Assembly (NCBI GenBank): GCA_900114405.1
Contig: FOSY01000001.1
Span: 62,001-126,000, forward strand
Length of the DNA: 64,000 nucleotides
Source: Lachnospiraceae bacterium KH1T2
GTDB lineage: Bacteria; Bacillota; Clostridia; Lachnospirales; Lachnospiraceae
Direction of reading: 5' to 3'
Part shown: in pieces, positions 1 through 64,000 of the stretch
Position numbering within the stretch: the stretch's first letter is position 1
Layout: each line of letters opens with the position of its first letter
Position numbers and translations under genes: made by a program
Notes under the pieces: model-generated
Told to the model about the DNA's origin: nothing
What the model saw: the letters and a program-made list of their open reading frames with translations, nothing else
The model's database searches: none

Positions 1-2020
1 TTGCCTGAGCACCTGCGTTACTTGTCATAATGATGATCGCATTCTTAAAGCTTACCTTACGTCCTTTTGAATCAGTTATATGACCATCATCAAGAACCTG
101 AAGCAGCACATTAAACACATCCGGATGCGCTTTCTCTATCTCATCAAAAAGTATTACGGAATAAGGGTTTCTTCTTATTTTTTCTGCAAGCTGTCCACCC
201 TCATCATGTCCGACATATCCCGGAGGCGCTCCGATCATCTTCGCTACAGAATGCGGCTCCATGTATTCAGACATATCTACTCGTATAAGCGAATTCTCTG
301 AGCCAAACATTGCCTCTGCCAGAGCCTTTGAAAGCTCTGTTTTACCGACACCTGTAGGCCCAAGGAAAAGGAATGAACCCACCGGACGTTTCGGATCTTT
401 AAGTCCTACTCTTCCGCGGCGGATAGCCTTTGAAATTGTCGTAACAGCTTCATCCTGACCTACAACTCTCTTATGAAGGATCTTCTCAAGACTCATAAGG
501 CGGTCGTTTTCCTTCTCTGTAAGCTTTCCAACAGGTATTTTAGTCCATCTGGCAACCACATCAGCAACTGCATTAGCATCAAGAATAAGTTTATTTTCCT
601 TATCCTTTTTCTTTTTCTTTAACTCAGCTTTCTCAAGCTTTTTCTTAAGCTTCTGCTGCTCTTCTCGGATATTCTTCGCTTCTTCTACATCACCTTCAAT
701 AATGGCAGCTTCTTTATCTTTTTCAAGATCATCTATTTCTACCTTTATCTCAGCGATCTTCGGATCTACTGTCATGTTCGTGATACGAAGGTGGCTTGAC
801 GCTTCATCCATTACATCTATTGCCTTATCCGGAAGGAAACGATCATTTATATATCGTGCAGAAAGTTTAACTGCAGCCTCTACCGCCTCGTCAGAAATAA
901 TAATTCCATGATGCTCTTCGTATTTATCCTTAATACCAAGAAGTATCTTTGTCGCCTCTTCCTCATCAGGTTCTTCAACCGTTACAGGCTGAAATCTTCT
1001 CTCCAATGCAGCATCCTTTTCGATATACTTACGATATTCTTCCAAAGTTGTTGCACCGATCAGCTGAAGCTCACCACGAGCAAGCGATGGTTTCAAAATA
1101 TTTGATGCATCGATCGCTCCTTCAGCTCCACCTGCACCTATAAGTGTATGTATCTCATCCATAAAGAGCAGTATATTTCCTGCATTCTCTACTTCAGCAA
1201 TTGTTCTCTTTATTCTTTCTTCGAACTCTCCACGGTACTTACTTCCTGCTACCATTCCGGAGATATCAAGCGAAACAACTCTCTTTCCGATAATCGTCGG
1301 CGGAACGTTTTCTTCAACGATCTTAACAGCAAGTCCTTCCGCTATGGCAGTTTTACCCACTCCCGGTTCACCTACAAGACAAGGATTATTCTTAGTCCTT
1401 CTTGAAAGGATCTGAACCACTCTCATGATCTCTTCTTCTCGTCCTATAACGGGATCAAGTCTTCCCTCACGAGCCATTTCTGTGAGATCACGACTATATT
1501 TATCAAGCATAGGTGTATTGCTTCCTGAGCCCTCTTCCCTGCTGCTTGTCTGTCTTGAAACCTTAAGGTCTTCTCTCGCAAGGTTTGGATCTTCTCCTAT
1601 CGCCTGCAATGTGTCTGAGTAAACCTTCATAAGGTTGATTCCAAGAGTATTCATAAGACGGATTCCGGCACTATCACCCTCTCTTATAAGAGCTAAAAGT
1701 ATATGCTCTGTTCCAACCTTATCACACTCAAAACGCTCTGCTGTTTCTTCAGCAAGTTCAAGTATCTTCTGCGCACGCGGTGTAAGTCCATCATGCTCTT
1801 TAAGTACTACATCCGTTCCCGGAGCGATCAATTGGTCTATAAGCTCAAGTATCTGACTTTCCTGTACATTATTTTCTCTCAGAACGAGAGCCGCAACTCC
1901 CGTTCCTTCTCTCAAAAGACCAATCAATATATGCTCGGTTCCGAGATAATTCTGTTTCATTTCTTTGGCTGCTTCTTTTGCAATTCGCATTACTTCCAAA
2001 GCTTTTGTCGTATATTCCAT
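1..2020 (-). CDS. clpC: ATP-dependent Clp protease ATP-binding subunit ClpC (C-terminus cut by window edge)
   Basis: Hexameric AAA+ unfoldase that feeds substrates to ClpP; in Gram-positives it works with adaptors such as MecA, which is also encoded in this window. The frame opens with ATG at 2020 ([18 protein letters not shown]) and stays open to base 1, giving about 673 residues. Visible: a Clp_N double repeat (about 1-145), a first AAA domain with Walker A GEPGVGKT near residue 217, a coiled, charged middle domain (about 410-480) rich in Glu/Lys, and a second AAA domain with GPTGVGKT near residue 554. The sequence ends at SNAGAQ, so about 140 C-terminal residues lie outside the window. The middle domain and Clp_N favour ClpC over ClpB or ClpE. 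Confidence 0.95.
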
Positions 2021-2044
2021 ATACAGTTATTCCCCCGGCTCAGA

Positions 2045-3559
2045 TTATTTCTTAATATCGAGGAATTCAAAATCAAAATCCTCATCAAAATCATAATCCT
2101 GGCGTTTCCTTGTCTTACGTCTTACAGGACGCTCATCCTCATCCATGTCAACGTCTCTTACTCTTGATTTTTTTGCTGCTGCAGCCGCCTTATTTACCTT
2201 CTTTACAGGTATTCCGGCTGTAATTTCCATGTTTTCCCAATCTACTTCAGACTCTGCACGATTTCTTTCCATCGGAACATCATCTGTTCTTCTGACAGTC
2301 TTTTTCTTTCTAGGTCTTACAGGCTCGTCCTCTTCGACTTCCTCAATCTTTCTCTTAGGTGCTGCTTTCTTCTTACGAATAGGACGTTCGTCTTCATCCT
2401 CTTCATAGTCTCTCATCTTCTTAGAAGGACGTTTCTTCTTCCTTGGAAGTTCTTCCTCTTCCTCGTAATCATCGCCGCCTTTGCGACCAACCAGCACATT
2501 TATAAGAACAAATGCCATGATCACGATAATAGCAACAAGTATGATTATAATGAAAAGTCTTGTTCTGGAAAGTTTACGGTATTTCTTTGTAGTATCTGTT
2601 TCTCCATGATTGATATCGATATATCTCTGGAATGTCTCATTCTTTATATCGTAAAGATAGAAACCAAGATTAGTCTGATCGTCAATCGCATAAAGCAAGC
2701 AGAATTCATTTGGCTGTGCTTCGATAAATCCTGAAGCATTAGTATGTGAAATCTCATCCAAAGCAAGCATTGCTGCTTCCTGTGCTGACTCATCAAGCTG
2801 TGTTGTTGAAGCTGTCTGTGACGTCTCATCCTCTGCTGCGGCTGTAGAAGCTGAACTGTCATCATTTCCAACTCCTGCACTAAGAATATCATCTGCTGCA
2901 TATACAGTTTCTGTAAGCTTAAATGCTGATGCTGTCTCTGAGCCCTCATTTGATTCATCTGAAGAATCCTCATCCGTACTTACTTCCGGCGGAAGTGACC
3001 ATGCTGTTGCACTTTTATTTCCCCATTTAAGATCTTTCTTCGTAAATCCATCAGGTCCTACAACGTTGTCTCCAGGGCTTAAAACAATAATATAATGTCC
3101 ATTAACACCGTTGATCTTGATCATATCTGACATCTTGGCATTATTGGCTGTATCACAGATATAAAAATCTCCATTTGAGCCATCTGCATCTGTAAGATAT
3201 GCAAGTGTTACTGTCATTCCTTCTGCGCCAAGTGTTGAACTCTTTGCCTGCATCTGAGCAAGTTCTACAGTAGAACCGCCATACTCGACTGTCGTTGTTG
3301 TAAAACCGGCAGGAACCTCGCTGTCCGGAAATGTAAGTGCGATATACTTACCATCAATGTTTGTTGCAATATTACTTGGTGTAACCGAATCAGATGAAGA
3401 AGCCTCCTCTGATACATCTTCACCTTCAGCAGAAACATTTTCTGTTGATTCTGCATCTGTCTCTTCCGCTGCAAAGGATGCAGTTGGAACTGAACCAATA
3501 AGTACTGCTGTTGTCAATACTCCGATTGATACTCTCTTTAATGCTGTTAAAAGTTTCAT
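2045..3559 (-). CDS. Secreted/membrane-anchored protein with charged cytoplasmic tail, function unknown
   Basis: No family recognised. I start it at ATG 3559 (MKLLTALKRVSIGVLTTAVL), because GAGGA sits about 7 bases upstream and a typical signal peptide ending near SFAA follows at once; a longer frame to 3607 has neither. The 504-residue product has an acidic, Ser/Thr/Glu-rich exported region (about 30-325), one strong membrane helix (IIIILVAIIVIMAFVLINVL, about 337-356), then some 145 cytoplasmic residues alternating blocks of Glu/Asp with Lys/Arg (KKKR, EEDEDERP). That tail is a polyampholyte and probably disordered. It lies just downstream of the clpC start in the same direction, with 24 bases between, so co-transcription is likely. 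The topology suggests a sensor or envelope-linked scaffold, but that is inference. Confidence 0.75.
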   Translation of the reverse strand: MKLLTALKRVSIGVLTTAVLIGSVPTASFAAEETDAESTENVSAEGEDVSEEASSSDSVTPSNIATNIDGKYIALTFPDSEVPAGFTTTTVEYGGSTVELAQMQAKSSTLGAEGMTVTLAYLTDADGSNGDFYICDTANNAKMSDMIKINGVNGHYIIVLSPGDNVVGPDGFTKKDLKWGNKSATAWSLPPEVSTDEDSSDESNEGSETASAFKLTETVYAADDILSAGVGNDDSSASTAAAEDETSQTASTTQLDESAQEAAMLALDEISHTNASGFIEAQPNEFCLLYAIDDQTNLGFYLYDIKNETFQRYIDINHGETDTTKKYRKLSRTRLFIIIILVAIIVIMAFVLINVLVGRKGGDDYEEEEELPRKKKRPSKKMRDYEEDEDERPIRKKKAAPKRKIEEVEEDEPVRPRKKKTVRRTDDVPMERNRAESEVDWENMEITAGIPVKKVNKAAAAAKKSRVRDVDMDEDERPVRRKTRKRQDYDFDEDFDFEFLDIKK

Positions 3560-4255
3560 AATGTCCTCACATATTATCGTATTTTTCGCAGGCGTATTCA
3601 GTATCATGACCTGACTGAAACCGGATGTTTCCCCTATTTACATCCTAAACCCGCATAAATGTTTTTCTTTTATAAAACAGACAAAATAGGTATCAGATTT
3701 TATAGTGACGATATCGATGGCTGATATCCACCTAAGAAACCCTCTTCCTCTTGCGTTTTTTAGAAAAACAAACTTACCACTGCCATTTTCACCCTGACAC
3801 GTGGTACGGTCATCTATGCCGTATAATGACCAGAGAATTTTTCTCTCAAAAATTCTCCACAAAAGTTCTAAGGCATCGAAAGCTCCTGCCGACCATGCCT
3901 TTATATCCGCTTGACGAGTTGTACGACTTAAACTCCCAGTTCGGATAAATATCATTATCTCATAATTTTTGATCATTGTGCAGCTTTAAAGTTTCAGAAT
4001 AATCTAAGTATATTGACATATTGTTACTGTTCACTCGCTATCAGCCAGCTCCAGTAATGACTTCGAAGCATAACATTTATTCTAAATGTGTCAATACACC
4101 GGTGACTTATAAATTTCTGACTATTTCCTTAAAATAACACCAATTCATAACTCTTATACCGGATTACCATCAGTTCCGGTAAAATTGCTGCATGTGATTC
4201 TAATCCTCAGGCAACAATACCGTTTCTAAACAATCATACTGCTTTTCGAAAAATA
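3560..4255. other. Gene-free stretch, hairpin-rich; possible structured leader RNA
   Basis: About 700 bases with no convincing gene. Read on the minus strand, bases 3990 to 3610 carry many stems: GAGAATTTTT/AAAAATTCTC around 3835-3865, TACGG/CCGTA, GATATC twice around a 7-base loop near 3705-3725, and GGATGT/ACATCC overlapping a competing GAAAC/GTTTC stem at about 3618-3645, just before the downstream reading frame. A 112-codon frame at 3638-3976 spans this area but has no ribosome site or recognisable domain. Bases 4158-4180 form a 6-bp ACCGGA/TCCGGT stem. I could not match any of it to a known RNA family with confidence. Confidence 0.4.
4012..4100. repeat. Diverged copy of a dispersed TIR-bounded repeat
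   Basis: Starts with TATTGACA and ends with GTGTCAATACACC, the inverted ends of the roughly 105-bp repeat found in tandem at 62557-62767. The interior keeps a TTCGA-centred segment followed by an AT-rich arm in the same order. The match is clear at the ends and weak in the middle, so this is either an old copy or a chance resemblance. Confidence 0.35.
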
Positions 4256-4741
4256 TCATCTGTCGAATCTTCGTTTTCCATCGTCTTCTTTCATAGCCTT
4301 TCCAAGACCACGAATAAGATCTTTCCTGTCAAAGATCTCCTTTTCCTTTTCTCGCTTCTTCTTTGCCGCTGCCGCGATCTTCGCACAGTCAGAGCAGTAA
4401 TAACCGCTTCTTATTGGCTTTCCACATGCTTCGCATGTAAGGAATGTCTTTGAGCCTTCTGCAACCTCCACACGCTCTTCCCTGAGCATCCTAGTTATCA
4501 ACGTTTCAGGTACTCCTGTCTGTGTGGCGATCTCCGTTACAGTTGCGCCTCTATGTTCATCAAGATAATCTCTCACTCGTCCGAAATCGTCTTTATAAAT
4601 TGCGGCGCACTTAGGGCATTTATATTCACCCAGTCCATTGTATTCGAGCATTATATCACACTTACTACATCTCTCAGGCGCATGATAAATGTTCTCGAAC
4701 TTATTCTTTGCATACATTTCAGCTTGTTTTGATGATCTCAT
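4256..4741 (-). CDS. Zinc-ribbon and helix-turn-helix protein, YvyF/flagellar-operon-protein-like
   Basis: 161 residues. It has a first zinc ribbon (CSKCDIM ... KCPKC, about 21-41), a helix-turn-helix segment (TVTEIATQTGVPETLITRML, about 67-86), a second pair of Cys knuckles (CEACGKPI ... YYCSDC, about 103-118) and a Lys/Glu-rich helical tail. This order of Zn ribbon, HTH and Zn ribbon resembles the small regulatory-looking proteins called flagellar operon protein YvyF in Firmicutes, but no flagellar genes are nearby. Start ATG 4741 has GAGGGGG 8 bases upstream. It stands alone, with gaps of 158 bases upstream and 500 downstream. DNA binding is probable; the target is unknown. Confidence 0.7.
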   Translation of the reverse strand: MRSSKQAEMYAKNKFENIYHAPERCSKCDIMLEYNGLGEYKCPKCAAIYKDDFGRVRDYLDEHRGATVTEIATQTGVPETLITRMLREERVEVAEGSKTFLTCEACGKPIRSGYYCSDCAKIAAAAKKKREKEKEIFDRKDLIRGLGKAMKEDDGKRRFDR

Positions 4742-4899
4742 GCATTGTACCCCCTCAAAAGTACTTTTCTCCTAACCTGATACCAGTGCATTGTCTCGCT
4801 CATACCTAATCCAATGTTCTAGCCCGAAATCATCAGCGGACTCTTTCAAGCTATCACATAAGATTAAACGTAAACGATTCAAAACGCCAGCACTTCAGA

Positions 4900-6174
4900 T
4901 CAAGCTTCATCGATCGCCTTGCCTATGTCTTTTCTATAATACTTGTTCTCAAACTTAACCCACTGAACAGCTTCATACGCATTAGCTCTTGCCTGTCTGA
5001 GGTTCTCACCAACAGCAGTTACGCCAAACACTCTGCCGCCATTTGTAACGATTCCACGTGCGCTGCTCCTTCGGGTGCCTGCATGAAAACAATAATATCC
5101 CGGATGTTTATCAAATTCGTCAAGTCCCGTAACCACGTGACCTTTAGTATAAGAAACCGGATATCCCTCTGATGCAAGTATAACACATACAGCTGCATTA
5201 TCCTCAAATTCCAGTTTAATTTTTCCAAGCTTTCCATCTACACATGCTTCCATGACATCTATAATGTCATTCTTCATACGCGGAAGTACAACCTGTGCTT
5301 CAGGATCTCCAAATCTTGCATTATATTCAAGAACCTTCGGTCCATCTTCTGTAAGCATAAGTCCAAAGAAGATAACACCTTTAAATTCTCTGCCCTCTGC
5401 CTTCATAGCATCTACTGTAGGCTGGAAAATTTCTTTCTTGCAATAGTCCTCGATCTTCTTTGTGAAGAACGGAGAAGGTGAAAATGTTCCCATACCTCCT
5501 GTATTAAGACCTGTATCTCCATCGCCCGCACGCTTGTGATCCTGCGCACTGGACATCACTTTTACAGTCTTTCCATCACAGAATGTAAGTACTGATACCT
5601 CACGTCCGGTCATGAATTCCTCAATGACCATTCTGTTTCCTGCTGTACCAAACTTTTTGTCAAGCATTATCTCCTTGACACCATTCCTTGCTTCATCAAG
5701 CGTATTGCAGATAAGTACTCCCTTACCAAGTGCCAAACCATCAGCCTTAAGAACTATAGGGAACTTTGCAGTATCAAGATAAGCCAATGCTGCTGCCGCA
5801 TCGGTAAATACTTCATACTGTGCTGTAGGTATATTATACTTCTTCATAAGGTCTTTTGAAAATGCTTTTGATCCTTCCAAAATCGCAGCATTTTTTCTTG
5901 GTCCAAAAGCTCTGAGTCCGGCTTCTTCAAGGACATCTACCAGTCCACCTACTAACGGATCATCAGGTCCGACAATGGTAAGACCAATGTCATGATTTTT
6001 TGCAAATTTTGCAATACGATCAAACTCCATTACCTTTATATCGACACATTCTGCGATTTCGGCAATACCTGCATTTCCCGGCGCACAATATATTTTATCA
6101 ACCCTCTCAGATCTTGAAACAGCCTCTGCGATTGCATGTTCTCTTCCACCGCTTCCAACAATAAGTACATTCAT
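4900..6174 (-). CDS. purD: Phosphoribosylamine-glycine ligase
   Basis: Second step of de novo purine synthesis: phosphoribosylamine, glycine and ATP give GAR. The protein is 424 residues, normal for PurD. N-terminal motif VGSGGREHA, ATP-grasp segments LKADGLALGKGV and GGMGTFSPSPF, and the conserved NARFGDPEAQ are all present. The first ATG overlaps the purN stop by 4 bases (ATGA), which implies translational coupling. It is the last gene of the purE-purM-purN-purD run. Nothing looks damaged. Confidence 0.97.
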   Translation of the reverse strand: MNVLIVGSGGREHAIAEAVSRSERVDKIYCAPGNAGIAEIAECVDIKVMEFDRIAKFAKNHDIGLTIVGPDDPLVGGLVDVLEEAGLRAFGPRKNAAILEGSKAFSKDLMKKYNIPTAQYEVFTDAAAALAYLDTAKFPIVLKADGLALGKGVLICNTLDEARNGVKEIMLDKKFGTAGNRMVIEEFMTGREVSVLTFCDGKTVKVMSSAQDHKRAGDGDTGLNTGGMGTFSPSPFFTKKIEDYCKKEIFQPTVDAMKAEGREFKGVIFFGLMLTEDGPKVLEYNARFGDPEAQVVLPRMKNDIIDVMEACVDGKLGKIKLEFEDNAAVCVILASEGYPVSYTKGHVVTGLDEFDKHPGYYCFHAGTRRSSARGIVTNGGRVFGVTAVGENLRQARANAYEAVQWVKFENKYYRKDIGKAIDEA

Positions 6175-6800
6175 CTCAGATCTACCTTCACCTTTCTGTC
6201 AACTACTGTTACTCTCCCATTTGCTATCAGATCGATCGCCTTAGGCATAATCTTCCATTCTGCCTGTTCCATAACACGTTTCTGAAGTATTTCCGGCGTA
6301 TCATCCTGCTGTATCTCTACAGCTTTCTGTAAAATTATCGGGCCGGAATCACACCCTTCATCGACAAAATGTACCGTCGCACCTGTCACCTTTACTCCAC
6401 GTTTAAGTGCCTCTTCATGAACTCTAAGTCCATAATATCCTACTCCGCAAAATGATGGTATAAGCGACGGATGAATGTTTATTATTTTATTAGAATATTT
6501 CTTAACAAGCTTTTCCGGCAATACCACCAGAAATCCAGCAAGTACAATAAGATCAGGACTTGCATCATCTATTGCAGAAAGGAGTGCGTCGTTGAACTCC
6601 TCAATCGACGCATAACCCTTTTTTGAAACAACAGCTGTGGGGATTCCGGCTTTTTCAGCTCTCTCCAAAGCCTTAACCCCTGCCTTATTACTGATAACTT
6701 TCACAAGTTCAGTATTAGTGATCTGCCCATCTCGTACGCCATCTATTATAGCCTGCAAATTCGTTCCACCGCCTGAAACGAGGACAGCTGTTCTCAGCAT
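6171..6800 (-). CDS. purN: Phosphoribosylglycinamide formyltransferase
   Basis: Transfers a formyl group from 10-formyl-tetrahydrofolate to GAR (third purine step). 209 residues, with the start [11 protein letters not shown], the catalytic Asn-His pair in NIHPSL and the downstream Asp in DEGCDSGP. Compared with the usual form, the segment after NIHPSL is [17 protein letters not shown], a slight expansion of the normal SFPG loop. The start overlaps the purM end by 7 bases and the gene ends in a 4-base overlap with purD, so the three are translationally coupled. Confidence 0.95.
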
Positions 6801-7819
6801 AAACGAACTCCCTTCTCACCGTTCTCTGCACGACCGATGATGAAGGCTTTTTCTCCAGCTCTTCTGATTGCTTCAACTGTCTTATCTGCATCAGATGGAT
6901 CAACCGCAAGGAGCATACCGATACCCATGTTATAAGTATTATACATCATATGCTCTTCGATTCCGCCATCCTTTGCGATCATTTCGAAAATCGGAGGAAT
7001 TTCATATGAATTCTTATTAATTACAGCAGTTATATCAGCCGGAAGCATTCTTGGAATATTCTCATAGAATCCGCCTCCTGTAATATGACTGCATCCTTTA
7101 ACCTTGACTCCGGCATTCTTAACTTCTCTCAGAGCCTTTACATAAATCTTTGTAGGTCTAATAAGTGCCTCTCCAAGTGTACATCCCAATGAATCAAAAT
7201 GTCTGCTGAGACTTGATTCAGACATCTCGAAAACTTTTCTTACGAGGGAAAAGCCATTTGAGTGAACACCTGATGAACCAATACCAACAAGCACATCTCC
7301 ATCTTTAATTGAGGAGCCATCGATCAAATTATCCTGATCTACTATACCAACAGCAAATCCGGCAAGATCATACTCATTTTCCGGATAAAAGCCCGGCATT
7401 TCAGCAGTTTCACCGCCAATAAGAGCAGCATCACTCTGCTTACAGCCATCAGCAACACCCTTTACGATAGTAGCGATCTTTTCAGGATAATTCTTACCGC
7501 ATGCAATGTAATCAAGGAAAAACAGAGGTTCTCCACCTGCACATGCGATATCATTAACGCACATTGCAACACAGTCTATTCCGACAGTGTCATGCTTATC
7601 AAGAATAAAAGCAAGCTTAAGCTTTGTTCCAACACCATCTGTACCTGAAACCAATGTTGGATTTTTCATTGTCATGAAGTTCTTCAGTGAAAATGCACCA
7701 CTGAACCCACCAAGTCCACCAAGGACTTCCGGACGCATTGTCTCTTTGACATGCTTCTTCATAAGCTCAACAGCCTTGTATCCTGCTTCTACATCTACTC
7801 CAGCGCTCTTGTAATCCAT
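6794..7819 (-). CDS. purM: Phosphoribosylformylglycinamidine cyclo-ligase
   Basis: AIR synthetase: ATP-dependent closure of FGAM to AIR. 341 residues, in the normal range. Recognised by [30 protein letters not shown] and [11 protein letters not shown]. Start ATG 7819 is preceded by GGAGGAG. It lies 55 bases after purE and runs into purN with a 7-base overlap. Confidence 0.96.
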
Positions 7820-7874
7820 GTTACTCCTCCAGCATTCTATGCTTTGTGCTAATATATTGTACCAATCAAATGGG

Positions 7875-8390
7875 TTATTTCTGTGTTTTAAGATACTCTC
7901 TCCAGCCGTCTTTTTTCAGCTTAGCATCTTTCTCAACTACCTGTTCCTTAAGATTTTCTTTATAATCCTTAAGTTTTTCCAGAAGCTTTTCATCGGATAC
8001 CGCAAGGATCCTTGCTGCAAGAATTGCAGCATTTTTTGCACCGTCGATTGCTACGGTTGCCACCGGAATTCCCGAAGGCATTTGCAAAATTGAGTACAGT
8101 GCATCATTTCCGCCCAATGCCTTTGAATACATCGGTATTCCTATGACCGGAAGGGGGAATATAGCTGCGCACATACCTGGAAGGTGTGCTGCCATGCCTG
8201 CACCTGCAATAATGACCTTAATGCCATTCTTTTCGGCATTGCTTGCCCACTCAAAGAATTCATTCGGTTCTCTGTGAGCTGAAATGATGTTCATTTCATA
8301 CTCGATGCCGAATTCTTCAAGCAGCTCTGCTGCCTTTGACATTACAGCCATGTCTGAATCAGATCCCATTACAATTCCTACTTTTGCCAT
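7875..8390 (-). CDS. purE: N5-carboxyaminoimidazole ribonucleotide mutase
   Basis: Class I PurE, 171 residues. Shows GSDSDMAVM, the ISAHREP active-site loop with its His, and [14 protein letters not shown], all expected for the octameric mutase that moves the carboxylate of N5-CAIR to C4. ATG 8390 has AAAGGAG upstream. No purK is in the window. First gene of the four-gene purine block, 86 bases after the aminopeptidase gene. Confidence 0.96.
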
Positions 8391-8476
8391 TAGATTAGTC
8401 TCTCCTTTTCATGGCGGTCGTACTTTTTTGTACGCCTATATCTTTAATCTGGTAATAGATGGAGCTCGTAAATTGG

Positions 8477-10489
8477 TTAAAACTCGTCAAGCGGTTTATT
8501 CAGTTCTTCTGTGCCTTTTACAACGAACCTTCCGCCTGCGATGATAGGATAGCGATTTCCATCGCTGTCCACTGCCGTAATAGTATCCAGCTCGTCATAC
8601 GGTATAGTCACATCCGTATGGCACTCAAAATATGTAAAGTTTGTATCACTCTTTCTTTTTAATGTATGCTCATTATCTTTGGCAATTATCTCTCGTCCGT
8701 CAGGGTTGTGAACAACCACATCTTCTTCTCTGCTGTAGCAGGTATCACCTAACGCAAAATGCGGACCTGTCTTCTCAGCTATTAATATTTCAAGCCTTGA
8801 GAAAATATTATATCTCTTTGCCATAGCATATGCTGTTGTATTGGTTCCTATCGCAAACTCACCAAGAGTAAGCGTTTTATGGTGATGAAGAATACCTGAT
8901 TCAATATATTTTCTATTTTCTTCTTCACTTTCAAAATTCGTACAGCTGTAATCTGTAACAAATCCATCTTTAAATGTAAACTCAAGATTTTCATAACGAA
9001 GCCCGAAAAGATAAACTTCTGAAACGAACAGTTTACCATTAGTTCCCGAAAGTTTAGGTGAAGTAAACACTTCACCGACCGGAATATTAACATCAGCAAC
9101 ACAATTTTCAAAAACTGTCTGCGTCTTTTTATCAGGAAGTTCATGAAGCTGGACTGTAATATCAGTCTTATTAGCCCCTCTTCCCTTTATCTCAACATGG
9201 TCTCCCATCTCAAGAACATCTATTATATGCTGCTGCATTATCTTATATTTTTCATAATCAAGGGTATTGAGTTTCACCGTCTCGCGGAATATCTCCTCAA
9301 AATCCTTTCCAATTGCCGGAACAGGATACGAAATAATCGTAAAGCTTCTTTCATCTCCACGAATGTACTGACTTGTAATTGTACCGCTCTTAGCCGCAAG
9401 TTCAACAGCAAGTTTATGCTGTTCTTCGCTAAGGGAATATGATTCCTCATGTGTCTCAGGTGTGAATGGTTTCTCGCCAAACACTTCCATAACAGCAGGA
9501 CCTGCATATTCGCGGGCTTCTTTTTTAAACTTTTCGAAAGTGCTCTTCATGACTTCAAGCTTACGAGTCACAAAAGCCTTATCCAGAAACAGGGCATTAT
9601 CTTCACGATGGTCATAATCCATCTGCTTATTTACCCAAGCTCCCTGAAAACCGTTTCTTCTCATACCATTACGAGATGCGGCATGGAGCTGACGACGATA
9701 AATAGTCGGTTCAAGTCCAAGCGCCCGGAAATTTTTTATAGATTCACGGACAACACGTTCAAAGCCCAGCACATAGTGAATGCTGACCGACTTTTTCTTT
9801 GAAAGATCTTTTCCTGTATTGATAAATCCGATGCGGAAACCTTCTGTATAGGTATCTGCCATCGCCTTGATATCTGCTTCATCGAGCGAATTTAAGAACG
9901 CAGCGACTCTTCTTGTATCATCATCGATATATTCGCCAAACTTATCAAGATATGAAACATCACTTAAATCTGAGTTCATGATGATATCTTTGGCAAAATC
10001 CAACGATGTATCAAGCATTTCTCTTGTTCTGAACGCTACAGTATGATCTGCATAATCACTTACAAATGAGTACAGTATTCCATGAATCTCCTCATTTGAA
10101 GGTTTCTCATTGTTTTCCGTATAAGATGCAGTAAATGCACTGTAAACTTCAAGAAAAACTTCTTCAAGGATAGTTTCATCCAGAAGTCTTCCTTCTGCTC
10201 TAAAAGCAATTATCCCAAGCAGCTCATAGGCAAGGAAAGAAAGCATCCTTCCCATTTCCTTACCACACTGCCTTACGGCATACACAGGATTAAACCAGCT
10301 GCTTCCATATTTTTCAGGAAGTGCAGCCTCATAGGAGGGCTCAATTATAAACTCTGCTCCTCTTTTGAAAAAATCCATATATGGTGCAGGAACTGCATTT
10401 TCATTTTCTATTTCTCTGATCCGTGACAAGCTAAGTTCACGGCGCTCAAGGATAAACTCTTTTTCCTCAGGCGAGTATAAATCCAGCAT
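8477..10489 (-). CDS. M29-family (aminopeptidase T-like) metallopeptidase with long N-terminal extension
   Basis: The C-terminal 330 residues match the M29 aminopeptidase pattern: VEIKGRGANKTDITVQ, NIPVGEVFTSPKL, TLGEFAIGTNT, EKTGPHFALGDTC and the His/Asp/Glu cluster near HNPDGREI. These are clan-typical metal ligands for a broad N-terminal exopeptidase acting on short peptides in the cytoplasm. The product is 670 residues, whereas classical M29 enzymes are about 370-410; the first 270 residues are an alpha-helical extension I do not recognise. ATG 10489 has GGGGAGG 8 bases upstream and overlaps the end of the preceding small membrane gene by 23 bases, so it is in that operon. Confidence 0.85.
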   Translation of the reverse strand: MLDLYSPEEKEFILERRELSLSRIREIENENAVPAPYMDFFKRGAEFIIEPSYEAALPEKYGSSWFNPVYAVRQCGKEMGRMLSFLAYELLGIIAFRAEGRLLDETILEEVFLEVYSAFTASYTENNEKPSNEEIHGILYSFVSDYADHTVAFRTREMLDTSLDFAKDIIMNSDLSDVSYLDKFGEYIDDDTRRVAAFLNSLDEADIKAMADTYTEGFRIGFINTGKDLSKKKSVSIHYVLGFERVVRESIKNFRALGLEPTIYRRQLHAASRNGMRRNGFQGAWVNKQMDYDHREDNALFLDKAFVTRKLEVMKSTFEKFKKEAREYAGPAVMEVFGEKPFTPETHEESYSLSEEQHKLAVELAAKSGTITSQYIRGDERSFTIISYPVPAIGKDFEEIFRETVKLNTLDYEKYKIMQQHIIDVLEMGDHVEIKGRGANKTDITVQLHELPDKKTQTVFENCVADVNIPVGEVFTSPKLSGTNGKLFVSEVYLFGLRYENLEFTFKDGFVTDYSCTNFESEEENRKYIESGILHHHKTLTLGEFAIGTNTTAYAMAKRYNIFSRLEILIAEKTGPHFALGDTCYSREEDVVVHNPDGREIIAKDNEHTLKRKSDTNFTYFECHTDVTIPYDELDTITAVDSDGNRYPIIAGGRFVVKGTEELNKPLDEF

Positions 10490-10796
10490 ACAAAATGCCT
10501 CCCCACAATAAAATTGTAATTAAAGAAAGCGCAAAACCAAGTCTTGGAAAAAATCTATATGTATCTTTCTCTATAAGACTTATGATACCTATCACAAGAC
10601 CTGCCACGCCGAAAAGGCAGGACACAAAACCAACAGCACCAAGATGACTGTTGGCATTCCCGCCTGCCTTCATAACTGCTGATATAACACCGATACACGC
10701 CGCCAGCGCAAGGGCACCTATAACGGTAGCTAATATTCCCTTATCTGAGCGCCGGCTGCTGGTAAATAAATATCTTCTCTTTCCGAAATGAAACAA
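10467..10796 (-). CDS. Small three-helix membrane protein (DUF6142-like)
   Basis: 109 residues, start codon TTG at 10796 with AAGGAG 8 bases upstream. After a basic N-terminus (KRRYLFTSSRRSDKG) come three hydrophobic helices at about 21-42, 53-73 and 87-107, with a short acidic loop containing EKDTYRFF. It resembles small uncharacterised membrane proteins common in Lachnospiraceae; the DUF6142 label is from memory and tentative. Lies between a 52-codon membrane gene (15 bases upstream) and the aminopeptidase (23-base overlap). Function unknown. Confidence 0.65.
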   Translation of the reverse strand: MFHFGKRRYLFTSSRRSDKGILATVIGALALAACIGVISAVMKAGGNANSHLGAVGFVSCLFGVAGLVIGIISLIEKDTYRFFPRLGFALSLITILLWGGILYAGFILA

Positions 10797-10811
10797 AACA
10801 ACCGCTCCTTA

Positions 10812-10970
10812 TCAGAAAAGAATCTTAGACTTATTTTTGAGAAGTCTGATGCCTGAAACAAGTAAAAGGACACCGCTGGCAATCCCTACAACAAGCATTA
10901 CCACACCCACCGCAATATTGAGTACAGAAGAAAACCTCATGCTGTTATATACTTTCTCATTATCACTCAT
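10812..10970 (-). CDS. 52-residue membrane peptide
   Basis: Too short for usual ORF calls. ATG 10970 is preceded by GAGGA; the product starts MSDNEKVYNSMRFSSVLNIA, forms one long or two short hydrophobic helices (about 16-40) and ends in basic LLKNKSKILF. It fits snugly between pyrE (11 bases) and the TTG-started membrane gene (15 bases), and its frame is uninterrupted. The ribosome site, membrane pattern and packing support a real gene. No function can be assigned. Confidence 0.6.
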   Translation of the reverse strand: MSDNEKVYNSMRFSSVLNIAVGVVMLVVGIASGVLLLVSGIRLLKNKSKILF

Positions 10971-10981
10971 AATCAAATTCC

Positions 10982-11659
10982 TCAATCTTCTGCGCCGTAC
11001 TGAGCATAATATGCATCAATCGCGCTTTTAAGCTTTTCGTCAATAATCTTCTTTCCATTAACTTCATGTTCTGTAAGATATTCTATCACATCACTCATCT
11101 TTACGATAGATGTTGTCTTAAATCCATATTTTTCTTCTATCTCAGCCAGAGCAGATTTAGAACCTGTACCTCTCTCCTGACGATCCACAGAAACACACAT
11201 CCCAAGCACTTCAACGTCACCCTGCGCCTTGATTATCGGAAGTGTTTCTGCGATAGAAGTGCCGGCTGTTGTAACATCTTCAATGATAACTACTTTATCA
11301 CCATCATTGATCGGACTTCCAAGGAGTATTCCCTTATCGCCATGATCTTTAACTTCCTTACGATTACTGCAGTAGCGAATGTCCTTATCATAATCCTCGC
11401 TGAAAGCCATTGTAGCTGCAACTGTGAGCGGTATGCCCTTATATGCAGGTCCGAAAAGTACATCAAAATCTGTACCAAATTTTTCATTTATTGCTTTCGC
11501 ATAATACTCACCAAGCTTTCTGAGCTGGCTGCCTGTGCGATAAAATCCTGTGTTCACAAAGAACGGTGTCTTTCTTCCACTCTTTGTAGTAAAATCGCCA
11601 AACTTAAGAACATTGCACTCAAGCATAAATTCGATGAACTCTTCTTTGTACTTTTCCAT
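10982..11659 (-). CDS. pyrE: Orotate phosphoribosyltransferase
   Basis: Joins orotate to PRPP to make OMP. 225 residues, with the PRPP-binding loop VVIIEDVTTAGTSIAE, GRKTPFFVNTG near the N-terminus and FGPAYKGIPL. The start codon abuts the pyrF stop (shared base), so the two successive UMP-forming enzymes are translationally coupled. Confidence 0.96.
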   Translation of the reverse strand: MEKYKEEFIEFMLECNVLKFGDFTTKSGRKTPFFVNTGFYRTGSQLRKLGEYYAKAINEKFGTDFDVLFGPAYKGIPLTVAATMAFSEDYDKDIRYCSNRKEVKDHGDKGILLGSPINDGDKVVIIEDVTTAGTSIAETLPIIKAQGDVEVLGMCVSVDRQERGTGSKSALAEIEEKYGFKTTSIVKMSDVIEYLTEHEVNGKKIIDEKLKSAIDAYYAQYGAED

Positions 11660-12579
11660 TAGTTTAATGCCTCCCTGATGTCTTTCTTCATATCTTCTAC
11701 TGCAGCTCTTGATGCCTCTTCAAAATGTTCCTCTGTAAACTTAGCATACTCTTCCTTCTGCCATGCAGCAATTATTCCTCTTGAAGAATTTACTATAGCA
11801 CCAAGTCCATCTTTATTAAAGAAATTAACAAGATCTTTTCCTTTGCCGCCCTGCGCACCATATCCCGGTACCAGAATATATGCCTTTGGCATGAGCTTTC
11901 TCAGAACTGCTCCCATCTCAGGATATGTTGCTCCGACTACGCATCCTACGTTGCTGTAATCACCATCCATAGAAGCTTCGCCCCATTCATTGACTTTCTC
12001 AGCAACCCATTCATAGAGCGGTCTGCCGTCAATGATCCTGTCCTGAAATTCTCCGCTTGAAGGATTTGATGTCTTTACAAGCACGAAAATTCCTCGATCG
12101 TTTGATGCACATACATCCGTAAAAGGCTTTATGCCATCTGTTCCAAGGTAAGGATTAACTGTTGCAAAATCCTCATCAAAAGGCTTAAATGTACTATTTC
12201 CAACCTGAATAGTTCCAATATGTGCCTTTGCGTAAGAAGCTGAGGTAGAACCTATATCGCCTCTTTTTACATCGCCGATCACAAGAAGATCCTTTTCGTG
12301 ACAGTAATCAACTGTTTTCTTAAATGCCTGAAGCCCCGGAATACCGAATTGCTCATACATTGCGATCTGCGGCTTAACTGCCGGGATCAGGTCACATGTG
12401 GCATCCACAATACGCTTATTAAACTGCCAGATTGCTTCTGCCGCTCCCTCAAGAGTTTCTCCAAACTCTTCGAACGCTTTTTTCTGAATGCTCTCCGGCA
12501 CAAATGAAAGGTTTGGATCAAGTCCAACCACAATAGGCGCATCCGTCTTCTGAATCTTTTTGATCAGCTTGCTAATCAT
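11659..12579 (-). CDS. pyrF: Orotidine 5'-phosphate decarboxylase (type 2)
   Basis: Decarboxylates OMP to UMP. 306 residues, as expected for the longer type-2 family. Conserved: VGLDPNLSFVP at the start, the catalytic Lys/Asp stretch IGDVKRGDIGSTS and the phosphate-binding VPGYGAQGG. Starts at ATG 12579 with AGGAGG upstream, 21 bases after the TPR lipoprotein gene. Confidence 0.96.
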   Translation of the reverse strand: MISKLIKKIQKTDAPIVVGLDPNLSFVPESIQKKAFEEFGETLEGAAEAIWQFNKRIVDATCDLIPAVKPQIAMYEQFGIPGLQAFKKTVDYCHEKDLLVIGDVKRGDIGSTSASYAKAHIGTIQVGNSTFKPFDEDFATVNPYLGTDGIKPFTDVCASNDRGIFVLVKTSNPSSGEFQDRIIDGRPLYEWVAEKVNEWGEASMDGDYSNVGCVVGATYPEMGAVLRKLMPKAYILVPGYGAQGGKGKDLVNFFNKDGLGAIVNSSRGIIAAWQKEEYAKFTEEHFEEASRAAVEDMKKDIREALN

Positions 12580-12600
12580 TACTTTGTTCCTCCTAGAATA

Positions 12601-13647
12601 TTATCTGGTTGAAAGAAAAACATATTCGCGTTTAGCGTTTTCATCATTCGGATAATCCTTTAAGTAGGCTTCCATTAAAACTGCTGCCTTCTTAAAATCC
12701 GAAAGATACTCATAAGCAACTATCTGATTATATCTTAAAGACTGTTCATTCTCACTATTTTTGACCTCCAGACCTTGTTCAAAGGCCTCAAGGGCTTTTT
12801 TGTAATTTTTATTTGTCATCTGGCAAACACCCAGCTGATTACATATATTCGTATTGCCGGGATTAGATTCGAGATAATTCTCGTAAAGCGATGCCGCATA
12901 CGAAGTATCTCCAAGAGCCTCATATGTCTTACCGAGGTAAAGCACTACTTCAGGATCATTATCTGTCTTCTGCGCTTCTTCAAAGCTATTCTTTGCACTG
13001 TCATACTCCTGACGCCAGTAGTAAAGCTGTCCCTTCTGAAAATCAGTAAGATCTGTTAGCTCCATGGCTTTTTTTAGATAATCGTTTCCCTGCTCTGCAT
13101 TGCCCGCATCAGCAAGTGCTTCGTAAATGTCAATATATAAGTCAGGATTTTTCGAGTCTTTTTTTACCGCAAGGTTGAAATCCTCTTCTGCCTTGTCTTC
13201 ATTTCCAAGGCTGAGATTTGTCTTTCCCCTTGCAAAGAGCACTTCAGCTTTATCCGGTTTCAGCTCAAGAATTGCATTATATGTCTTTAACGCCTCTTCC
13301 TTGTCGCCGTTCTTAAACTGTGCCAATGCAAGATACTGCGCTGTATCGTACTCAAGATCTGTCAAAAATCCACTCGTTTCAGACAAAGCTTTCTTAAAAT
13401 CTATTATGGCTGTTTCATAGTCAAAAAGTCCCATATTAGCGATACCTTTTGCTCTCCATACGAGCTCAGCATTCTCTCCTGCCACTTCAGCTTTATCCAA
13501 CGAAGTGAGCGCTGAAGAATAATCGCTGTTTTCTATAGATTTCATTGCTTTATCTATGTTTTTGCTTGAACCGCCAATGCTGCAGCCTTCAAGCCACATT
13601 GCACACATTGCCAGCACAGCAATTGCCGCAAATCTCTTTTTTATCAT
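12601..13647 (-). CDS. TPR-repeat lipoprotein
   Basis: 348 residues with a lipoprotein signal (basic MIKKR, hydrophobic core, lipobox ending at Cys22 in LEGCSIGG), then about seven tetratricopeptide repeats recognisable by spaced Trp/Leu/Gly-Ala-Tyr patterns such as [27 protein letters not shown] and [18 protein letters not shown] lipoproteins act as protein-interaction platforms on the outer face of the membrane. The start overlaps the prfA stop by 4 bases (ATGA). Confidence 0.85.
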
Positions 13648-14720
13648 AAGTCGTTATCCATCTCCGCAAGTTTTTCCGCCTGCTCAGTTTCAGTAAGAGC
13701 ATCAATGACGCCATCTAATTCTCCATCCATCACTTTATCCAAAGAATAGATCGTCAGGTTGATCCTGTGATCAGTAAGTCTTGACTGCGGGAAATTATAT
13801 GTCCTGATCTTCTCAGATCTGTCACCTGTTCCCACCTGGCTTTTTCTGAGTGATGCTTCTTCCTCATGAAGTCTTGTTTTCTCAAGGAAGTATAACTTCG
13901 CGCGAAGCACTTGAAATGCTTTCGCCTTATTTTGAAGCTGTGATTTTTCATCCTGGCATGAAATGACTATTCCCGTCGGGATATGCGTAAGACGTACTGC
14001 AGAGTCTGTAGTATTTACGCACTGTCCGCCGTTTCCGGATGCCCGGAAGATATCGATCCTGCAATCCTTAGGGTCAATATTTACCTCTACTTCTGTCGCC
14101 TCAGGCATGATAGCTACAGTAACTGTGGACGTATGAATTCGTCCGCCTGACTCTGTCGCAGGTACTCTCTGTACTCTGTGAACACCGCTTTCATACTTAA
14201 GATGAGCATAGGCACCTACACCTGTAACCGTAAAGCTCACGTACTTCATTCCACCGATTCCGATCGACTCTACATCAGTAGTCTGAACCTTATAGTTATG
14301 ACGCTCAGCATATCGCACATACATTCTATAGAGCTGTGCAGCAAAAAGCGCAGCCTCATCACCTCCGGCTCCGGCACGTATTTCAACGATAACATTTCTA
14401 TCGTCATCCGCATCCTTAGGTATAAGCAGAAGCTTCAGATTACGAATAAGCTCTTCTTCAGCATTTTTCGCATCTTTAAGCTCCTCTTTTGCCATTTCCC
14501 TAAGCTCAGGATCATCTTCGTTGTTTAAGATATCAGCCGCTTCCTCTTTTGAAGCTTCATTACTTTTATATTTAAGATATGCTTCTACAACAGGAGTCAG
14601 AGAAGAGTGTTCTTTCATCAACTCCATATAACGATTGGAATCTTCGGCAGTCGCCGGATCAGCCAAAAGCCGATTCAGTTCCTCGTATTTCATTACCGTA
14701 TCTTCCAGTTTTTCAAACAT
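13644..14720 (-). CDS. prfA: Peptide chain release factor 1
   Basis: Reads UAA and UAG and triggers peptide release. 358 residues with the catalytic GGQ in [11 protein letters not shown] (about residue 233) followed by [10 protein letters not shown]. The codon-recognition region lies in domain 2. It overlaps prmC by 28 bases; PrmC methylates the Gln of this GGQ. The TAG interrupting the large surface gene at 52090 would be read by this factor. Confidence 0.96.
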
Positions 14721-15535
14721 TTAACAACCCTTTCATTTCCTGCATAATCTTTAAGAACTTCAACTTCTATGAAGCCGGCAGCTTCAAACAATGCCTTTAC
14801 GGCATCTCCCTGATCATAGCCTATCTCTACAAATATCCTTCCCTCAGGAACAAGATATTTACCGGCCTCATTCGCAATGATCCTGTAAAATTCAAGGCCA
14901 TCGTCTCCGCCGTCAAGAGCCATACGCGGATCATGGTCTTTCACCTCGCTCGCAAGCCCTTCTATGACGTTCGAAGGTATATAGGGAGGATTTGAAACTA
15001 TGTAATCAAATTCGCCTTCAACATTTTCAAACATACTGCTTTTTATGATCTCAGGAGATACTCCAAGCTTTTCAGCATTATATCTTGTCAATGCCAATGC
15101 ATCATCTGAAAGATCTACCGCAGTACCTTTTATGTCATTTTTATATTTCATGAGCGAGAGAAGAATACATCCTGAACCGGTACACATATCAAGTACCTTA
15201 GAACCATCTTCCACATAGCGCATGGCTTCTTCTACCAAAAACTCCGTGTCGAATCTTGGGATCAGCACATTCGGTCTGGCTTCGAACTCCAGTCCCATAA
15301 AATCTGCTGTATGTGTAATGTGCTGAAGCGGGATGTGTGAAGCTCTCTGCTCAAGCACTTCTTTATAATCATTATATACTTTTTCTTCTATCTCATCCGA
15401 ACCATGAACGAGTATAAATGTACGGTCCTTTCCGGACACGAACTCAAGCAAAAGACGTGCATCTATATCACTATCCTGAATGCCTGAATCTTTTAACTTT
15501 TCTACACCACTTCTATATGCTTCTTCAAATGTCAT
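14693..15535 (-). CDS. prmC: Release factor glutamine methyltransferase
   Basis: N5-glutamine methyltransferase for the GGQ of release factors. 280 residues with an N-terminal helical domain, the AdoMet motif [16 protein letters not shown] and the substrate-Gln motif VSNPPYIPS. It overlaps prfA by 28 bases, the common pairing in bacteria, and follows the DUF1385 gene by 17 bases. Confidence 0.96.
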
Positions 15536-15552
15536 TATATCTATTACCTATT

Positions 15553-16494
15553 TCACTTTGCTTCTGCTCTGTTTGGAAAATTTTCGTCGAGATATTTTCT
15601 CCAGTCATATATCGCTTCTACTGACGCGATACCTACCTCGATCATTTTATCATCAGGTTCGGAAGTTGTCAGCTTCTGCATCATAAGTCCCGGTGCAGAA
15701 AGCATCATGACAAATCTATTATTGCTTGTACCTGCCAGCCTGATAAACTCGAAGGAAATTCCAGCGATCACCGGTATAAGCACAATTCTCATAACAACCT
15801 TCATAATTGGATTAGAAAATTGGATAACTGCAAATAACAAAATGGAAATAACCATGACGTACAAAAGGAAACTTGTTCCGCATCTCCTATGCTCGCGTGA
15901 TGCAGCTCTTACATTCTCTACAGTAAGCTCATGACCTGTCTCTATACAATTGATGCACTTATGCTCTGCACCATGATACATGAATACTCTTCTAATGTCT
16001 TCCATTTTAGAAATAGCAAGGATATAACATACGAAAAGCAGCATTCGGATAGCGCCTTCGACAAGTGCCAAAAGATGTGGTTCCGTGATCCATTTCTTAA
16101 AAAGAAGCGATGCCAAAAACGGAAGAACCATGAAAATACCTATAGCCATCAGCATAGCCAACGCCATTATCAATCCGCTGACTACAGAGTCTTTTGCTGT
16201 GCTTTCTTCTTTTGTACCATTCTCATCTTCCATGTAAAAATCACTTGAAATATTAAGAGTTTTCATTCCGAGAACAAGGGAATCAATAAATGAAAATACT
16301 CCTCTGACGAAAGGAACTTTATACAATACCTTAGGAGCTACTCCTTTATATACATCATTAACAACAGCAATCTCACCATTAGGTCTGCGAACTGCGACAG
16401 CAAATTTATCCATATTGCGCATCATAACGCCTTCCATGACTGCCTGTCCGCCAATTCCCGAATATTTAGCATTGCACTGATTAGTATTACTCAT
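15553..16494 (-). CDS. DUF1385 (YqhQ-like) membrane protein
   Basis: 313 residues. The family signature GIGGQAVMEGVMMR at the N-terminus and FMYHGAEHKCINCIE in the middle are both clear. Four or more hydrophobic helices (about 95-130, 145-165, 208-245) mark it as a membrane protein. DUF1385 genes are typically found beside prmC, prfA and rpmE in Clostridia, as here. Biochemical role unknown. Start ATG 16494 has GAGAGGTTC upstream; the rpmE terminator lies between it and rpmE, so its promoter must lie in the leader. Confidence 0.85.
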   Translation of the reverse strand: MSNTNQCNAKYSGIGGQAVMEGVMMRNMDKFAVAVRRPNGEIAVVNDVYKGVAPKVLYKVPFVRGVFSFIDSLVLGMKTLNISSDFYMEDENGTKEESTAKDSVVSGLIMALAMLMAIGIFMVLPFLASLLFKKWITEPHLLALVEGAIRMLLFVCYILAISKMEDIRRVFMYHGAEHKCINCIETGHELTVENVRAASREHRRCGTSFLLYVMVISILLFAVIQFSNPIMKVVMRIVLIPVIAGISFEFIRLAGTSNNRFVMMLSAPGLMMQKLTTSEPDDKMIEVGIASVEAIYDWRKYLDENFPNRAEAK

Positions 16495-16527
16495 TAGAAC
16501 CTCTCTAACTTTTATTTATTTAAAACA

Positions 16528-16563
16528 TAAACCGCCTGAGCCCTCATGAGCCCAAGCGGTTTC
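16528..16563 (-). terminator. Rho-independent terminator after rpmE
   Basis: Minus-strand hairpin with stem AACCGC/GCGGTT extended inward by mostly G-C and wobble pairs around a CATGA loop, followed by TTTATG and AT-rich sequence. It sits 35 bases after the rpmE stop and before the DUF1385 start. Confidence 0.7.
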
Positions 16564-16597
16564 GCTAATGAGTGACTCAATAAAATCACTTCATTAA

Positions 16598-16801
16598 TTA
16601 CTTATTCATGCCGTACTTCTTGTTGAATCTCTCGATACGTCCGTCAGTACGAACTGCCTTCTGCTGTCCTGTGTAGAACGGATGGCACTTAGAACAAATT
16701 TCTACGTGAATCTCAGGCTTTGTAGAACCAGTAACGAATGTGTTACCGCAGTTGCATGTTACAGTTGCCTGATAATATTTTGGCTGAATTTCTTCTCTCA
16801 T
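16598..16801 (-). CDS. rpmE: 50S ribosomal protein L31
   Basis: 67 residues counted from ATG 16801 ([20 protein letters not shown]), which has AAAGGGA upstream; a longer reading to 16876 has no ribosome site and exceeds normal L31 length. It is the zinc-binding form: CNC near 16-18 and [10 protein letters not shown] further on supply the four Cys ligands. Zinc-containing L31 can be replaced by a zinc-free paralogue under zinc starvation in other bacteria; no paralogue is in the window. Monocistronic, with its own terminator. Confidence 0.95.
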
Positions 16802-16932
16802 TTTGTGTTCCCTTTCCAACCGTAGATTTCTAACCCGCGGCTCTATCAAAATAAAATTTTCGGTGATTTTTTGCATAGAATCACCAACAGCTTTTCAATT
16901 TTATCACGATTCTGTCAGCCTTGCAAGGTCTT

Positions 16933-17616
16933 TCAGTAATTATCCAAAAAAGATTCTATTTTGCCATTTTCAATATAACCGATAAGTGTATCTACATGAA
17001 CATTTTCAACACTTCTGAATATATTTGCCTCTACAAACTGATTGCTTTCTTTTAATTTTTCAACCAGCTTCTTTGTCTTTTCATATCCTTCGGAAACTAT
17101 ATGCAGCGGCGCATCAAATCCACTTGCAGTGGCCCATTTAGCTATAAATTCATCCCTTATAAGATATAAAGGTCTTATAACTTCTCTGCCATCTTCAAAG
17201 CATCTTGGCATAAGTGCCGCTACCTTTCCCTCATGCACCATTCCTGAAAGTATCGAAGCTATGACATCATCATGGCTTTCTACCTCAGCTTCTTTAGTGC
17301 ACTCTTTTCTGAGACTCTCATCAGCTTCCGCACTTATCCCAAGTACTTCCGCCATCCTAATCACTTCCGTATTATCTTTCTTTATAAAATACTTAACTTG
17401 AAAATTATTCGTGCCATGCATCTGCATTTCCTGAAAAAGCTTTGCTATAAGAAACGCATTGGCACTTCCGTCTATGTCAAGAGCTATGATATCTCCATCA
17501 TCAAGAAGACCATAGTGTTTAACCGCTTTAACGTACTTTGTCCAAAGCTCCTTACGCTGCGTTTTAATGATCGCTCTTTCAGCATTCACTCGTATTTCAT
17601 TTTTTACTTCACTCAT
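16933..17616 (-). CDS. TtcA/PP-loop-like protein lacking the PP-loop signature
   Basis: 227 residues aligning by eye with clostridial TtcA-like ATP-pyrophosphatases: the opening WTKYVKAVKHYGLLDDGDII, AKLFQEMQMHG, then DDVIASILSGMVHEGKVAALMP and REVIRPLYLIRDEFIAKWA. Where the family has SGGKDS the sequence reads DIDGSANAF, the usual GHHYDD site is reduced to SHDD, and the central CxxC segment is missing, shortening the middle by several dozen residues. A canonical tRNA-thiolase reaction is therefore unlikely. The start overlaps the ferredoxin/ASKHA gene by 8 bases, so it belongs to the corrinoid-activation operon. The frame is intact, so it is not an obvious pseudogene. Confidence 0.7.
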   Translation of the reverse strand: MSEVKNEIRVNAERAIIKTQRKELWTKYVKAVKHYGLLDDGDIIALDIDGSANAFLIAKLFQEMQMHGTNNFQVKYFIKKDNTEVIRMAEVLGISAEADESLRKECTKEAEVESHDDVIASILSGMVHEGKVAALMPRCFEDGREVIRPLYLIRDEFIAKWATASGFDAPLHIVSEGYEKTKKLVEKLKESNQFVEANIFRSVENVHVDTLIGYIENGKIESFLDNY

Positions 17617-19084
17617 TTAATTCAAGCCTCATATTTTCTATATATCGTTCATTAAACTCAGGTATTTCAGCTAATTCGAAGCTTTCTGCCATCGCTCTTA
17701 TCTTATCAAACTCATCTGAATTCCACATATACAGCGCATCTATAGCTCCCTTCAGCGAGCTGTTGCCGACAGCACTCATTCTTCCCTTCAGCGCATATGG
17801 CAGAAGCCCTATACCGGCAGCTTTTTCAAGATTCAAAAAGAAGCCAAACCCACCGGCAATATATACTTCTGAGAGTTCGTCAAGCTGCAGACCTATCCTT
17901 GAAACAAGCATTTCGATGCCTGTTCTCACTGCAGACTTTGCAAGCAAAAATTCCTGAACATCTTCCTGCGTGACAGATATCTTTCTCTCAGCGTCGCTAA
18001 GGACATAGCCTCTACGATAATCGTCCGCCAGAAGTCCACTGCGATCTATTATATCGCATTTGCGCATTTCGTAAACGGCATCTATCAAGCCTGAGCCACA
18101 TATGCCTTTTGCCGCAGCATCACCAATGGTCTCTATCTTACATTTACCATTTCTTATCTCTACATGACTTATCGCACCATCTGTTCCCGGCATTCCATAA
18201 CGCAGATTTCCGCCCTCAAATGCTGTCCCCGCAGCCGTAGACGTAACTATAAGCCCTTTTCTGCTTCCAACGACCATTTCACCATTCGTACCAAGGTCAA
18301 TGATCGCCTGCGTGGCATCCGCTCTGTAAATCCCCGTAGTTTCTATACCGGCAACTATATCTGCACCTACAAAAGCACTTATACCGGGCAGTATCCACAC
18401 TTCAGCGCTGCTGCATTCCGAGCCGAAAACTTCCATAAATGTAAATTTTCCACCTTCTATGCAGTACGGTGTAAAAGGATAGGCCGCTAAGCCTTCTGTC
18501 TGCCATCCCATGAGCAAGTGCAGCATAGTAGTATTTCCTGCAACGCTGATCTTTTCAAGCTCTGTAAATGAAAGGCCGCATTTTTTCAGAAGCTTTTCTG
18601 CCTCTTCCATAATATCCTTTTGAACGATGCCTCGCAGCACAAGAGCTCTGCCGGAACATGCGGCATCTATTCTCGAAATCACGTCTGCGCCATAAGCACG
18701 CTGATGGTTTATACAGCTTCCGGCCTCAGCCACTTCACCATTTGAAAGATCGACCACCGCCATAGCAATAGTAGTTGTTCCAAGATCTATTGCAAGACCG
18801 GGCGAATGTACTTTTTCAAAAGACCGCTGCTCTGATGAAACAGCCCGGATATTTTCCTCATCCAGAGCAGGGCAGACTTCTATATCTTTGCTCACTCTGA
18901 CGTCACATGCCAGACGACTCTCACCGTCAACGAAAACTCTGCATTTTCCGCATTTGCCGTTTCCCCCGCACGGTGCCGATAAAAATATACCGTTTTCCCT
19001 TAAAACATCGAGCAGCCGTTTTCCTTTTTCCCCGGTAATAAAACGTTCATTATTCCATTTTATCCTGCAAAATTCATCTTCCAT
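17609..19084 (-). CDS. Corrinoid-protein reductive activator (RACo-like; 2Fe-2S plus ASKHA domain)
   Basis: 491 residues. The N-terminal 2Fe-2S ferredoxin domain has the Cys pattern APCGGNGKCGKCRVF with a fourth Cys in LACDVRV. An ASKHA-type nucleotide-binding domain follows: LAIDLGTTTIAMAVVDL, AGNTTMLHLLMG, IDLGTNGEMVVG and IAGGFGFFLNLEKA. Proteins of this build (RACo, RamA-like, DUF4445) use ATP and a low-potential electron to reduce inactive Co(II) corrinoid back to Co(I). The start overlaps the upstream activation-domain gene by 11 bases and the end overlaps the PP-loop-like gene by 8. The partner enzyme is not visible here; the cobalamin operon lies about 1 kb away. Confidence 0.85.
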   Translation of the reverse strand: MEDEFCRIKWNNERFITGEKGKRLLDVLRENGIFLSAPCGGNGKCGKCRVFVDGESRLACDVRVSKDIEVCPALDEENIRAVSSEQRSFEKVHSPGLAIDLGTTTIAMAVVDLSNGEVAEAGSCINHQRAYGADVISRIDAACSGRALVLRGIVQKDIMEEAEKLLKKCGLSFTELEKISVAGNTTMLHLLMGWQTEGLAAYPFTPYCIEGGKFTFMEVFGSECSSAEVWILPGISAFVGADIVAGIETTGIYRADATQAIIDLGTNGEMVVGSRKGLIVTSTAAGTAFEGGNLRYGMPGTDGAISHVEIRNGKCKIETIGDAAAKGICGSGLIDAVYEMRKCDIIDRSGLLADDYRRGYVLSDAERKISVTQEDVQEFLLAKSAVRTGIEMLVSRIGLQLDELSEVYIAGGFGFFLNLEKAAGIGLLPYALKGRMSAVGNSSLKGAIDALYMWNSDEFDKIRAMAESFELAEIPEFNERYIENMRLELNE

Positions 19085-19706
19085 TTCGATATGTGCATTC
19101 CTTTAATGTACATTCACTGCATGAATGGTATATAGCCATTTTATCAGTGTCTTTCGTAAGCACTAACGCACATGCATAGCTTTTCACCGGTTCAAACATT
19201 AAGCCTTCGGTGAGCGCCATTCCAAGATTTTTCTGCACTTCAAGCCTCTGTGCGATCAACTTATGCAATGATAAACTGAAATCCTTCGGAGCGTCAAGTA
19301 TCTTCTCGATTCCCAGATCATTAAGCCTGGCATATCTCTCGATATCGTAAAACGCCTTTTTCTCACACGAAAAAAGGCATTCATCAGCAATACCGCCAAC
19401 AATCATGCCCTTTATATATTCGCCTTCATCCATATACTTTTCAGCCAGATCACTAATGCCATATCCGACCGTTATCATAAAGAATATCAGATCCTTACCA
19501 TATAATACTCCGGACTTAGGAAAGTCCGAAGGTATCGTTGTTCTTACTGCTGCAGCTCTTACATTCAAAGCCGCAAAAGCTTCATCCTTTACTTCTTCAT
19601 AAGTCTTTACAAACTCATCATATGATGGATCTGTCTTTTTGCATCCTATCATAGCAAGAACCGTACTGCACTCGGCAGACGGTTCTTTAAAATCCCATAT
19701 TTTCAT
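19074..19706 (-). CDS. Methionine synthase-type B12 activation-domain protein
   Basis: 210 residues. The middle and end follow the Met_synt_B12 activation pattern: IFFMITVGYGISDLAEKY, IVGGIADECLFSCEKK, then LGMALTEGLMFEPVKSYACAL, and a C-terminal Cys group CSECTLKECTYR like that of stand-alone activation proteins of clostridial corrinoid methyltransferases. Such domains bind AdoMet and remethylate or support reactivation of B12. First gene of a three-gene operon with a RACo-like reductase. Assignment is by pattern, without an alignment, and the classical RxxxGY AdoMet motif is degenerate, so some caution is needed. Confidence 0.65.
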   Translation of the reverse strand: MKIWDFKEPSAECSTVLAMIGCKKTDPSYDEFVKTYEEVKDEAFAALNVRAAAVRTTIPSDFPKSGVLYGKDLIFFMITVGYGISDLAEKYMDEGEYIKGMIVGGIADECLFSCEKKAFYDIERYARLNDLGIEKILDAPKDFSLSLHKLIAQRLEVQKNLGMALTEGLMFEPVKSYACALVLTKDTDKMAIYHSCSECTLKECTYRNGR

Positions 19707-19715
19707 TTTATTAAA

Positions 19716-20540
19716 TTAGATTTCCCTGAGTGTTCTGATAGCCATATCTGCTATTATCACTTCACTATTTTCGATAAGGAATTGTCTTGCTGCAGGTCTT
19801 AATGTTACGACCTCGCCAAATTCACATGCTATGTTCATAAGACTTTCGTACATATTGTCCGGAAGGACACTATGCAGAACAAACATGTAATAAGCTTCAT
19901 CCTGAACGAACTTATATAGCCTGCTGACTATCTTTCTCTTTACTGTGCATGTCCTAGCATAACTAATGCAATCATCAAGTGTTTCAAATCTGATGACAAA
20001 GGATTTATTAACTCTCTCCTTTATCTGAGAAATTATATCCTTGTTTTCTTCATCTTCCTCTTGTTCATCAAGTTCTGTCCTTAGCCTGCGTATCTCACTC
20101 AGAGCTTCTGTAGAACCGCCTCCGTCAAGCTTAAGCTGTTCCTCCATCATGTCAAGGAGTTCTCTCTTCATAGCTATCGGAAGCTCCGGCATTTTGTCCT
20201 TTTGATTCTGAACTACTTCATTGATCCTGTTTTTAAGCTGTGCAGCTTTCTCAGGATCTCCACCAGTTACGTGCTTGAGCGCATCCTCAAGGTCAGCTTC
20301 ATGAAATACTATCGAAATACTTCTGTCTTCTAATACGCTGATCTGCGCAGATGCCATACGAATTCCGTCTTCTCTGATAATCCCCAGCTTTAAGGCTGCC
20401 TGATCCATGATCTGTCTAAAGAAGCGCTTTGTCGCTTCAGTTTTGGCCATGATGTCATCCAGATTAAGACCATTATCGAAAAGCTCCTGTTCAGTAAGGA
20501 CACATCTGATGTCTGTTTTGTTAAGTTTAGTAAATTTCAT
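19716..20540 (-). CDS. mecA: Adaptor protein MecA
   Basis: 274 residues from ATG 20540 (MKFTKLNKTDIRCVLTEQEL), which has GAGGAAG upstream. N-terminal substrate-binding domain (DIRCVLTEQELFDNGLNLDDI ... RFFRQIMDQA), an acidic linker (EQEEDEENKD), and the C-terminal ClpC-binding domain (SFVIRFETLDDCISYAR ... RLYKFVQDEAYYMFV). MecA recruits substrates to ClpC and drives assembly of its hexamer; clpC is at the left edge of the window. It is 10 bases upstream of the B12-activation gene on the same strand, though a functional link is not obvious. Confidence 0.9.
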   Translation of the reverse strand: MKFTKLNKTDIRCVLTEQELFDNGLNLDDIMAKTEATKRFFRQIMDQAALKLGIIREDGIRMASAQISVLEDRSISIVFHEADLEDALKHVTGGDPEKAAQLKNRINEVVQNQKDKMPELPIAMKRELLDMMEEQLKLDGGGSTEALSEIRRLRTELDEQEEDEENKDIISQIKERVNKSFVIRFETLDDCISYARTCTVKRKIVSRLYKFVQDEAYYMFVLHSVLPDNMYESLMNIACEFGEVVTLRPAARQFLIENSEVIIADMAIRTLREI

Positions 20541-20716
20541 CGGCAGCTTCCTCTCCGTAAATAAAACTACAATTACGGTTACATACAACCTTTATAAGCC
20601 GCATAAAATGCTGTACTTCGTTGATTTAAGTATACCATAGTGAATTATGATAAAACAACGCTTTGAATGTTCTATGTTCAATCCATGAGAGGTTTTTGAT
20701 GAAACTTTCCTTAATT

Positions 20717-20968
20717 TTAATTTTTTCTACACTTATTCTTTAGAATAGTCATCATAATATCATAATTCTCTGGCTTGTGAGGCCAGACACAATCTATACA
20801 ATTTTTTATTCTGTACCCATCTCTCTCGATCCATGTATGATTTCCAGGACAATTATCCAAAAAATACAATGGGCAGTAGCAAAAAAGACAGTTAAAATCC
20901 CCCTCCAGTTTATGACAGGGAAAATATTTGCACCCTGTATTTTCAAAAAACCTACTCGAATTTTCCAA
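20717..20968 (-). CDS. Cysteine-rich small domain protein of cobalamin cluster
   Basis: 83 residues, matching the Cys_rich_small family often found beside cobalamin genes: NTGCKYFPCHK, FNCLFCYCPLYFL, NCPGNHTW, IKNCIDCVWPH. I set the start at TTG 20968 because GGAGG sits exactly 7 bases upstream; an ATG at 21007 lacks any ribosome site. The start lies within the cbiA end (17-base overlap). Nine or so Cys suggest metal or Fe-S binding. It is the last gene of the cobalamin operon. Role in B12 synthesis is suggested only by gene neighbourhood in the family. Confidence 0.8.
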   Translation of the reverse strand: MENSSRFFENTGCKYFPCHKLEGDFNCLFCYCPLYFLDNCPGNHTWIERDGYRIKNCIDCVWPHKPENYDIMMTILKNKCRKN

Positions 20969-22325
20969 CTTCAAACCTCCGGCATTTACGGATAAAGTTC
21001 TCCGCATAGGAAGGGCATGATGAATAGTACAGATGCGGCCATCCCCACCAATGAAAATCATCCACGTATGCGCAATCCCATGTCTTCGCTCTTATCGGCT
21101 TATATGCCACACAGCTTGATCCATTTTCAGTCCCATTATAATAATGGAATTCATGACCGCGGATCGCTCTTCCATTTCCAAGAAACGAATCTTCTTTTTC
21201 CGAAATGCTCATATATCCAAATCGAACCAAATGCCCTGTATTAAAAAACTTAGAGCTTACTGCACCAACCATTGGGTATTCTGTACCGTCTTCCGCTTCT
21301 ATAGAAGTTCCAAGATACATGAAGCCTCCGCACTCTGCTATACTTGGCATGTTCTGCGCAAGTGCAGCTCTTATCGACTCAATCATGCTGGTGTTTGCTG
21401 AAAGCTGTTTAGCATACAGTTCAGGATAACCTCCATAAAAAATAAGTCCCTTGACCCCTGCCGGTATCTGCTTGTCATGTATAGGCGAGAACGGTACAAG
21501 TTTACAGCCGAAGTCTCTTAAAATATTCAGATTATCCTCATAGTAAAATCTAAATGCCTCGTCAGCCGCTATTCCGACCGGTACAAGATCTTTATTAGGC
21601 ACTCTGTGACGCAGTACTTCCCAATTAACATCTTCTGCTGACTGTGCTATCTCAAGTATTTTTTCAAAATTAATGTTTCTTGCCAGATTGCCAGCTGCCA
21701 TATTAAGTTTAAGATTGAGATCTTTTATCTCATCCGGCATGATAAGTCCCAGATGCCTTGTATCAAATTTAAGATTTTTATCGTAAGAATAATATCCGAT
21801 CACAGGTACCTTAAGCTCACTTTCAAGGTGACGCTTAACATATTCATAAGTTGCCGAGCTTATCCCATTCAAAAAGATTCCTTTGATAAGATTATCACGG
21901 TCATAGTCCATGAAGCCTCTTATCTCGGCAGCCAGAGAAGTGCCACCCATTCCATGTACATCACATACAAAGATTATCGGGCATCTGAGCGCTCTTGCCA
22001 CATCATAAGAAGACGCCTTTTCGCTTACTCCTCCAAGCCCATCATAAAGTCCCATTACGCCTTCGATTATAGAAATATCGACATTAGCGGCATTTTCCAT
22101 GAAAAGCTTTCTTGTTTTTTTCACATCTGTAAAAAATGTGTCGAGATTCTTTGACGGAACTCCCAAAACTCTCTTATGAAACATAGGATCGATATAATCA
22201 GGTCCACACTTGAACGCTGCTGTTTTAAGCTTGCTTCCGAGCATGAGCTTTATCAAAAGGCAAGTTAAAAGAGTTTTACCGGAATTACTTTTTGGTGCTG
22301 CGACCATTAATCTTGGATAATGCAT
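20952..22325 (-). CDS. cbiA: Cobyrinic acid a,c-diamide synthase
   Basis: 457 residues. ATP- and glutamine-dependent amidation of the a and c side chains of cobyrinate. N-terminal ATP-binding loop APKSNSGKTLLTCLL, DTFFTDV, IIEGVMGLYDGLGG, and a C-terminal class I glutamine amidotransferase domain with its nucleophile in AECGGFMYLG and His in IRGHEFHY. The start directly follows the cbiJET stop (no gap). Confidence 0.95.
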   Translation of the reverse strand: MHYPRLMVAAPKSNSGKTLLTCLLIKLMLGSKLKTAAFKCGPDYIDPMFHKRVLGVPSKNLDTFFTDVKKTRKLFMENAANVDISIIEGVMGLYDGLGGVSEKASSYDVARALRCPIIFVCDVHGMGGTSLAAEIRGFMDYDRDNLIKGIFLNGISSATYEYVKRHLESELKVPVIGYYSYDKNLKFDTRHLGLIMPDEIKDLNLKLNMAAGNLARNINFEKILEIAQSAEDVNWEVLRHRVPNKDLVPVGIAADEAFRFYYEDNLNILRDFGCKLVPFSPIHDKQIPAGVKGLIFYGGYPELYAKQLSANTSMIESIRAALAQNMPSIAECGGFMYLGTSIEAEDGTEYPMVGAVSSKFFNTGHLVRFGYMSISEKEDSFLGNGRAIRGHEFHYYNGTENGSSCVAYKPIRAKTWDCAYVDDFHWWGWPHLYYSSCPSYAENFIRKCRRFEVGKFE

Positions 22326-24311
22326 TTATTCTCCCCCCATTTCAAACGATACCACATAGACAGGATTTTCAGCCTTCATGAGGTGATATCTTCCCGCCTT
22401 TGATGCTGTTGATATCTGCGCTAAAACAACAGACTCATCTGTATGCTCTGTCGTTTCCAGCACTTCCTTGACCTCTGCGACAGTTTCAAGGCTGACCGCA
22501 TTTATGACAACTCTGATACGGCTCTTAAAAGCTTCAAGCAGCTTTAAGATTTCCTTCATATGTCCGGCACTTCCACCAATGAAAACATGCGTCGGTCTTT
22601 CAAGCCCCTCTAAGATTTCAGGAGCTTCCCCTTCTATTATTTCTACATTATCTACTCTTGCTTTAAGACAATTTTCACGTATCAGCTCAACTGCTTCTCT
22701 ATTACGCTCTACTGCCACTACTTTAATATTTCGGCTTAAAAGCGCACTTTCTACAGTTATTGAACCTGTACCTGCGCCAATATCCCATAAAACTGAATCA
22801 TTTTTTAACTTCAAAGCACATATTGAAAGCTCTCTGATCGACTTTTTTGTCATCGGTACATTTCCACGTACAAAAGCTTCATCACTTCTTCCGGGAGTTA
22901 TGATCTCAGTCAAAATCTTTTTGTTTAAAATAAAGCAGCATGCAATTCCTGATATATCAAGACCTGCACACTCCGAAATATCTGATCGGATGACCTTCTC
23001 GTCATCATAGCCAAGTCTTATACCAGTTATGATCTCAGAGTTGTATACGCCAGACAGCATCAGCTTTTCCGCAATTTCCTTTATGTCTGATGCATCATTT
23101 AAGAGCATAAACACTTTTTTATTTTCTTTAACAGCACCAACATAATCTGCTTCTCTTCCATGAATGCTGACAATTTTTGCGTCTTCCCATGAAATTCCGC
23201 TGGAAGCAGAGAGCATCTGTATACTCGATATTCCCGGAAAAACCTTGAATCCGATACCATTTTTTTCAAGAAGCTTTATAAGTCCGGCTGCACCACTGTA
23301 AAACCCTGTATCTCCTGAAAAGACCACTGCGATATTCGCCGAATCCATTTCTTTTTCCAATATGATATTTAATATTTTTTGTGCATCATATTCTGAATAT
23401 TTGGCACATTTAAGATCCAGTGCCTCTATAAGTCTCTTAGCACCGATCACTGTGTCCGCTCTATTTAATGCTTCAAGCGAATCTATTCCAAGTTTATCGG
23501 GATTTCCGCTTCCCATGCCTATCAATGCGATCTCTTTTTTTTCACTTAAGCCATATTTCTCTTTAAGTATTTTCTTAAGTTCTTTAAGCGAAACACCTTC
23601 TGAATGGTCAGGATCTGCAATTATGCAGCTTTGAATCCCCTCTTCTTCTGCTGCACTTATTTTCTCCGAAAATCCACCATTATCTCCTGTTTCTTTTGTA
23701 ACCAGACATTTTATATCAAACTCTCTTATAAGAGCTTTATTCATCTCTTTTGAAAAAACGCCCTGCATAGCGATTATATGCTCATTGCGCACTCCTGCCT
23801 CTTTCACTGCATCTATAGAAGCATTTATCGGAAGAACCCTCACATACAGTCTTTCTGTACCAAGGCGTTCTGTATATTCTCGTATAGTTTTACTTCCTGT
23901 CGTAAGTAAAATGTTTCCCTCAATGCCTTTAAGCGCCTTTGCACATTCATGCGCGTCAGAAAAATAAAGTGCATTCCTGTGATTTCCACTTCCCATACCT
24001 CGTTTGAGCCTTATGAGTTCTACACCACATTTCTTTGAGGCAGTCGAAATATTCTTCCTTAGTTCCTCTGCAAATGGATGAGCTGCATCAATCACAAGTC
24101 CAAAGTTCTTTGTCTTTATAAATTCTTCTATCTCTAAAGCGTCCTTACGTCCGACGACTATACGTATATTTTTAAGCTTCTCAAGCTCTTCTGCTCCGGC
24201 CTCTGATGCGACTGACACCGTGCATTCAGCTTCAGCTTCATTAAGAAATTCCGCTGCTTTTCTGCCTTCTGTTGTACCACCAAATACAAGCACCTTAACC
24301 GCTTGTTTCAA
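22326..24311 (-). CDS. Fused precorrin-6x reductase / precorrin-6Y methyltransferase (CbiJ-CbiE-CbiT)
   Basis: 661 residues joining three anaerobic-pathway enzymes. Residues 1-250 are CbiJ (VLVFGGTTEGRKAAEFL, VIDAAHPFAEELRKN), reducing the macrocycle. About 258-455 is CbiE (ALIGMGSGNPDKLG, FSGDTGFYSGA), the C5 methyltransferase. About 456-661 is CbiT (PGRSDEAFVRGNVPMTKKSIR, WDIGAGTGSITVE), methylating C15 and decarboxylating. CbiE-CbiT fusions (CobL) are common; adding CbiJ is less so. The start overlaps the end of cbiG by 4 bases. Confidence 0.93.
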   Translation of the reverse strand: MKQAVKVLVFGGTTEGRKAAEFLNEAEAECTVSVASEAGAEELEKLKNIRIVVGRKDALEIEEFIKTKNFGLVIDAAHPFAEELRKNISTASKKCGVELIRLKRGMGSGNHRNALYFSDAHECAKALKGIEGNILLTTGSKTIREYTERLGTERLYVRVLPINASIDAVKEAGVRNEHIIAMQGVFSKEMNKALIREFDIKCLVTKETGDNGGFSEKISAAEEEGIQSCIIADPDHSEGVSLKELKKILKEKYGLSEKKEIALIGMGSGNPDKLGIDSLEALNRADTVIGAKRLIEALDLKCAKYSEYDAQKILNIILEKEMDSANIAVVFSGDTGFYSGAAGLIKLLEKNGIGFKVFPGISSIQMLSASSGISWEDAKIVSIHGREADYVGAVKENKKVFMLLNDASDIKEIAEKLMLSGVYNSEIITGIRLGYDDEKVIRSDISECAGLDISGIACCFILNKKILTEIITPGRSDEAFVRGNVPMTKKSIRELSICALKLKNDSVLWDIGAGTGSITVESALLSRNIKVVAVERNREAVELIRENCLKARVDNVEIIEGEAPEILEGLERPTHVFIGGSAGHMKEILKLLEAFKSRIRVVINAVSLETVAEVKEVLETTEHTDESVVLAQISTASKAGRYHLMKAENPVYVVSFEMGGE

Positions 24312-25348
24312 AATCTCACACTCCAGTCTTTTAATGCCATTGCCGCAGTAACACCATTTTCAGCTATCTTTGGCACAAGTATTTTATATTTTTTACCGCA
24401 TGCAGCAGCCGCCGCACGTTCACACACATTCGCAACCCCAACAGTCTTCTTTACAAAGTCAGAAGCACTGAACTCTCCAGCAACATTTCCAAGCACTTCT
24501 GCAGGAAATGTCTGAAAGCTCAACTCCTCTTCCCTTACAAACTCTCTTAGCCCAGGCTCATGCTCTTTTACATCTATGGTCGCAGCTCCCAGCACAGCAG
24601 TTTTTTCAATATTTCCCTGCTCCACGACCTCATTAAACATCCTTCTTATATCATCTGATGATCTGCCCTTTTTACAGCCAATACCCACATATACAGCCTT
24701 CGGCACTAAATGCAAAAGGCAGTCAGCCGCATCAACCTTCTTCGGCGAGATTATCACATCAGCCTTTTTCTTGTTTGTGATTTTAACTTCCTTAGGAATT
24801 ATACCTCTTATTTTTCCGCCATCGACTTTTAACGTAATCTCACGCTCATTAAGCAGCTTTGCTGACACCTTCTTAACTCCATTTCGATCGAGCATGACAA
24901 GATTATTCTCAGCTGCAAAAACATCCACCGCAAAAAGATTATTGACATCCGTAGCTGTCGTTATGACAGGTGTAGCTCCTATCGCTTCCGCTATGGTAAC
25001 AGCGAGTTTTTTTGCACCACCTACATGTGCCGAAAGCAGCGGTATGCAAAACAATCCCGCTTCATCAACCACAACCACCGGAATATCGCTGAATTTATCC
25101 TTAACACATGGAGCTACAGCCCTGACAGCAATTCCGCACGCACCTATAAAGATCAGCGGCACATGCTCTTTGAATCTCCTTCCTGTCCAATCGCTCAATT
25201 TCTCTTCCACATATATAACATCTTCAGGAAGTTCATTTCTATCAATCTCCGAAAACTTTGTATAAACAGGGCTTTCCTCTCCCAACACCTGTTTTATCTT
25301 TATTGCAAGCAGCAGCCCTTTTCCTGTAAAACTGATAATATCCGCCAT
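24308..25348 (-). CDS. cbiG: Cobalt-precorrin-5A hydrolase
   Basis: 346 residues. Opens the ring-A lactone and releases C20 as acetaldehyde, a step specific to the anaerobic (cobalt-early) route. The N-terminal, central and C-terminal CbiG regions are visible: VPLIFIGACGIAVRAVAPC, LSAHVGGAKKLA, VGIGCKKGRSSDDI and a closing GVANVCERAAAAACG. The presence of CbiG fixes the cluster as the anaerobic pathway. Confidence 0.93.
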   Translation of the reverse strand: MADIISFTGKGLLLAIKIKQVLGEESPVYTKFSEIDRNELPEDVIYVEEKLSDWTGRRFKEHVPLIFIGACGIAVRAVAPCVKDKFSDIPVVVVDEAGLFCIPLLSAHVGGAKKLAVTIAEAIGATPVITTATDVNNLFAVDVFAAENNLVMLDRNGVKKVSAKLLNEREITLKVDGGKIRGIIPKEVKITNKKKADVIISPKKVDAADCLLHLVPKAVYVGIGCKKGRSSDDIRRMFNEVVEQGNIEKTAVLGAATIDVKEHEPGLREFVREEELSFQTFPAEVLGNVAGEFSASDFVKKTVGVANVCERAAAAACGKKYKILVPKIAENGVTAAMALKDWSVRF

Positions 25349-25397
25349 ATTCTCCTCATAAGCTCAGTTATAATTTCTCCAACTGTGTCAAAAATCG

Positions 25398-26027
25398 TTA
25401 TATAGTATACAAAAGTGCATTGACTATGGCAGCCGCAACATTACTTCCGCCTTTTCTGCCAATATTAACTATGGAATCTACATCATCATTTACTATTAAT
25501 TCTTTTGCAGCAACAACGTTTACAAAGCCTACCGGAACACCTATGACAAATGAAGGTTTATAGCTTCCTTCAAGCATCATATCATGCAGACTTACTAACG
25601 CCGTAGGGGCATTTCCTATAGCAAATATCACCGGTTTATTTAGCTTTTCTGCGGCTTTTCGCATGCTTATGTATGCTCTTGTAACTTTCTTTTCTGATGC
25701 CTCAGCTGCCACATCTGCATCTGCCATAAAGCAGTGAACCTCTCCGCCATATTTTGCCAAAGTCTTTTTACTTATACCTGAAAGAGCCATATTTGTATCT
25801 GTCACAATATCCGCTCCCTGCCTTATAAGTTCATGTGCCTTTGCCACAGCGCCTTCTGTAAACTTTAGAGTTCTCGCATATTCAAGATCCGCACTCGTAT
25901 GTATAGCACGCATTATCACAAGGCGATTCTCCTCATCAAGATGAATGCCGTTATTTTCCAACTCAGTATTTATTATTTCAAAGCTTCTTTTTTCTATATC
26001 TCCCGGAAGGACATATTCAAGTTCCAT
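25398..26027 (-). CDS. cbiC: Cobalt-precorrin-8 methylmutase
   Basis: 209 residues. Moves the C11 methyl group to C12 to give cobyrinate. Motifs: PGDIEKRSFEII at the start, VIMRAIHTSADLEYA with the catalytic His, TDTNMALSGI and VIGVPVGFVNVVAAKE, and the closing GRKGGSNVAAAIVNALL. It overlaps the upstream aminotransferase end by 11 bases. Confidence 0.95.
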   Translation of the reverse strand: MELEYVLPGDIEKRSFEIINTELENNGIHLDEENRLVIMRAIHTSADLEYARTLKFTEGAVAKAHELIRQGADIVTDTNMALSGISKKTLAKYGGEVHCFMADADVAAEASEKKVTRAYISMRKAAEKLNKPVIFAIGNAPTALVSLHDMMLEGSYKPSFVIGVPVGFVNVVAAKELIVNDDVDSIVNIGRKGGSNVAAAIVNALLYTI

Positions 26028-27036
26028 CTGCTATTACCTTTAATTCCTTGATCAATTCAACATTATCTTCATGCTTTCGCACTGCAATCCTGTACCACCC
26101 ATTTTCGAGACCATAGTAGTCACTGCAGTCCCTTATCAATATCTTTTTTTCTATAAGCTTAGTTTTAAGGTCTTTCCGACCATCAGCCCCAAAAAGTATA
26201 TAGTCTGCTGATGAAGGTATCACATCGAAGCTCATTCCAGCAATTTCTTCTGACAAGTATTTTCTCTCTGCTGCGATCACTTCTCTGCTCTCTTCCAGAA
26301 AGTTTTCCTCTTCCAATGCCGCAAGCCCAGCTTCTTCCGCAATGATTGAAACATTCCATTCTGATAAACATCCGCTTATCTTCTGTGCCATCATTGCATC
26401 ACCTGCCACAGCATAGCCGAGCCTGACACCCGGTATAGCAAAGCTCTTTGTAAATGACCTTACAACACATACATTTTCAGCTATTTTATAAATAAAACTG
26501 TCCTTATTCCTGTCCGTAAGTGACAAAAAACACTCATCTAAAATAAGCAGTTTACCTGTCTCAGCAATTCTTTTTATGATATCTATATCGGCAATATCTC
26601 CCGTTGGATTATTCGGAGATGCAAGCATTATACAGTCTACATCGTCTGTAATACTTTCAATGAAATCATCCTTAAGTCTGAAATCATCCTCTCTTCTTAG
26701 AAAATGCCTTTTAACTTCCGCTCCTACTGCAAGTGCTGCATACTCATAGCCACTGAAAGAAGGGACTGCAAGCAGAACCTTTTTAGGACAAAAAGCTCCA
26801 AGTGCCGCCATAAAGATTTCCGATGCACCATTTCCCACAAGCACGTTTTCTTTATCCACGCCATACTTTACGGCAATTGCATTTTTAAGCTTTTCATACC
26901 GTATATCAGGGTATCTTTCAACTTTCTCTACCGCTCTGACCATAGCTTCTTTGAGCTTTTGCGGGCATCCAAGCGGGTTAATGTTGACCGAAAAGTCATA
27001 TTTTATTTCGTTTCTATATATATCTCCACCATGCAT
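26017..27036 (-). CDS. cobD: Threonine-phosphate decarboxylase (CobD-type PLP enzyme)
   Basis: Makes (R)-1-amino-2-propanol phosphate for the B12 nucleotide loop. Start chosen at ATG 27036 (MHGGDIYRNEIKYDFSVNIN), forming a TGATG overlap with the cbiB stop and preceded by GGTGAT; the longer frame to 27075 adds an unlikely leader. 339 residues of class I aminotransferase fold with DFSVNINPLG, ASPNNPTGD, the PLP Lys in RSFTKSFAIPGVRLGY and the C-terminal IRDCSDYYGL, which is typical of CobD and HisC-like enzymes. Context decides CobD over histidinol-phosphate transaminase. Confidence 0.9.
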   Translation of the reverse strand: MHGGDIYRNEIKYDFSVNINPLGCPQKLKEAMVRAVEKVERYPDIRYEKLKNAIAVKYGVDKENVLVGNGASEIFMAALGAFCPKKVLLAVPSFSGYEYAALAVGAEVKRHFLRREDDFRLKDDFIESITDDVDCIMLASPNNPTGDIADIDIIKRIAETGKLLILDECFLSLTDRNKDSFIYKIAENVCVVRSFTKSFAIPGVRLGYAVAGDAMMAQKISGCLSEWNVSIIAEEAGLAALEEENFLEESREVIAAERKYLSEEIAGMSFDVIPSSADYILFGADGRKDLKTKLIEKKILIRDCSDYYGLENGWYRIAVRKHEDNVELIKELKVIADGT

Positions 27037-28010
27037 CAGATCACCATTATCACTACCAACATTCCTAATATGCAAAGCAATTCCGCTGATACCGATGCTG
27101 ATATCATGAGCCTGTTTGCTCTGGCAATATCTTCAGCCTCTATCGGTCTCAGATCATCGCCAATAGTTGGTTTTTTCACTATCTTTCCAAAGTATTTTGC
27201 ATCACCTGCAAGTCGTACTCCAAGTGCCCCTGCCATTACAGCCTCACCCTGTGCGGAATTCGGGCTTGCATGGTTTCTCCTGTCTCTCTTCCATATCCTG
27301 TATGCATTTTTCCATTCAAATGTTTCATCTGCGAACACGCTTGCAAAGATCATAAGAAGTGCTGTAACTCTTGCAGGCACAAAGTTCAGCACATCATCTG
27401 TTTTTGCTGCAGCTCTGCCAAAATACATATATTTATCATTCTTATAACCGATCATCGAGTCCATCGTATTTACAGCTTTATATATATATCCACCGACAGG
27501 TCCTGCTGCCGCCAGAAAGATCAGCGGCGCAATAACACCATCAGAAGCATTCTCCGCAACAGTTTCAACTGCAGCTTTCGTGATACCCTCAGCCCCAAGC
27601 GACTCCGTATCCCTTCCAACTATCATAGACACAGCTTCCCTCGCCTTAACGATATCTCCCTCAGTCAAAGCCTTCCAAACCTTCATACTCTCTTTTTTAA
27701 GACTTTTCATCGCAAGTGCAAACCATGTAAATCCTGCCTCAACCAAGATTCCCGCACCATCCGCGATATTATATGCACCATATAATATGAGTGCCACTAC
27801 TCCTGCTGTGACAGCTATGACTAATACTTCCAATATCACTCCCATCACAAACTCACGTCTCTCATTTCTTTTACGCGGATATAAAATTTTTTCAAATAAA
27901 CTTATAAGCTTTCCTATCAATATTATAGGGTGAAAAGGTATCCTTGGATCTCCAAAAAGCGCATCAAGAGCTGTGCCGAGAACAAATGCAATAAGATGAC
28001 AAACTATCAT
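27036..28010 (-). CDS. cbiB: Adenosylcobinamide-phosphate synthase
   Basis: 324-residue integral membrane protein that attaches the aminopropanol (phosphate) to cobyric acid. Motifs: LDALFGDPRIPFHPIILIGK, TVAENASDGVIAPL, AVNTMDSMIGYKN, and HASPNSAQGEAVMAGAL. The neighbouring cobD supplies its substrate and is translationally coupled. The start overlaps the compact CobU gene by 4 bases. Confidence 0.94.
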   Translation of the reverse strand: MIVCHLIAFVLGTALDALFGDPRIPFHPIILIGKLISLFEKILYPRKRNERREFVMGVILEVLVIAVTAGVVALILYGAYNIADGAGILVEAGFTWFALAMKSLKKESMKVWKALTEGDIVKAREAVSMIVGRDTESLGAEGITKAAVETVAENASDGVIAPLIFLAAAGPVGGYIYKAVNTMDSMIGYKNDKYMYFGRAAAKTDDVLNFVPARVTALLMIFASVFADETFEWKNAYRIWKRDRRNHASPNSAQGEAVMAGALGVRLAGDAKYFGKIVKKPTIGDDLRPIEAEDIARANRLMISASVSAELLCILGMLVVIMVI

Positions 28011-28333
28011 TTCAATGTCACAGCTATTCCCGCAAATATGCGTTCCACATGCTCTGCCTCTGCCGCTATCTTCACAAGGCTTCTTCCAAGTCTTTCTCTA
28101 TACTCACGTTCAAATTCATCCATAGGTATAACTCCGGAACTTACTTCATCTGAAATAACAACACATTCCGGTTCCTTTCTTAATATTTCCTCAAACTCTT
28201 TTTCCGGTTCTTCGCCTGCCGCCAGTTTTTCTCTAAAGCTTTGCGCATAATCATCCAAAATATATCTGTCCGGATATTTTTTTCTGGCATATTCACTCTT
28301 GCCCTGTGCAAAACCGCCTAAGATCAAGATCAT
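28007..28333 (-). CDS. Compact CobU-like P-loop protein (second CobU homologue)
   Basis: 108 residues from ATG 28333, which follows GAGGTGACT; the longer frame to 28402 lies inside cobS. Walker A is ILGGFAQGKSEYA at the N-terminus, and the last 50 residues (ISDEVSSGVIPMDEFEREYR ... AGIAVTLK) match the CobU C-terminus. The central 60 or so residues, including the guanylylated His of bifunctional CobU, are absent. A full CobU is encoded two genes upstream. It may do only the kinase step or be a regulator; that is inference. Confidence 0.75.
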   Translation of the reverse strand: MILILGGFAQGKSEYARKKYPDRYILDDYAQSFREKLAAGEEPEKEFEEILRKEPECVVISDEVSSGVIPMDEFEREYRERLGRSLVKIAAEAEHVERIFAGIAVTLK

Positions 28334-28335
28334 AG

Positions 28336-29100
28336 TCACCTCATCATGCAGAATACCGCAGCGACCACAGCTGTCAATAGTTCCGAAAGACTCGAAAACC
28401 ATCCACAGGTGTCTCCAGTGATTCCGCCAAATTCACGTTTTGTTTTTTTATAATAATACACCCAAAAAGCTCCATTGATTGCAACGACTGTAATCGCTTC
28501 AGCAGCACTGACCAATGACATCACAGCTGTATATATGATAAGCTCTGCCGCCAAGGACGCCCTGACTGCTGTCTTGTGACTGTTATCCGCAAATGTATAT
28601 AAAAGTCCATCTTTTTTCGCACTTTTGAACAAAACAACTGCAAGCCCGGAATATATTCTGGAAACAATAAATCCCGAAAAAATAAACAGCATATCTGTTT
28701 TACTTTTAGCCGCTGCCGTATATGCTCCCGCGAAAAAGAGAAAATATGTGATTATGCTTATAACGGAAAATGCCCCGATATGAGGATCTTTTAGAATTTC
28801 AAGTTTTCTTTCTCTCTCCATATGCGAACTCAGCGCATCCGAAGTATCCATGTAGCCATCAAGATGTATTCCACCTGATATTACGCATGAAATGGCAATT
28901 CCTACCAGCGCAATGACAATACCTTCTGCCCTGCCGGCCGCAAAGTGATACCAAAGAGCAGAAATTCCCATTATTACAGCTCCCACGAATGGAAAAAAGC
29001 TGATGGCATATTTCATATTTTCCTCTGTCCAATCAAATATCGGCACAGGTATTCTTGAGTACATTGCAAATGCAATGCAAAATGATTTTAATATATTCAT
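28336..29100 (-). CDS. cobS: Adenosylcobinamide-GDP ribazoletransferase (cobalamin synthase)
   Basis: 254 residues, multi-spanning membrane enzyme joining adenosylcobinamide-GDP with alpha-ribazole (phosphate). Family motif GGIHLDGYMDTSDALSSH (usual form GGLHLDGLADTADGL), followed by ERERKLEILKDPHIGAF. C-terminal GGITGDTCGW is also characteristic. Overlaps cobU by 4 bases. Confidence 0.94.
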   Translation of the reverse strand: MNILKSFCIAFAMYSRIPVPIFDWTEENMKYAISFFPFVGAVIMGISALWYHFAAGRAEGIVIALVGIAISCVISGGIHLDGYMDTSDALSSHMERERKLEILKDPHIGAFSVISIITYFLFFAGAYTAAAKSKTDMLFIFSGFIVSRIYSGLAVVLFKSAKKDGLLYTFADNSHKTAVRASLAAELIIYTAVMSLVSAAEAITVVAINGAFWVYYYKKTKREFGGITGDTCGWFSSLSELLTAVVAAVFCMMR

Positions 29101-29624
29101 ATCTTTTTATAGAAAACAGGTATACCTGCTGCTATTTCCACAACTTCTTCCGCAAGTGCAGCAATTTCTTTATTCAGGTCACCAAGCATCACAAGATATC
29201 TTGCTGTTTCTTCATCATATATCGTCCCATCACGAAAAATATCATTAGATACTATCACAAGATTCCCGCAAGCCCCTGATGTTTCAGAAATATCAGCCAA
29301 TATACACTTCTTAACCTCTTCTTCTGTCATATCTTTCCAAAATCTCAGATTAGCCGCAAGATTTGAAAGATCTTCTAATAATATGGTATCAGAGTCTTTT
29401 ATAGATTTCAAATTATCGCAAAGTCCAAAGGGAACCTCTATCGTTTCAAATCCCTTGTCTTTTCGCATTGCGCGATGCCTTGCGATACGCTTTTCCGCTT
29501 CCTTTCCATCATTCTGCATAGTCGCAAAATAGAGCTTTCGGTCATTTCCCGAAAGCTCTAATGTACGTTTCTCTGCCCACTCTGATTTACCACTGCCGCT
29601 TCCACCGATAACCAGAACGATCAT
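29097..29624 (-). CDS. cobU: Adenosylcobinamide kinase / adenosylcobinamide-phosphate guanylyltransferase
   Basis: 175 residues with Walker A VIGGSGSGKSEWAEKR, the guanylylated-His region RIARHRAMRKDKGFETIE, LLEDLSNLAANL and VSNDIFRDG near the end. The full set of kinase and guanylyltransferase features is present, unlike the compact homologue at 28007-28333. It ends one base before cobT begins in the adjacent frame and overlaps cobS by 4 bases. Confidence 0.93.
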   Translation of the reverse strand: MIVLVIGGSGSGKSEWAEKRTLELSGNDRKLYFATMQNDGKEAEKRIARHRAMRKDKGFETIEVPFGLCDNLKSIKDSDTILLEDLSNLAANLRFWKDMTEEEVKKCILADISETSGACGNLVIVSNDIFRDGTIYDEETARYLVMLGDLNKEIAALAEEVVEIAAGIPVFYKKI

Positions 29625-30662
29625 TTAAAACCTCTCATATTGGTCAACTGCAATATCATCAAACAATTCACAGCTGTCATAGACTGTCATAGCAATATCA
29701 AGCATGCCCATCATCACTACTGCGCCTGTTCCTTCTCCAAGCGCCATATTTGCGTGGATCACCGGTTCAAATCCAAGAAGCCTGTTCAAATGAATCGCAG
29801 CAGGCTCTTTACCGATATGCGAAGGTATCAGATAATCCTTTACCCCCGGTGCTATCCTCTCTGCAGTAAGTGCGGCAACATCCGCAATTATCCCATCAAG
29901 TACTATCGGGACACCAGCCTCAGCTCCACCTATACATACTCCCACAAGACCAGCGATGTCCAGACCTCCAACACATTGAAGTATCTTCATCGCATCCGCA
30001 TTTCTAAGAGAATACTTATCTATTGCTTTTTCTATGACTGCAATTTTATTCTTTAGCCTGTCATCATCAAGCCCCGCACCACGACCAGTCACCGTTCTTA
30101 CCTCAAGCCCGGTAAGCGCTGCAGCCACGGCACTGCTTGTAGTTGTATTTCCTATGCCCATTTCTCCTGTAGCTATCATGTTATAGCCTTTTTGAGCATA
30201 TTCCTTTACTAAAGCTATCCCTATATCTATTGCCTTTCTGCACTCTTCAGCAGTCATCGCCGGTTCAAGTGCAAAATTTCTTGTACCACGCCGTACGTTT
30301 TTCTGCAAAACACCTTTTTGATTAACTTCAGACACGATTCCTATATCCACCGGAATTATGTCTGCACCTATCTTCTGTGCCATTCTGCACACTGAAGTTG
30401 TACCCTCAGCCATTTTTTTAGCACAGACCGCAGTTACTTCCTGACCTGACTGACTTATATTTTCTGCAACGATTCCATTGTCTGCACACATGACCAAAAC
30501 ACACTTTTTGTCGATAGAAACATCAGTCGTGTTTTGGATTGCCGCAATGCCTGATATGATCTCTTCAAAACGGCCCATACCATCCAATGGCTTTGCAATA
30601 CTGTCCCATCTTTTCTTTGCTTTTTCGTAAACTTCTTTTGAAGGGTTATTGATTTTGATCAA
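29625..30662 (-). CDS. cobT: Nicotinate-nucleotide-dimethylbenzimidazole phosphoribosyltransferase
   Basis: Activates the lower-ligand base. I prefer TTG 30662 as start, giving 345 residues beginning IKINNPSKEVYEKAKKRWD; it overlaps the upstream stop as TTGA, a coupling arrangement, and matches usual CobT N-termini. An ATG at 30698 would add 12 residues inside the preceding gene. Motifs: SIAKPLDGMGRFE, CADNGIVAENISQSGQEVT, GEMGIGNTTTSSAVAAAL and LGEGTGAVV. The start is uncertain; the product is not. Confidence 0.93.
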   Translation of the reverse strand: MIKINNPSKEVYEKAKKRWDSIAKPLDGMGRFEEIISGIAAIQNTTDVSIDKKCVLVMCADNGIVAENISQSGQEVTAVCAKKMAEGTTSVCRMAQKIGADIIPVDIGIVSEVNQKGVLQKNVRRGTRNFALEPAMTAEECRKAIDIGIALVKEYAQKGYNMIATGEMGIGNTTTSSAVAAALTGLEVRTVTGRGAGLDDDRLKNKIAVIEKAIDKYSLRNADAMKILQCVGGLDIAGLVGVCIGGAEAGVPIVLDGIIADVAALTAERIAPGVKDYLIPSHIGKEPAAIHLNRLLGFEPVIHANMALGEGTGAVVMMGMLDIAMTVYDSCELFDDIAVDQYERF

Positions 30663-30934
30663 AGCAGTAATTTTCCTGAAGAAATCAATTCTCTGCAATC
30701 CTCTTTAAGTGCTTTGCTGACCTTGCCTCCAGAGTATAACTCTCTGCACATGTCATCCTTGACTTTTTGCTGTGTAAGGTGATTCAATTTTCTCACTTTA
30801 TTAAGAAAATCAACCATTTTAACCTTATAAGGCTGACCATCAATGATCTCCTCCAGGAGCACCTCCTGTATGTTTAATTTATTATCGACGATAAACCAAT
30901 CAAGCCAAAGGTCAAAATCCATCGCTTTCCGCAT
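30659..30934 (-). CDS. Unknown 91-residue protein leading the cobalamin operon
   Basis: Not recognised. ATG 30934 has GGAGG 7 bases upstream. The product is charged and helical (MRKAMDFDLWLDWFIVDNKL ... DGQPYKVKMVDFLNKVRKLN ... MCRELYSGGKVSKALKEDCR) with no Cys cluster, signal peptide or membrane helix. Its stop overlaps the likely TTG start of cobT, and a gap of 115 bases separates it from the histidine kinase upstream, so it is the first gene of the operon. Small size and position would allow a regulatory or assembly role, but nothing in the sequence shows it. Confidence 0.6.
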   Translation of the reverse strand: MRKAMDFDLWLDWFIVDNKLNIQEVLLEEIIDGQPYKVKMVDFLNKVRKLNHLTQQKVKDDMCRELYSGGKVSKALKEDCRELISSGKLLL

Positions 30935-31049
30935 AAACTACCTCCACCTCATAAGAACTTCCAGCTACTTAAAGTATCTCACAAAAGGTGGATGCAAAAA
31001 GGCTTTTATTCAATACATCCATGCAATAAATTAATAAATTTCTATAAAC

Positions 31050-32681
31050 TTATAATTCTACCGGAATTACGATCTCATACATGGTATGCCACATTTCCTC
31101 TTCCGAACCGCCAAGAGTTATCGTTCCTCCATGCGCTTCGACTATGCGCTTGGCGATCGCCATGCCAAGTCCGCTTCCTTTACCGCTTGTACGTGCCTTT
31201 TCGCCAACCACAAATGGCTCAAAGATTCTGTCTCTCATGCTCTCAGGAATTCCAATTCCGTTATCGCCAAGCTGTATTATACATGAAAATCCGTCAGTTT
31301 TCACTCCTGCATATATCTGTATTCCCTCAGAATTATGACGTATTGTATTACTTATGATATTTTCAAATACTCTTTTAAGCTGCATTCTGTCAAAGGATGC
31401 CATGATGACCTCATCCGGAATATCTGTTATCAGCTCGAAACCAAGCAAATCCAATTCTTCATACTTCTCAGCAAGGTATTCTCTTAAATATTCGCACAGA
31501 TCACCCTTTTCCATCTTAAGTTCATATTGCGGATGCTCAATCCTGCTAAATTCATAAAACTGATTTATCAGCTCTGAAAGCATTTCCGCCTTTGTAACTA
31601 TCGTGCTCAGGTACTTCTTTGCATCATCACTCTTTACCACCCCATCGTTTACCGCTCTTGCATACCCTTCGATAACCGTTATTGGAGTTCTAAGATCATG
31701 CGAAATATCCATAAGCATATCTCTTCTCTCTTCCTCCATTTGTATTCGATGCTTCTCACTCTTTGCCAGACGCTCCGACATATCATTAAATGATTTAATT
31801 ATCTCTTCAAATTCCAATGGACCCTCATAAGATGAGATATGCTCTGACGCATCCGGGCTCTTCATTCGATTCATTGCTTCTTTGATCACCTTAAGCGGAG
31901 AAGTTACATGCTTCATAATGAGCAGAGTAAAGAACGAAGTAAGTGCAAAGAGTATAGCTGCCGCTGATGCAAAAAATGTAAACATGATCTTTACACCCTG
32001 CTGACCGCCATTGTACCACGTCTGATAATCTACATGTGCTATACAGTAACGTACTGTCCCATTTTTATCAGTAAACTGCATCTTTTGTAATAACAAAAAA
32101 TCAGCTCCATAGTTAACCAAAAAAGCAATCTCATCCTTTGTTAAGCGCTTTTTTTCAAGACTTATGCCCGTACTATATACAACATTTCTTTCATTATCAA
32201 GTATAGCAATTCCTGCCGGCTGCATGACAGACGATTCATCGTCTTCTAATGTTGCATATTTGACGAGGTAATAACCGATCTGACCATCCTCATTGTAGAT
32301 CTTATCTATATAATAACTCGTACCAAGCTGGATATCCGGTATCAGGGCAAGCATATCATGCGTGTAGTTCCGACTTTTTGATTTATCACTCACATATATA
32401 CTTTTACCGTCTGCATCCAAAATTTCTACATATCCTTTTCTTCCCATATACTTACGCACAGGAAGTTTTCCATAATCCGACTCTGCAGTTTTTGCAAGTT
32501 TATCTACAAACTCCGAAAGCTCAGGTGGATTATAGCTTTGATAAGCAAGCTCCGATGCCATTTTATAAAAGTTGAGCAGCAGAACTATTCCAACCACTAT
32601 AAAAAGTATATAGCTTCTAAGCACTATCAGATACAGGCTTTTGCTCTTTCTTTTTTTCTTTTCTCCAGTTTGTTTAAGCAT
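31050..32681 (-). CDS. Membrane sensor histidine kinase
   Basis: 543 residues. Transmembrane helix at about 17-37, an extracytoplasmic sensing region of about 190 residues, a second helix at about 231-256, HAMP linker, HisKA with phospho-acceptor His328 in DISHDLRTPITVIEGYARA, and HATPase_c with NTIRHN, GDNGIGIPE and GKGSGLGMAIAKRI. The layout fits the ResE/WalK group. It follows its response regulator by 12 bases in one operon. The signal is unknown; proximity to B12 genes is not evidence of control. Confidence 0.92.
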   Translation of the reverse strand: MLKQTGEKKKRKSKSLYLIVLRSYILFIVVGIVLLLNFYKMASELAYQSYNPPELSEFVDKLAKTAESDYGKLPVRKYMGRKGYVEILDADGKSIYVSDKSKSRNYTHDMLALIPDIQLGTSYYIDKIYNEDGQIGYYLVKYATLEDDESSVMQPAGIAILDNERNVVYSTGISLEKKRLTKDEIAFLVNYGADFLLLQKMQFTDKNGTVRYCIAHVDYQTWYNGGQQGVKIMFTFFASAAAILFALTSFFTLLIMKHVTSPLKVIKEAMNRMKSPDASEHISSYEGPLEFEEIIKSFNDMSERLAKSEKHRIQMEEERRDMLMDISHDLRTPITVIEGYARAVNDGVVKSDDAKKYLSTIVTKAEMLSELINQFYEFSRIEHPQYELKMEKGDLCEYLREYLAEKYEELDLLGFELITDIPDEVIMASFDRMQLKRVFENIISNTIRHNSEGIQIYAGVKTDGFSCIIQLGDNGIGIPESMRDRIFEPFVVGEKARTSGKGSGLGMAIAKRIVEAHGGTITLGGSEEEMWHTMYEIVIPVEL

Positions 32682-32693
32682 TTATACGCACTT

Positions 32694-33410
32694 TCAATTA
32701 ATTTTCTCAAATCTGTAGCCAAGTCCCCGTACAGTTTTAAGATATTTAGGTTCTTTAGGATTTTCTTCTATTTTTTCACGAATCTTTGATACATGTACCA
32801 TTACAGTATTTGCATCACTTTCAAAATATGTTCCACTGATATTTTCAAATATCTGGACCTTTGTAAATACTCGTCCCGGATGCTTCATGAGCATCTCCAC
32901 TATCTTAAATTCCATAGGTGTCAGATTTACTTCTTTTCCATTTTTTCTGACCACCATTGCTTCCATATCAAGCATAAGATCGCCGATTACGATCTTTTCT
33001 TCTTCATCCTCAGGAACAGCATTTTCATTCAGGCTGTAAAAACGACGTATTGCTGCATTTACACGTGCTACAAGTTCCATAGGATTAAAAGGCTTCGTTA
33101 TATAATCATCTGCGCCTGCATCAAGACCAAAAATCTTGTCACCCGGCCTGTCCTTCGCAGAAAGTATTATTATCGGCATATTGTGTTTTTCACGAACTTT
33201 CTGCGTAAGCTCAAAACCATCCATCCTAGGCATCATAATGTCAAAAATACCTATATCAGCATGAACAGATTTAAGTATTTCAAGTGCCTGCTTTCCATCA
33301 AATGCTGTAACCACATCATAACCCGCATTCTGCAGATAAAGTGTAAGAAGTTCTACGATATCTCTATCATCTTCTGCTACAAGACATGTATATTTATTAT
33401 TCTCTGTCAT
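32694..33410 (-). CDS. OmpR-family response regulator
   Basis: 238 residues. Receiver domain with acidic pocket EDD at 13-15, phospho-acceptor Asp57 in IFDIMMPRMDG and Lys in DYITKPFNPME, then a winged-helix DNA-binding domain (VNLTPMEFKIVEMLMKHPGR ... TVMVHVSKIREKIEENP ... VRGLGYRFE). It is transcribed with the kinase gene just downstream. Start ATG 33410 has AAGGAG upstream. Confidence 0.93.
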   Translation of the reverse strand: MTENNKYTCLVAEDDRDIVELLTLYLQNAGYDVVTAFDGKQALEILKSVHADIGIFDIMMPRMDGFELTQKVREKHNMPIIILSAKDRPGDKIFGLDAGADDYITKPFNPMELVARVNAAIRRFYSLNENAVPEDEEEKIVIGDLMLDMEAMVVRKNGKEVNLTPMEFKIVEMLMKHPGRVFTKVQIFENISGTYFESDANTVMVHVSKIREKIEENPKEPKYLKTVRGLGYRFEKIN

Positions 33411-33486
33411 AAATTTCTCCTTGCTATAAATACTATAACCCAGCCATATAAAACCGAACTTTACTTCTTCTTAAGATATTCTTAAC

Positions 33487-34923
33487 TCAATGCTCGAACA
33501 CGATATCGTATAACATATTTATATCGATATTTGCCCTCATGACTTTACTTAATTCAGCATATGACTCTTCTCGTCTTTCTCTGTCGCTTTTAACAGACAC
33601 ATTATCCAAGCATATACCTTTGACTTCAGCCAGCGTCCTTATCATTGTCCCTGCTATCTCAGCGGCATCAAAAACTCCATGTACATATGAACCATAAACA
33701 TTATTTCGTGAACAGTACTGCTCTCCGCTCTGTCCCATATGTATCTCATATCCCTCATACCTAAGACCGTTAAGTGAGCTGAATATTCCTGAAAGGCCAC
33801 TAAATTCACCCTCGGTTCTTGTCCTGACTTTTTCTTTCCCCATTATGGTCTCGATTGGCAGCAGTCCCATTCCACGTATCTCTCCGCCGCTTTCCATTTC
33901 TTCAGGATCAGCTATGCGCTCCCCAAGCATCTGATATCCGCCGCAGATTCCAAAAACAGGATGTCTTTCCGAATGCCGCATCACCTTTGCTTCAAGTCCA
34001 CACTCTCTGAACCACTTCAGATCTTCGATCGTATTTTTACTTCCGGGCAATATTACGAGATCAGGCTCTCCAAACTCTTCCACATCAGAAACATATCTCA
34101 AAGAAACATTGGCTACACCTTCAAATACATCAAAATCAGAAAAATTAGATATCCTCGGGAAACGTATCACCACTATATCCACAGCTTCAATACCGCGTTT
34201 TTCAAATCTTTCCGAAAGCGAATCTTCATCAGGAAGGTCAAGCTTCGTATAAGGCATAACCCCAAGTACAGGAACACCGCACTTTTCTTCAAGAAAACTT
34301 ATCCCAGAGTCTAGCAGAGATACATCACCTCTGAATTTATTTATTATAAGTCCTTTTACTCTTTTCCTTTCATCCTCTTCAAGAAGCATCATAGTTCCAA
34401 GAAGCTGCGCAAATACACCTCCTCTGTCGATATCTCCAATAAGTACCACGGGTGCATCAAGCATTTGCGCAAGTCCCATATTCACGATATCATTGCTTTT
34501 CAAATTTATTTCTGCCGGACTTCCCGCACCTTCGATCACTATAGGTGAATACTCTGCATTAAGAGAATCATATGCCTTTTTTATCTCAGGTATAAGCGAA
34601 GTTTTATACTTAAAATAGTCTCTTGCGCTCATATTTTTCAAAACTTCGCCATTGACTATCACCTGTGATCCCACATCACTCGTCGGCTTTAGGAGAATCG
34701 GGTTCATCCTTACTGATGGCTCTATCCCGGCGGCTTCAGCCTGTGTCACCTGCGCACGCCCCATTTCAAGCCCTTCATTTGTTATAAATGAATTTAACGC
34801 CATATTCTGCGACTTGAAAGGCGCCGGACTATAGCCATCTTCCTTAAATATACGGCAAAGTCCGGCTGTCAAAAGGCTTTTTCCTACACCGGACATAGTT
34901 CCCTGCAGCATTATATTATTCAT
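33487..34923 (-). CDS. cbiP: Cobyric acid synthase
   Basis: Amidates the b, d, e and g side chains of adenosylcobyrinate a,c-diamide. 478 residues from ATG 34923 ([20 protein letters not shown]); an in-frame TTG one codon earlier sits at a better distance from GAGGAG and could be the real start. ATP loop [32 protein letters not shown], the amidotransferase Cys in [10 protein letters not shown] and His in [10 protein letters not shown]. It lies apart from the main B12 operon and overlaps the exporter-like gene end by 8 bases. Confidence 0.94.
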
Positions 34924-36100
34924 CAAGTTTATTACTCCTCTTCGAGATTTTAGCGATAAGCTCATCAAAAAGTTCCTTGATAAGTGCACCTACCGGAACT
35001 GCAAAAATCATACCAAAAAATCCTCCAACTGCACTTCCCACTATCAGCGAAGCGATGACAAGAAGCGGATGGATCTTGATATTTGAACTGAGAAGTTTTG
35101 GATTTATGACATTTCCATCAATTGTCTGCACGATAAAGAGAATAACAAGCGAAATAAAAAGTTTTGTAAAATCACCATTGATCACACATACAATGATGGT
35201 TGAGCCATATGCAACTATACCTCCGACATAAGGGATTAGATTTCCAATACCTGTAAGTACTCCGATTATCACAGAAAATTTCACACCTATTATCGAAAGA
35301 GAGATACTTATCAGCAATGCCATTATAAGTGCATCTATGAGCTGCCCTCTGATATATCCTGAAAAAATCCTGTCTGCACGTTTAAGCAAATTATGAAAAC
35401 CCTCATTAAATCTTTTATTTGAAAGAGCTATAAGAACATTATTCCAATACTTTGCGAGACCTTTTCCATCCAGCATGAAGTAAATTGCAAAAATAATGAT
35501 AAAAACTGCGCTTGTAAATACCGAGCCTATATTTGAGATGGTCTTTCCAATAGCTCCCGCCTGCGTCTTGAGTGCATCTCCAAGCGTTACTACAAGAGCA
35601 TCCAATGATTCTTTTAATCCAGGAGTGCTTATATTTAATTCCGTAAGTTCCTTTTGAAGTGAGCTATAAAAACTGTTCAAGGTTCTTCCATATTGGCTCA
35701 TCATATCTGTCATCTGAGTAAGTGAAGCCAGCGTGAACTGTCTTGTAACTGTTGATATGACCAAAGACAGCAGCAGTATGACTATTAAAAAAGCCATTAC
35801 AACAGTCATTGCAACAGCCATCGGCCGCATATCTTTGTTTTTTTTACGTACCGCCGGAACTTTATTTAGTTGGCGTTCAAAAAAATCTACCAATGGGTCA
35901 AGAAGATAAGCTATTATAAGCCCTCCTACTACTGGCTGCATCACAAGTACTGCCCACTTTCCAACAGTATTCAGTGCATTAAAAACTATATTTATGTGGT
36001 CGAGAAGCCGCACCAGCACTACTATCGCCATGCATGTAGCAATTACATATATGGCGATCAAAGTATATTTAGGGTTCATATCATCCTTAAAATTTTTCAT
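34916..36100 (-). CDS. AI-2E family transporter (YtvI/PerM-like permease)
   Basis: 394 residues with about eight hydrophobic segments arranged as in the AI-2E/PerM family: paired helices at the N-terminus ([39 protein letters not shown]), a long central soluble segment, then a cluster of C-terminal helices including [13 protein letters not shown] and [19 protein letters not shown]. Members export small molecules or ions; the AI-2 label is historical and substrate is unknown. Divergent from the YlmH-like gene, 124 bases apart. Confidence 0.88.
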
Positions 36101-36224
36101 ACTCTATACTTCCATTTTCATCATTTTTATAAATATTTTATCATACTTAATGTTTTTTTGTGCATCTGCTTATAATAAATGTATAATACACAATGTACTA
36201 AATACAAAGGAGAATCCTTTTTAT

Positions 36225-37025
36225 ATGGCAAATGAAACCGAACAGTTCAAAAAGCGTATTCACGAGCTTTCTGAAACCTCATATACAAACTCACAATATC
36301 TTTTTACAGATTTCTTAAACGAAGCAGAACTCTCAGATGTGCTGAGTATAGCCGGAAATGCTTCTGAAGAGATCTCGACCGGAAAAACTGTTATATGCTC
36401 TGCTTTCCCTTCAGGAATCACAATTTACGGCGGTCATACCATGTCTACCCGCTGCATGATTCGCTTCGGTTCAGAGGAAGCTTTCGCCTATGACGAGCCT
36501 TTCCCGATATCGATAGTTCACATTTTCCCAAGGCTTGCTAAATTTGCTGATACCTTTACCCACAGAGATTTCCTCGGCGCAATATTAAACCTTGGCATTG
36601 ACCGCAAAGTGACAGGTGACATTCTCACCGATGGTACTCAGGCATGGCTCTTCGCAGAAGAAAAGATGGCAAAATTTATCAAGGACAATTTAGATCAGGT
36701 CAAGCATACACATATCATCTGCGAGATAGTCGATGATATCCCTAAAGAGATGCAGGTACATACAGAGCATCTTGAATTTCAGGTTCAGTCAGAGCGAATC
36801 GATGCAATTGCCGCACAGATTGTTAAGTTATCACGCAGCAAAGTCCTTGAACTTTTTCGCACTCAGAAAATTTTTGTGAACGGACGCACTATGGAAAACC
36901 CTTCATTTCAGCCAAAATCAGGTGATATGATCTCTATCCGCGGTTTTGGAAAGGTACGCTACTTAGGAACTACGCGACTGACCCGCAAAGGAAAATGTAA
37001 TATTGCTATCGAAAAATTTATTTAA
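36225..37025 (+). CDS. YlmH-like S4-domain RNA-binding protein
   Basis: 266 residues starting at ATG 36225 (MANETEQFKKRIHELSE), with AAAGGAG 12 bases upstream; the longer open frame to 35994 is intergenic. The N-terminal domain (TDFLNEAELSDVLSIAG ... HRDFLGAILNLGIDRKVTGDI) and the C-terminal S4 domain (LSRSKVLELFRTQKIFVNGR ... GKVRYLGTTRLTRKGK) match YlmH, a ribosome-associated protein implicated in translation quality control and usually found in the cell-division cluster. Here it stands outside that cluster, beside a DNA polymerase. Confidence 0.88.
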   Translation: MANETEQFKKRIHELSETSYTNSQYLFTDFLNEAELSDVLSIAGNASEEISTGKTVICSAFPSGITIYGGHTMSTRCMIRFGSEEAFAYDEPFPISIVHIFPRLAKFADTFTHRDFLGAILNLGIDRKVTGDILTDGTQAWLFAEEKMAKFIKDNLDQVKHTHIICEIVDDIPKEMQVHTEHLEFQVQSERIDAIAAQIVKLSRSKVLELFRTQKIFVNGRTMENPSFQPKSGDMISIRGFGKVRYLGTTRLTRKGKCNIAIEKFI

Positions 37026-37032
37026 GTTGAAC

Positions 37033-37046
37033 CGAACATATATTCT
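37033..37046 (+). promoter_or_regulatory. LexA/DinR-like box before Y-family polymerase
   Basis: CGAACATATATTCT matches the Gram-positive SOS box CGAACRNRYGTTYG at 12 of 14 positions by eye and lies 18 bases before the polymerase start. It overlaps a perfect inverted repeat with 10-bp arms (ATATATTCTA) separated by TGA at 37038-37060. Confidence 0.55.
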
Positions 37047-37063
37047 ATGATAGAATATATCAT

Positions 37064-38587
37064 ATGAGTGAAAATTTTTTTATCGCAATCGATCTGAAAT
37101 CATTTTATGCATCTGTTGAGTGCCAGCAAAGAGGTTTAAATGCCCTTACTACAAACCTTGTTGTAGCTGATCCTTCAAGAACTGAGAAAACGATCTGTCT
37201 TGCAGTATCACCTTCACTAAAGGCATATGGTATTCCCGGAAGGGCACGTCTTTTTGAAGCGCTGCAAAAAGTTAAGGAGGTCAATTCCATTCGTCGTTTC
37301 AAAGCTCCGGGACACAATTTCACAGGTAGTTCCAGTAATGCAGATGAGCTTGCAATACATCCTGAATTTGCAGTTGACTTCATAACCGCACCTCCAAACA
37401 TGGCACTGTACATGCAGATAAGTTCCAGAATCTATAATATATACTTAAAATATGTAGCGCCGGAGGATATCCATGTTTACTCGATAGACGAAGTTTTCAT
37501 GGATGTAACCCACTACTTAAAAACCTACAACATGACTCCACGTGAGCTCGCCGCCAAAATGATACATGATGTTCTGACCGAAACAGGCATCACTGCAACA
37601 GCCGGAATCGGCACTAATCTATATCTCTGCAAAGTTGCAATGGATATAGTTGCAAAGCACATCCCCGCTGACAAAAATGGAGTACGCATCGCAGAGCTTA
37701 ACGAAATGACTTATCGTGAAAAGCTTTGGGATCATAAACCGCTTACAGACTTCTGGCGTGTAGGTGCAGGATACGCGCGCAAACTTATAGCTAACGGAAT
37801 GGAGACAATGGGCGATGTTGCACGCTGCTCTATAGGAAAGCCTGACGAATACTATAATGAAGAGCTTCTATACAAGCTTTTTGGCATAAATGCCGAGCTT
37901 CTGATAGACCATGCATGGGGGTGGGAGCCTTGCACAATGGCAGATATCAAAGCCTACAAGCCTGAGTCTAATTCACTCGGAAGCGGTCAGGTACTGCAGT
38001 CGCCCTACCCACATGAAAAAGCACGGCTCATAGTTCACGAAATGACTGATCTTCTTGCTTTAGACCTTGTTGATAAGCGGCTTTTAACCGACCAGATAGT
38101 ACTTACGATCGGCTATGATATAGAAAATCTTAATGATCCTGCCAAAGCTCAAAAGTACCGCGGTCCTGTCATCACAGACCACTATGGCAGAAAAGTTCCC
38201 AAACACGCTCATGGTACAGCTAACCTCGGTCAGATGACTTCCTCATCTGAGCTGATAATCAAAGCAAGTCTCGAACTATTTGAAAAGATCACTGATCCAT
38301 CACTACTGGTAAGGCGCATATACGTTACTGCAAATCACATAACAGATGAAAATAGCGTCAAGTCTGAGCCAAAGTACGAGCAGCTCGATATATTTACTGA
38401 TTTTGCTGCCTTGGAAAAAGAGCAAAAGGCTAAAGAAAAAAAAAGAGCACGTGAGCGCAAGATGCAGGAGGCTGTCCTCTCTATCAGGAAAAAATTTGGA
38501 AAAAATGCCATTCTCAAGGGAATGAACTTTGAAGAAGGTGCTACAACACGAGAAAGAAATAATCAGATCGGAGGGCATAAGGCATGA
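37064..38587 (+). CDS. Y-family DNA polymerase (UvrX/DinB-like translesion polymerase)
   Basis: 507 residues. The palm begins with AIDLKSFYASVECQQRG, whose Asp is a catalytic metal ligand, and the second catalytic pair lies in YSIDEVFMDVT near residue 145. TATAGIGTNLYLCKVAMDI and the little-finger region are present; the tail (about 440-507) is basic. This longer, UvrX-like form is usually SOS-controlled in Firmicutes, and a LexA-like box is just upstream. No Shine-Dalgarno is evident before ATG 37064, because the region forms an AT-rich palindrome. It overlaps the small downstream gene by 4 bases (ATGA). Confidence 0.9.
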   Translation: MSENFFIAIDLKSFYASVECQQRGLNALTTNLVVADPSRTEKTICLAVSPSLKAYGIPGRARLFEALQKVKEVNSIRRFKAPGHNFTGSSSNADELAIHPEFAVDFITAPPNMALYMQISSRIYNIYLKYVAPEDIHVYSIDEVFMDVTHYLKTYNMTPRELAAKMIHDVLTETGITATAGIGTNLYLCKVAMDIVAKHIPADKNGVRIAELNEMTYREKLWDHKPLTDFWRVGAGYARKLIANGMETMGDVARCSIGKPDEYYNEELLYKLFGINAELLIDHAWGWEPCTMADIKAYKPESNSLGSGQVLQSPYPHEKARLIVHEMTDLLALDLVDKRLLTDQIVLTIGYDIENLNDPAKAQKYRGPVITDHYGRKVPKHAHGTANLGQMTSSSELIIKASLELFEKITDPSLLVRRIYVTANHITDENSVKSEPKYEQLDIFTDFAALEKEQKAKEKKRARERKMQEAVLSIRKKFGKNAILKGMNFEEGATTRERNNQIGGHKA

Positions 38588-38793
38588 GTATCGATAAATA
38601 CAAAGATATAATAAATCTGCCCCACCCGACTTCGAAGAAACATCCACGGATGTCTGCTTCTAACCGGGCGGCGCAGTTTTCACCTTTCAAGGCTTTGACA
38701 GGTTATGATACCGTCATTGACGATACTAATAAATTCAATGAAGAAAGATACGAAGCCAATGGCGGACGCGAAGAAGTTTTTAAGCCTTCTTAG
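38584..38793 (+). CDS. YolD-like small protein partner of the polymerase
   Basis: 69 residues. The stretch HPRMSASNRAAQFSPFKALTG is characteristic of short proteins encoded after UvrX-type polymerases in Lachnospiraceae, similar to YolD. The start overlaps the polymerase stop as ATGA, with GGAGGG 8 bases upstream. YolD-type proteins are thought to assist UvrX during mutagenic repair. The last 14 bases overlap, tail to tail, with the cysteine desulfurase gene on the other strand. Confidence 0.8.
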   Translation: MSIDKYKDIINLPHPTSKKHPRMSASNRAAQFSPFKALTGYDTVIDDTNKFNEERYEANGGREEVFKPS

Positions 38794-39910
38794 CAGATAT
38801 GATCTCTCCTAAGGCTTTGATAAGCTCATCAAGCTCTTCTTTCTCTGTAAGATATGACATACTTACTCTGAACGAAGAGTTTGATATTCTTCTATCTCCT
38901 GTAATCGCCATAACAGCTTTTGAAGGAAGTCCTGCATCCGCGCAGGCTGATTTAACTGAGACATAAATGCCTCGTTCATCCAGCATTTTCTGCATATTCA
39001 CGCCTCTTATACCGTCAACTGCCAGATTGATGATATGAGGAACGGCATCTTCCGGCGAAATTATCAGCACTTCCGGAAGTTCCTTAAGTCTATCTCTTAA
39101 GTACCTATTTAGCTCTTTTACATTCGTATACCTTTCATCAAGCCCAAGAACAGCCAGCTCCAATGCTTTACCAAGCGATGCTGCCAACGCGAGAGTCGGT
39201 GTACCGCTTCTGAATATAGTTGTCGAGCTGCCGCCATTCAAGAGCGGTTCCATCTTCACATGACGTTTTTTTATAAGAAGTCCGCTGCCGTTTATTCCAA
39301 AAAATTTATGTGCAGAAAGACTGACCGTATCACAGTCTGTAAAGTCAAAGGGTATCTTTCCTATAGCCTGTGTAGCATCCACATGAAGCATACATCCGGG
39401 ATGATCTTTTAAGAATAACTTGATCTCGTCAATATTTCTAATGCTTCCTGTCTCTGAATCTATCGCAGATACCGCAAAGAGAACAGTATTTTCATTGACC
39501 AGCTCCCTAAGACTCTCAATTTCTACAGCACCAGACCTGTTTACCTTAACTTCAAGGACCTCATAACCCTTTTTCTTAAGGTAGTCCATACAAGCATTCA
39601 CAGAAGAATGTTCCAGCGGAGTTGTTAGTACACGGCTTCCTTTCGGCATTCTGCATACGATTCCTTTGATCGCCGTATTATTAGACTCTGTAGCACCGGA
39701 AGTATATATAACCTCGCTGCTGTTAACCGCAAGAAGCTCCGCTATCCTTGCAGTAACCGCAGCCATTTCAGCCTTCGCCTTTTCGCCCGCTCTGTGCTTG
39801 GAGTTAGGATTTCCATAAAAATTCAACTCACTTTTGGCAAATGTTTCTACAACTCTTGGATCTGCCGGAGTATTAGCAGCATAATCAAGATAAATCTCCG
39901 ACTTCAGCAA
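38780..39910 (-). CDS. Cysteine desulfurase (YrvO-like), sulfur donor for MnmA
   Basis: PLP enzyme that strips sulfur from cysteine to give a persulfide. 376 residues from TTG 39910, which has AGGAGG 8 bases upstream; a GTG at 39919 overlaps that site and is less likely. Markers: YLDYAANTPADPRV, TSGATESNNTAIKGI, the PLP Lys in SLSAHKFFGINGSG and the catalytic Cys loop VKSACADAGLPSK. It overlaps the mnmA end by 26 bases; dedicated desulfurase-MnmA pairs occur in Firmicutes lacking TusABCDE. NifS-type sequence alone cannot exclude Fe-S work. Confidence 0.9.
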   Translation of the reverse strand: MLKSEIYLDYAANTPADPRVVETFAKSELNFYGNPNSKHRAGEKAKAEMAAVTARIAELLAVNSSEVIYTSGATESNNTAIKGIVCRMPKGSRVLTTPLEHSSVNACMDYLKKKGYEVLEVKVNRSGAVEIESLRELVNENTVLFAVSAIDSETGSIRNIDEIKLFLKDHPGCMLHVDATQAIGKIPFDFTDCDTVSLSAHKFFGINGSGLLIKKRHVKMEPLLNGGSSTTIFRSGTPTLALAASLGKALELAVLGLDERYTNVKELNRYLRDRLKELPEVLIISPEDAVPHIINLAVDGIRGVNMQKMLDERGIYVSVKSACADAGLPSKAVMAITGDRRISNSSFRVSMSYLTEKEELDELIKALGEIISAKKA

Positions 39911-40970
39911 TAGTTCCACCTCCTATGACGATATCACCGTCGTAAAGCACAGCCGCCTGACCGATAGTTACAGCTCTCTGCGGCTCATCAAATATCACTT
40001 CGATCCTTCCATCTTCCAATGGATTAACTACACACGGCTGCTCTACCTGACGATATCTTGCCTTGCATTTGCAATGTATCGGCTCCTTCAGCCCGTCAGT
40101 TGAAACCCAGTTCATCGTATCAGCGATAAATCGTCTTGAAAAAAGCCTGTCATGCTCGCCGACTGTAACTGTATTTGCTTTCATATCTTTCGCGCAGACA
40201 TATATAGGATGCCCTGCAGCGATTCCAAGGCCTTTTCTCTGTCCGATAGTATACCGTACTGCTCCGCGATGTTTACCGATCACATTGCCATCAGGGTCTA
40301 TAAAATTTCCCTCAGGATACTTTTTCCCGGTATACTGCTCCATAAATTTCACATAGTCCCCATCCGGAACGAAGCATATATCCTCACTGTCATGCTTTCT
40401 GGCATTTACAAAGCCCTGCGCTTCAGCTATATCTCTCGCTTCATTCTTAGTCATTTCACCAAGCGGGAACTTGATATGTGAAAGCTCATCCTGTGTGAGA
40501 TTGTAAAGCACATAGCTCTGATCTTTTGTAAGGTCCGCTGCTTTTTTCAAAAGGAATCTTCCTGTAGTTTCGTCTTTTTCCACTCTTGCATAATGACCAG
40601 TAACGATATAATCATCCCCGCGCTTGAGTGCTTCTTCCAAAAGCTTGTCAAACTTCATATATTTATTGCAGTCAATGCAAGGGTTCGGAGTACCTCCTGC
40701 TTCATAGGTACGAACAAACTTATCTATAACTTTAGCTTCGAAATCATCCACATAGTCAACAACTTCATATGGGATGTCGAGCTTATATGCAACGTCTGCG
40801 GCATCATCTATATCTTTTTCAGAGCAGCAGGTATGATACGTGCAGACTCCCACATCTTCATTATGATAAAGACGCATTGTAACGCCTTCACACTCATATC
40901 CATCCTTTTGCATCAAATAAGCGGCTGTAGAACTGTCCACGCCTCCGCTCATAGCTATCAAAGCCTTCAT
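39885..40970 (-). CDS. mnmA: tRNA-specific 2-thiouridylase
   Basis: Thiolates U34 of tRNA Glu, Gln and Lys. 361 residues from ATG 40970 (MKALIAMSGGVDSSTAAYLM), which has GAAAGGAT upstream; ATG 40988 adds an unlikely leader. PP-loop SGGVDSS, catalytic Cys in GGTPNPCIDCNKYMKF and the second in HDSEDICFVPDGDY are intact. A Cys cluster VCTYHTCC near residue 40 is a known variant feature. Sulfur probably comes from the overlapping desulfurase. Confidence 0.95.
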   Translation of the reverse strand: MKALIAMSGGVDSSTAAYLMQKDGYECEGVTMRLYHNEDVGVCTYHTCCSEKDIDDAADVAYKLDIPYEVVDYVDDFEAKVIDKFVRTYEAGGTPNPCIDCNKYMKFDKLLEEALKRGDDYIVTGHYARVEKDETTGRFLLKKAADLTKDQSYVLYNLTQDELSHIKFPLGEMTKNEARDIAEAQGFVNARKHDSEDICFVPDGDYVKFMEQYTGKKYPEGNFIDPDGNVIGKHRGAVRYTIGQRKGLGIAAGHPIYVCAKDMKANTVTVGEHDRLFSRRFIADTMNWVSTDGLKEPIHCKCKARYRQVEQPCVVNPLEDGRIEVIFDEPQRAVTIGQAAVLYDGDIVIGGGTIAEVGDLS

Positions 40971-41074
40971 TAATCTATATCCTTTCAAAAACTGTCATAT
41001 TTTATCAAAATCTATTATAATTTATCAGCTTATGTTATCTCAGAAATGTTTCTGCGTCAACTCTGCCATATTTA

Positions 41075-41083
41075 TGATATAAT
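41075..41083 (+). promoter_or_regulatory. Extended -10 promoter of the dihydrouridine synthase gene
   Basis: TGATATAAT, a perfect -10 hexamer with the TGN extension, ends 42 bases before the start codon. No convincing -35 is visible, which is acceptable for an extended -10 promoter. The mnmA operon runs the other way from the same intergenic region. Confidence 0.5.
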
Positions 41084-41125
41084 CTTTTCTTGCGTAAAAA
41101 TAAACAAATAGAAAGAGGAACATTT

Positions 41126-42040
41126 ATGAAAATCGATCTTGCCCCGATGGAGGGTCTCACTGACTATACCTTCCGAGGTGTTTTCAATAAATATTTCAGT
41201 GGTGTCGACCGCTACTATACTCCATTCATAAGCCCGACTTCCACACGCTATCTTACACCGCGCGACTACAAGGAAGTGGCTTTAGAAAATAACGAAGGAA
41301 TGCGCCTTATCCCACAGCTCCTTACCAATAATGCCGAGGTATTTACCGAAACATGTCGCGAGCTTAAAGAAATGGGATATACCACGGTTAATCTCAATCT
41401 CGGCTGTCCTTCAGGCACAGTCACTCACAAGGGAAAAGGCGCCGGCTTTCTTAAATATCCTAAGCAGCTTAGAGAATTTCTCGACTACATATACTCACAT
41501 GCAGTTTGTGATATCTCTATTAAAACCCGCATCGGTACAGCAGACAAAGAAGAATGGTCAGAATTGCTCAATATCTACAAGGATTTTCCTATAAATGAGC
41601 TCATAATACACCCACGTCTTCTAAGTGATTTTTATCGTGGACCGGTTCACACCGATGCTTTCAAACAGGCTCTTGAGCTTCTCAAATGCCCTGTCACATA
41701 CAATGGCGACATTACAACTGTGGAAAAAGCAGAAAAGATCATCGAGGCTTTTCCTGATACCTTCCGCATAATGATCGGACGCGGCCTTGTAGCTGATCCA
41801 AATCTTGCCTCAAAGATCAAAGGTCTTGAATGTGCCGACCGAAAAACGATCAAGAAATTTACAAGCGAACTTACTGACGCTTATATAGAAAAATTCCATG
41901 ACGAACGCATCGCTGTAAACCGCATGAAGAGCATCTGGATATACCTTGTTGAAAGCTTCCCCGGCTCCGAAAAAGCTCTGAAGCAGCTAAAGAAGGCTCA
42001 AAATCTTGTTCAATATAAAAGCGCTGTTATGCAGTTTTAA
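41126..42040 (+). CDS. tRNA-dihydrouridine synthase
   Basis: 304 residues from ATG 41126 (MKIDLAPMEGLTDYTFRG), with AGAGGAA upstream; the earlier start would add 12 residues with no ribosome site. FMN barrel motifs APMEGLTD, NLNLGCPSGTVTHKGKG (catalytic Cys) and MIGRGLVADPNL identify the Dus family. It reduces specific uridines in the tRNA D-loop. Stands alone, followed by a repeat fragment and the terminator of the opposing genes. Confidence 0.93.
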   Translation: MKIDLAPMEGLTDYTFRGVFNKYFSGVDRYYTPFISPTSTRYLTPRDYKEVALENNEGMRLIPQLLTNNAEVFTETCRELKEMGYTTVNLNLGCPSGTVTHKGKGAGFLKYPKQLREFLDYIYSHAVCDISIKTRIGTADKEEWSELLNIYKDFPINELIIHPRLLSDFYRGPVHTDAFKQALELLKCPVTYNGDITTVEKAEKIIEAFPDTFRIMIGRGLVADPNLASKIKGLECADRKTIKKFTSELTDAYIEKFHDERIAVNRMKSIWIYLVESFPGSEKALKQLKKAQNLVQYKSAVMQF

Positions 42041-42043
42041 TTA

Positions 42044-42099
42044 GCCCTATGTTGACGATTTCAAAATAGGACATTAGTTTAATTTAGAATGTGTCAATT
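42044..42099 (-). repeat. Half-copy of the dispersed TIR repeat
   Basis: Fifty-six bases matching, in reverse complement, the left half of the 105-bp units at 62557-62767: shared runs TATGTTG, CGATTTCAA, CATTAGTTTAATTTAGAA and GTGTCAAT, with about six mismatches. Lies between the dus stop and the terminator at 42104. Confidence 0.7.
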
Positions 42100-42103
42100 C
42101 GCT

Positions 42104-42132
42104 AAAAAAGGGAAGGAACACGCCTTCCCTTT
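42104..42132 (-). terminator. Rho-independent terminator
   Basis: Minus-strand stem GGGAAGG/CCTTCCC with a 6-base loop followed by six T, 5 bases past the stop of the 148-residue gene. Confidence 0.85.
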
Positions 42133-42137
42133 ACACA

Positions 42138-42584
42138 TCAAAGATTCAAAAATCTTTCCCACTTTTCAACATCGCCGCTTCCGCTGAACTGCATTCTCCA
42201 TGTATGATCTTCATCTCTTATAACAACGTCATATCCGCCTTCACGGGCTTCTACAGCATCTACTCTTGTCTCCTGCAGTTTCTTGAAAACTTCTTCATAC
42301 TCAGACTCATCCACAATCTTATCAGGAACTTCTTTGTAAGGCTTTTCATTTACATCCAGCAGTGAATACCCTTCTTCAATAAGCTTTTCCAATTTTCCAT
42401 CAATAAATGAAAGTTCAAGGTCATTTGTCCTCATTGTCCTGATATCTCTATTAGCCGAATTTTCAGGCAGGATATGCACATCACTGATTATAAGTTTATA
42501 AGTGCTGAGCCCCTTCTGCACCTCTATAAGTGTCGAATCATTAAAGTCAAAATTATTCAGCTCATTTTCTGTCTTAAATGCCAT
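42138..42584 (-). CDS. Unknown 148-residue acidic protein
   Basis: Not recognised. Opens MAFKTENELNNFDFNDSTLIE, mostly beta-strand-like with acidic loops (SFIDGKLEKLIEEGYSLLDV, EYEEVFKKLQETRVDAVEA, GGYDVVIRDEDHTWRMQFSG). No signal peptide, membrane helix or Cys. Starts 6 bases after the DUF4349 lipoprotein gene and shares its terminator, so both are one transcript. The tone of the sequence suggests a small ligand- or RNA-binding fold, but that is a guess. Confidence 0.6.
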   Translation of the reverse strand: MAFKTENELNNFDFNDSTLIEVQKGLSTYKLIISDVHILPENSANRDIRTMRTNDLELSFIDGKLEKLIEEGYSLLDVNEKPYKEVPDKIVDESEYEEVFKKLQETRVDAVEAREGGYDVVIRDEDHTWRMQFSGSGDVEKWERFLNL

Positions 42585-42590
42585 TTTAGT

Positions 42591-43586
42591 CTACTCTTCC
42601 TTCTTGTTTGATTTATCAGCAGATGAAGTTTCCTTCTTTTTCTTATTTTTCCTATGCTTACATATAGCTATAATGATCAAAGTGATCACCAGCAAAAACG
42701 GCCAGATTTCAACTATGCCAAGTGAAAGACCTATGATGAAATCACCAAAATTGGAAACCGAATTGCGAAAAGCGATTGCAAGACGCCTGAAATAAGTCTG
42801 CTCTTCCGGCTGCTCGATCTCCCTTACAGAAACCTCCCTTATCGTGATATTCACAGTAGAATATGCAACAGAAGTATCCATACGTCTGAGATCTGATTTC
42901 AGCTGATTTATCTGAGTCCTCACCGAAGTCATCTGCTGTTCTATAGCTATTATATCATCCATTTCCTGAGCCTGCTGCATGAGTTCCTGAAGTCTCTTAA
43001 ACTCTGCCTGATAAGATTCAAGCTCTATTGACGCATCCGAATACTGCTGACTTATATTTTGCGCAGACGACTCTTTTGATTCTACCAGACCATCGAGATT
43101 ACCGGTTTCACTCATGAAATCATTATATTTATCTGATGGAACTCTCACTGTAACATAATAGCTTCTGTTTCTGGAACTTATATCATCAAAACCATACTCG
43201 TACCAGTCTGAATCATCATTATAATTCTCTGTTTCGATGATCCCTTTGTAGCTACTCATCATAGCCTTGCAGCCAGAAACCGTTTTCTCAAAGCTCTTGG
43301 TTTTTATAGACACATTTCCTGTATAAATGATTTTTTCCGCACTCAGGTTTACAGTTTCCTGATATTTCTCTGCTGCAGGCTCATTACTTTCTCCGGCTGC
43401 AGTCATCTTGCTTTCTGCCGCAATATCATACTCATCAGTCATGTAGGCATTATCTGTCGTTATATCTGACTCAGCCATATATGTCCCTTCACTTTTTGCT
43501 GATGAATTTCCACATGCTGTTAAAAACATAACGGCAACTATTGTAGAAAGTGCTATAACCCTTTTGCAACAGCCACTCTTTCTCAT
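42591..43586 (-). CDS. DUF4349 lipoprotein
   Basis: 331 residues from ATG 43586, with GGGGAGG upstream. Lipobox FLTACGNSSA near residue 26, then a DUF4349 body: IIYTGNVSIKTKSFEKTVSG, SYYVTVRVPSDKYNDFMSE, a coiled coil (about 190-235) containing ELMQQAQEMDDIIAIEQQM, STVNITIREV, and one C-terminal helix (WPFLLVITLIIIAICKH) with a basic tail. The family is a surface-attached protein of unknown function. Tethered at both ends: lipid at the N-terminus and membrane helix at the C-terminus. Confidence 0.85.
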   Translation of the reverse strand: MRKSGCCKRVIALSTIVAVMFLTACGNSSAKSEGTYMAESDITTDNAYMTDEYDIAAESKMTAAGESNEPAAEKYQETVNLSAEKIIYTGNVSIKTKSFEKTVSGCKAMMSSYKGIIETENYNDDSDWYEYGFDDISSRNRSYYVTVRVPSDKYNDFMSETGNLDGLVESKESSAQNISQQYSDASIELESYQAEFKRLQELMQQAQEMDDIIAIEQQMTSVRTQINQLKSDLRRMDTSVAYSTVNITIREVSVREIEQPEEQTYFRRLAIAFRNSVSNFGDFIIGLSLGIVEIWPFLLVITLIIIAICKHRKNKKKKETSSADKSNKKEE

Positions 43587-43665
43587 ACTATTTCCTCCCC
43601 ATTTCAATTTTTTCTTCCTATTAATTATACTCTATTTCATTGACTCTCTCACCAAAAAATAAACC

Positions 43666-43694
43666 TTGCAAAGTTTTTGGATACTGTATACAAT
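43666..43694 (+). promoter_or_regulatory. SigA-type promoter for the GGDEF/EAL gene
   Basis: TTGCAA and TACAAT separated by 17 bases, 42 bases before the start codon. The -10 lies in ATACTGTATACA, a partial palindrome also seen at 54421-54437. Confidence 0.5.
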
Positions 43695-43735
43695 GTAGAT
43701 GTTTGTGTTATTTTTGTGAAAGCGATTTGAGATTT

Positions 43736-45730
43736 ATGTGTAAAAAAATAATAATTTACCTGTTTGCTGTGCTTACAGTACTAATGTTTTTAATAGCTGC
43801 CTCAGAGCTATATAGCTATGCTGCGCTTAAAAATATATTCGAAAGTCCAAAAGAATTTCTTACAATACTAAAGATATCTGTTTTAGCGATAACATTAATA
43901 AGCTGTATCATCATTTATTATATCTGGATGCATATATACAGCATAATGAATAATAATTTCAAAGATGTCACCGGCATACAAAATAAAGTTTCGCTTGAGG
44001 CCAAGATTTCTGAAATTGCTCAGCGCAATAATACCATGAATGTAGGTCTGATGATGTACGACCTCAATGATTTTAAGCAGATCAACGATACTTACGGTCA
44101 TGCTGCCGGCGATAAACTTTTACAGGATTTTGTTGACTGTCTTTCAAAAATTCTTGTGAAAGACAGCTTTCTGGCACGTTTTGGCGGAGATGAATTTCTC
44201 ATAGTTCAGGAAAATGCCACCCCTGAACTTATGAAAAACATGAGTTTAAAGCTCTGTAGGATAATAGATGAGTATAATAAAACCGCCCAATTCAAAATAT
44301 CCTATGCCGAAGGTTATGAAGTGAGCTATCATAATCATTATTTTTTCATAGAAGATCTTCTTGATGAAGTCGATAAAAAAATGTACCGCGACAAGGCTTA
44401 TAAGAAAAAAAACATCACCGAAGACTATAGCCGTGAAAAACCTTATGAATGTATCGACAACATTATTACCGAAAAGTCATTTGCTTCAGAGATTTTTAAG
44501 TGTATACAAGAGACCGACGAAAATAAATCACTTGCACTTATAATCTCTGATATAAGCAATTTTCACTATTTCAACAACGCATTTGGATATTCTGTAGGCA
44601 ATAATATACTTAAATCATTCTGCGGCGAAATACTTAATGCTCCGTCAATGCTTTTTTCGAGGCATCTGCATTCAGATGTTTTCGCCGCTCTTTTGGATGT
44701 AACTAACTTTACCGAGGAAGAACTGCTTTACCATATAAGATTATATAATAAATATATCGTTAATAGAATTTCAAAGCTAAATCATGTTTGTCACTTTAAG
44801 ATAAACTCCGGTATATTTATGATCAATGACCGTTTTTTAGCACCTGAAATAATGATTTCAAATGCTAACACCGCCAGACGTCTTGCAAAAATGAACAGCA
44901 CGCATGTATGCTGCTACAATAAACAGCTGGAAGAAAGCGAAGTTAAGGAAGCTAAAATACTCCTGACTTTTCCGGAGGCATTGGAAGCAGACAAGTTTCA
45001 GATTTTCCTTCAGCCTAAGGTAAATACTTCCGACGGTACTATTAGTGGTGCTGAGGCACTTGTTCGATGGATAGATGATGGCAGGCCTGTATGGAATCCA
45101 GACGATTTTATCCCGCTTTTGGAGCGCACCGGATATATTACAGAGCTCGATTATCTTGTTTATGAAAAATGTTTTCGCTTTCTTTCGCAAAACGAAACCA
45201 TGAAAAATAATTTTATAACTATATCTCTTAATGTCTCGCCTGCACACTTACTTACGCCACAGGAATTTATTGATAAAGTTCTAAATCTGGCTCAAAAGTA
45301 CTGTATAGACCTTAATCGTATAATCTTTGAGATTACTGAAAATGCTTTTATTCAGCAAAAAGAACCTCTTGATAAGGTGATTAATGTATTTCATAGGCAT
45401 GGGATACGTATCTCAATGGATGACTTCGGCTCAGGCTATTCATCGCTTCAGCTTCTTGATGATATAAAATTCGATGAGGTTAAGATCGACAAGAAATTTT
45501 TTAGAAATGGGATTAATGATAATTCCAAGATCATACTGCATGAAATGATAGAAATGCTAAAAAAACTCGGTAAAAATATCGTTTGTGAAGGCATCGAAAA
45601 AGAGGAAGTCGTTGACTTCTTAAAAAAAGAAGGCTGCGATGAGCTTCAGGGCTTCCTCTTCTACAAGCCCATGAGTGAATCAGAATTTGCTTCAATGTTC
45701 TCCGAACTTTATGATGAAGCTGCAGGCTGA
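43736..45730 (+). CDS. GGDEF-GGDEF-EAL membrane protein (cyclic di-GMP turnover)
   Basis: 664 residues from ATG 43736. Two membrane helices at about 5-24 and 43-63, then an intact GGDEF domain with RFGGDEFLI near residue 150 (diguanylate cyclase), a second GGDEF-like domain whose signature is lost (RHLHSDVFAAL, about 305), and an EAL domain from about 415: AEALVRW, NVSPAHLL, FEITENAF, MDDFGSGYSSLQLL and KIDKKFF, with EGIE near the end. The cyclase and phosphodiesterase motifs both look functional. Ribosome site is weak. Its 3' end overlaps the convergent cbiL gene by 22 bases with no terminator between. Confidence 0.88.
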   Translation: MCKKIIIYLFAVLTVLMFLIAASELYSYAALKNIFESPKEFLTILKISVLAITLISCIIIYYIWMHIYSIMNNNFKDVTGIQNKVSLEAKISEIAQRNNTMNVGLMMYDLNDFKQINDTYGHAAGDKLLQDFVDCLSKILVKDSFLARFGGDEFLIVQENATPELMKNMSLKLCRIIDEYNKTAQFKISYAEGYEVSYHNHYFFIEDLLDEVDKKMYRDKAYKKKNITEDYSREKPYECIDNIITEKSFASEIFKCIQETDENKSLALIISDISNFHYFNNAFGYSVGNNILKSFCGEILNAPSMLFSRHLHSDVFAALLDVTNFTEEELLYHIRLYNKYIVNRISKLNHVCHFKINSGIFMINDRFLAPEIMISNANTARRLAKMNSTHVCCYNKQLEESEVKEAKILLTFPEALEADKFQIFLQPKVNTSDGTISGAEALVRWIDDGRPVWNPDDFIPLLERTGYITELDYLVYEKCFRFLSQNETMKNNFITISLNVSPAHLLTPQEFIDKVLNLAQKYCIDLNRIIFEITENAFIQQKEPLDKVINVFHRHGIRISMDDFGSGYSSLQLLDDIKFDEVKIDKKFFRNGINDNSKIILHEMIEMLKKLGKNIVCEGIEKEEVVDFLKKEGCDELQGFLFYKPMSESEFASMFSELYDEAAG

Positions 45731-46422
45731 TTCGCTTCTTTGACAATAACTATAGTAAAATATCCGGCATCTGCATTAATCTGCTCTGCCCCATATGTAA
45801 CCTCTTCACTTTCCATACCACAGTTATTTATGGTATAGATCTGAAGAGGTTTTTTCTTTGACTCCTCCACAAGATATTCCTTTAGACGTCCAAGCTGTCT
45901 GCCTGATTTCATATATACCCTTGTCCCTCTGTACTTCGATGTGTGCTCTATATCATCGTTTCCTGAAATTATATGTATCTCGGAATTTCCTGAGCCTATC
46001 GCTATCTGTATGCGGGCTGCTGCCGCACAGAATGATGTGATCCCGCTTACGATCTCAGTCTCTATTCCCGCTGCCTTTACATTTTCAAGTACATACATAA
46101 AAGTAGAATAGATAGTAGCATCGCCCAATGTAAGAAAGACTGCATTTTTCTTTTTCTTAAGTATATTTATGATTTTTTCGGATATCACATCTATCTCTTC
46201 AAGCATCCTATTTTTATCACTTATCATAGGAAAATCAAATGCATATATCTCTTTTTCAGCGATCTCAGGGATTGCCTGCTCAGCAATCCTATAGGCAATG
46301 CACTTTTCCTTTTCAGAAGCCGGTATTATGATGCAGTCACATTCTTTAATGAGCCTGATTGCTTTAAGCGTCATTAACTCAGGGTCACCAGGTCCCACTC
46401 CTACGCCTATAAGTTTTCCCAC
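45709..46422 (-). CDS. cbiL: Cobalt-precorrin-2 C20-methyltransferase
   Basis: 237 residues from GTG 46422 (GKLIGVGVGPGDPELMTLKA), with GGAGG 7 bases upstream. Tetrapyrrole-methylase fold: GVGPGDPELMTLKAIRLIK, FLTLGDATIYSTFMYVL, VSGITSFCAAAARIQI and GRLKEYL. Methylates C20 at the start of ring contraction. It follows hemC by 20 bases, forming a two-gene tetrapyrrole operon away from the main cluster. Confidence 0.93.
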   Translation of the reverse strand: MGKLIGVGVGPGDPELMTLKAIRLIKECDCIIIPASEKEKCIAYRIAEQAIPEIAEKEIYAFDFPMISDKNRMLEEIDVISEKIINILKKKKNAVFLTLGDATIYSTFMYVLENVKAAGIETEIVSGITSFCAAAARIQIAIGSGNSEIHIISGNDDIEHTSKYRGTRVYMKSGRQLGRLKEYLVEESKKKPLQIYTINNCGMESEEVTYGAEQINADAGYFTIVIVKEANQPAASS

Positions 46423-46442
46423 AAACGCACCTCCAGCAATCG

Positions 46443-47111
46443 TTACTTGTCCAGGCATAGCTCCTCCACAATCTCATCAGCAGTTCTTCGCCACTCTGTG
46501 ATCACGCAATTCTTATGTACATACTTTCCGCAAAACATCACAGAAAGCTCTACATCACAATTATCGATATATGCATGTATTCCCATCGGCACTGAACAAT
46601 CTGACTTTAGCCTTCCCAAAAGATATCTTTCCATTTCAAAGCGCAGCATACTCTCATAGTCAGTAATATCTGCCAAAAGCTTGCGGATATCCTCATCAGC
46701 CTTTCTGCACTCTACTGCAAGCATTCCCTGGCATGCAGCAGGTATAAAATCCTTCGCATCACATTTACTCACACTTAATCCGGAAAGATCCGGCTCTATC
46801 TTCTCCAAATCTGCCACAGACAGAGCTCCACCTATGATAAGCCCTTCCGCAATCTCAAAGGGAAGATTCTCAGCGCTATGTACAGCGATATCTGCTTTGC
46901 CCGATATCAGCTTTTCTTCTATCTCTCTGACAAAAAGATCATTTCCATCTATCGAAGAGAGCGGTGACTTCCTATCTGCATCTCCCGAAGTCACAACCTC
47001 CAGAAACTCTATCTCAAGCTCAGGTACAGTACTTATCAGCTTACGCTTTACTTCCTCTGCCTGAGCTATTGCCAACTCACTTCCTCTTGTTGCTAAAATA
47101 AGTTTTTTCAA
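46443..47111 (-). CDS. hemC: Shortened hydroxymethylbilane synthase-like protein
   Basis: 222 residues; normal HemC is about 300. Start TTG 47111 has AGGAG 6 bases upstream. The N-terminal domain is clear (LATRGSELAIAQAEEVK, LFVREIEEKLISGKADIAVHS) and the C-terminal cofactor-Cys loop remains (SDCSVPMGIHAY, Cys172). But the region with GTSSLRR and the RGN-TRL arginines, about 80 residues, is missing, and the catalytic Lys-Asp after AVHS reads Glu-Asn (AVHSAENLP), replacing the Asp essential in E. coli HemC. CQGMLAVECRK follows directly. It is in operon with cbiL. Either a pseudo-enzyme or an inactive remnant with an intact frame; a normal hemC must exist elsewhere if the cell makes its own tetrapyrroles. 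Confidence 0.75.
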   Translation of the reverse strand: MKKLILATRGSELAIAQAEEVKRKLISTVPELEIEFLEVVTSGDADRKSPLSSIDGNDLFVREIEEKLISGKADIAVHSAENLPFEIAEGLIIGGALSVADLEKIEPDLSGLSVSKCDAKDFIPAACQGMLAVECRKADEDIRKLLADITDYESMLRFEMERYLLGRLKSDCSVPMGIHAYIDNCDVELSVMFCGKYVHKNCVITEWRRTADEIVEELCLDK

Positions 47112-47475
47112 TTTTATCTCCTATCCAAATCTGTACGCAGTAAACTGCATCGTACGACTTCATTCCTGTACTAGTATAGTCTGCCAATAAAATTGACCCA
47201 TGTCTGTATTTTGTCTTCATCACTATACATTAAGTCATTTCTTATTTCAACCAATTGACATCGCTTATGTATTCTTTAGTATTTTCGAAATTTTCTCATT
47301 CTAAGTAGTATAATTATCCTAGTATTACTGTTTTTAATTAGCTCGACTTATTCTAATGATGTAAATCCTCTAATGGTGAGGGTTTGCATCATTAGAATTT
47401 AGTCGAGATTATAAAAAAACAGTTATACTAGTATTGGCTCAGTAAACAATTTTTAGGGAAGAATAGGAGGCTTAA
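47112..47475. other. Divergent intergenic region with hemC leader hairpin and long palindrome
   Basis: Between hemC (minus) and the hydroxy-acid oxidase (plus). Near hemC a hairpin GTAC-GCAGT/ACTGC-GTAC spans 47133-47155, just upstream of the TTG start's ribosome site, so it could affect translation. The right half is filled by the long palindrome 47318-47437. The stretch from 47160 to 47310 is AT-rich with no gene. Confidence 0.6.
47318..47437. repeat. 120-bp imperfect palindrome (MITE-like or leader hairpin)
   Basis: Outer arms CTAGTATTACTG and its counterpart CAGTTATACTAG, middle arms around CTCGAC/GTCGAG, inner arms TTCTAATGATG/CATCATTAGAA, and a closing CCTC/GAGG stem with a 7-base loop centred at about 47374. 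The inner 65 bases pair almost without mismatch. Lies 38 bases before the oxidase start codon. Confidence 0.8.
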
Positions 47476-48516
47476 ATGACCTACGACGAAATGATACAGA
47501 ATGCGCGAAACAGCATGGGCGGACTTTGTAAAGCATGCCCTGTCTGCAATGGAAAAGCGTGCGGAAACACTATTCCGGGTCCCGGCGCAAAAGGCATCGG
47601 TGATGTGGCGATACGAAACTACGATGCATGGCAAAAGATTCGCATAAACATGAACACTATCGCTGAAAACCGCGATGTTGATCCGTCCTTCGACTTCTTC
47701 GGGACAAAGCTTAAATACCCCATCCTTGCAGGTCCTGTAGGCGCTGTAAAGCTCCATTACGGTGAAAAATATGATGATGTCGCATATAATGACATTCTCG
47801 TAAAGGCTTGCCGTGATTCTGGTATAGCGGCATTTACCGGAGACGGTACAGATCCGAATGTTATGAAAGCAGCCTGCAAAGCAATAAAGGCTAATGCAGG
47901 AATGGGAATCCCAACTGTAAAACCTTGGGATACTGAAACACTTAAGCAGAAATTTGAACTCGTAAAAGACTCTGATTCCATCGCGGTTGCCATGGATATC
48001 GACGCTGCAGGTCTTCCATTCCTTCAGGGACTCACACCACCTGCCGGAAGCAAAACAGTTCTTGAACTTGCAGAGATCATCAAAGCCTCAGGAAAGCCTT
48101 TCATCGTTAAGGGTATCATGACTATCAGAGGTGCGCTTGCAGCACTTGAAGCCGGTGCTTCTGCCATCATAGTTTCAAACCACGGCGGACGTGTTCTCGA
48201 CCAGACTCCTTCCACCGCAGAAGTTCTTGAAGAAATAGTCGACGCTGTAGGCGGTCGCTGCAAAGTCTTTGTAGACGGCGGTATAAGAAGCGGCATTTCT
48301 ATCTTCAAGGCACTCGCCATCGGCGCAGATGCTGTTGTTATTGCCAGACCATACGTAACAAGCGTTTATGGCGGAGGTGAGGAAGGTGTCAAACTTTATA
48401 CAGAGAAGCTCGGAAATGAGTTAAAGGACACCATGCGCATGTGCGGAACCGCTACGCTCGGAGAGATTTCCCGTGAAAATCTTTTCGATCCTTCATCAAG
48501 TTTCTTCACAATGTAA
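47476..48516 (+). CDS. FMN-dependent alpha-hydroxy-acid oxidizing protein
   Basis: 346 residues. FMN barrel of the lactate oxidase/glycolate oxidase type: AGPVGAVKLHY, GTDPNVMKAACKA, IVKGIMTIRGALAALEAGA, the catalytic His and Arg in VSNHGGRVLDQTP, FVDGGIRSG and ALAIGADAVVIARP. The first 30 residues carry a Cys group (CKACPVCNGKACG) not part of classical enzymes, maybe for metal or redox. AGGAGG stands 6 bases before ATG 47476. Stand-alone, with a strong palindrome before it and a bidirectional terminator after. Substrate is unknown. Confidence 0.88.
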   Translation: MTYDEMIQNARNSMGGLCKACPVCNGKACGNTIPGPGAKGIGDVAIRNYDAWQKIRINMNTIAENRDVDPSFDFFGTKLKYPILAGPVGAVKLHYGEKYDDVAYNDILVKACRDSGIAAFTGDGTDPNVMKAACKAIKANAGMGIPTVKPWDTETLKQKFELVKDSDSIAVAMDIDAAGLPFLQGLTPPAGSKTVLELAEIIKASGKPFIVKGIMTIRGALAALEAGASAIIVSNHGGRVLDQTPSTAEVLEEIVDAVGGRCKVFVDGGIRSGISIFKALAIGADAVVIARPYVTSVYGGGEEGVKLYTEKLGNELKDTMRMCGTATLGEISRENLFDPSSSFFTM

Positions 48517-48560
48517 AAAAATGGCAGCTGTAAATCATATTGATCACAGCTGCCATTTCT
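48517..48560. terminator. Bidirectional terminator
   Basis: Stem AAATGGCAGCTGT/ACAGCTGCCATTT around a 14-base loop, flanked by A and T runs, between the oxidase and the convergent 77-residue gene. Confidence 0.9.
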
Positions 48561-48794
48561 TTAATTATTAAGTTCCTTAAGGATACTTACTGTTTCCAGA
48601 TCTTCCTTTGTTACTTTGATATTTCCAATTGATTCATTTCCTTCAGGATCAATGACCTTCATCTCAATGATAGTTCCCTCTTGAAAGCCACTTCCTGCTA
48701 TACTCTGAATAAAACTTACAGCCTTCGGATGCTGAGTCTTAAAAATATTAAACCTCTTTGCAAGCTGCATCATCTTTATAGGATTTACTGCCAT
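48561..48794 (-). CDS. Unknown 77-residue protein
   Basis: Starts MAVNPIKMMQLAKRFNIFK, continues with TQHPKAVSFIQSIAGSG and ends in an acidic strand-rich half (FQEGTIIEMKVIDPEGNES). It resembles small conserved Clostridia proteins with a helical N-terminus, but I recognise no family. ATG 48794 has GAAAGGAAT upstream; the shared terminator is immediately after the stop. Not linked to a neighbour in operon: 121 bases separate it from the large surface gene. Confidence 0.65.
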   Translation of the reverse strand: MAVNPIKMMQLAKRFNIFKTQHPKAVSFIQSIAGSGFQEGTIIEMKVIDPEGNESIGNIKVTKEDLETVSILKELNN

Positions 48795-48915
48795 AATACA
48801 TTCCTTTCATAAAAAAATAACCACTAACAGTATACATCAAAATACCTTTTTATGAAAACAAAAAGATGCATACAGGTTTTACCCTGCATGCACCTTGATA
48901 AATCCGCACAGCTTC

Positions 48916-51900
48916 TCAGTACTTTAACTCTCCAGAGAAACGTTCTCCGCTTATCGTTATGATTCCTGCGTTTGCGCTGTACTCAGATTTTTTAAGTTTT
49001 AACTTCTTTCCGTTGACTACAGCCTTTACTGACTTAACCGCACCTGACTTACTAAGCCTGATCTCAGCGTTTTCACCTGTAAGAGCAAGCTTATCTACCT
49101 TGAATGTAAGTGCTGTCTTCTTAACCTGCTTTAAAAGCTTTCTCTGAGCCTTAGAAGCGCCTTTTATGCCTTTGATATAGAATGTGGCTTCACCGGCCTT
49201 TTGATTATTTTTATATCTGAGCTTGAGCTTATCGCCCTTATACTCTGCTCCATCAACAGTTACCGTAATATCCTCTGCGCCAAATACTGTCTTCTTGCCA
49301 TTAAATGAAACTGTTTCCTTATATGTGACTGAAACATCATCTGAAAGCTTCTTCGTCACAGTAGATACAATCTCATTAGCAGAAACCGCATCATTTTCTG
49401 ATACAGCTTTATTTCCTGAAGCAGTGTCATTTCCTGAAACTGCACCGTTTCCTGAGGCAGTACCATTTCCTGAAACCGCGCTGTTTCCTGAAGTTGCAGA
49501 AGGTTCTGCATTATTGCCTGAAATTGAAGGTTCTGTAGTGTTTTCAGAAGGAGTTGGCTCTTCCGGGCTCACTTCTTCAAATCCTACAATGCCATTCAGA
49601 GCTTCCCATTCCCTAAGCTCTGAACCATCACCATTATAGTAAACGCTGTGTCCAGCAGAATTTCCATCCTCATCTGTTCCAAGTTCCTCTTTGACTTCAT
49701 TAAGGATGCGTGAAATTCCAAGTCGATTTGCATTAAGTTCATCCGCAAATTCTGAACCAGCCATAAACTCAGCACTTCTCGCAAAGTTATTGCTTACCGC
49801 ACTCTTAGTCACATCTGTACCTATCGGACGCGCTTCGATCTCAGTACCCTGATTGAGTATTTCAGCATCGCTATTGTAATAGTTGCCTCTTTCTTCAGAA
49901 ATACCGGCAGCTCTTCCCGAAATGATTCCAAGGTCAAAAGTTGTCTTTGAAGAAGAAACATTTCCTGAAGCATAGCTGTTTACGATGACGCCGCCGTCAA
50001 GTCCGACTATACCGCCAGCAGTTGCCTTATTATTATTACCTGATCCAACTGAAACATCACCAAGTGAATAGCAGTTCACAGTTGTTACACGGTTCTGCAT
50101 TCCCATGATTCCACCGGCATAAACCGTTGACTTATTAGCGAATGCCTTAAGCTCGACATCTGACCATGTATTGAGCATGCTTCCCCTGAGCAGATAACCT
50201 GCCACAGAGCCAACCTGGTCATAGCTATCCTGTGTATTAACTTCGATATTACCAGTTACAGAGCAGTTATCGATAAAAATTCCATCTTCACCAGCCCCGA
50301 TAAGTCCGCCGGCTCTTGTAGCCATTTCTATCTCAGCGTTAATATCCACATCTCTCAATTTAATATTTTTAAGAGTTACTCTGTTTACAGAAGCGCTTTG
50401 AAGTTTATTAGAATTAAAATCACCCTCTGTAACACCGAAAAGACCTACAGAGAATCCATTGTAAGGCTCGGCTTCTGTACCCATTTTAAGATTTTTTATA
50501 ACGTGATTTCCACCATCGAAGCTTCCTCTAAATGGATATATCGCAACAATGCTCGGACTTCCATTCACTCTCACCTGAAGTGATCTGCCGATTGGAAGCC
50601 ATTCCTTGTCGCTAAGTGTGATATCTGCTGTCTGACGGAACCACACACCTTTCCAGTTTACATCTTCATTAATTGACTCTGCAAGGTAGCGAAGCTGCTC
50701 TTCATTAGATATAAGATAAGGCTTCTCTTCTGTTCCCTCACCGCCTGCAAATTTTGAAGTATCAGCAGCTTCATAATCTGTGAAATCGCCGTAAACAGCC
50801 TTTTCCTTCGCTTTCTTAAAAGCTTCGTCAAACTTCTCACCCGAGTCATTTCCGGACAAAACTTCCGTTGATTCAATCTCATTATTTTTAACAACGATCT
50901 TTACAACAGTGCTCTTGTCTTCGCTTCTGCCGTACCATGTACCATTGTTTGCAGAAACAGTTTCTTCCTTTACGTTCTCAACTTCAGGCTTCACATATTT
51001 CACTGTGCCATATGCTGTATCAAAGACAACTCTCTTTGATGCTTCATCATACTTCCATCTCCTAAGTGCAGAAGCTGAAAGTCCAAACTCTGTAATATCA
51101 ACCGGAAATTCCTCAAAGAGCTCATTCATGCTTACTGCAATGCTCTTATAAGAATCAGCATCGTAACTTTTGATATCCTTTGTAAGTCCGCCTACATATG
51201 CAGTACCATCTTCATCACTAACATCAGGTGCAACAACAGTACCTACTGACTCTGGCGGATTAACACTCTTACCGTCGATCACCATTGACGCATTTTTATC
51301 GAACCAGCTGTCATAAGTCTTACCTATTCCTGTGATCCAGCCTGAAAGCATTCCTGCATATATTGAATACTCTGCTGTTTCAAGGTCAGCATCAGTATAA
51401 CAATTTACTTCAGAGCCCGCCTGTACACCTGCGATACCGCTTACTACAGCCATTCCCTCAAGACCATTTTCACGACTTCCGCTTCCATAGATCTTACCTG
51501 TTGAGTAAAGATTCGCATTAAGTCCTCTGTTATTAAGACCTACTATAGAACCTACTTCTGCAAGAGCTTCATCCTTTACAATACATGAAATATCCATGTC
51601 TGATGAAGAATTGATTATCGCACCCTTAAACTGGTAAGCTGCTATACCTGCTGCAAATGAATTTGATTTTGTTGAATATACAGAAATCTTACCGGAAGTT
51701 TTAACATTATCTATAACAGCTCCGCTATTATCATCCTCTGCATCACTATCCATAAATCCGGCGATACCGCCTACAAAAGCGGAAGATTCAGCAGTCACAT
51801 TGAAATATATATCAGATACATTAAGGTCATGCACTCTTGAATTTTCTCCAAGTCCGCCGAAAAGTCCAAGATAGCGAGTGTCTCTTGTAAGCGCAGAAGC

Positions 51901-53730
51901 CTTCTCCTCTGTACCAACTTTTAATCCGCTTATAACAAAGCCATCTCCATCAAAGTCACCATTAAATGCGTAATCACTTCTGCCGATAGGTGTCCACTCT
52001 TCGCCGGAAGCGTCAACATCTCCTCCAAGCTTTACATACTCACCTGTGTAATCCTGAGTATCACTGAGTGAAAGTGCAAAATTTCTAAGCTACTCTGCTG
52101 TCTTAATAACATAAGGATCTTCCTTCGTACCTGCTCCGCTCTCAAAAATATCAGCCGAAGTAACATCTTTTTCCCAATCCTTATCATCAAGAATGACGCC
52201 GTCTTCTGCTGCTGTCCAGCTCTTAAAGGTAATATCTGAAAGTCCAAGCTTATCAATATATGAACTCATCGTTTTGACATTTCCATTAAGTTCTGCAGCA
52301 AACTCAGCCGACTGCATATCAGCCTTCTTTTTTGAAGCAGCCTCTGCAATATTATCAAATGTAGTTCCAAAAGCTTTTGCTTCCTGAGTTTCTCCTTCAC
52401 CAGTTGCCGAAGTACACTCAACCTTTGCATCAGAAGCATAATAAAGCTGCTTTCTCGATGTATCTCCCTTAGATGCCATCATCCAGCCAACGATCTCACC
52501 TATGTAAGTTTCTTCAACTCCTGCATTTACTATAGCAATGTCGCTTAATGAATAAACATTCCACAGATATCCGCTGAACATTCCGGCAATTCCGCCAATA
52601 TAATTATTTCCATTTGAGTTATTAGGTGTTTTTACGTTTATTTCACCCTTTGAAGCAGCATTTGCAATGATCGCATTATTTCCTGCTACGCCTGTAACTC
52701 CACCAGCATAAACCATTGGCTTTTCTACCGGGCACTCTGCTGTGATCTTCACATCACTATATACATTTGTTAGCACACCATCCTTATTAACACGTCCAAC
52801 GATCGCACCTGTATGAAGCTGTGCTTTAACCTGCTCATTTGTCTTGATCTCGCCTGAAACAGCTACATTATCGATCTTACCGCCGCCGCTTACGATATCT
52901 CCGGCTACTGCTCCGGCTCTAAGCACATCAGCGTCATTTGAAACTTCAATATCTACATTCTTAAGATCGACATTTTTTACGACCGCAGAATTATTCAATG
53001 ATGAAAAAAGTCCTACATTTGCCTCTGCAGAGTAGTTTTCTGAAATTCTGAGATTTGTAATGGCATGATCCTTACCATCAAATGTTCCATCGAAAAGTGA
53101 ATCAGTATTATCTGATGCCTTTGCTTCAGCACCTATAGGATTCCATGAATCTATGTCTCCCAGATCCACATCTGCATCAAGTTCTACATATTGTCCTTTA
53201 TAAGTATTTCCTTCATCGACTGATACAGCAAAGTTTTTCAGCTGCTCAGCTGTTTTGATGATATACGGATCTTCCTTTGTTCCGCTGCCGCCGTCGAATA
53301 CTCCATGATCTTCCGCCTGCTCAAGCGCGTCTTCCACTGCCTGCTTTATACCCTCAGAGCTGCGTGTCGCACCTGATATACTCTCGACATCCGTAGAATC
53401 TGCCTTAACTATACTTTCGAACAACTCAACTGCTTTATTCCAAAAGTACTCAGTTTCTGTGTTGCTCACATTTTCAATCGAAGATATCTTTCCATCTTCA
53501 ATAGTGACTTTAAGCTTTATCTCGCCATTTCTACCTTTACCGACGCCATAATATTCACCATCCTGATATATGACTTTCTTGGCATTTGAACTCGCAGATC
53601 CATCTTCAACACTTTCTGCAGTATCAATATTTTCAGTTGCATATACTGCTGTTCCTGAAAATACTGTTCCACACACCATTGCTGCAGAAAGCGAAAGAGC
53701 CAATGCCGAATTGACTACTCTTCTTTTCAT
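48916..53730 (-). pseudogene. Secreted FMN-binding, GLUG-repeat surface protein interrupted by one in-frame TAG
   Basis: One 1604-codon frame, broken only at codon 547 (52090-52092), where TAG stands for the CAG (Gln) expected from the repeat: TKEDPYVIKTAE-stop-LRNFALS versus TKEDPYIIKTAEQLKNFAVS. Signal peptide ending near AVYA (residue 31); FMN_bind domain (about 52-140) with the FMN-attachment motif SGAT at 119-122; three T/EDP-starting repeat domains, each with an FDG...F pair and many GLUG-like GGIAG turns; a second FMN_bind-like segment without SGAT (about 925-1000); a seven-fold hexapeptide SGN-type linker; and a beta-rich C-terminal domain with no LPXTG or membrane anchor. Such proteins may handle electron transfer or iron/flavin at the surface. 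Preceded by a Fur-like box. Could also be a phase-off allele or a sequencing error. Confidence 0.8.
49366..49491 (-). repeat. Seven 18-bp units encoding a SGNxAV hexapeptide array
   Basis: 126 bases = seven in-frame units of 18 bp, encoding SGNSAV, SGNGTA, SGNGAV, SGNDTA, SGNKAV, SENDAV, SANEIV. It makes a flexible linker between the repeat domains and the C-terminal domain of the surface protein. In-frame unit gain or loss would change linker length but not the frame. Confidence 0.85.
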
Positions 53731-53807
53731 ATCGCTCCTCTTTTCTGATTAATTAAATACACCGTGTTTTCAGACGTATGTTTTTATTATCGTACAAAGG
53801 AGTGTTG

Positions 53808-53861
53808 GTTAGCAATAGCTAACTGATTAACTATTATCAATAATATTGATAATGATTTTCA
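53808..53861 (-). promoter_or_regulatory. Operator region with Fur-like box upstream of the surface flavoprotein gene
   Basis: Three elements in 54 bases, 78-131 bases before the start codon: inverted repeat GTTAGC-AATA-GCTAAC at 53808-53823; a perfect palindrome with 10-bp arms ATTATCAATA at 53833-53853; and TGATAATGATTTTCA at 53847-53861, one mismatch from the 7-1-7 Fur consensus TGATAATNATTATCA. GATAAT nearer the gene at about 53786-53791 could be a -10. Iron-responsive control is inferred from the box. Confidence 0.6.
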
Positions 53862-53968
53862 TTTTAAGAACTTACCGCATAGCTTTCTCCATACCGCGCG
53901 TCGCATCCTATTCACGCAGTACGTTTTTTAACTTAATTGGAATTCCAACAGAATTTCCTCTAAGTCAA

Positions 53969-54003
53969 AAAAGTGCTAATGAAATCATCTTCCATTAGCA
54001 CTT
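53969..54003 (-). terminator. Rho-independent terminator
   Basis: Minus strand: AAGTGCTAATG/CATTAGCACTT stem, 11-base loop, then six T. It lies 7 bases past the 105-residue gene. Confidence 0.9.
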
Positions 54004-54010
54004 TCGTAAA

Positions 54011-54328
54011 TTATTCTGTTTCCATTTCCATCGAAAAAACTCCGGTTTCAATTGAATGCTTTATTGCTTCTGCTGCGATCAAGTACCTCTTAGCCGCTTC
54101 TCGAATAGAAGGCTCTGTAGATTTTCTGCAGGTTTCAAACTGCTTTCTGAAGTAAAATGCAGCCTTTTCAACATCATTGTCTCTGACTGTAACGCCGCCG
54201 CTATGCCATGTTCCCGTTGCCGAATCATAGTAACCTTCTTCACTCAACTCAACCTTTACAAGATGATCAAGTCCTGAAGACTGTGCCAACTGCTTTATAA
54301 TATTATTGCGATCTGCTCCACTAATCAT
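54011..54328 (-). CDS. Unknown 105-residue protein
   Basis: Not recognised. MISGADRNNIIKQLAQSSGL at the start looks helical, followed by a strand-rich segment with SATGTWHSGGVTVRDND and a helical end (IREAAKRYLIAAEAIKHSIE). No membrane or signal features. It has its own terminator and lies between a surface gene and a tRNA. Possible operator palindrome at 54421-54437. Confidence 0.55.
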   Translation of the reverse strand: MISGADRNNIIKQLAQSSGLDHLVKVELSEEGYYDSATGTWHSGGVTVRDNDVEKAAFYFRKQFETCRKSTEPSIREAAKRYLIAAEAIKHSIETGVFSMEMETE

Positions 54329-54580
54329 TTTTCCATCCTCTAACTACTGTATTACAATTATGAATGTGCCAAAACATTACAAATAATCAAACTTGGATAG
54401 TATACTACATTTTCGTCTTAATGTATACTGTATACATAAATTTAATATAATTTTTTTCTTACTCAAATTTGTAATTTGCAGACAGATCATCCAATCAGCT
54501 TATTCTGACGTCAATACTCGCTTGTGACGCATACAATGCATTTTGGAAATTATAAGAATTCCAACACAATTTCATATAAG

Positions 54581-54607
54581 AAAAAAGCTTCTGCACAATG
54601 CAGAAGC
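54581..54607 (-). terminator. Terminator after tRNA-Pro (second hairpin)
   Basis: Stem GCTTCTGCA/TGCAGAAGC with a 3-base loop and six T on the minus strand. Confidence 0.85.
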
Positions 54608-54628
54608 AAACTATGTCAATATACACTT

Positions 54629-54655
54629 AAAGCCGTTCAAAAAATGAACGGCTTT
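54629..54655 (-). terminator. Hairpin immediately after tRNA-Pro
   Basis: Stem AAAGCCGTTCA/TGAACGGCTTT with a 5-T loop, beginning 7 bases after the tRNA 3' end. No T-tract follows, so it may be a processing or attenuating hairpin rather than a complete terminator; the T-tracted hairpin follows at 54581. Confidence 0.6.
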
Positions 54656-54661
54656 GTAAAA

Positions 54662-54736
54662 TCGGAGTGACGTGATTCGAACACGCGGCCTCTACCTCCC
54701 TAAGATAGCGCTCTAGCCAAACTGAGCCACACCCCG
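54662..54736 (-). tRNA. tRNA-Pro(AGG)
   Basis: 75-base cloverleaf on the minus strand: acceptor CGGGGTG/CACTCCG (one G-T pair), discriminator A, D-arm GCTCAGTTTGGCTAGAGC, anticodon stem CTATC/GGTAG with loop TTAGGGA, T-arm GCGTG-TTCGAAT-CACGT. Anticodon at 34-36 is AGG, reading CCU and (if A34 is edited to inosine) more. C1-G72 with A73 fits proline identity. No CCA is encoded. A-starting proline anticodons are less usual than TGG or GGG in bacteria. Confidence 0.9.
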
Positions 54737-54742
54737 TTAGTC

Positions 54743-54776
54743 AAAATTTTAGGTCGGCTCAACCGAGCCGACCTTA
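54743..54776 (-). terminator. Terminator after cheC
   Basis: AGGTCGGCTC/GAGCCGACCT, perfect 10-bp stem, 4-base loop, 39 bases past the cheC stop; the T run is short on the minus strand. Confidence 0.65.
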
Positions 54777-54812
54777 ATATAATAATAATTTTTGTATAAA
54801 AAGTCAAGCAAT

Positions 54813-55424
54813 TTAATCATCTTCCTGTGCAGCTATAAATTTCTTGATCATATCAATAGCAAAATGCATAGGATACAACTGTACCATAGTTGAATCTATG
54901 AGCTCACCAACTGTCATTCTAAATGCAACTTTTACAAAGAAATCTTCAGAAGTTTCAAACATCTTCTCAAATATTTTTACACTTTCTACATCGATCGTAT
55001 CAACTTCCGGTGTACTGATATCTGTAGGAATCGTAAGAAGCTCAGAAAGTGAAGTGGCAGCTCTTCCCATCATCTGGTTCATCGCCTCTGCAGCAGCTGA
55101 AAGATGAATCTCTGTAAGCTCTCCATCCATTACCGTACCGTTTCCACCCATCATAAGGTCAGTCATTATCTTTACATCATCTTCTTTTAAGATAAGTACA
55201 TTATTTCCTGACAAACCTTTTATGTAATGAATCTGCACAAAAATACATGTGTTTGAGTAGTCATCCAAAACATGGCTTCTTTGCACGATAGACAAGCTTG
55301 GTGTAGTAATATCAACCTTATGATTTAACATTGCTGAGAGAGATGTGGCAGAATTACCCATGCTAATATTAGCAACTTCACCCAAAATATCCACCTGTTC
55401 AGATGTGAGTTCATTATATATCAT
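54813..55424 (-). CDS. CheC-like chemoreceptor phosphatase / CheY-P phosphatase
   Basis: 203 residues from ATG 55424 (MIYNELTSEQVDILGEVANIS), with AGGGGG upstream; the longer frame adds a Cys-rich leader. Two CheC-type active-site helices with Glu and Asn spaced as E...N: LGEVANISMGNSATSLS and AAAEAMNQMMGRAATSLSE. Acts on CheY-phosphate, restoring steady state in chemotaxis. Like CheC it lacks the SpoA domain of FliY. No other chemotaxis gene is in the window. Divergent from the Mrp gene, 155 bases apart. Confidence 0.82.
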   Translation of the reverse strand: MIYNELTSEQVDILGEVANISMGNSATSLSAMLNHKVDITTPSLSIVQRSHVLDDYSNTCIFVQIHYIKGLSGNNVLILKEDDVKIMTDLMMGGNGTVMDGELTEIHLSAAAEAMNQMMGRAATSLSELLTIPTDISTPEVDTIDVESVKIFEKMFETSEDFFVKVAFRMTVGELIDSTMVQLYPMHFAIDMIKKFIAAQEDD

Positions 55425-55517
55425 ATTTACGCCCCCTGTATATGCGGTGCCACAGCAACCCTTCACCCTTTTTCACCGCTTAATATCAATCTAATAATAT
55501 CATAAATTTGACCTATG

Positions 55518-55526
55518 TGGTATACT
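55518..55526 (+). promoter_or_regulatory. Extended -10 promoter of the Mrp gene
   Basis: TGGTATACT, 53 bases before ATG 55579; no matching -35 at the standard spacing. Confidence 0.4.
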
Positions 55527-55578
55527 AAAAAGGTGCTATTATCGCACATAATTCAAGACATGAAACGGAGAAATTTTT

Positions 55579-56418
55579 ATGAGCGAAACATGTAGTCATA
55601 ACTGTTCTGGATGTGAGCAGACATGCGCACAGCGTGATCCAAAAAGTATGATTAAACCTCAAAACAAAAAAAGTAATGTAAAGAAGGTAATCGGTATTGT
55701 TTCAGGAAAAGGCGGCGTCGGCAAGTCATTAGTTACTGCCCTTAGTGCAATCGCTTCTAACCGCATGGGTTATACAACAGCCATCCTCGATGCAGATATC
55801 ACAGGTCCTTCTATTCCTCATATGTTTGGTCAGACAGAAAAAGCCTGGGGTACTGAAGACGGAATGCTCCCTGTTGAAACTGAGACAGGTATCAAGACAA
55901 TGTCTATCAACCTTATCCTCGACAACGAGTCTGATCCTGTTGCATGGAGAGGACCTATCCTCGGTTCTGTAGTCGAGCAGTTTTGGCAGGAAGTCGTTTG
56001 GGGCGATGTTGACTTTATGTTCGTTGACATGCCTCCGGGAACTGGTGACGTAATGCTCACTACATTCCAGTCACTTCCTGTAGACGGTATCATAGTTGTT
56101 ACAAGCCCTCAGGATCTTGTTTCCATGATCGTCGGCAAGGCTGTAAAGATGGCAGAGTCCATGAATATCCCTGTACTCGGTGTCATTGAGAACATGAGCT
56201 ATCTTGAGTGCCCTGACTGCGGTAAGAAGATCGAACTCTTCGGTAAGAGTCACCTTCAGGAAACAGTTGATAAATACGGTCTTAAGATTCTTGGTCAGAT
56301 TCCTATCGTACCTGCTATTGCAGAAATGGCTGACAACGGAACGATCGAACAGTTTGATAAGGACTACCTCGACGGCATAATGACAGTTCTTAAAGAAGTT
56401 TCATCTGAAAAAGCATGA
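55579..56418 (+). CDS. apbC: Mrp/NBP35-type P-loop ATPase (Fe-S carrier)
   Basis: 279 residues. N-terminal Cys cluster CSHNCSGCEQTC (about residues 5-16), then the deviant Walker A GIVSGKGGVGKSLVTAL, DADITGPSIPHMFG, FVDMPPGTGDVMLT, and the C-terminal CPDCGKK that carries the bridging Cys pair CxxC. Mrp proteins assemble or ferry 4Fe-4S clusters to apo-proteins, of which the window has several candidates. A strong bidirectional terminator follows. Confidence 0.93.
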   Translation: MSETCSHNCSGCEQTCAQRDPKSMIKPQNKKSNVKKVIGIVSGKGGVGKSLVTALSAIASNRMGYTTAILDADITGPSIPHMFGQTEKAWGTEDGMLPVETETGIKTMSINLILDNESDPVAWRGPILGSVVEQFWQEVVWGDVDFMFVDMPPGTGDVMLTTFQSLPVDGIIVVTSPQDLVSMIVGKAVKMAESMNIPVLGVIENMSYLECPDCGKKIELFGKSHLQETVDKYGLKILGQIPIVPAIAEMADNGTIEQFDKDYLDGIMTVLKEVSSEKA

Positions 56419-56424
56419 ATTAAT

Positions 56425-56460
56425 AAAACCGGACATCTATGGCTCAGATGTCCGGTTTTT
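56425..56460. terminator. Bidirectional terminator
   Basis: AAAACCGGACATCT/AGATGTCCGGTTTT, 14-bp stem, between convergent apbC and the RNase HI gene, whose stop is just past it. Confidence 0.9.
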
Positions 56461-56461
56461 A

Positions 56462-57391
56462 TTAATTTACTGATGCCTTATTTCCATCGCTATCTACTAC
56501 ATATCCATGACCTGCATCGTCAAGTTCTTTAACAAAAAGTGCTTTAGCATTAACCTGTTTTCCATCAACTATCAGCTCAACCATGCCTTCTTTTCCGGCT
56601 TCTGCATCATCTTCACCAAGATTAGCAAGCGCATCGCATATTTTATTATATGGATTTTTCCACTTGCCATTCTCGTCAGGCACATCACCATGAGCGATCG
56701 ACACATACTTACCTCTACCATTAGAAAGAGTTTCATAGTCACGCGGGATACATTCGAGACTATGCCTTTTACCAAGCTCATATATTTCCATTATCTGCTC
56801 GATATTCTCAGGCGTCTTTTTGCTGGTATTCTTCCAGCCATTCTTTTCCCACTTTTCATATCTCGGCTCATCCGGGAAATTCTTTGCAAAACCGCTGTAA
56901 ACATACACACTGTCAGTCATAAAGTAAACTTTTGCATTTCCCGGTACTTTTTTAAGTCCCTCGATTGCCCCCTGCAGCTCCATCTGATTATTTGTAGCGC
57001 CTATTGCAGCTCCATACCCTTCAGCGATTATATTGTGAGCTTTATCTACCACCACATAGCCATAGCCGCTCATCTTACCTTTTTTATTCTGATTTCCTCG
57101 TGCACCGCCATCAGAGTGAACCTCATAGTATTCACCTTCATATTCCGGCTTAAATTCCTTATGCACCACTACTGCAGATTTCTTCGCCGAAGCATTATAT
57201 GAAGCCTTGGAATCTTTGTATTTTGAAGCATAGCCCGCATCCTGCGCTGCAAATGCTTTTTCTGCTTCTTCCATAGACTCATATCCTCTGAATACAGGTC
57301 CGGAGAAGCCATCCACCTGAGCCTTGCACTCAGCCCATGTCTTATATATTCCCGGCTTTCTGCCTCTGAAAACTACATATGCCTTTTTCAT
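56462..57391 (-). CDS. rnhA: Ribonuclease HI with viroplasmin (RNase H1 N-terminal) domain
   Basis: 309 residues. N-terminal viroplasmin-type hybrid-binding domain (MKKAYVVFRGRKPGIYKTW ... FRGYESMEEAEKAFA). Catalytic RNase H domain from about 90: Asp in HSDGGARGNQ, Glu in NNQMELQGA, Asp in FMTDSVYVYSG, and C-terminal acidic DALAN. An unusual insert of about 35 residues is before the last catalytic region, and a 50-residue C-terminal extension follows. Cleaves RNA in RNA-DNA hybrids. It follows the sensor kinase gene by 18 bases, so it is the last gene of the RelQ-RR-HK operon. Confidence 0.9.
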   Translation of the reverse strand: MKKAYVVFRGRKPGIYKTWAECKAQVDGFSGPVFRGYESMEEAEKAFAAQDAGYASKYKDSKASYNASAKKSAVVVHKEFKPEYEGEYYEVHSDGGARGNQNKKGKMSGYGYVVVDKAHNIIAEGYGAAIGATNNQMELQGAIEGLKKVPGNAKVYFMTDSVYVYSGFAKNFPDEPRYEKWEKNGWKNTSKKTPENIEQIMEIYELGKRHSLECIPRDYETLSNGRGKYVSIAHGDVPDENGKWKNPYNKICDALANLGEDDAEAGKEGMVELIVDGKQVNAKALFVKELDDAGHGYVVDSDGNKASVN

Positions 57392-57409
57392 CTATCCAAC
57401 TCCTTAATA

Positions 57410-58714
57410 TCATTTCTTTAATTGCTTTAATATACACTGAAATGAGATTATTCCATTCTTCCAGTTAACATTTATCGCCCCTCGATACTTTTCCACAATA
57501 CTCTCCGCTATGGAAAGACCGATTCCATATCCTCCCTTATCTGTATTATGCGATCTGTCTTCTCTATAAAATCTCTCAAAAAATCTGCTGTAATCTACAC
57601 CCTTGCCGTCTTTATAATTATTGGAAACCGTAAGTACTATTCCTTTACCGCGTTGGTTTAAGATAACCGAGATCGTTCCACTCTCATCACAGTATTTGAT
57701 CGCATTATCCAGCAGAAGTGAGCACAGCTGACGTATCTGACTGTCCGCGGCAACCATAGTCACATTGTCTTTAATCCCTTCAAAAAGCTTCTTACCATCC
57801 TGCTGTATCACTGGGCTGAATGTCTCTGTTGTCTCTTTTACAGCTTTGGTGATATCACACTCAGAAGCCTCTTCTTCTCTTACATGTTCATCGGCTCTTG
57901 CCACCATCACAAGATTTTGTATCAGTCCGCTCATACGATTGACCTGCCTCAAAGTAGACTGCGTCCATTCATTTTCGCCATTAAGCATTTCCTGCATCTC
58001 GGTATTTGCCCTTATCACAGAAAGCGGTGTCTTCAACTCATGGCTTGCATTTGTAATAAATTGCTTCTGTATCTTCATATTTTTTATTTCAGGCTCTATC
58101 GCCTTAAAAGAAAAGACATATACCAATATTCCGGCAAACAATATACCAAAGAAAAGCAGCAGCATCGCAAGGTACAGAAGTCGATTATTCACCTTCAGCA
58201 TATTTGAACTGTCGAGGTAGACAACTATCGTGCCTCCATCTTCCATCTTTGCGACCTGATAATAATATTCTCCATACCTTCCAAACCTATGTCCATGCAT
58301 CAATGCCTGCTCTCCATAGGTTTCAGCTTCACTCTCCGTAACTGCCGCTATATGGTTTACTATAACCTCCGAAAGATTCTGCTCATCATCATAAATTATA
58401 GCAAAATATCTCGTCGTATAGTAAAATTCGGGATTATTCAGATCCCCGCCGGCATTCTGATTAAAAATTTCATTTAGAAATCTGATTACGTCATATTCGC
58501 CAAAATCAGGTTCTCTCTTCACTCCATCCTTTGCACCCGGAAGATGACCTTCATTATCAACGATATATTGCAGCGTATTCCTGATATTTTTGTTTTCCAA
58601 CGCAACATTTGAGTAATACAGCAATCCTGCAATTATCATCATCGCGCCCAAAAGTGACAGAAAGGAAATTATTATAAACTTCCTTCTAAGCTTCCTTACG
58701 GTATTTTCATTCAT
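57410..58714 (-). CDS. Membrane sensor histidine kinase
   Basis: 434 residues. Helix 1 at about 13-34, an extracytoplasmic sensing domain, helix 2 at about 178-203, no HAMP, then HisKA with His225 in FITNASHELKTPLSVIRANTEM and HATPase with DNAIKYC, KDGKGVDYSRFFERFYR and GYGIGLSIAES. CiaH/PhoR-like build. Follows its response regulator by 3 bases. Confidence 0.9.
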   Translation of the reverse strand: MNENTVRKLRRKFIIISFLSLLGAMMIIAGLLYYSNVALENKNIRNTLQYIVDNEGHLPGAKDGVKREPDFGEYDVIRFLNEIFNQNAGGDLNNPEFYYTTRYFAIIYDDEQNLSEVIVNHIAAVTESEAETYGEQALMHGHRFGRYGEYYYQVAKMEDGGTIVVYLDSSNMLKVNNRLLYLAMLLLFFGILFAGILVYVFSFKAIEPEIKNMKIQKQFITNASHELKTPLSVIRANTEMQEMLNGENEWTQSTLRQVNRMSGLIQNLVMVARADEHVREEEASECDITKAVKETTETFSPVIQQDGKKLFEGIKDNVTMVAADSQIRQLCSLLLDNAIKYCDESGTISVILNQRGKGIVLTVSNNYKDGKGVDYSRFFERFYREDRSHNTDKGGYGIGLSIAESIVEKYRGAINVNWKNGIISFQCILKQLKK

Positions 58715-58717
58715 AGA

Positions 58718-59386
58718 TCATTCCCCATATGTCAGCCGGTATCCAGTTTCCTCTTTTACGATATTTACAGTTGATGAAATAGCTGTGAGCTTACTTTTAA
58801 GATAGGCGATATAAAGGCTCACAGTATTAACTGTCGCATCTGTTGAATTATCCCATACATGCTTTAAGAGGTAATCATCATCTAAATTTCGCTCAGCATT
58901 TAAGATCATTGTTTGCAGAAGCTCAAATTCTTTTACAGAAAGTCTTACTGAATTTTCAGACTGAAGCTCAAAGCTTTCGCCATCAAGTGAAATATCCCCA
59001 TAAACCAATTTTTCTTTATTATATTCCCTCTTACGCCTTGTCATGGCTCTCACTCTGGCAAAAAGTTCTTTTATCGCAAAAGGCTTTGTCAGATAATCAT
59101 CTGCCCCCGCATCTAATCCTGTCACACGGTCATCTACTTCAGCTTTTGCCGTAAGCAGCAGTACCGGTGTCACTATATTTTTATCTCTTATCTTTCTAAG
59201 TACAGATATGCCATCCATCTTCGGCATCATTATATCCATTATCATTGCATCATAACCATTTGACATGGCATGTTCCAATGCATCTTCACCATCAAGACAG
59301 GAATCAACATCATAGCCTTCATGCTCCAAAGCTACAGTCAATACCCTGTTCATATCTTTTGTATCTTCCGCTATCAATATTTTCAT
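58718..59386 (-). CDS. OmpR-family response regulator
   Basis: 222 residues. Receiver with AEDTKD, phospho-acceptor Asp51 in MIMDIMMPKMDG, and Lys in DYLTKPFAIKE; winged helix with RLSVKEFELLQTMILNAER and NTVSLYIAYLKSKL. It is 3 bases after the RelQ-like gene. The overlap of an alarmone synthetase with a two-component pair hints at coordinated stress control, but the target regulon is unknown. Confidence 0.92.
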   Translation of the reverse strand: MKILIAEDTKDMNRVLTVALEHEGYDVDSCLDGEDALEHAMSNGYDAMIMDIMMPKMDGISVLRKIRDKNIVTPVLLLTAKAEVDDRVTGLDAGADDYLTKPFAIKELFARVRAMTRRKREYNKEKLVYGDISLDGESFELQSENSVRLSVKEFELLQTMILNAERNLDDDYLLKHVWDNSTDATVNTVSLYIAYLKSKLTAISSTVNIVKEETGYRLTYGE

Positions 59387-59389
59387 AAA

Positions 59390-60019
59390 TTAAATACTCT
59401 CATTCTGTTTTTTCGAGCTCATGATCAGGTCTCGTATAGTCTGCATCGAAATATCCGTCGATGCAAGTTCATCCGCACATCTTTTTAATTCTGAAATTAT
59501 AAGTGCATCATCTGCCGTAGTCTCTTTTTTATAATGTATATGGTGTTCCAACGCCGCCCATGTATCCTGCGAAATTGTCCTAAGCTGTATCTCTGCATAT
59601 ACTTTTTTATTAACTCTCAATATCAGATGATAGCTGCGATATCCATTAGACTTCGCGTGCTTTATATAATCTTTCTCTTCTATTACTTCACAATTATCAA
59701 GATTTATGAGGTGATCTCTTATTGTATATACATCACTCACAAAGGCGCACACCACTCTCACTCCCACTGCATCATGAATCACATTCAGTGCCGAGTCTGT
59801 AGTTTCCGGAAGTCCTTTTCGGCGGCATTTCTCACGCATACTCTCCTCAGACTTTATGCGAAAAATCAAATGTTCAACAGGATCAGTGTCCTGTCCTTTT
59901 TTCATCTTTTCTCTTACAACATTCACTTCATCTACAAGAAACTGCATTGTACTTTCAAGTTCCTGCAGATTATCGCCATATATGCTTCTCTCTATCGTAT
60001 TCATTTCAACTGAACGCAA
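59390..60019 (-). CDS. Small alarmone (p)ppGpp synthetase, RelQ/YjbM-like
   Basis: 209 residues from TTG 60019, with AGAGGA 5 bases upstream. B. subtilis RelQ has about 211 residues, supporting this start over the long frame to 60175. RelA_SpoT fold: EHLIFRIKSEESMREKCRRKG, DAVGVRVVCAFVSDVYTI, YIKHAKSNGYRSYHLILRV, EIQLRTISQDTWAALEHH. Stand-alone synthetase that makes (p)ppGpp from GTP/GDP and ATP, with no hydrolase or TGS domain. First gene of an operon with a response regulator, kinase and RNase HI. Confidence 0.9.
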   Translation of the reverse strand: MRSVEMNTIERSIYGDNLQELESTMQFLVDEVNVVREKMKKGQDTDPVEHLIFRIKSEESMREKCRRKGLPETTDSALNVIHDAVGVRVVCAFVSDVYTIRDHLINLDNCEVIEEKDYIKHAKSNGYRSYHLILRVNKKVYAEIQLRTISQDTWAALEHHIHYKKETTADDALIISELKRCADELASTDISMQTIRDLIMSSKKQNESI

Positions 60020-60186
60020 GTGCGTCCTCTCCATTTGTTTTATTTGACTATTATAACATATAACATAAGTATGCATTTTTCGTGAATCACGCGTATAGAG
60101 CAAGTACTCACCAAGTAGCCCTTTATTCTCCAGCCGTACCCTCGCATAGCATTTTACCATATAAGATTTCTTCAAAACTCTATAAA

Positions 60187-60216
60187 GAAAAAAGCGGCAA
60201 GATCTCTCCTGCCGCT
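60187..60216 (-). terminator. Rho-independent terminator
   Basis: AGCGGCA/TGCCGCT stem on the minus strand with seven T following, 15 bases past the BlaI-like gene. Confidence 0.85.
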
Positions 60217-60230
60217 CTATAACACGCTTA

Positions 60231-60629
60231 TCACTTTAATTTCTTTATAATATCTTCAAGTTCTGAAACAACCTTTTTCTTTTCTGAAGAACTAGGCTTT
60301 TCACAGCTTTCAATCATTGCCTCGATTACTTTTCCGATAGAAGAAATATTGATACCATTTTCTTCCAACGCGTATGCTGCATACTGCTGACGTGTGATAG
60401 CCGGGAAAAATTTTCTCGCATATGAATTAACATTTCTTTCAAGTCCGCCAACTGAAATATATCCTTTATTCATGAGTGACTGAACTGCTTTGAAAATCGT
60501 AGCTTTTCCTGTCTTCTTCTCGCCTTCAAACAGCCTTTCCAGCTCAGCAGTTGAAAGTGCTTCATCATGCTTCCAAAGACACTCCATGATTCTTTCTTCT
60601 CTTTTATCCATCAATTCATGTTTTTCCAT
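60231..60629 (-). CDS. BlaI/MecI-type transcriptional repressor
   Basis: 132 residues. Winged-helix DNA-binding region (MDKREERIMECLWKHDEALSTAEL ... SLMNKGYISVGG) and a helical dimerisation half (FFPAITRQQYAAYALEENG ... SELEDIIKKLK) fit the penicillinase-repressor fold. These repressors are usually inactivated by a BlaR1/MecR1 protease, which is absent here; in Clostridia many stand alone. It has its own terminator; target genes unknown. Confidence 0.8.
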   Translation of the reverse strand: MEKHELMDKREERIMECLWKHDEALSTAELERLFEGEKKTGKATIFKAVQSLMNKGYISVGGLERNVNSYARKFFPAITRQQYAAYALEENGINISSIGKVIEAMIESCEKPSSSEKKKVVSELEDIIKKLK

Positions 60630-60793
60630 TTTCTTTATCTTCCTTTTTATATTGTATAATTAGATTCTAACAGATGTTTTATCTTAATTATTACTATATC
60701 AAATAATTGTGTTTATTTTCAGAAAATCTTAAGGTTATTTTTACACAATTTTTTCACAAATAATCATCTTATTTTTAGTAATTATTTGCATAA

Positions 60794-61324
60794 TCAGATG
60801 TTTTCTTCTATCCAACTGACATATTCCTTCTCACGCCGTATAGCATGATCCAGTATAAGATAATGCCCATAATTCTCTTCGATTTCTTTTTCACTCGGAA
60901 AAAGCATTTTTTTCCTCTCCTCGAGATGACGCAGTTTTTCTTTCCTTAAACGATACTGCTCGTATAGAAGCTCTATCAGTCTCGGATCACTTTTACTTTT
61001 TATAAAGAAAAGCTTTAAAACAAATTCATCCTTATTCACCGCGAGCATCTCTTCTGTGGACTGCAGCCAGTCTTCAAGTCTTTTCTTTCCAGCCTCAGTT
61101 ATTTCATAATATGTCTTTTCAATTTTATTTCCATAAAATCCCGTTTTGGATTTTATCTCATCAAGATTTTCAAGCCTTTTCAGTTCAAGATAGATCTGGC
61201 TATGTTTAACTGACCAAAATTCTCCTATCTCTGTTTCAAATTCTTTTTTTAGATCGTAGCCCGTTTTAGGCTCCATTGATATAAGCCCCAATAATATCAT
61301 TGGCAATAAATTTTTCTGCGCCAT
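60794..61324 (-). CDS. padR: PadR-family repressor of phenolic acid decarboxylase
   Basis: 176 residues from ATG 61324 (MAQKNLLPMILLGLISMEPK), which has GAGGAA upstream. Winged-helix PadR N-terminus (MILLGLISMEPKTGYDLKKEF ... WSVKHSQIYLELKRLE) with a helical C-terminal dimerisation domain (LRHLEERKKMLF). It is divergent from padC, separated by 151 bases that carry an ATGT-N8-ACAT operator. Phenolic acids such as p-coumarate would relieve repression. Confidence 0.92.
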   Translation of the reverse strand: MAQKNLLPMILLGLISMEPKTGYDLKKEFETEIGEFWSVKHSQIYLELKRLENLDEIKSKTGFYGNKIEKTYYEITEAGKKRLEDWLQSTEEMLAVNKDEFVLKLFFIKSKSDPRLIELLYEQYRLRKEKLRHLEERKKMLFPSEKEIEENYGHYLILDHAIRREKEYVSWIEENI

Positions 61325-61390
61325 AATTTTCCTCTGCAAACACTGTTGACATTTTCAAGATATAAGTATAACATAATCACTGCAACAAAT

Positions 61391-61410
61391 ACATGTAATT
61401 AATTACATGT
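61391..61410. promoter_or_regulatory. PadR operator (ATGT-N8-ACAT)
   Basis: Perfect 20-bp palindrome with core ATGT-AATTAATT-ACAT between padR and padC, matching the published PadR site of Gram-positive bacteria. It would control padC and probably padR itself. Confidence 0.85.
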
Positions 61411-61475
61411 TTATAAACACACTTTATTTACTTATTGATAAACACACTAACAGTAACGAAAGGAATCTTATAATC

Positions 61476-62024
61476 ATGGCAAAGAAAGTCTTTAAGGAAT
61501 TAAGCGATTTCATAGGAACACACTTCATTTATACTTATGATAACGGTTGGGAATATGAATGGTACTGTAAAAATGATCACACATGCTGCTACCGTATCCA
61601 CGGCGGAATGGTTGCTGGGCGCTGGGTGACTGATCAGGAGATCAATCTCTTCAAGATCGCAGACGGTATCTACAAGGTAACATGGACAGAGCCTACAGGA
61701 ACAGATGTAGCTCTTGATTTCATGCCAAATGAAGGAAAGATAAACGGAGTTATATTCTTCCCGAAGTGGGTACATGAGCATCCTGAGATCACAGTATGCT
61801 ATCAGAACAAGCACCTCGACAGGATGTATGAAGCACGTGAAAAGTATGAGACATATCCAAAGTATGTTGTACCTGAATTTGCAACTATCACATATATCGG
61901 TGATGCCGGTGCCGATAATGACGATGTCATAAATGAAACACCATATGAAGGTATGTGCGATGACATAAGAGAAGGCAGATTTTTTGATGAAAATTATCAT
62001 CATGTATCTGCAAAAGCTGAATGA
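61476..62024 (+). CDS. padC: Phenolic acid decarboxylase
   Basis: 182 residues from ATG 61476 ([20 protein letters not shown]), ribosome site AAAGGAA. Non-oxidative decarboxylation of p-coumaric, ferulic and caffeic acids to vinyl phenols; a detoxification step relevant to plant-fibre habitats. Active-site Tyr pair in [12 protein letters not shown], Arg in GGMVAGRWV and Glu in TWTEPTGTD match B. subtilis PadC; also [18 protein letters not shown]. Regulated by the divergent PadR. Confidence 0.96.
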
Positions 62025-62283
62025 TTTTGCCGCTGCAACGCCTATTTTGTGCGGTTTTCAAAGCATTGTTATAAACTAGCATTGTTTTATGGATACTTAA
62101 TTTTTTATTAAGTGACTTTATCTTTATTTTAGAGGACGTTCATTTCTCAGTCATAATTCATTGCTATTATAATTACATCAAAACAAGATATTACTTGTTT
62201 TGAACTCCTAAAAGCTTACAAGTAGCTTATAGATATTTTCCCCTTCTGTTGACTTGAGTAAGTCAACAAATACTCTCCTTAAT

Positions 62284-62322
62284 GAAACGAGCAGATCCTC
62301 CAGTCTGCTCGTTTCGCCTTTT
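62284..62322 (+). terminator. Possible terminator downstream of padC
   Basis: 12-bp perfect stem with an 8-base loop and a GCCTTTT tail; about 260 bases past padC, so it might instead end a small RNA. Confidence 0.55.
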
Positions 62323-62556
62323 AAATAACTTTTTCCATAATTTGGGTGATTTTGCCTGCTGATAGCCATACATCTACGCCTGTGGATTCATTACGTTCAT
62401 GCTCTGCAGTCGATGTACATTGAATTTGTAATCATGTGTACAGTATTTAGTAGACAATAATCTTACATTTTTAAGTATTATTTATGCTGCATAAATAATT
62501 ATATGATTTATAATTATATTGTATTGCTTTAATACAATGCATAACTACTATAATAG

Positions 62557-62661
62557 GTGTATTGACACGTTCTAAATCAAACTAATGTCATATCTCGAAA
62601 TCGCCAACATAAGGCTCATTCGAGCTATGACATAAGTTTAATTATGAATGTGTCAAAACAC
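62557..62661. repeat. TIR-bounded 105-bp repeat, tandem copy 1
   Basis: Starts GTGTATTGACAC and ends GTGTCAAAACAC; the ends form inverted repeats about 25 bp long with 20 matches (TGACACGTTCTAAAT versus TGACACATTCATAAT). A central GCTC-ATTC-GAGC hairpin. Differs from copy 2 at a handful of positions (TCATATCTC versus CCCTATCTT). Confidence 0.9.
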
Positions 62662-62662
62662 T

Positions 62663-62767
62663 GTGTATTGACACGTTCTAAATTAAACTAATGCCCTATC
62701 TTGAAATCGCCAACATAAGGCTCATTCGAGCTATGACATAAGTTTAATTATGAATGTGTCAAAACAC
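62663..62767. repeat. TIR-bounded 105-bp repeat, tandem copy 2
   Basis: Same length, one base after copy 1. Its right end is next to the GGAGGAG ribosome site of the DUF975 gene, so the element lies in that gene's leader. Confidence 0.9.
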
Positions 62768-62783
62768 CAGGAGGAGAAATATC

Positions 62784-63467
62784 ATGTGGTCAATCGGAGA
62801 AATTAAAAAGCAAGGGAAAATGGCTTTCAAAGCCAATTATTGGAAAAGTGTGATAGTTGCATTTTTGTCTACATTACTTATTGGTGGTACAGGCACAGCA
62901 TCCTATAATACTGTAAAAAGTAAACTCTCGAATGTAGCCATTACACTTACTCCAGCCGAATTACTTACTATACTAATAGCTTTGCTTGCTTTGCTCTTCA
63001 TCATATCCGTAGTGAGTATTCTATTGCAAATTTTTGTGTTCAATCCACTTAATGTTGGATGTCACAACTTTTTCAAGGAAAATGTAAAAACAAATTCAGC
63101 TGATCTGTCTGAGATTACTTTAGGTTTTAAGAATTATGGAAAGACATTTGTTACATTATTTTTAAGAGATCTGTTTATATTTCTTTGGTCACTACTTTTC
63201 ATAATCCCTGGATTAATAAAGTCCTATTCCTACAGAATGGTTCCTTATATAATCGCTGATGAACCTGAACTTTCATCATCAGAAGTCATTTCCAGATCCA
63301 GAGAAATGATGAATGGTCATAAATTCCATACTTTCTTATATGACCTTTCATTTATAGGTTGGATCATTTTATCATGCATAACTGCAGGCATCGTGGGAAT
63401 ATTCTGGGTAAATCCATACATACTTAACTCAGATGCTGCACTTTATCTTGAATTAAAAAATAAATAA
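62784..63467 (+). CDS. DUF975 family membrane protein
   Basis: 227 residues from ATG 62784 (MWSIGEIKKQGKMAFKANYW), GGAGGAG upstream; the longer frame starts within the repeat. DUF975 N-terminus plus four or five hydrophobic segments (SVIVAFLSTLLIGG, LLTILIALLALLFIISVV, FLRDLFIFLWSLLFIIPGLI, SFIGWIILSCITAGIVGI). YRMVPYIIADEP and the conserved SREMMNGHK between helices are typical. Function unknown; widely distributed in Firmicutes. Confidence 0.9.
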   Translation: MWSIGEIKKQGKMAFKANYWKSVIVAFLSTLLIGGTGTASYNTVKSKLSNVAITLTPAELLTILIALLALLFIISVVSILLQIFVFNPLNVGCHNFFKENVKTNSADLSEITLGFKNYGKTFVTLFLRDLFIFLWSLLFIIPGLIKSYSYRMVPYIIADEPELSSSEVISRSREMMNGHKFHTFLYDLSFIGWIILSCITAGIVGIFWVNPYILNSDAALYLELKNK

Positions 63468-63476
63468 AATACATGT

Positions 63477-63513
63477 AAAAAAGGTGCTTCCATTCACGCG
63501 GAAGCACCTTTTT
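63477..63513. terminator. Bidirectional terminator
   Basis: GGTGCTTCC/GGAAGCACC stem with 8-base loop and flanking A/T runs, between DUF975 and gmd (convergent). Confidence 0.9.
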
Positions 63514-63516
63514 TAA

Positions 63517-63999
63517 TTACTTAACAAGTCCCTTTTCAAGAGCCTCAACCTTATACAGATCTACGAATTCTTCTGCTCTTTCACGAGCAACCTTCTTCAT
63601 ATCACTGTCAACCATGATCTTAACAAGCTCTTCAAATGTTGTCTTTGCAGGATTCCATCCAAGCTCTGTCTTAGCCTTTGTAGGATCACCCCAAAGGTTA
63701 ACAACGTCTGTCGGACGGTAGAAATCAGGGCTGACCTCTACAAGAACCTCGCCTGTAGCCTTGTCATATCCCTTTTCATCAACGCCTTCACCCTTGAACT
63801 CAAGCTCGATGCCTGCATAATGGAAGGCGAGCTGGCAGAACTCACGAACGCTGTGCTGCACACCTGTAGCAATAACAAAGTCCTGCGGCTTCTCCTGCTG
63901 AAGTATAAGCCACATGCACTCTACGTAGTCCTTAGCATAGCCCCAGTCACGAAGTGATGAAAGATTACCAAGGTAAAGCTTCTTCTGCTTGCCCTGCTT
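63517..63999 (-). CDS. gmd: GDP-mannose 4,6-dehydratase (C-terminal 160 residues)
   Basis: Partial: the frame is open through the window edge. The visible part carries [77 protein letters not shown] and [19 protein letters not shown], characteristic of the Gmd C-terminal half that closes over GDP-mannose. First step towards GDP-fucose or other deoxyhexoses for cell-surface glycans. The Tyr-Lys catalytic pair and NADP Rossmann region lie outside. Confidence 0.93.
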
Positions 64000-64000
64000 G

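Follow-up and report, generated by a model that had tools for sequence, protein, structure and literature searches.

A large FMN_bind beta-helix protein gene of Lachnospiraceae bacterium KH1T2 split by one in-frame amber codon, probably a recent nonsense mutation

In-frame stop codons are widespread in bacterial genes according to the available portions of Belinky et al. 2021 (PMC7918605), and because they are so widespread across bacterial genomes, an in-frame stop seen in a single genome, being a common occurrence in bacteria, is of little importance when taken alone. The locus described here resembles the nonsense alleles of that study, as far as those portions describe them, in having one in-frame stop within a frame that is otherwise conserved, and differs from its cases in that a single genome is known to carry the stop, with an orthologous stop in none of the 13 distinct homologues compared. 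The encoded protein also has described counterparts, namely the FMN_bind flavoproteins flavinylated by ApbE, among them CbFMN4, and the M26 IgA1-protease-like beta-helix (PF05342). Flavins attached by ApbE serve extracytosolic electron transfer, including in a Gram-positive extracellular system, as stated in the accessible part of a preprint (PMC10979944). Our literature searches found no paper dedicated to large FMN_bind beta-helix proteins as a family. Here, we describe a gene for such a protein that is split by a single TAG, which is probably a recent, ordinary C-to-T nonsense mutation of a conserved Gln codon, codon 547.

The gene lies in a stretch of 64,000 nucleotides, which we call the window, from a 62-contig draft genome of 3.87 Mb that is 98.57% complete. 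Its features, in window coordinates, are as follows.

48916 to 53730, minus strand: whole locus, a 1604-codon FMN_bind / beta-helix frame split by one TAG (frame reading)
52090 to 52092, minus strand: in-frame TAG at codon 547, where all 13 distinct homologues with this column have Gln (12 CAG, 1 CAA)
52093 to 53730, minus strand: 546-codon product expected under normal termination, with N-terminus, FMN_bind and first beta-helix (Pfam and model)
48919 to 52089, minus strand: 1057 codons 3' of the TAG, with more beta-helix repeats, a linker and a C-terminal module
53320 to 53535, minus strand: FMN_bind (PF04205), residues 66-137, with SGAT at 119-122 (Pfam)
48919 to 49350, minus strand: C-terminal module of 144 aa; the genome has weakly related stretches in 6 more places
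53786 to 53815, minus strand: promoter-like TTGCTA, 18 bases, GATAAT, picked by eye and adjoining the Fur-like box
53847 to 53861, no strand assigned: Fur-box-like palindrome, 117-131 bases ahead of the start codon, that agrees with the consensus at 13 of 14 positions

Read on the minus strand, the frame opens with an ATG at 53730-53728, runs for 1604 codons (53730-48919) and closes with a TGA at 48918-48916, with codon 547 as the one stop inside it. This bears out the original prediction of two long frames in the same phase, joined by one TAG and spanning 1604 codons without a second stop, and the CAG that it noted opposite the TAG in the internal repeats is indeed present, at codons 163 and 1012. 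Since the 1057 stop-free codons past the TAG align with orthologues across almost their full length, the joined frame is not a product of chance. A survey of 464 kb of the 3.87 Mb (the window plus 400 kb of the same genome), with long ORFs of at least 150 codons chosen by a greedy longest-ORF rule and no gene caller, gave 22 same-frame pairs of long ORFs, and only in the pair at codon 547 does the second member lack a start within 20 codons. The first start codon past the TAG is 85 codons downstream, within the repeat region.

These starts bear on whether the locus might instead hold two separate genes, the first encoding a secreted FMN_bind protein of 546 residues and the other lying downstream. 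The same genome offers a precedent in contig C42, where real adjacent FMN_bind genes have a stop between them; that site had been a candidate for a second in-frame stop beside an FMN_bind match and was rejected as the boundary of two complete genes. Both C42 genes, however, possess a start and a signal-like N-terminus of their own, in contrast to the distant start found here, and 12 of the 13 homologues carry a single frame of 1091 to 1761 codons through the column of codon 547, the thirteenth also being open there. With no near start after the TAG and with continuous frames in the homologues, we reject the two-gene reading as extremely improbable.

The homologues come in part from a profile search of genome contigs that found 21 loci, of which the strongest 10 (L119-L128) were used and 11 more distant ones omitted. 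Altogether, 15 rows cover column 547, and they represent 13 distinct genes, as L094 is identical to L122 and L095 to L124. Alignment of the orthologues, which had been proposed as a check on the original prediction, showed at this column the sense codon that a nonsense allele would leave in its relatives, with Gln throughout, and in none of the 13 does the gene divide here into two. In ten of them (L119-L127 and L097) the frame is open all the way from the N-terminal region across the column, L123 being cut by its contig further on, whereas the frames of L096 and L098 begin just 212 and 158 residues ahead of it, well past the position of the FMN domain in the window. L128 is open across the column but has a frame change upstream, followed by the end of the contig, which would reflect either disrupted copies elsewhere in the FMN_bind beta-helix family or an assembly error. 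At the equivalent position in the first repeat, codon 163, Gln again predominates, though Gly takes its place in L122 and L125 and Glu in L097.

Within the genus, 21 of 48 genomes (the source genome included) contain some match, and besides the gene itself there are four matches at E 0, three of them full-length at 41-42% identity (L010, L011 and L012) and the fourth in genome G027. This last copy (L013) is the nearest orthologue, with 74% identity over residues 866-1604, and as its sequence is cut by a contig start it stops short of codon 547; a repeat search of G027 for an N-terminal piece found none. Because both loci have a neighbouring gene for a 346-aa protein that by eye resembles alpha-hydroxy-acid oxidases, the G027 copy is a syntenic orthologue. 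L014 likewise aligns outside column 547. In a family sample, matches at E 1e-60 or better occur in 6 of 397 genomes, counting the source genome and one congener. A single-sequence search of genome contigs confirmed 0 of 23 candidate stretches and a plasmid search gave no match.

In this genome TAG is seldom used as a stop but behaves as an ordinary one. The 335 long ORFs of the 464-kb sample end in TAA (174), TGA (145) or TAG (16, codon 547 included), and of the 15 other ORFs that end in TAG, 11 extend no more than 29 codons past it and 4 precede an ORF that has a start within 16 codons. Release factor RF1 is encoded within the window itself (13656-14720; 514.4 bits against a cut-off of 423.25). 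The original prediction had suggested looking for an amber suppressor tRNA or pyrrolysine genes, and neither emerged: no CUA anticodon occurs among the 57 tRNA genes found, a set that is incomplete because Ala and Ile genes are missing from it, and no PylS match exceeded its cut-off (best PylS_Cterm score 25.7 against 178.15). A sense meaning for TAG, by reassignment or through pyrrolysine, would suit the small share of long ORFs that it ends, but it is contradicted by RF1 and by the ordinary TAG stops, with the tRNA and PylS results also against it, and we reject it as virtually negligible.

Leaky or programmed readthrough of the UAG, by a near-cognate tRNA-Gln or a suppressor, would yield a minor, regulated amount of full-length protein. 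It would agree with the otherwise perfect frame, and insertion of Gln would restore the conserved residue; the available text of PMC7918605 also concludes from dN/dS below 1 that prokaryotic in-frame stops are frequently read through, which may regulate expression. Nonetheless, readthrough at this codon is very unlikely, given the absence of the stop from all 13 homologues, the lack of a CUA tRNA among the 57 found and of PylS above cut-off, the presence of RF1, and RNA 3' of the TAG that folds no better than its shuffles (z -0.20 over 101 bases and 0.86 over 80 bases). The same portions of PMC7918605 moreover describe in-frame stops as mostly persisting no longer than population polymorphisms do. 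Both tRNA-Gln(CUG) genes have the full five-pair anticodon stem, which also led us to reject a tRNA-Gln with a four-pair stem, an idea drawn from the accessible part of PMC13092985. Conserved programmed readthrough is rejected as well, on the grounds of the stop being found in no homologue and of the missing stimulatory RNA structure. In a more elaborate form, the surface flavoprotein would be iron-regulated and its amber codon retained as a switch with low-level readthrough, so that most chains are shed as an FMN-beta-helix fragment lacking the C-terminal module and a small number become full-length surface protein; this we hold to be highly improbable. A scan around the TAG for promoters and terminators found no terminators and 2 promoter-like sites against 0.9 expected.

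Another suggestion of the original prediction, a phase-off allele, was not upheld. No direct or inverted repeats of at least 12 bases occur within 500 bases on either side (51590-52590), and the only tandem arrays of the locus, at 49390-49493 and 52580-52599, lie away from codon 547; with neither a repeat tract nor an inverted repeat there, a repeat-based phase switch at this codon is rejected. The broader preference for an event that is recent or regulated has therefore fared unevenly: the recent half is favoured by the uniform Gln and by a downstream frame that shows no decay, and the regulated half is left without support by the missing repeats together with the homologue, folding, tRNA, PylS and RF1 results above.

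As regards this downstream frame, 439 of its 9513 possible single changes would create a stop, or about one stop per 0.7% divergence if it evolves neutrally. Since there is no second stop in 1057 codons, the age of the TAG is bounded (95%) at about 2.1% divergence under uniform changes or 3.3% with transitions weighted, a bound that assumes neutral drift downstream and contains no frameshift term. Relative-rate counts between the window and L013 against three outgroups are near equal (23:22, 21:24 and 22:17), so there is no acceleration, and dN/dS between the two is 0.09, a value that is based on a saturated dS (1.9) and that largely reflects the time before the mutation. Dividing identity past the TAG by identity ahead of it gives 0.98, 1.09, 1.19 and 1.20 when the window is compared with L126, L119, L122 and L124, and 1.04 to 1.17 among outgroup pairs; the value for L126 is slightly low, which speaks against a recent mutation, whereas those for the other three outgroups are not. 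As judged from sequence, a downstream frame without decay would fit a recent event, and would equally fit a base-call error or efficient readthrough.

A further reading, which we consider unlikely while giving it appreciable weight, is that the TAG arose as an error in sequencing or assembly and that the organism has an intact gene. The surroundings are like those of an intact gene, with Gln in the relatives, no decay downstream and the upstream Fur-like site kept, and the genome is a draft of 62 contigs; the ORF survey is neutral on this point. Substitution errors in draft genomes are, however, generally rarer than real nonsense alleles. The available text of PMC7918605 weighs on both sides, expecting a substantial fraction of artefacts among its own raw cases and yet reporting in-frame stops as widespread in bacterial genes. 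For a recent nonsense mutation, the Fur-like site still kept beside the interrupted gene counts as a point in favour.

What such a mutation would cost the protein depends on its architecture. The gene product is predicted to be a large secreted flavoprotein, with covalent FMN on its FMN_bind domain, beta-helix repeats and a C-terminal module. The FMN_bind match is clear (E 1.2e-13, 52 bits against a Pfam cut-off of 22), and a search of NCBIfam gave nothing but an RnfG match below cut-off. By eye, the N-terminus of the 546-codon product is hydrophobic and signal-peptide-like, and the part past the TAG includes a Ser/Gly/Asn-rich linker and an FMN_bind-like stretch without SGAT. A structure prediction that covers residues 53-880 and draws on 9 homologues (mean pLDDT 80.1, pTM 0.54) can be read as the FMN_bind region followed by runs of short strands that we take for a first and a second beta-helix, and its best solved matches in Foldseek are 3n6z (IgA1-protease-like, Bacteroides ovatus) and 8p2b (CbFMN4 domain 1).

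Similarity to the ApbE-flavinylated FMN_bind proteins extends from the match to 8p2b (phmmer E 6.3e-6; Foldseek TM-score 0.87 over the target) to the SGAT motif and the single ApbE encoded in the genome. Unlike these counterparts, the protein has a single clear FMN_bind domain fused to long beta-helix repeats, and its flavinylation is a prediction. The likeness to the M26-type beta-helix consists of a weak Pfam match to Peptidase_M26_N (25 bits, below the cut-off of 27.7), the Foldseek match to 3n6z (E 7.9e-9) and, in the orthologue L126, a GLUG motif above cut-off; in contrast to M26 proteases, the read-through protein has neither a Pfam peptidase-domain match nor HExxH, and only the repeat fold is common to both. 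Relatives of the C-terminal module elsewhere in the genome (30-42% identity, E 1e-10 to 1.2e-5) are found in frames of 391 to 1708 aa, a recurrence that may indicate a common surface or wall-binding module.

Codon 547 corresponds to model residue 495, inside a helix (493-504) that opens the second beta-helix, and the FMN_bind domain lies entirely 5' of the TAG, as the original prediction had held; from the model and this position it follows that the 546-residue product holds the FMN domain and one beta-helix and loses the remainder. We thus picture a C-to-T change in this genome having turned the conserved Gln codon into an amber codon, at which ribosomes with normal RF1 would stop and release a 546-residue protein. 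This protein would end in the helix that opens the second beta-helix, keeping its FMN domain and first beta-helix, and the loss of the later repeats and of the C-terminal module would presumably impair it. For annotation, the locus should be treated as a single gene that contains an internal stop and not as a pair of genes.

A by-product of the analysis, more useful than the stop codon, is the Fur-box-like site upstream. Scored with a 14-position consensus that we take to be that of the Fur box, it is the only site with at most 1 mismatch in the 464-kb sample, and none of 2000 upstream regions resampled by a first-order Markov model reached its score. Across the whole window there are 3 matches at up to 2 mismatches against 1.06 expected, a number reached by 8 of 100 shuffles, so that weight can be given only to the site with 1 mismatch and to its recurrence in congeners. 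All three congener upstream regions examined have a Fur-like site, KH1P17 with two boxes of 1 mismatch each and NK4A144 and G047 with best sites of 2, scores reached by 1, 15 and 13 of 2000 resampled regions, respectively. In the upstream regions of L120-L125, six homologues for which the genus is not established in every case, no site has 2 or fewer mismatches, the best having 3 to 6, at chance level. The promoter-like element beside the box is largely conserved in three orthologues of the genus, and the genome encodes four FUR-family proteins by matches above cut-off.

The Fur-box-like site common to three congeners suggests iron regulation of the flavoprotein gene. The protein may accordingly be made under iron limitation and display FMN at the surface, where it might serve to reduce ferric iron or haem. 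More broadly, the locus draws attention to large FMN_bind beta-helix proteins as a family, and because those of its members found in the genus have the Fur-box-like site upstream, an iron-dependent role of the surface flavin becomes testable.

Beyond its flavin-binding and beta-helix portions, the read-through product of the FMN_bind/beta-helix gene ends in a module of 144 aa that may be a surface-attachment module common to several proteins, with weak relatives encoded at six further sites in the genome, where the frames that hold them are 391-1708 aa long; Pfam called no family in it. Ahead of the module, within a Ser/Gly/Asn-rich linker, lies a tandem array whose copy number could differ among strains, leaving the frame unaffected. 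Features of the window and of two other loci are as follows.

48919-49350, C-terminal module of the gene under study
49390-49493, tandem array, repeat unit of 18 bases, with a period of 36 bases called as well
53786-53861, promoter-like element and a palindrome resembling a Fur box, 5' of the gene
54662-54736, tRNA-Pro, anticodon AGG, upstream of the gene
L108:16021-19038, two neighbouring FMN_bind genes, same genome
L128:6187-8483, metagenome-assembled homologue with a frame change

Residues 925-990 (50761-50958) resemble the first half of FMN_bind, without SGAT, a likeness also seen by eye in orthologues; Pfam did not call FMN_bind there.

One L108 gene encodes a lipoprotein-like protein of 124 aa; in the product of the other, 867 aa long, two FMN_bind-like repeats are, by eye, linked to a fumarate-reductase-like flavoprotein domain. 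The TAA between the two genes, apparently an in-frame stop, was rejected as such, being a plain gene boundary. In L128, the N-terminal part (6187-6789) and the remainder (6504-8483) lie in different frames, making it either a second disrupted copy within the family or an assembly error.

A34 anticodons such as AGG and AAG are unusual among bacteria; besides the tRNA-Pro(AGG), the genome holds two Leu(AAG) tRNA genes.

The palindrome and promoter-like element are common to the window gene and three same-genus orthologues, which suggests that this surface flavoprotein family is controlled by iron.
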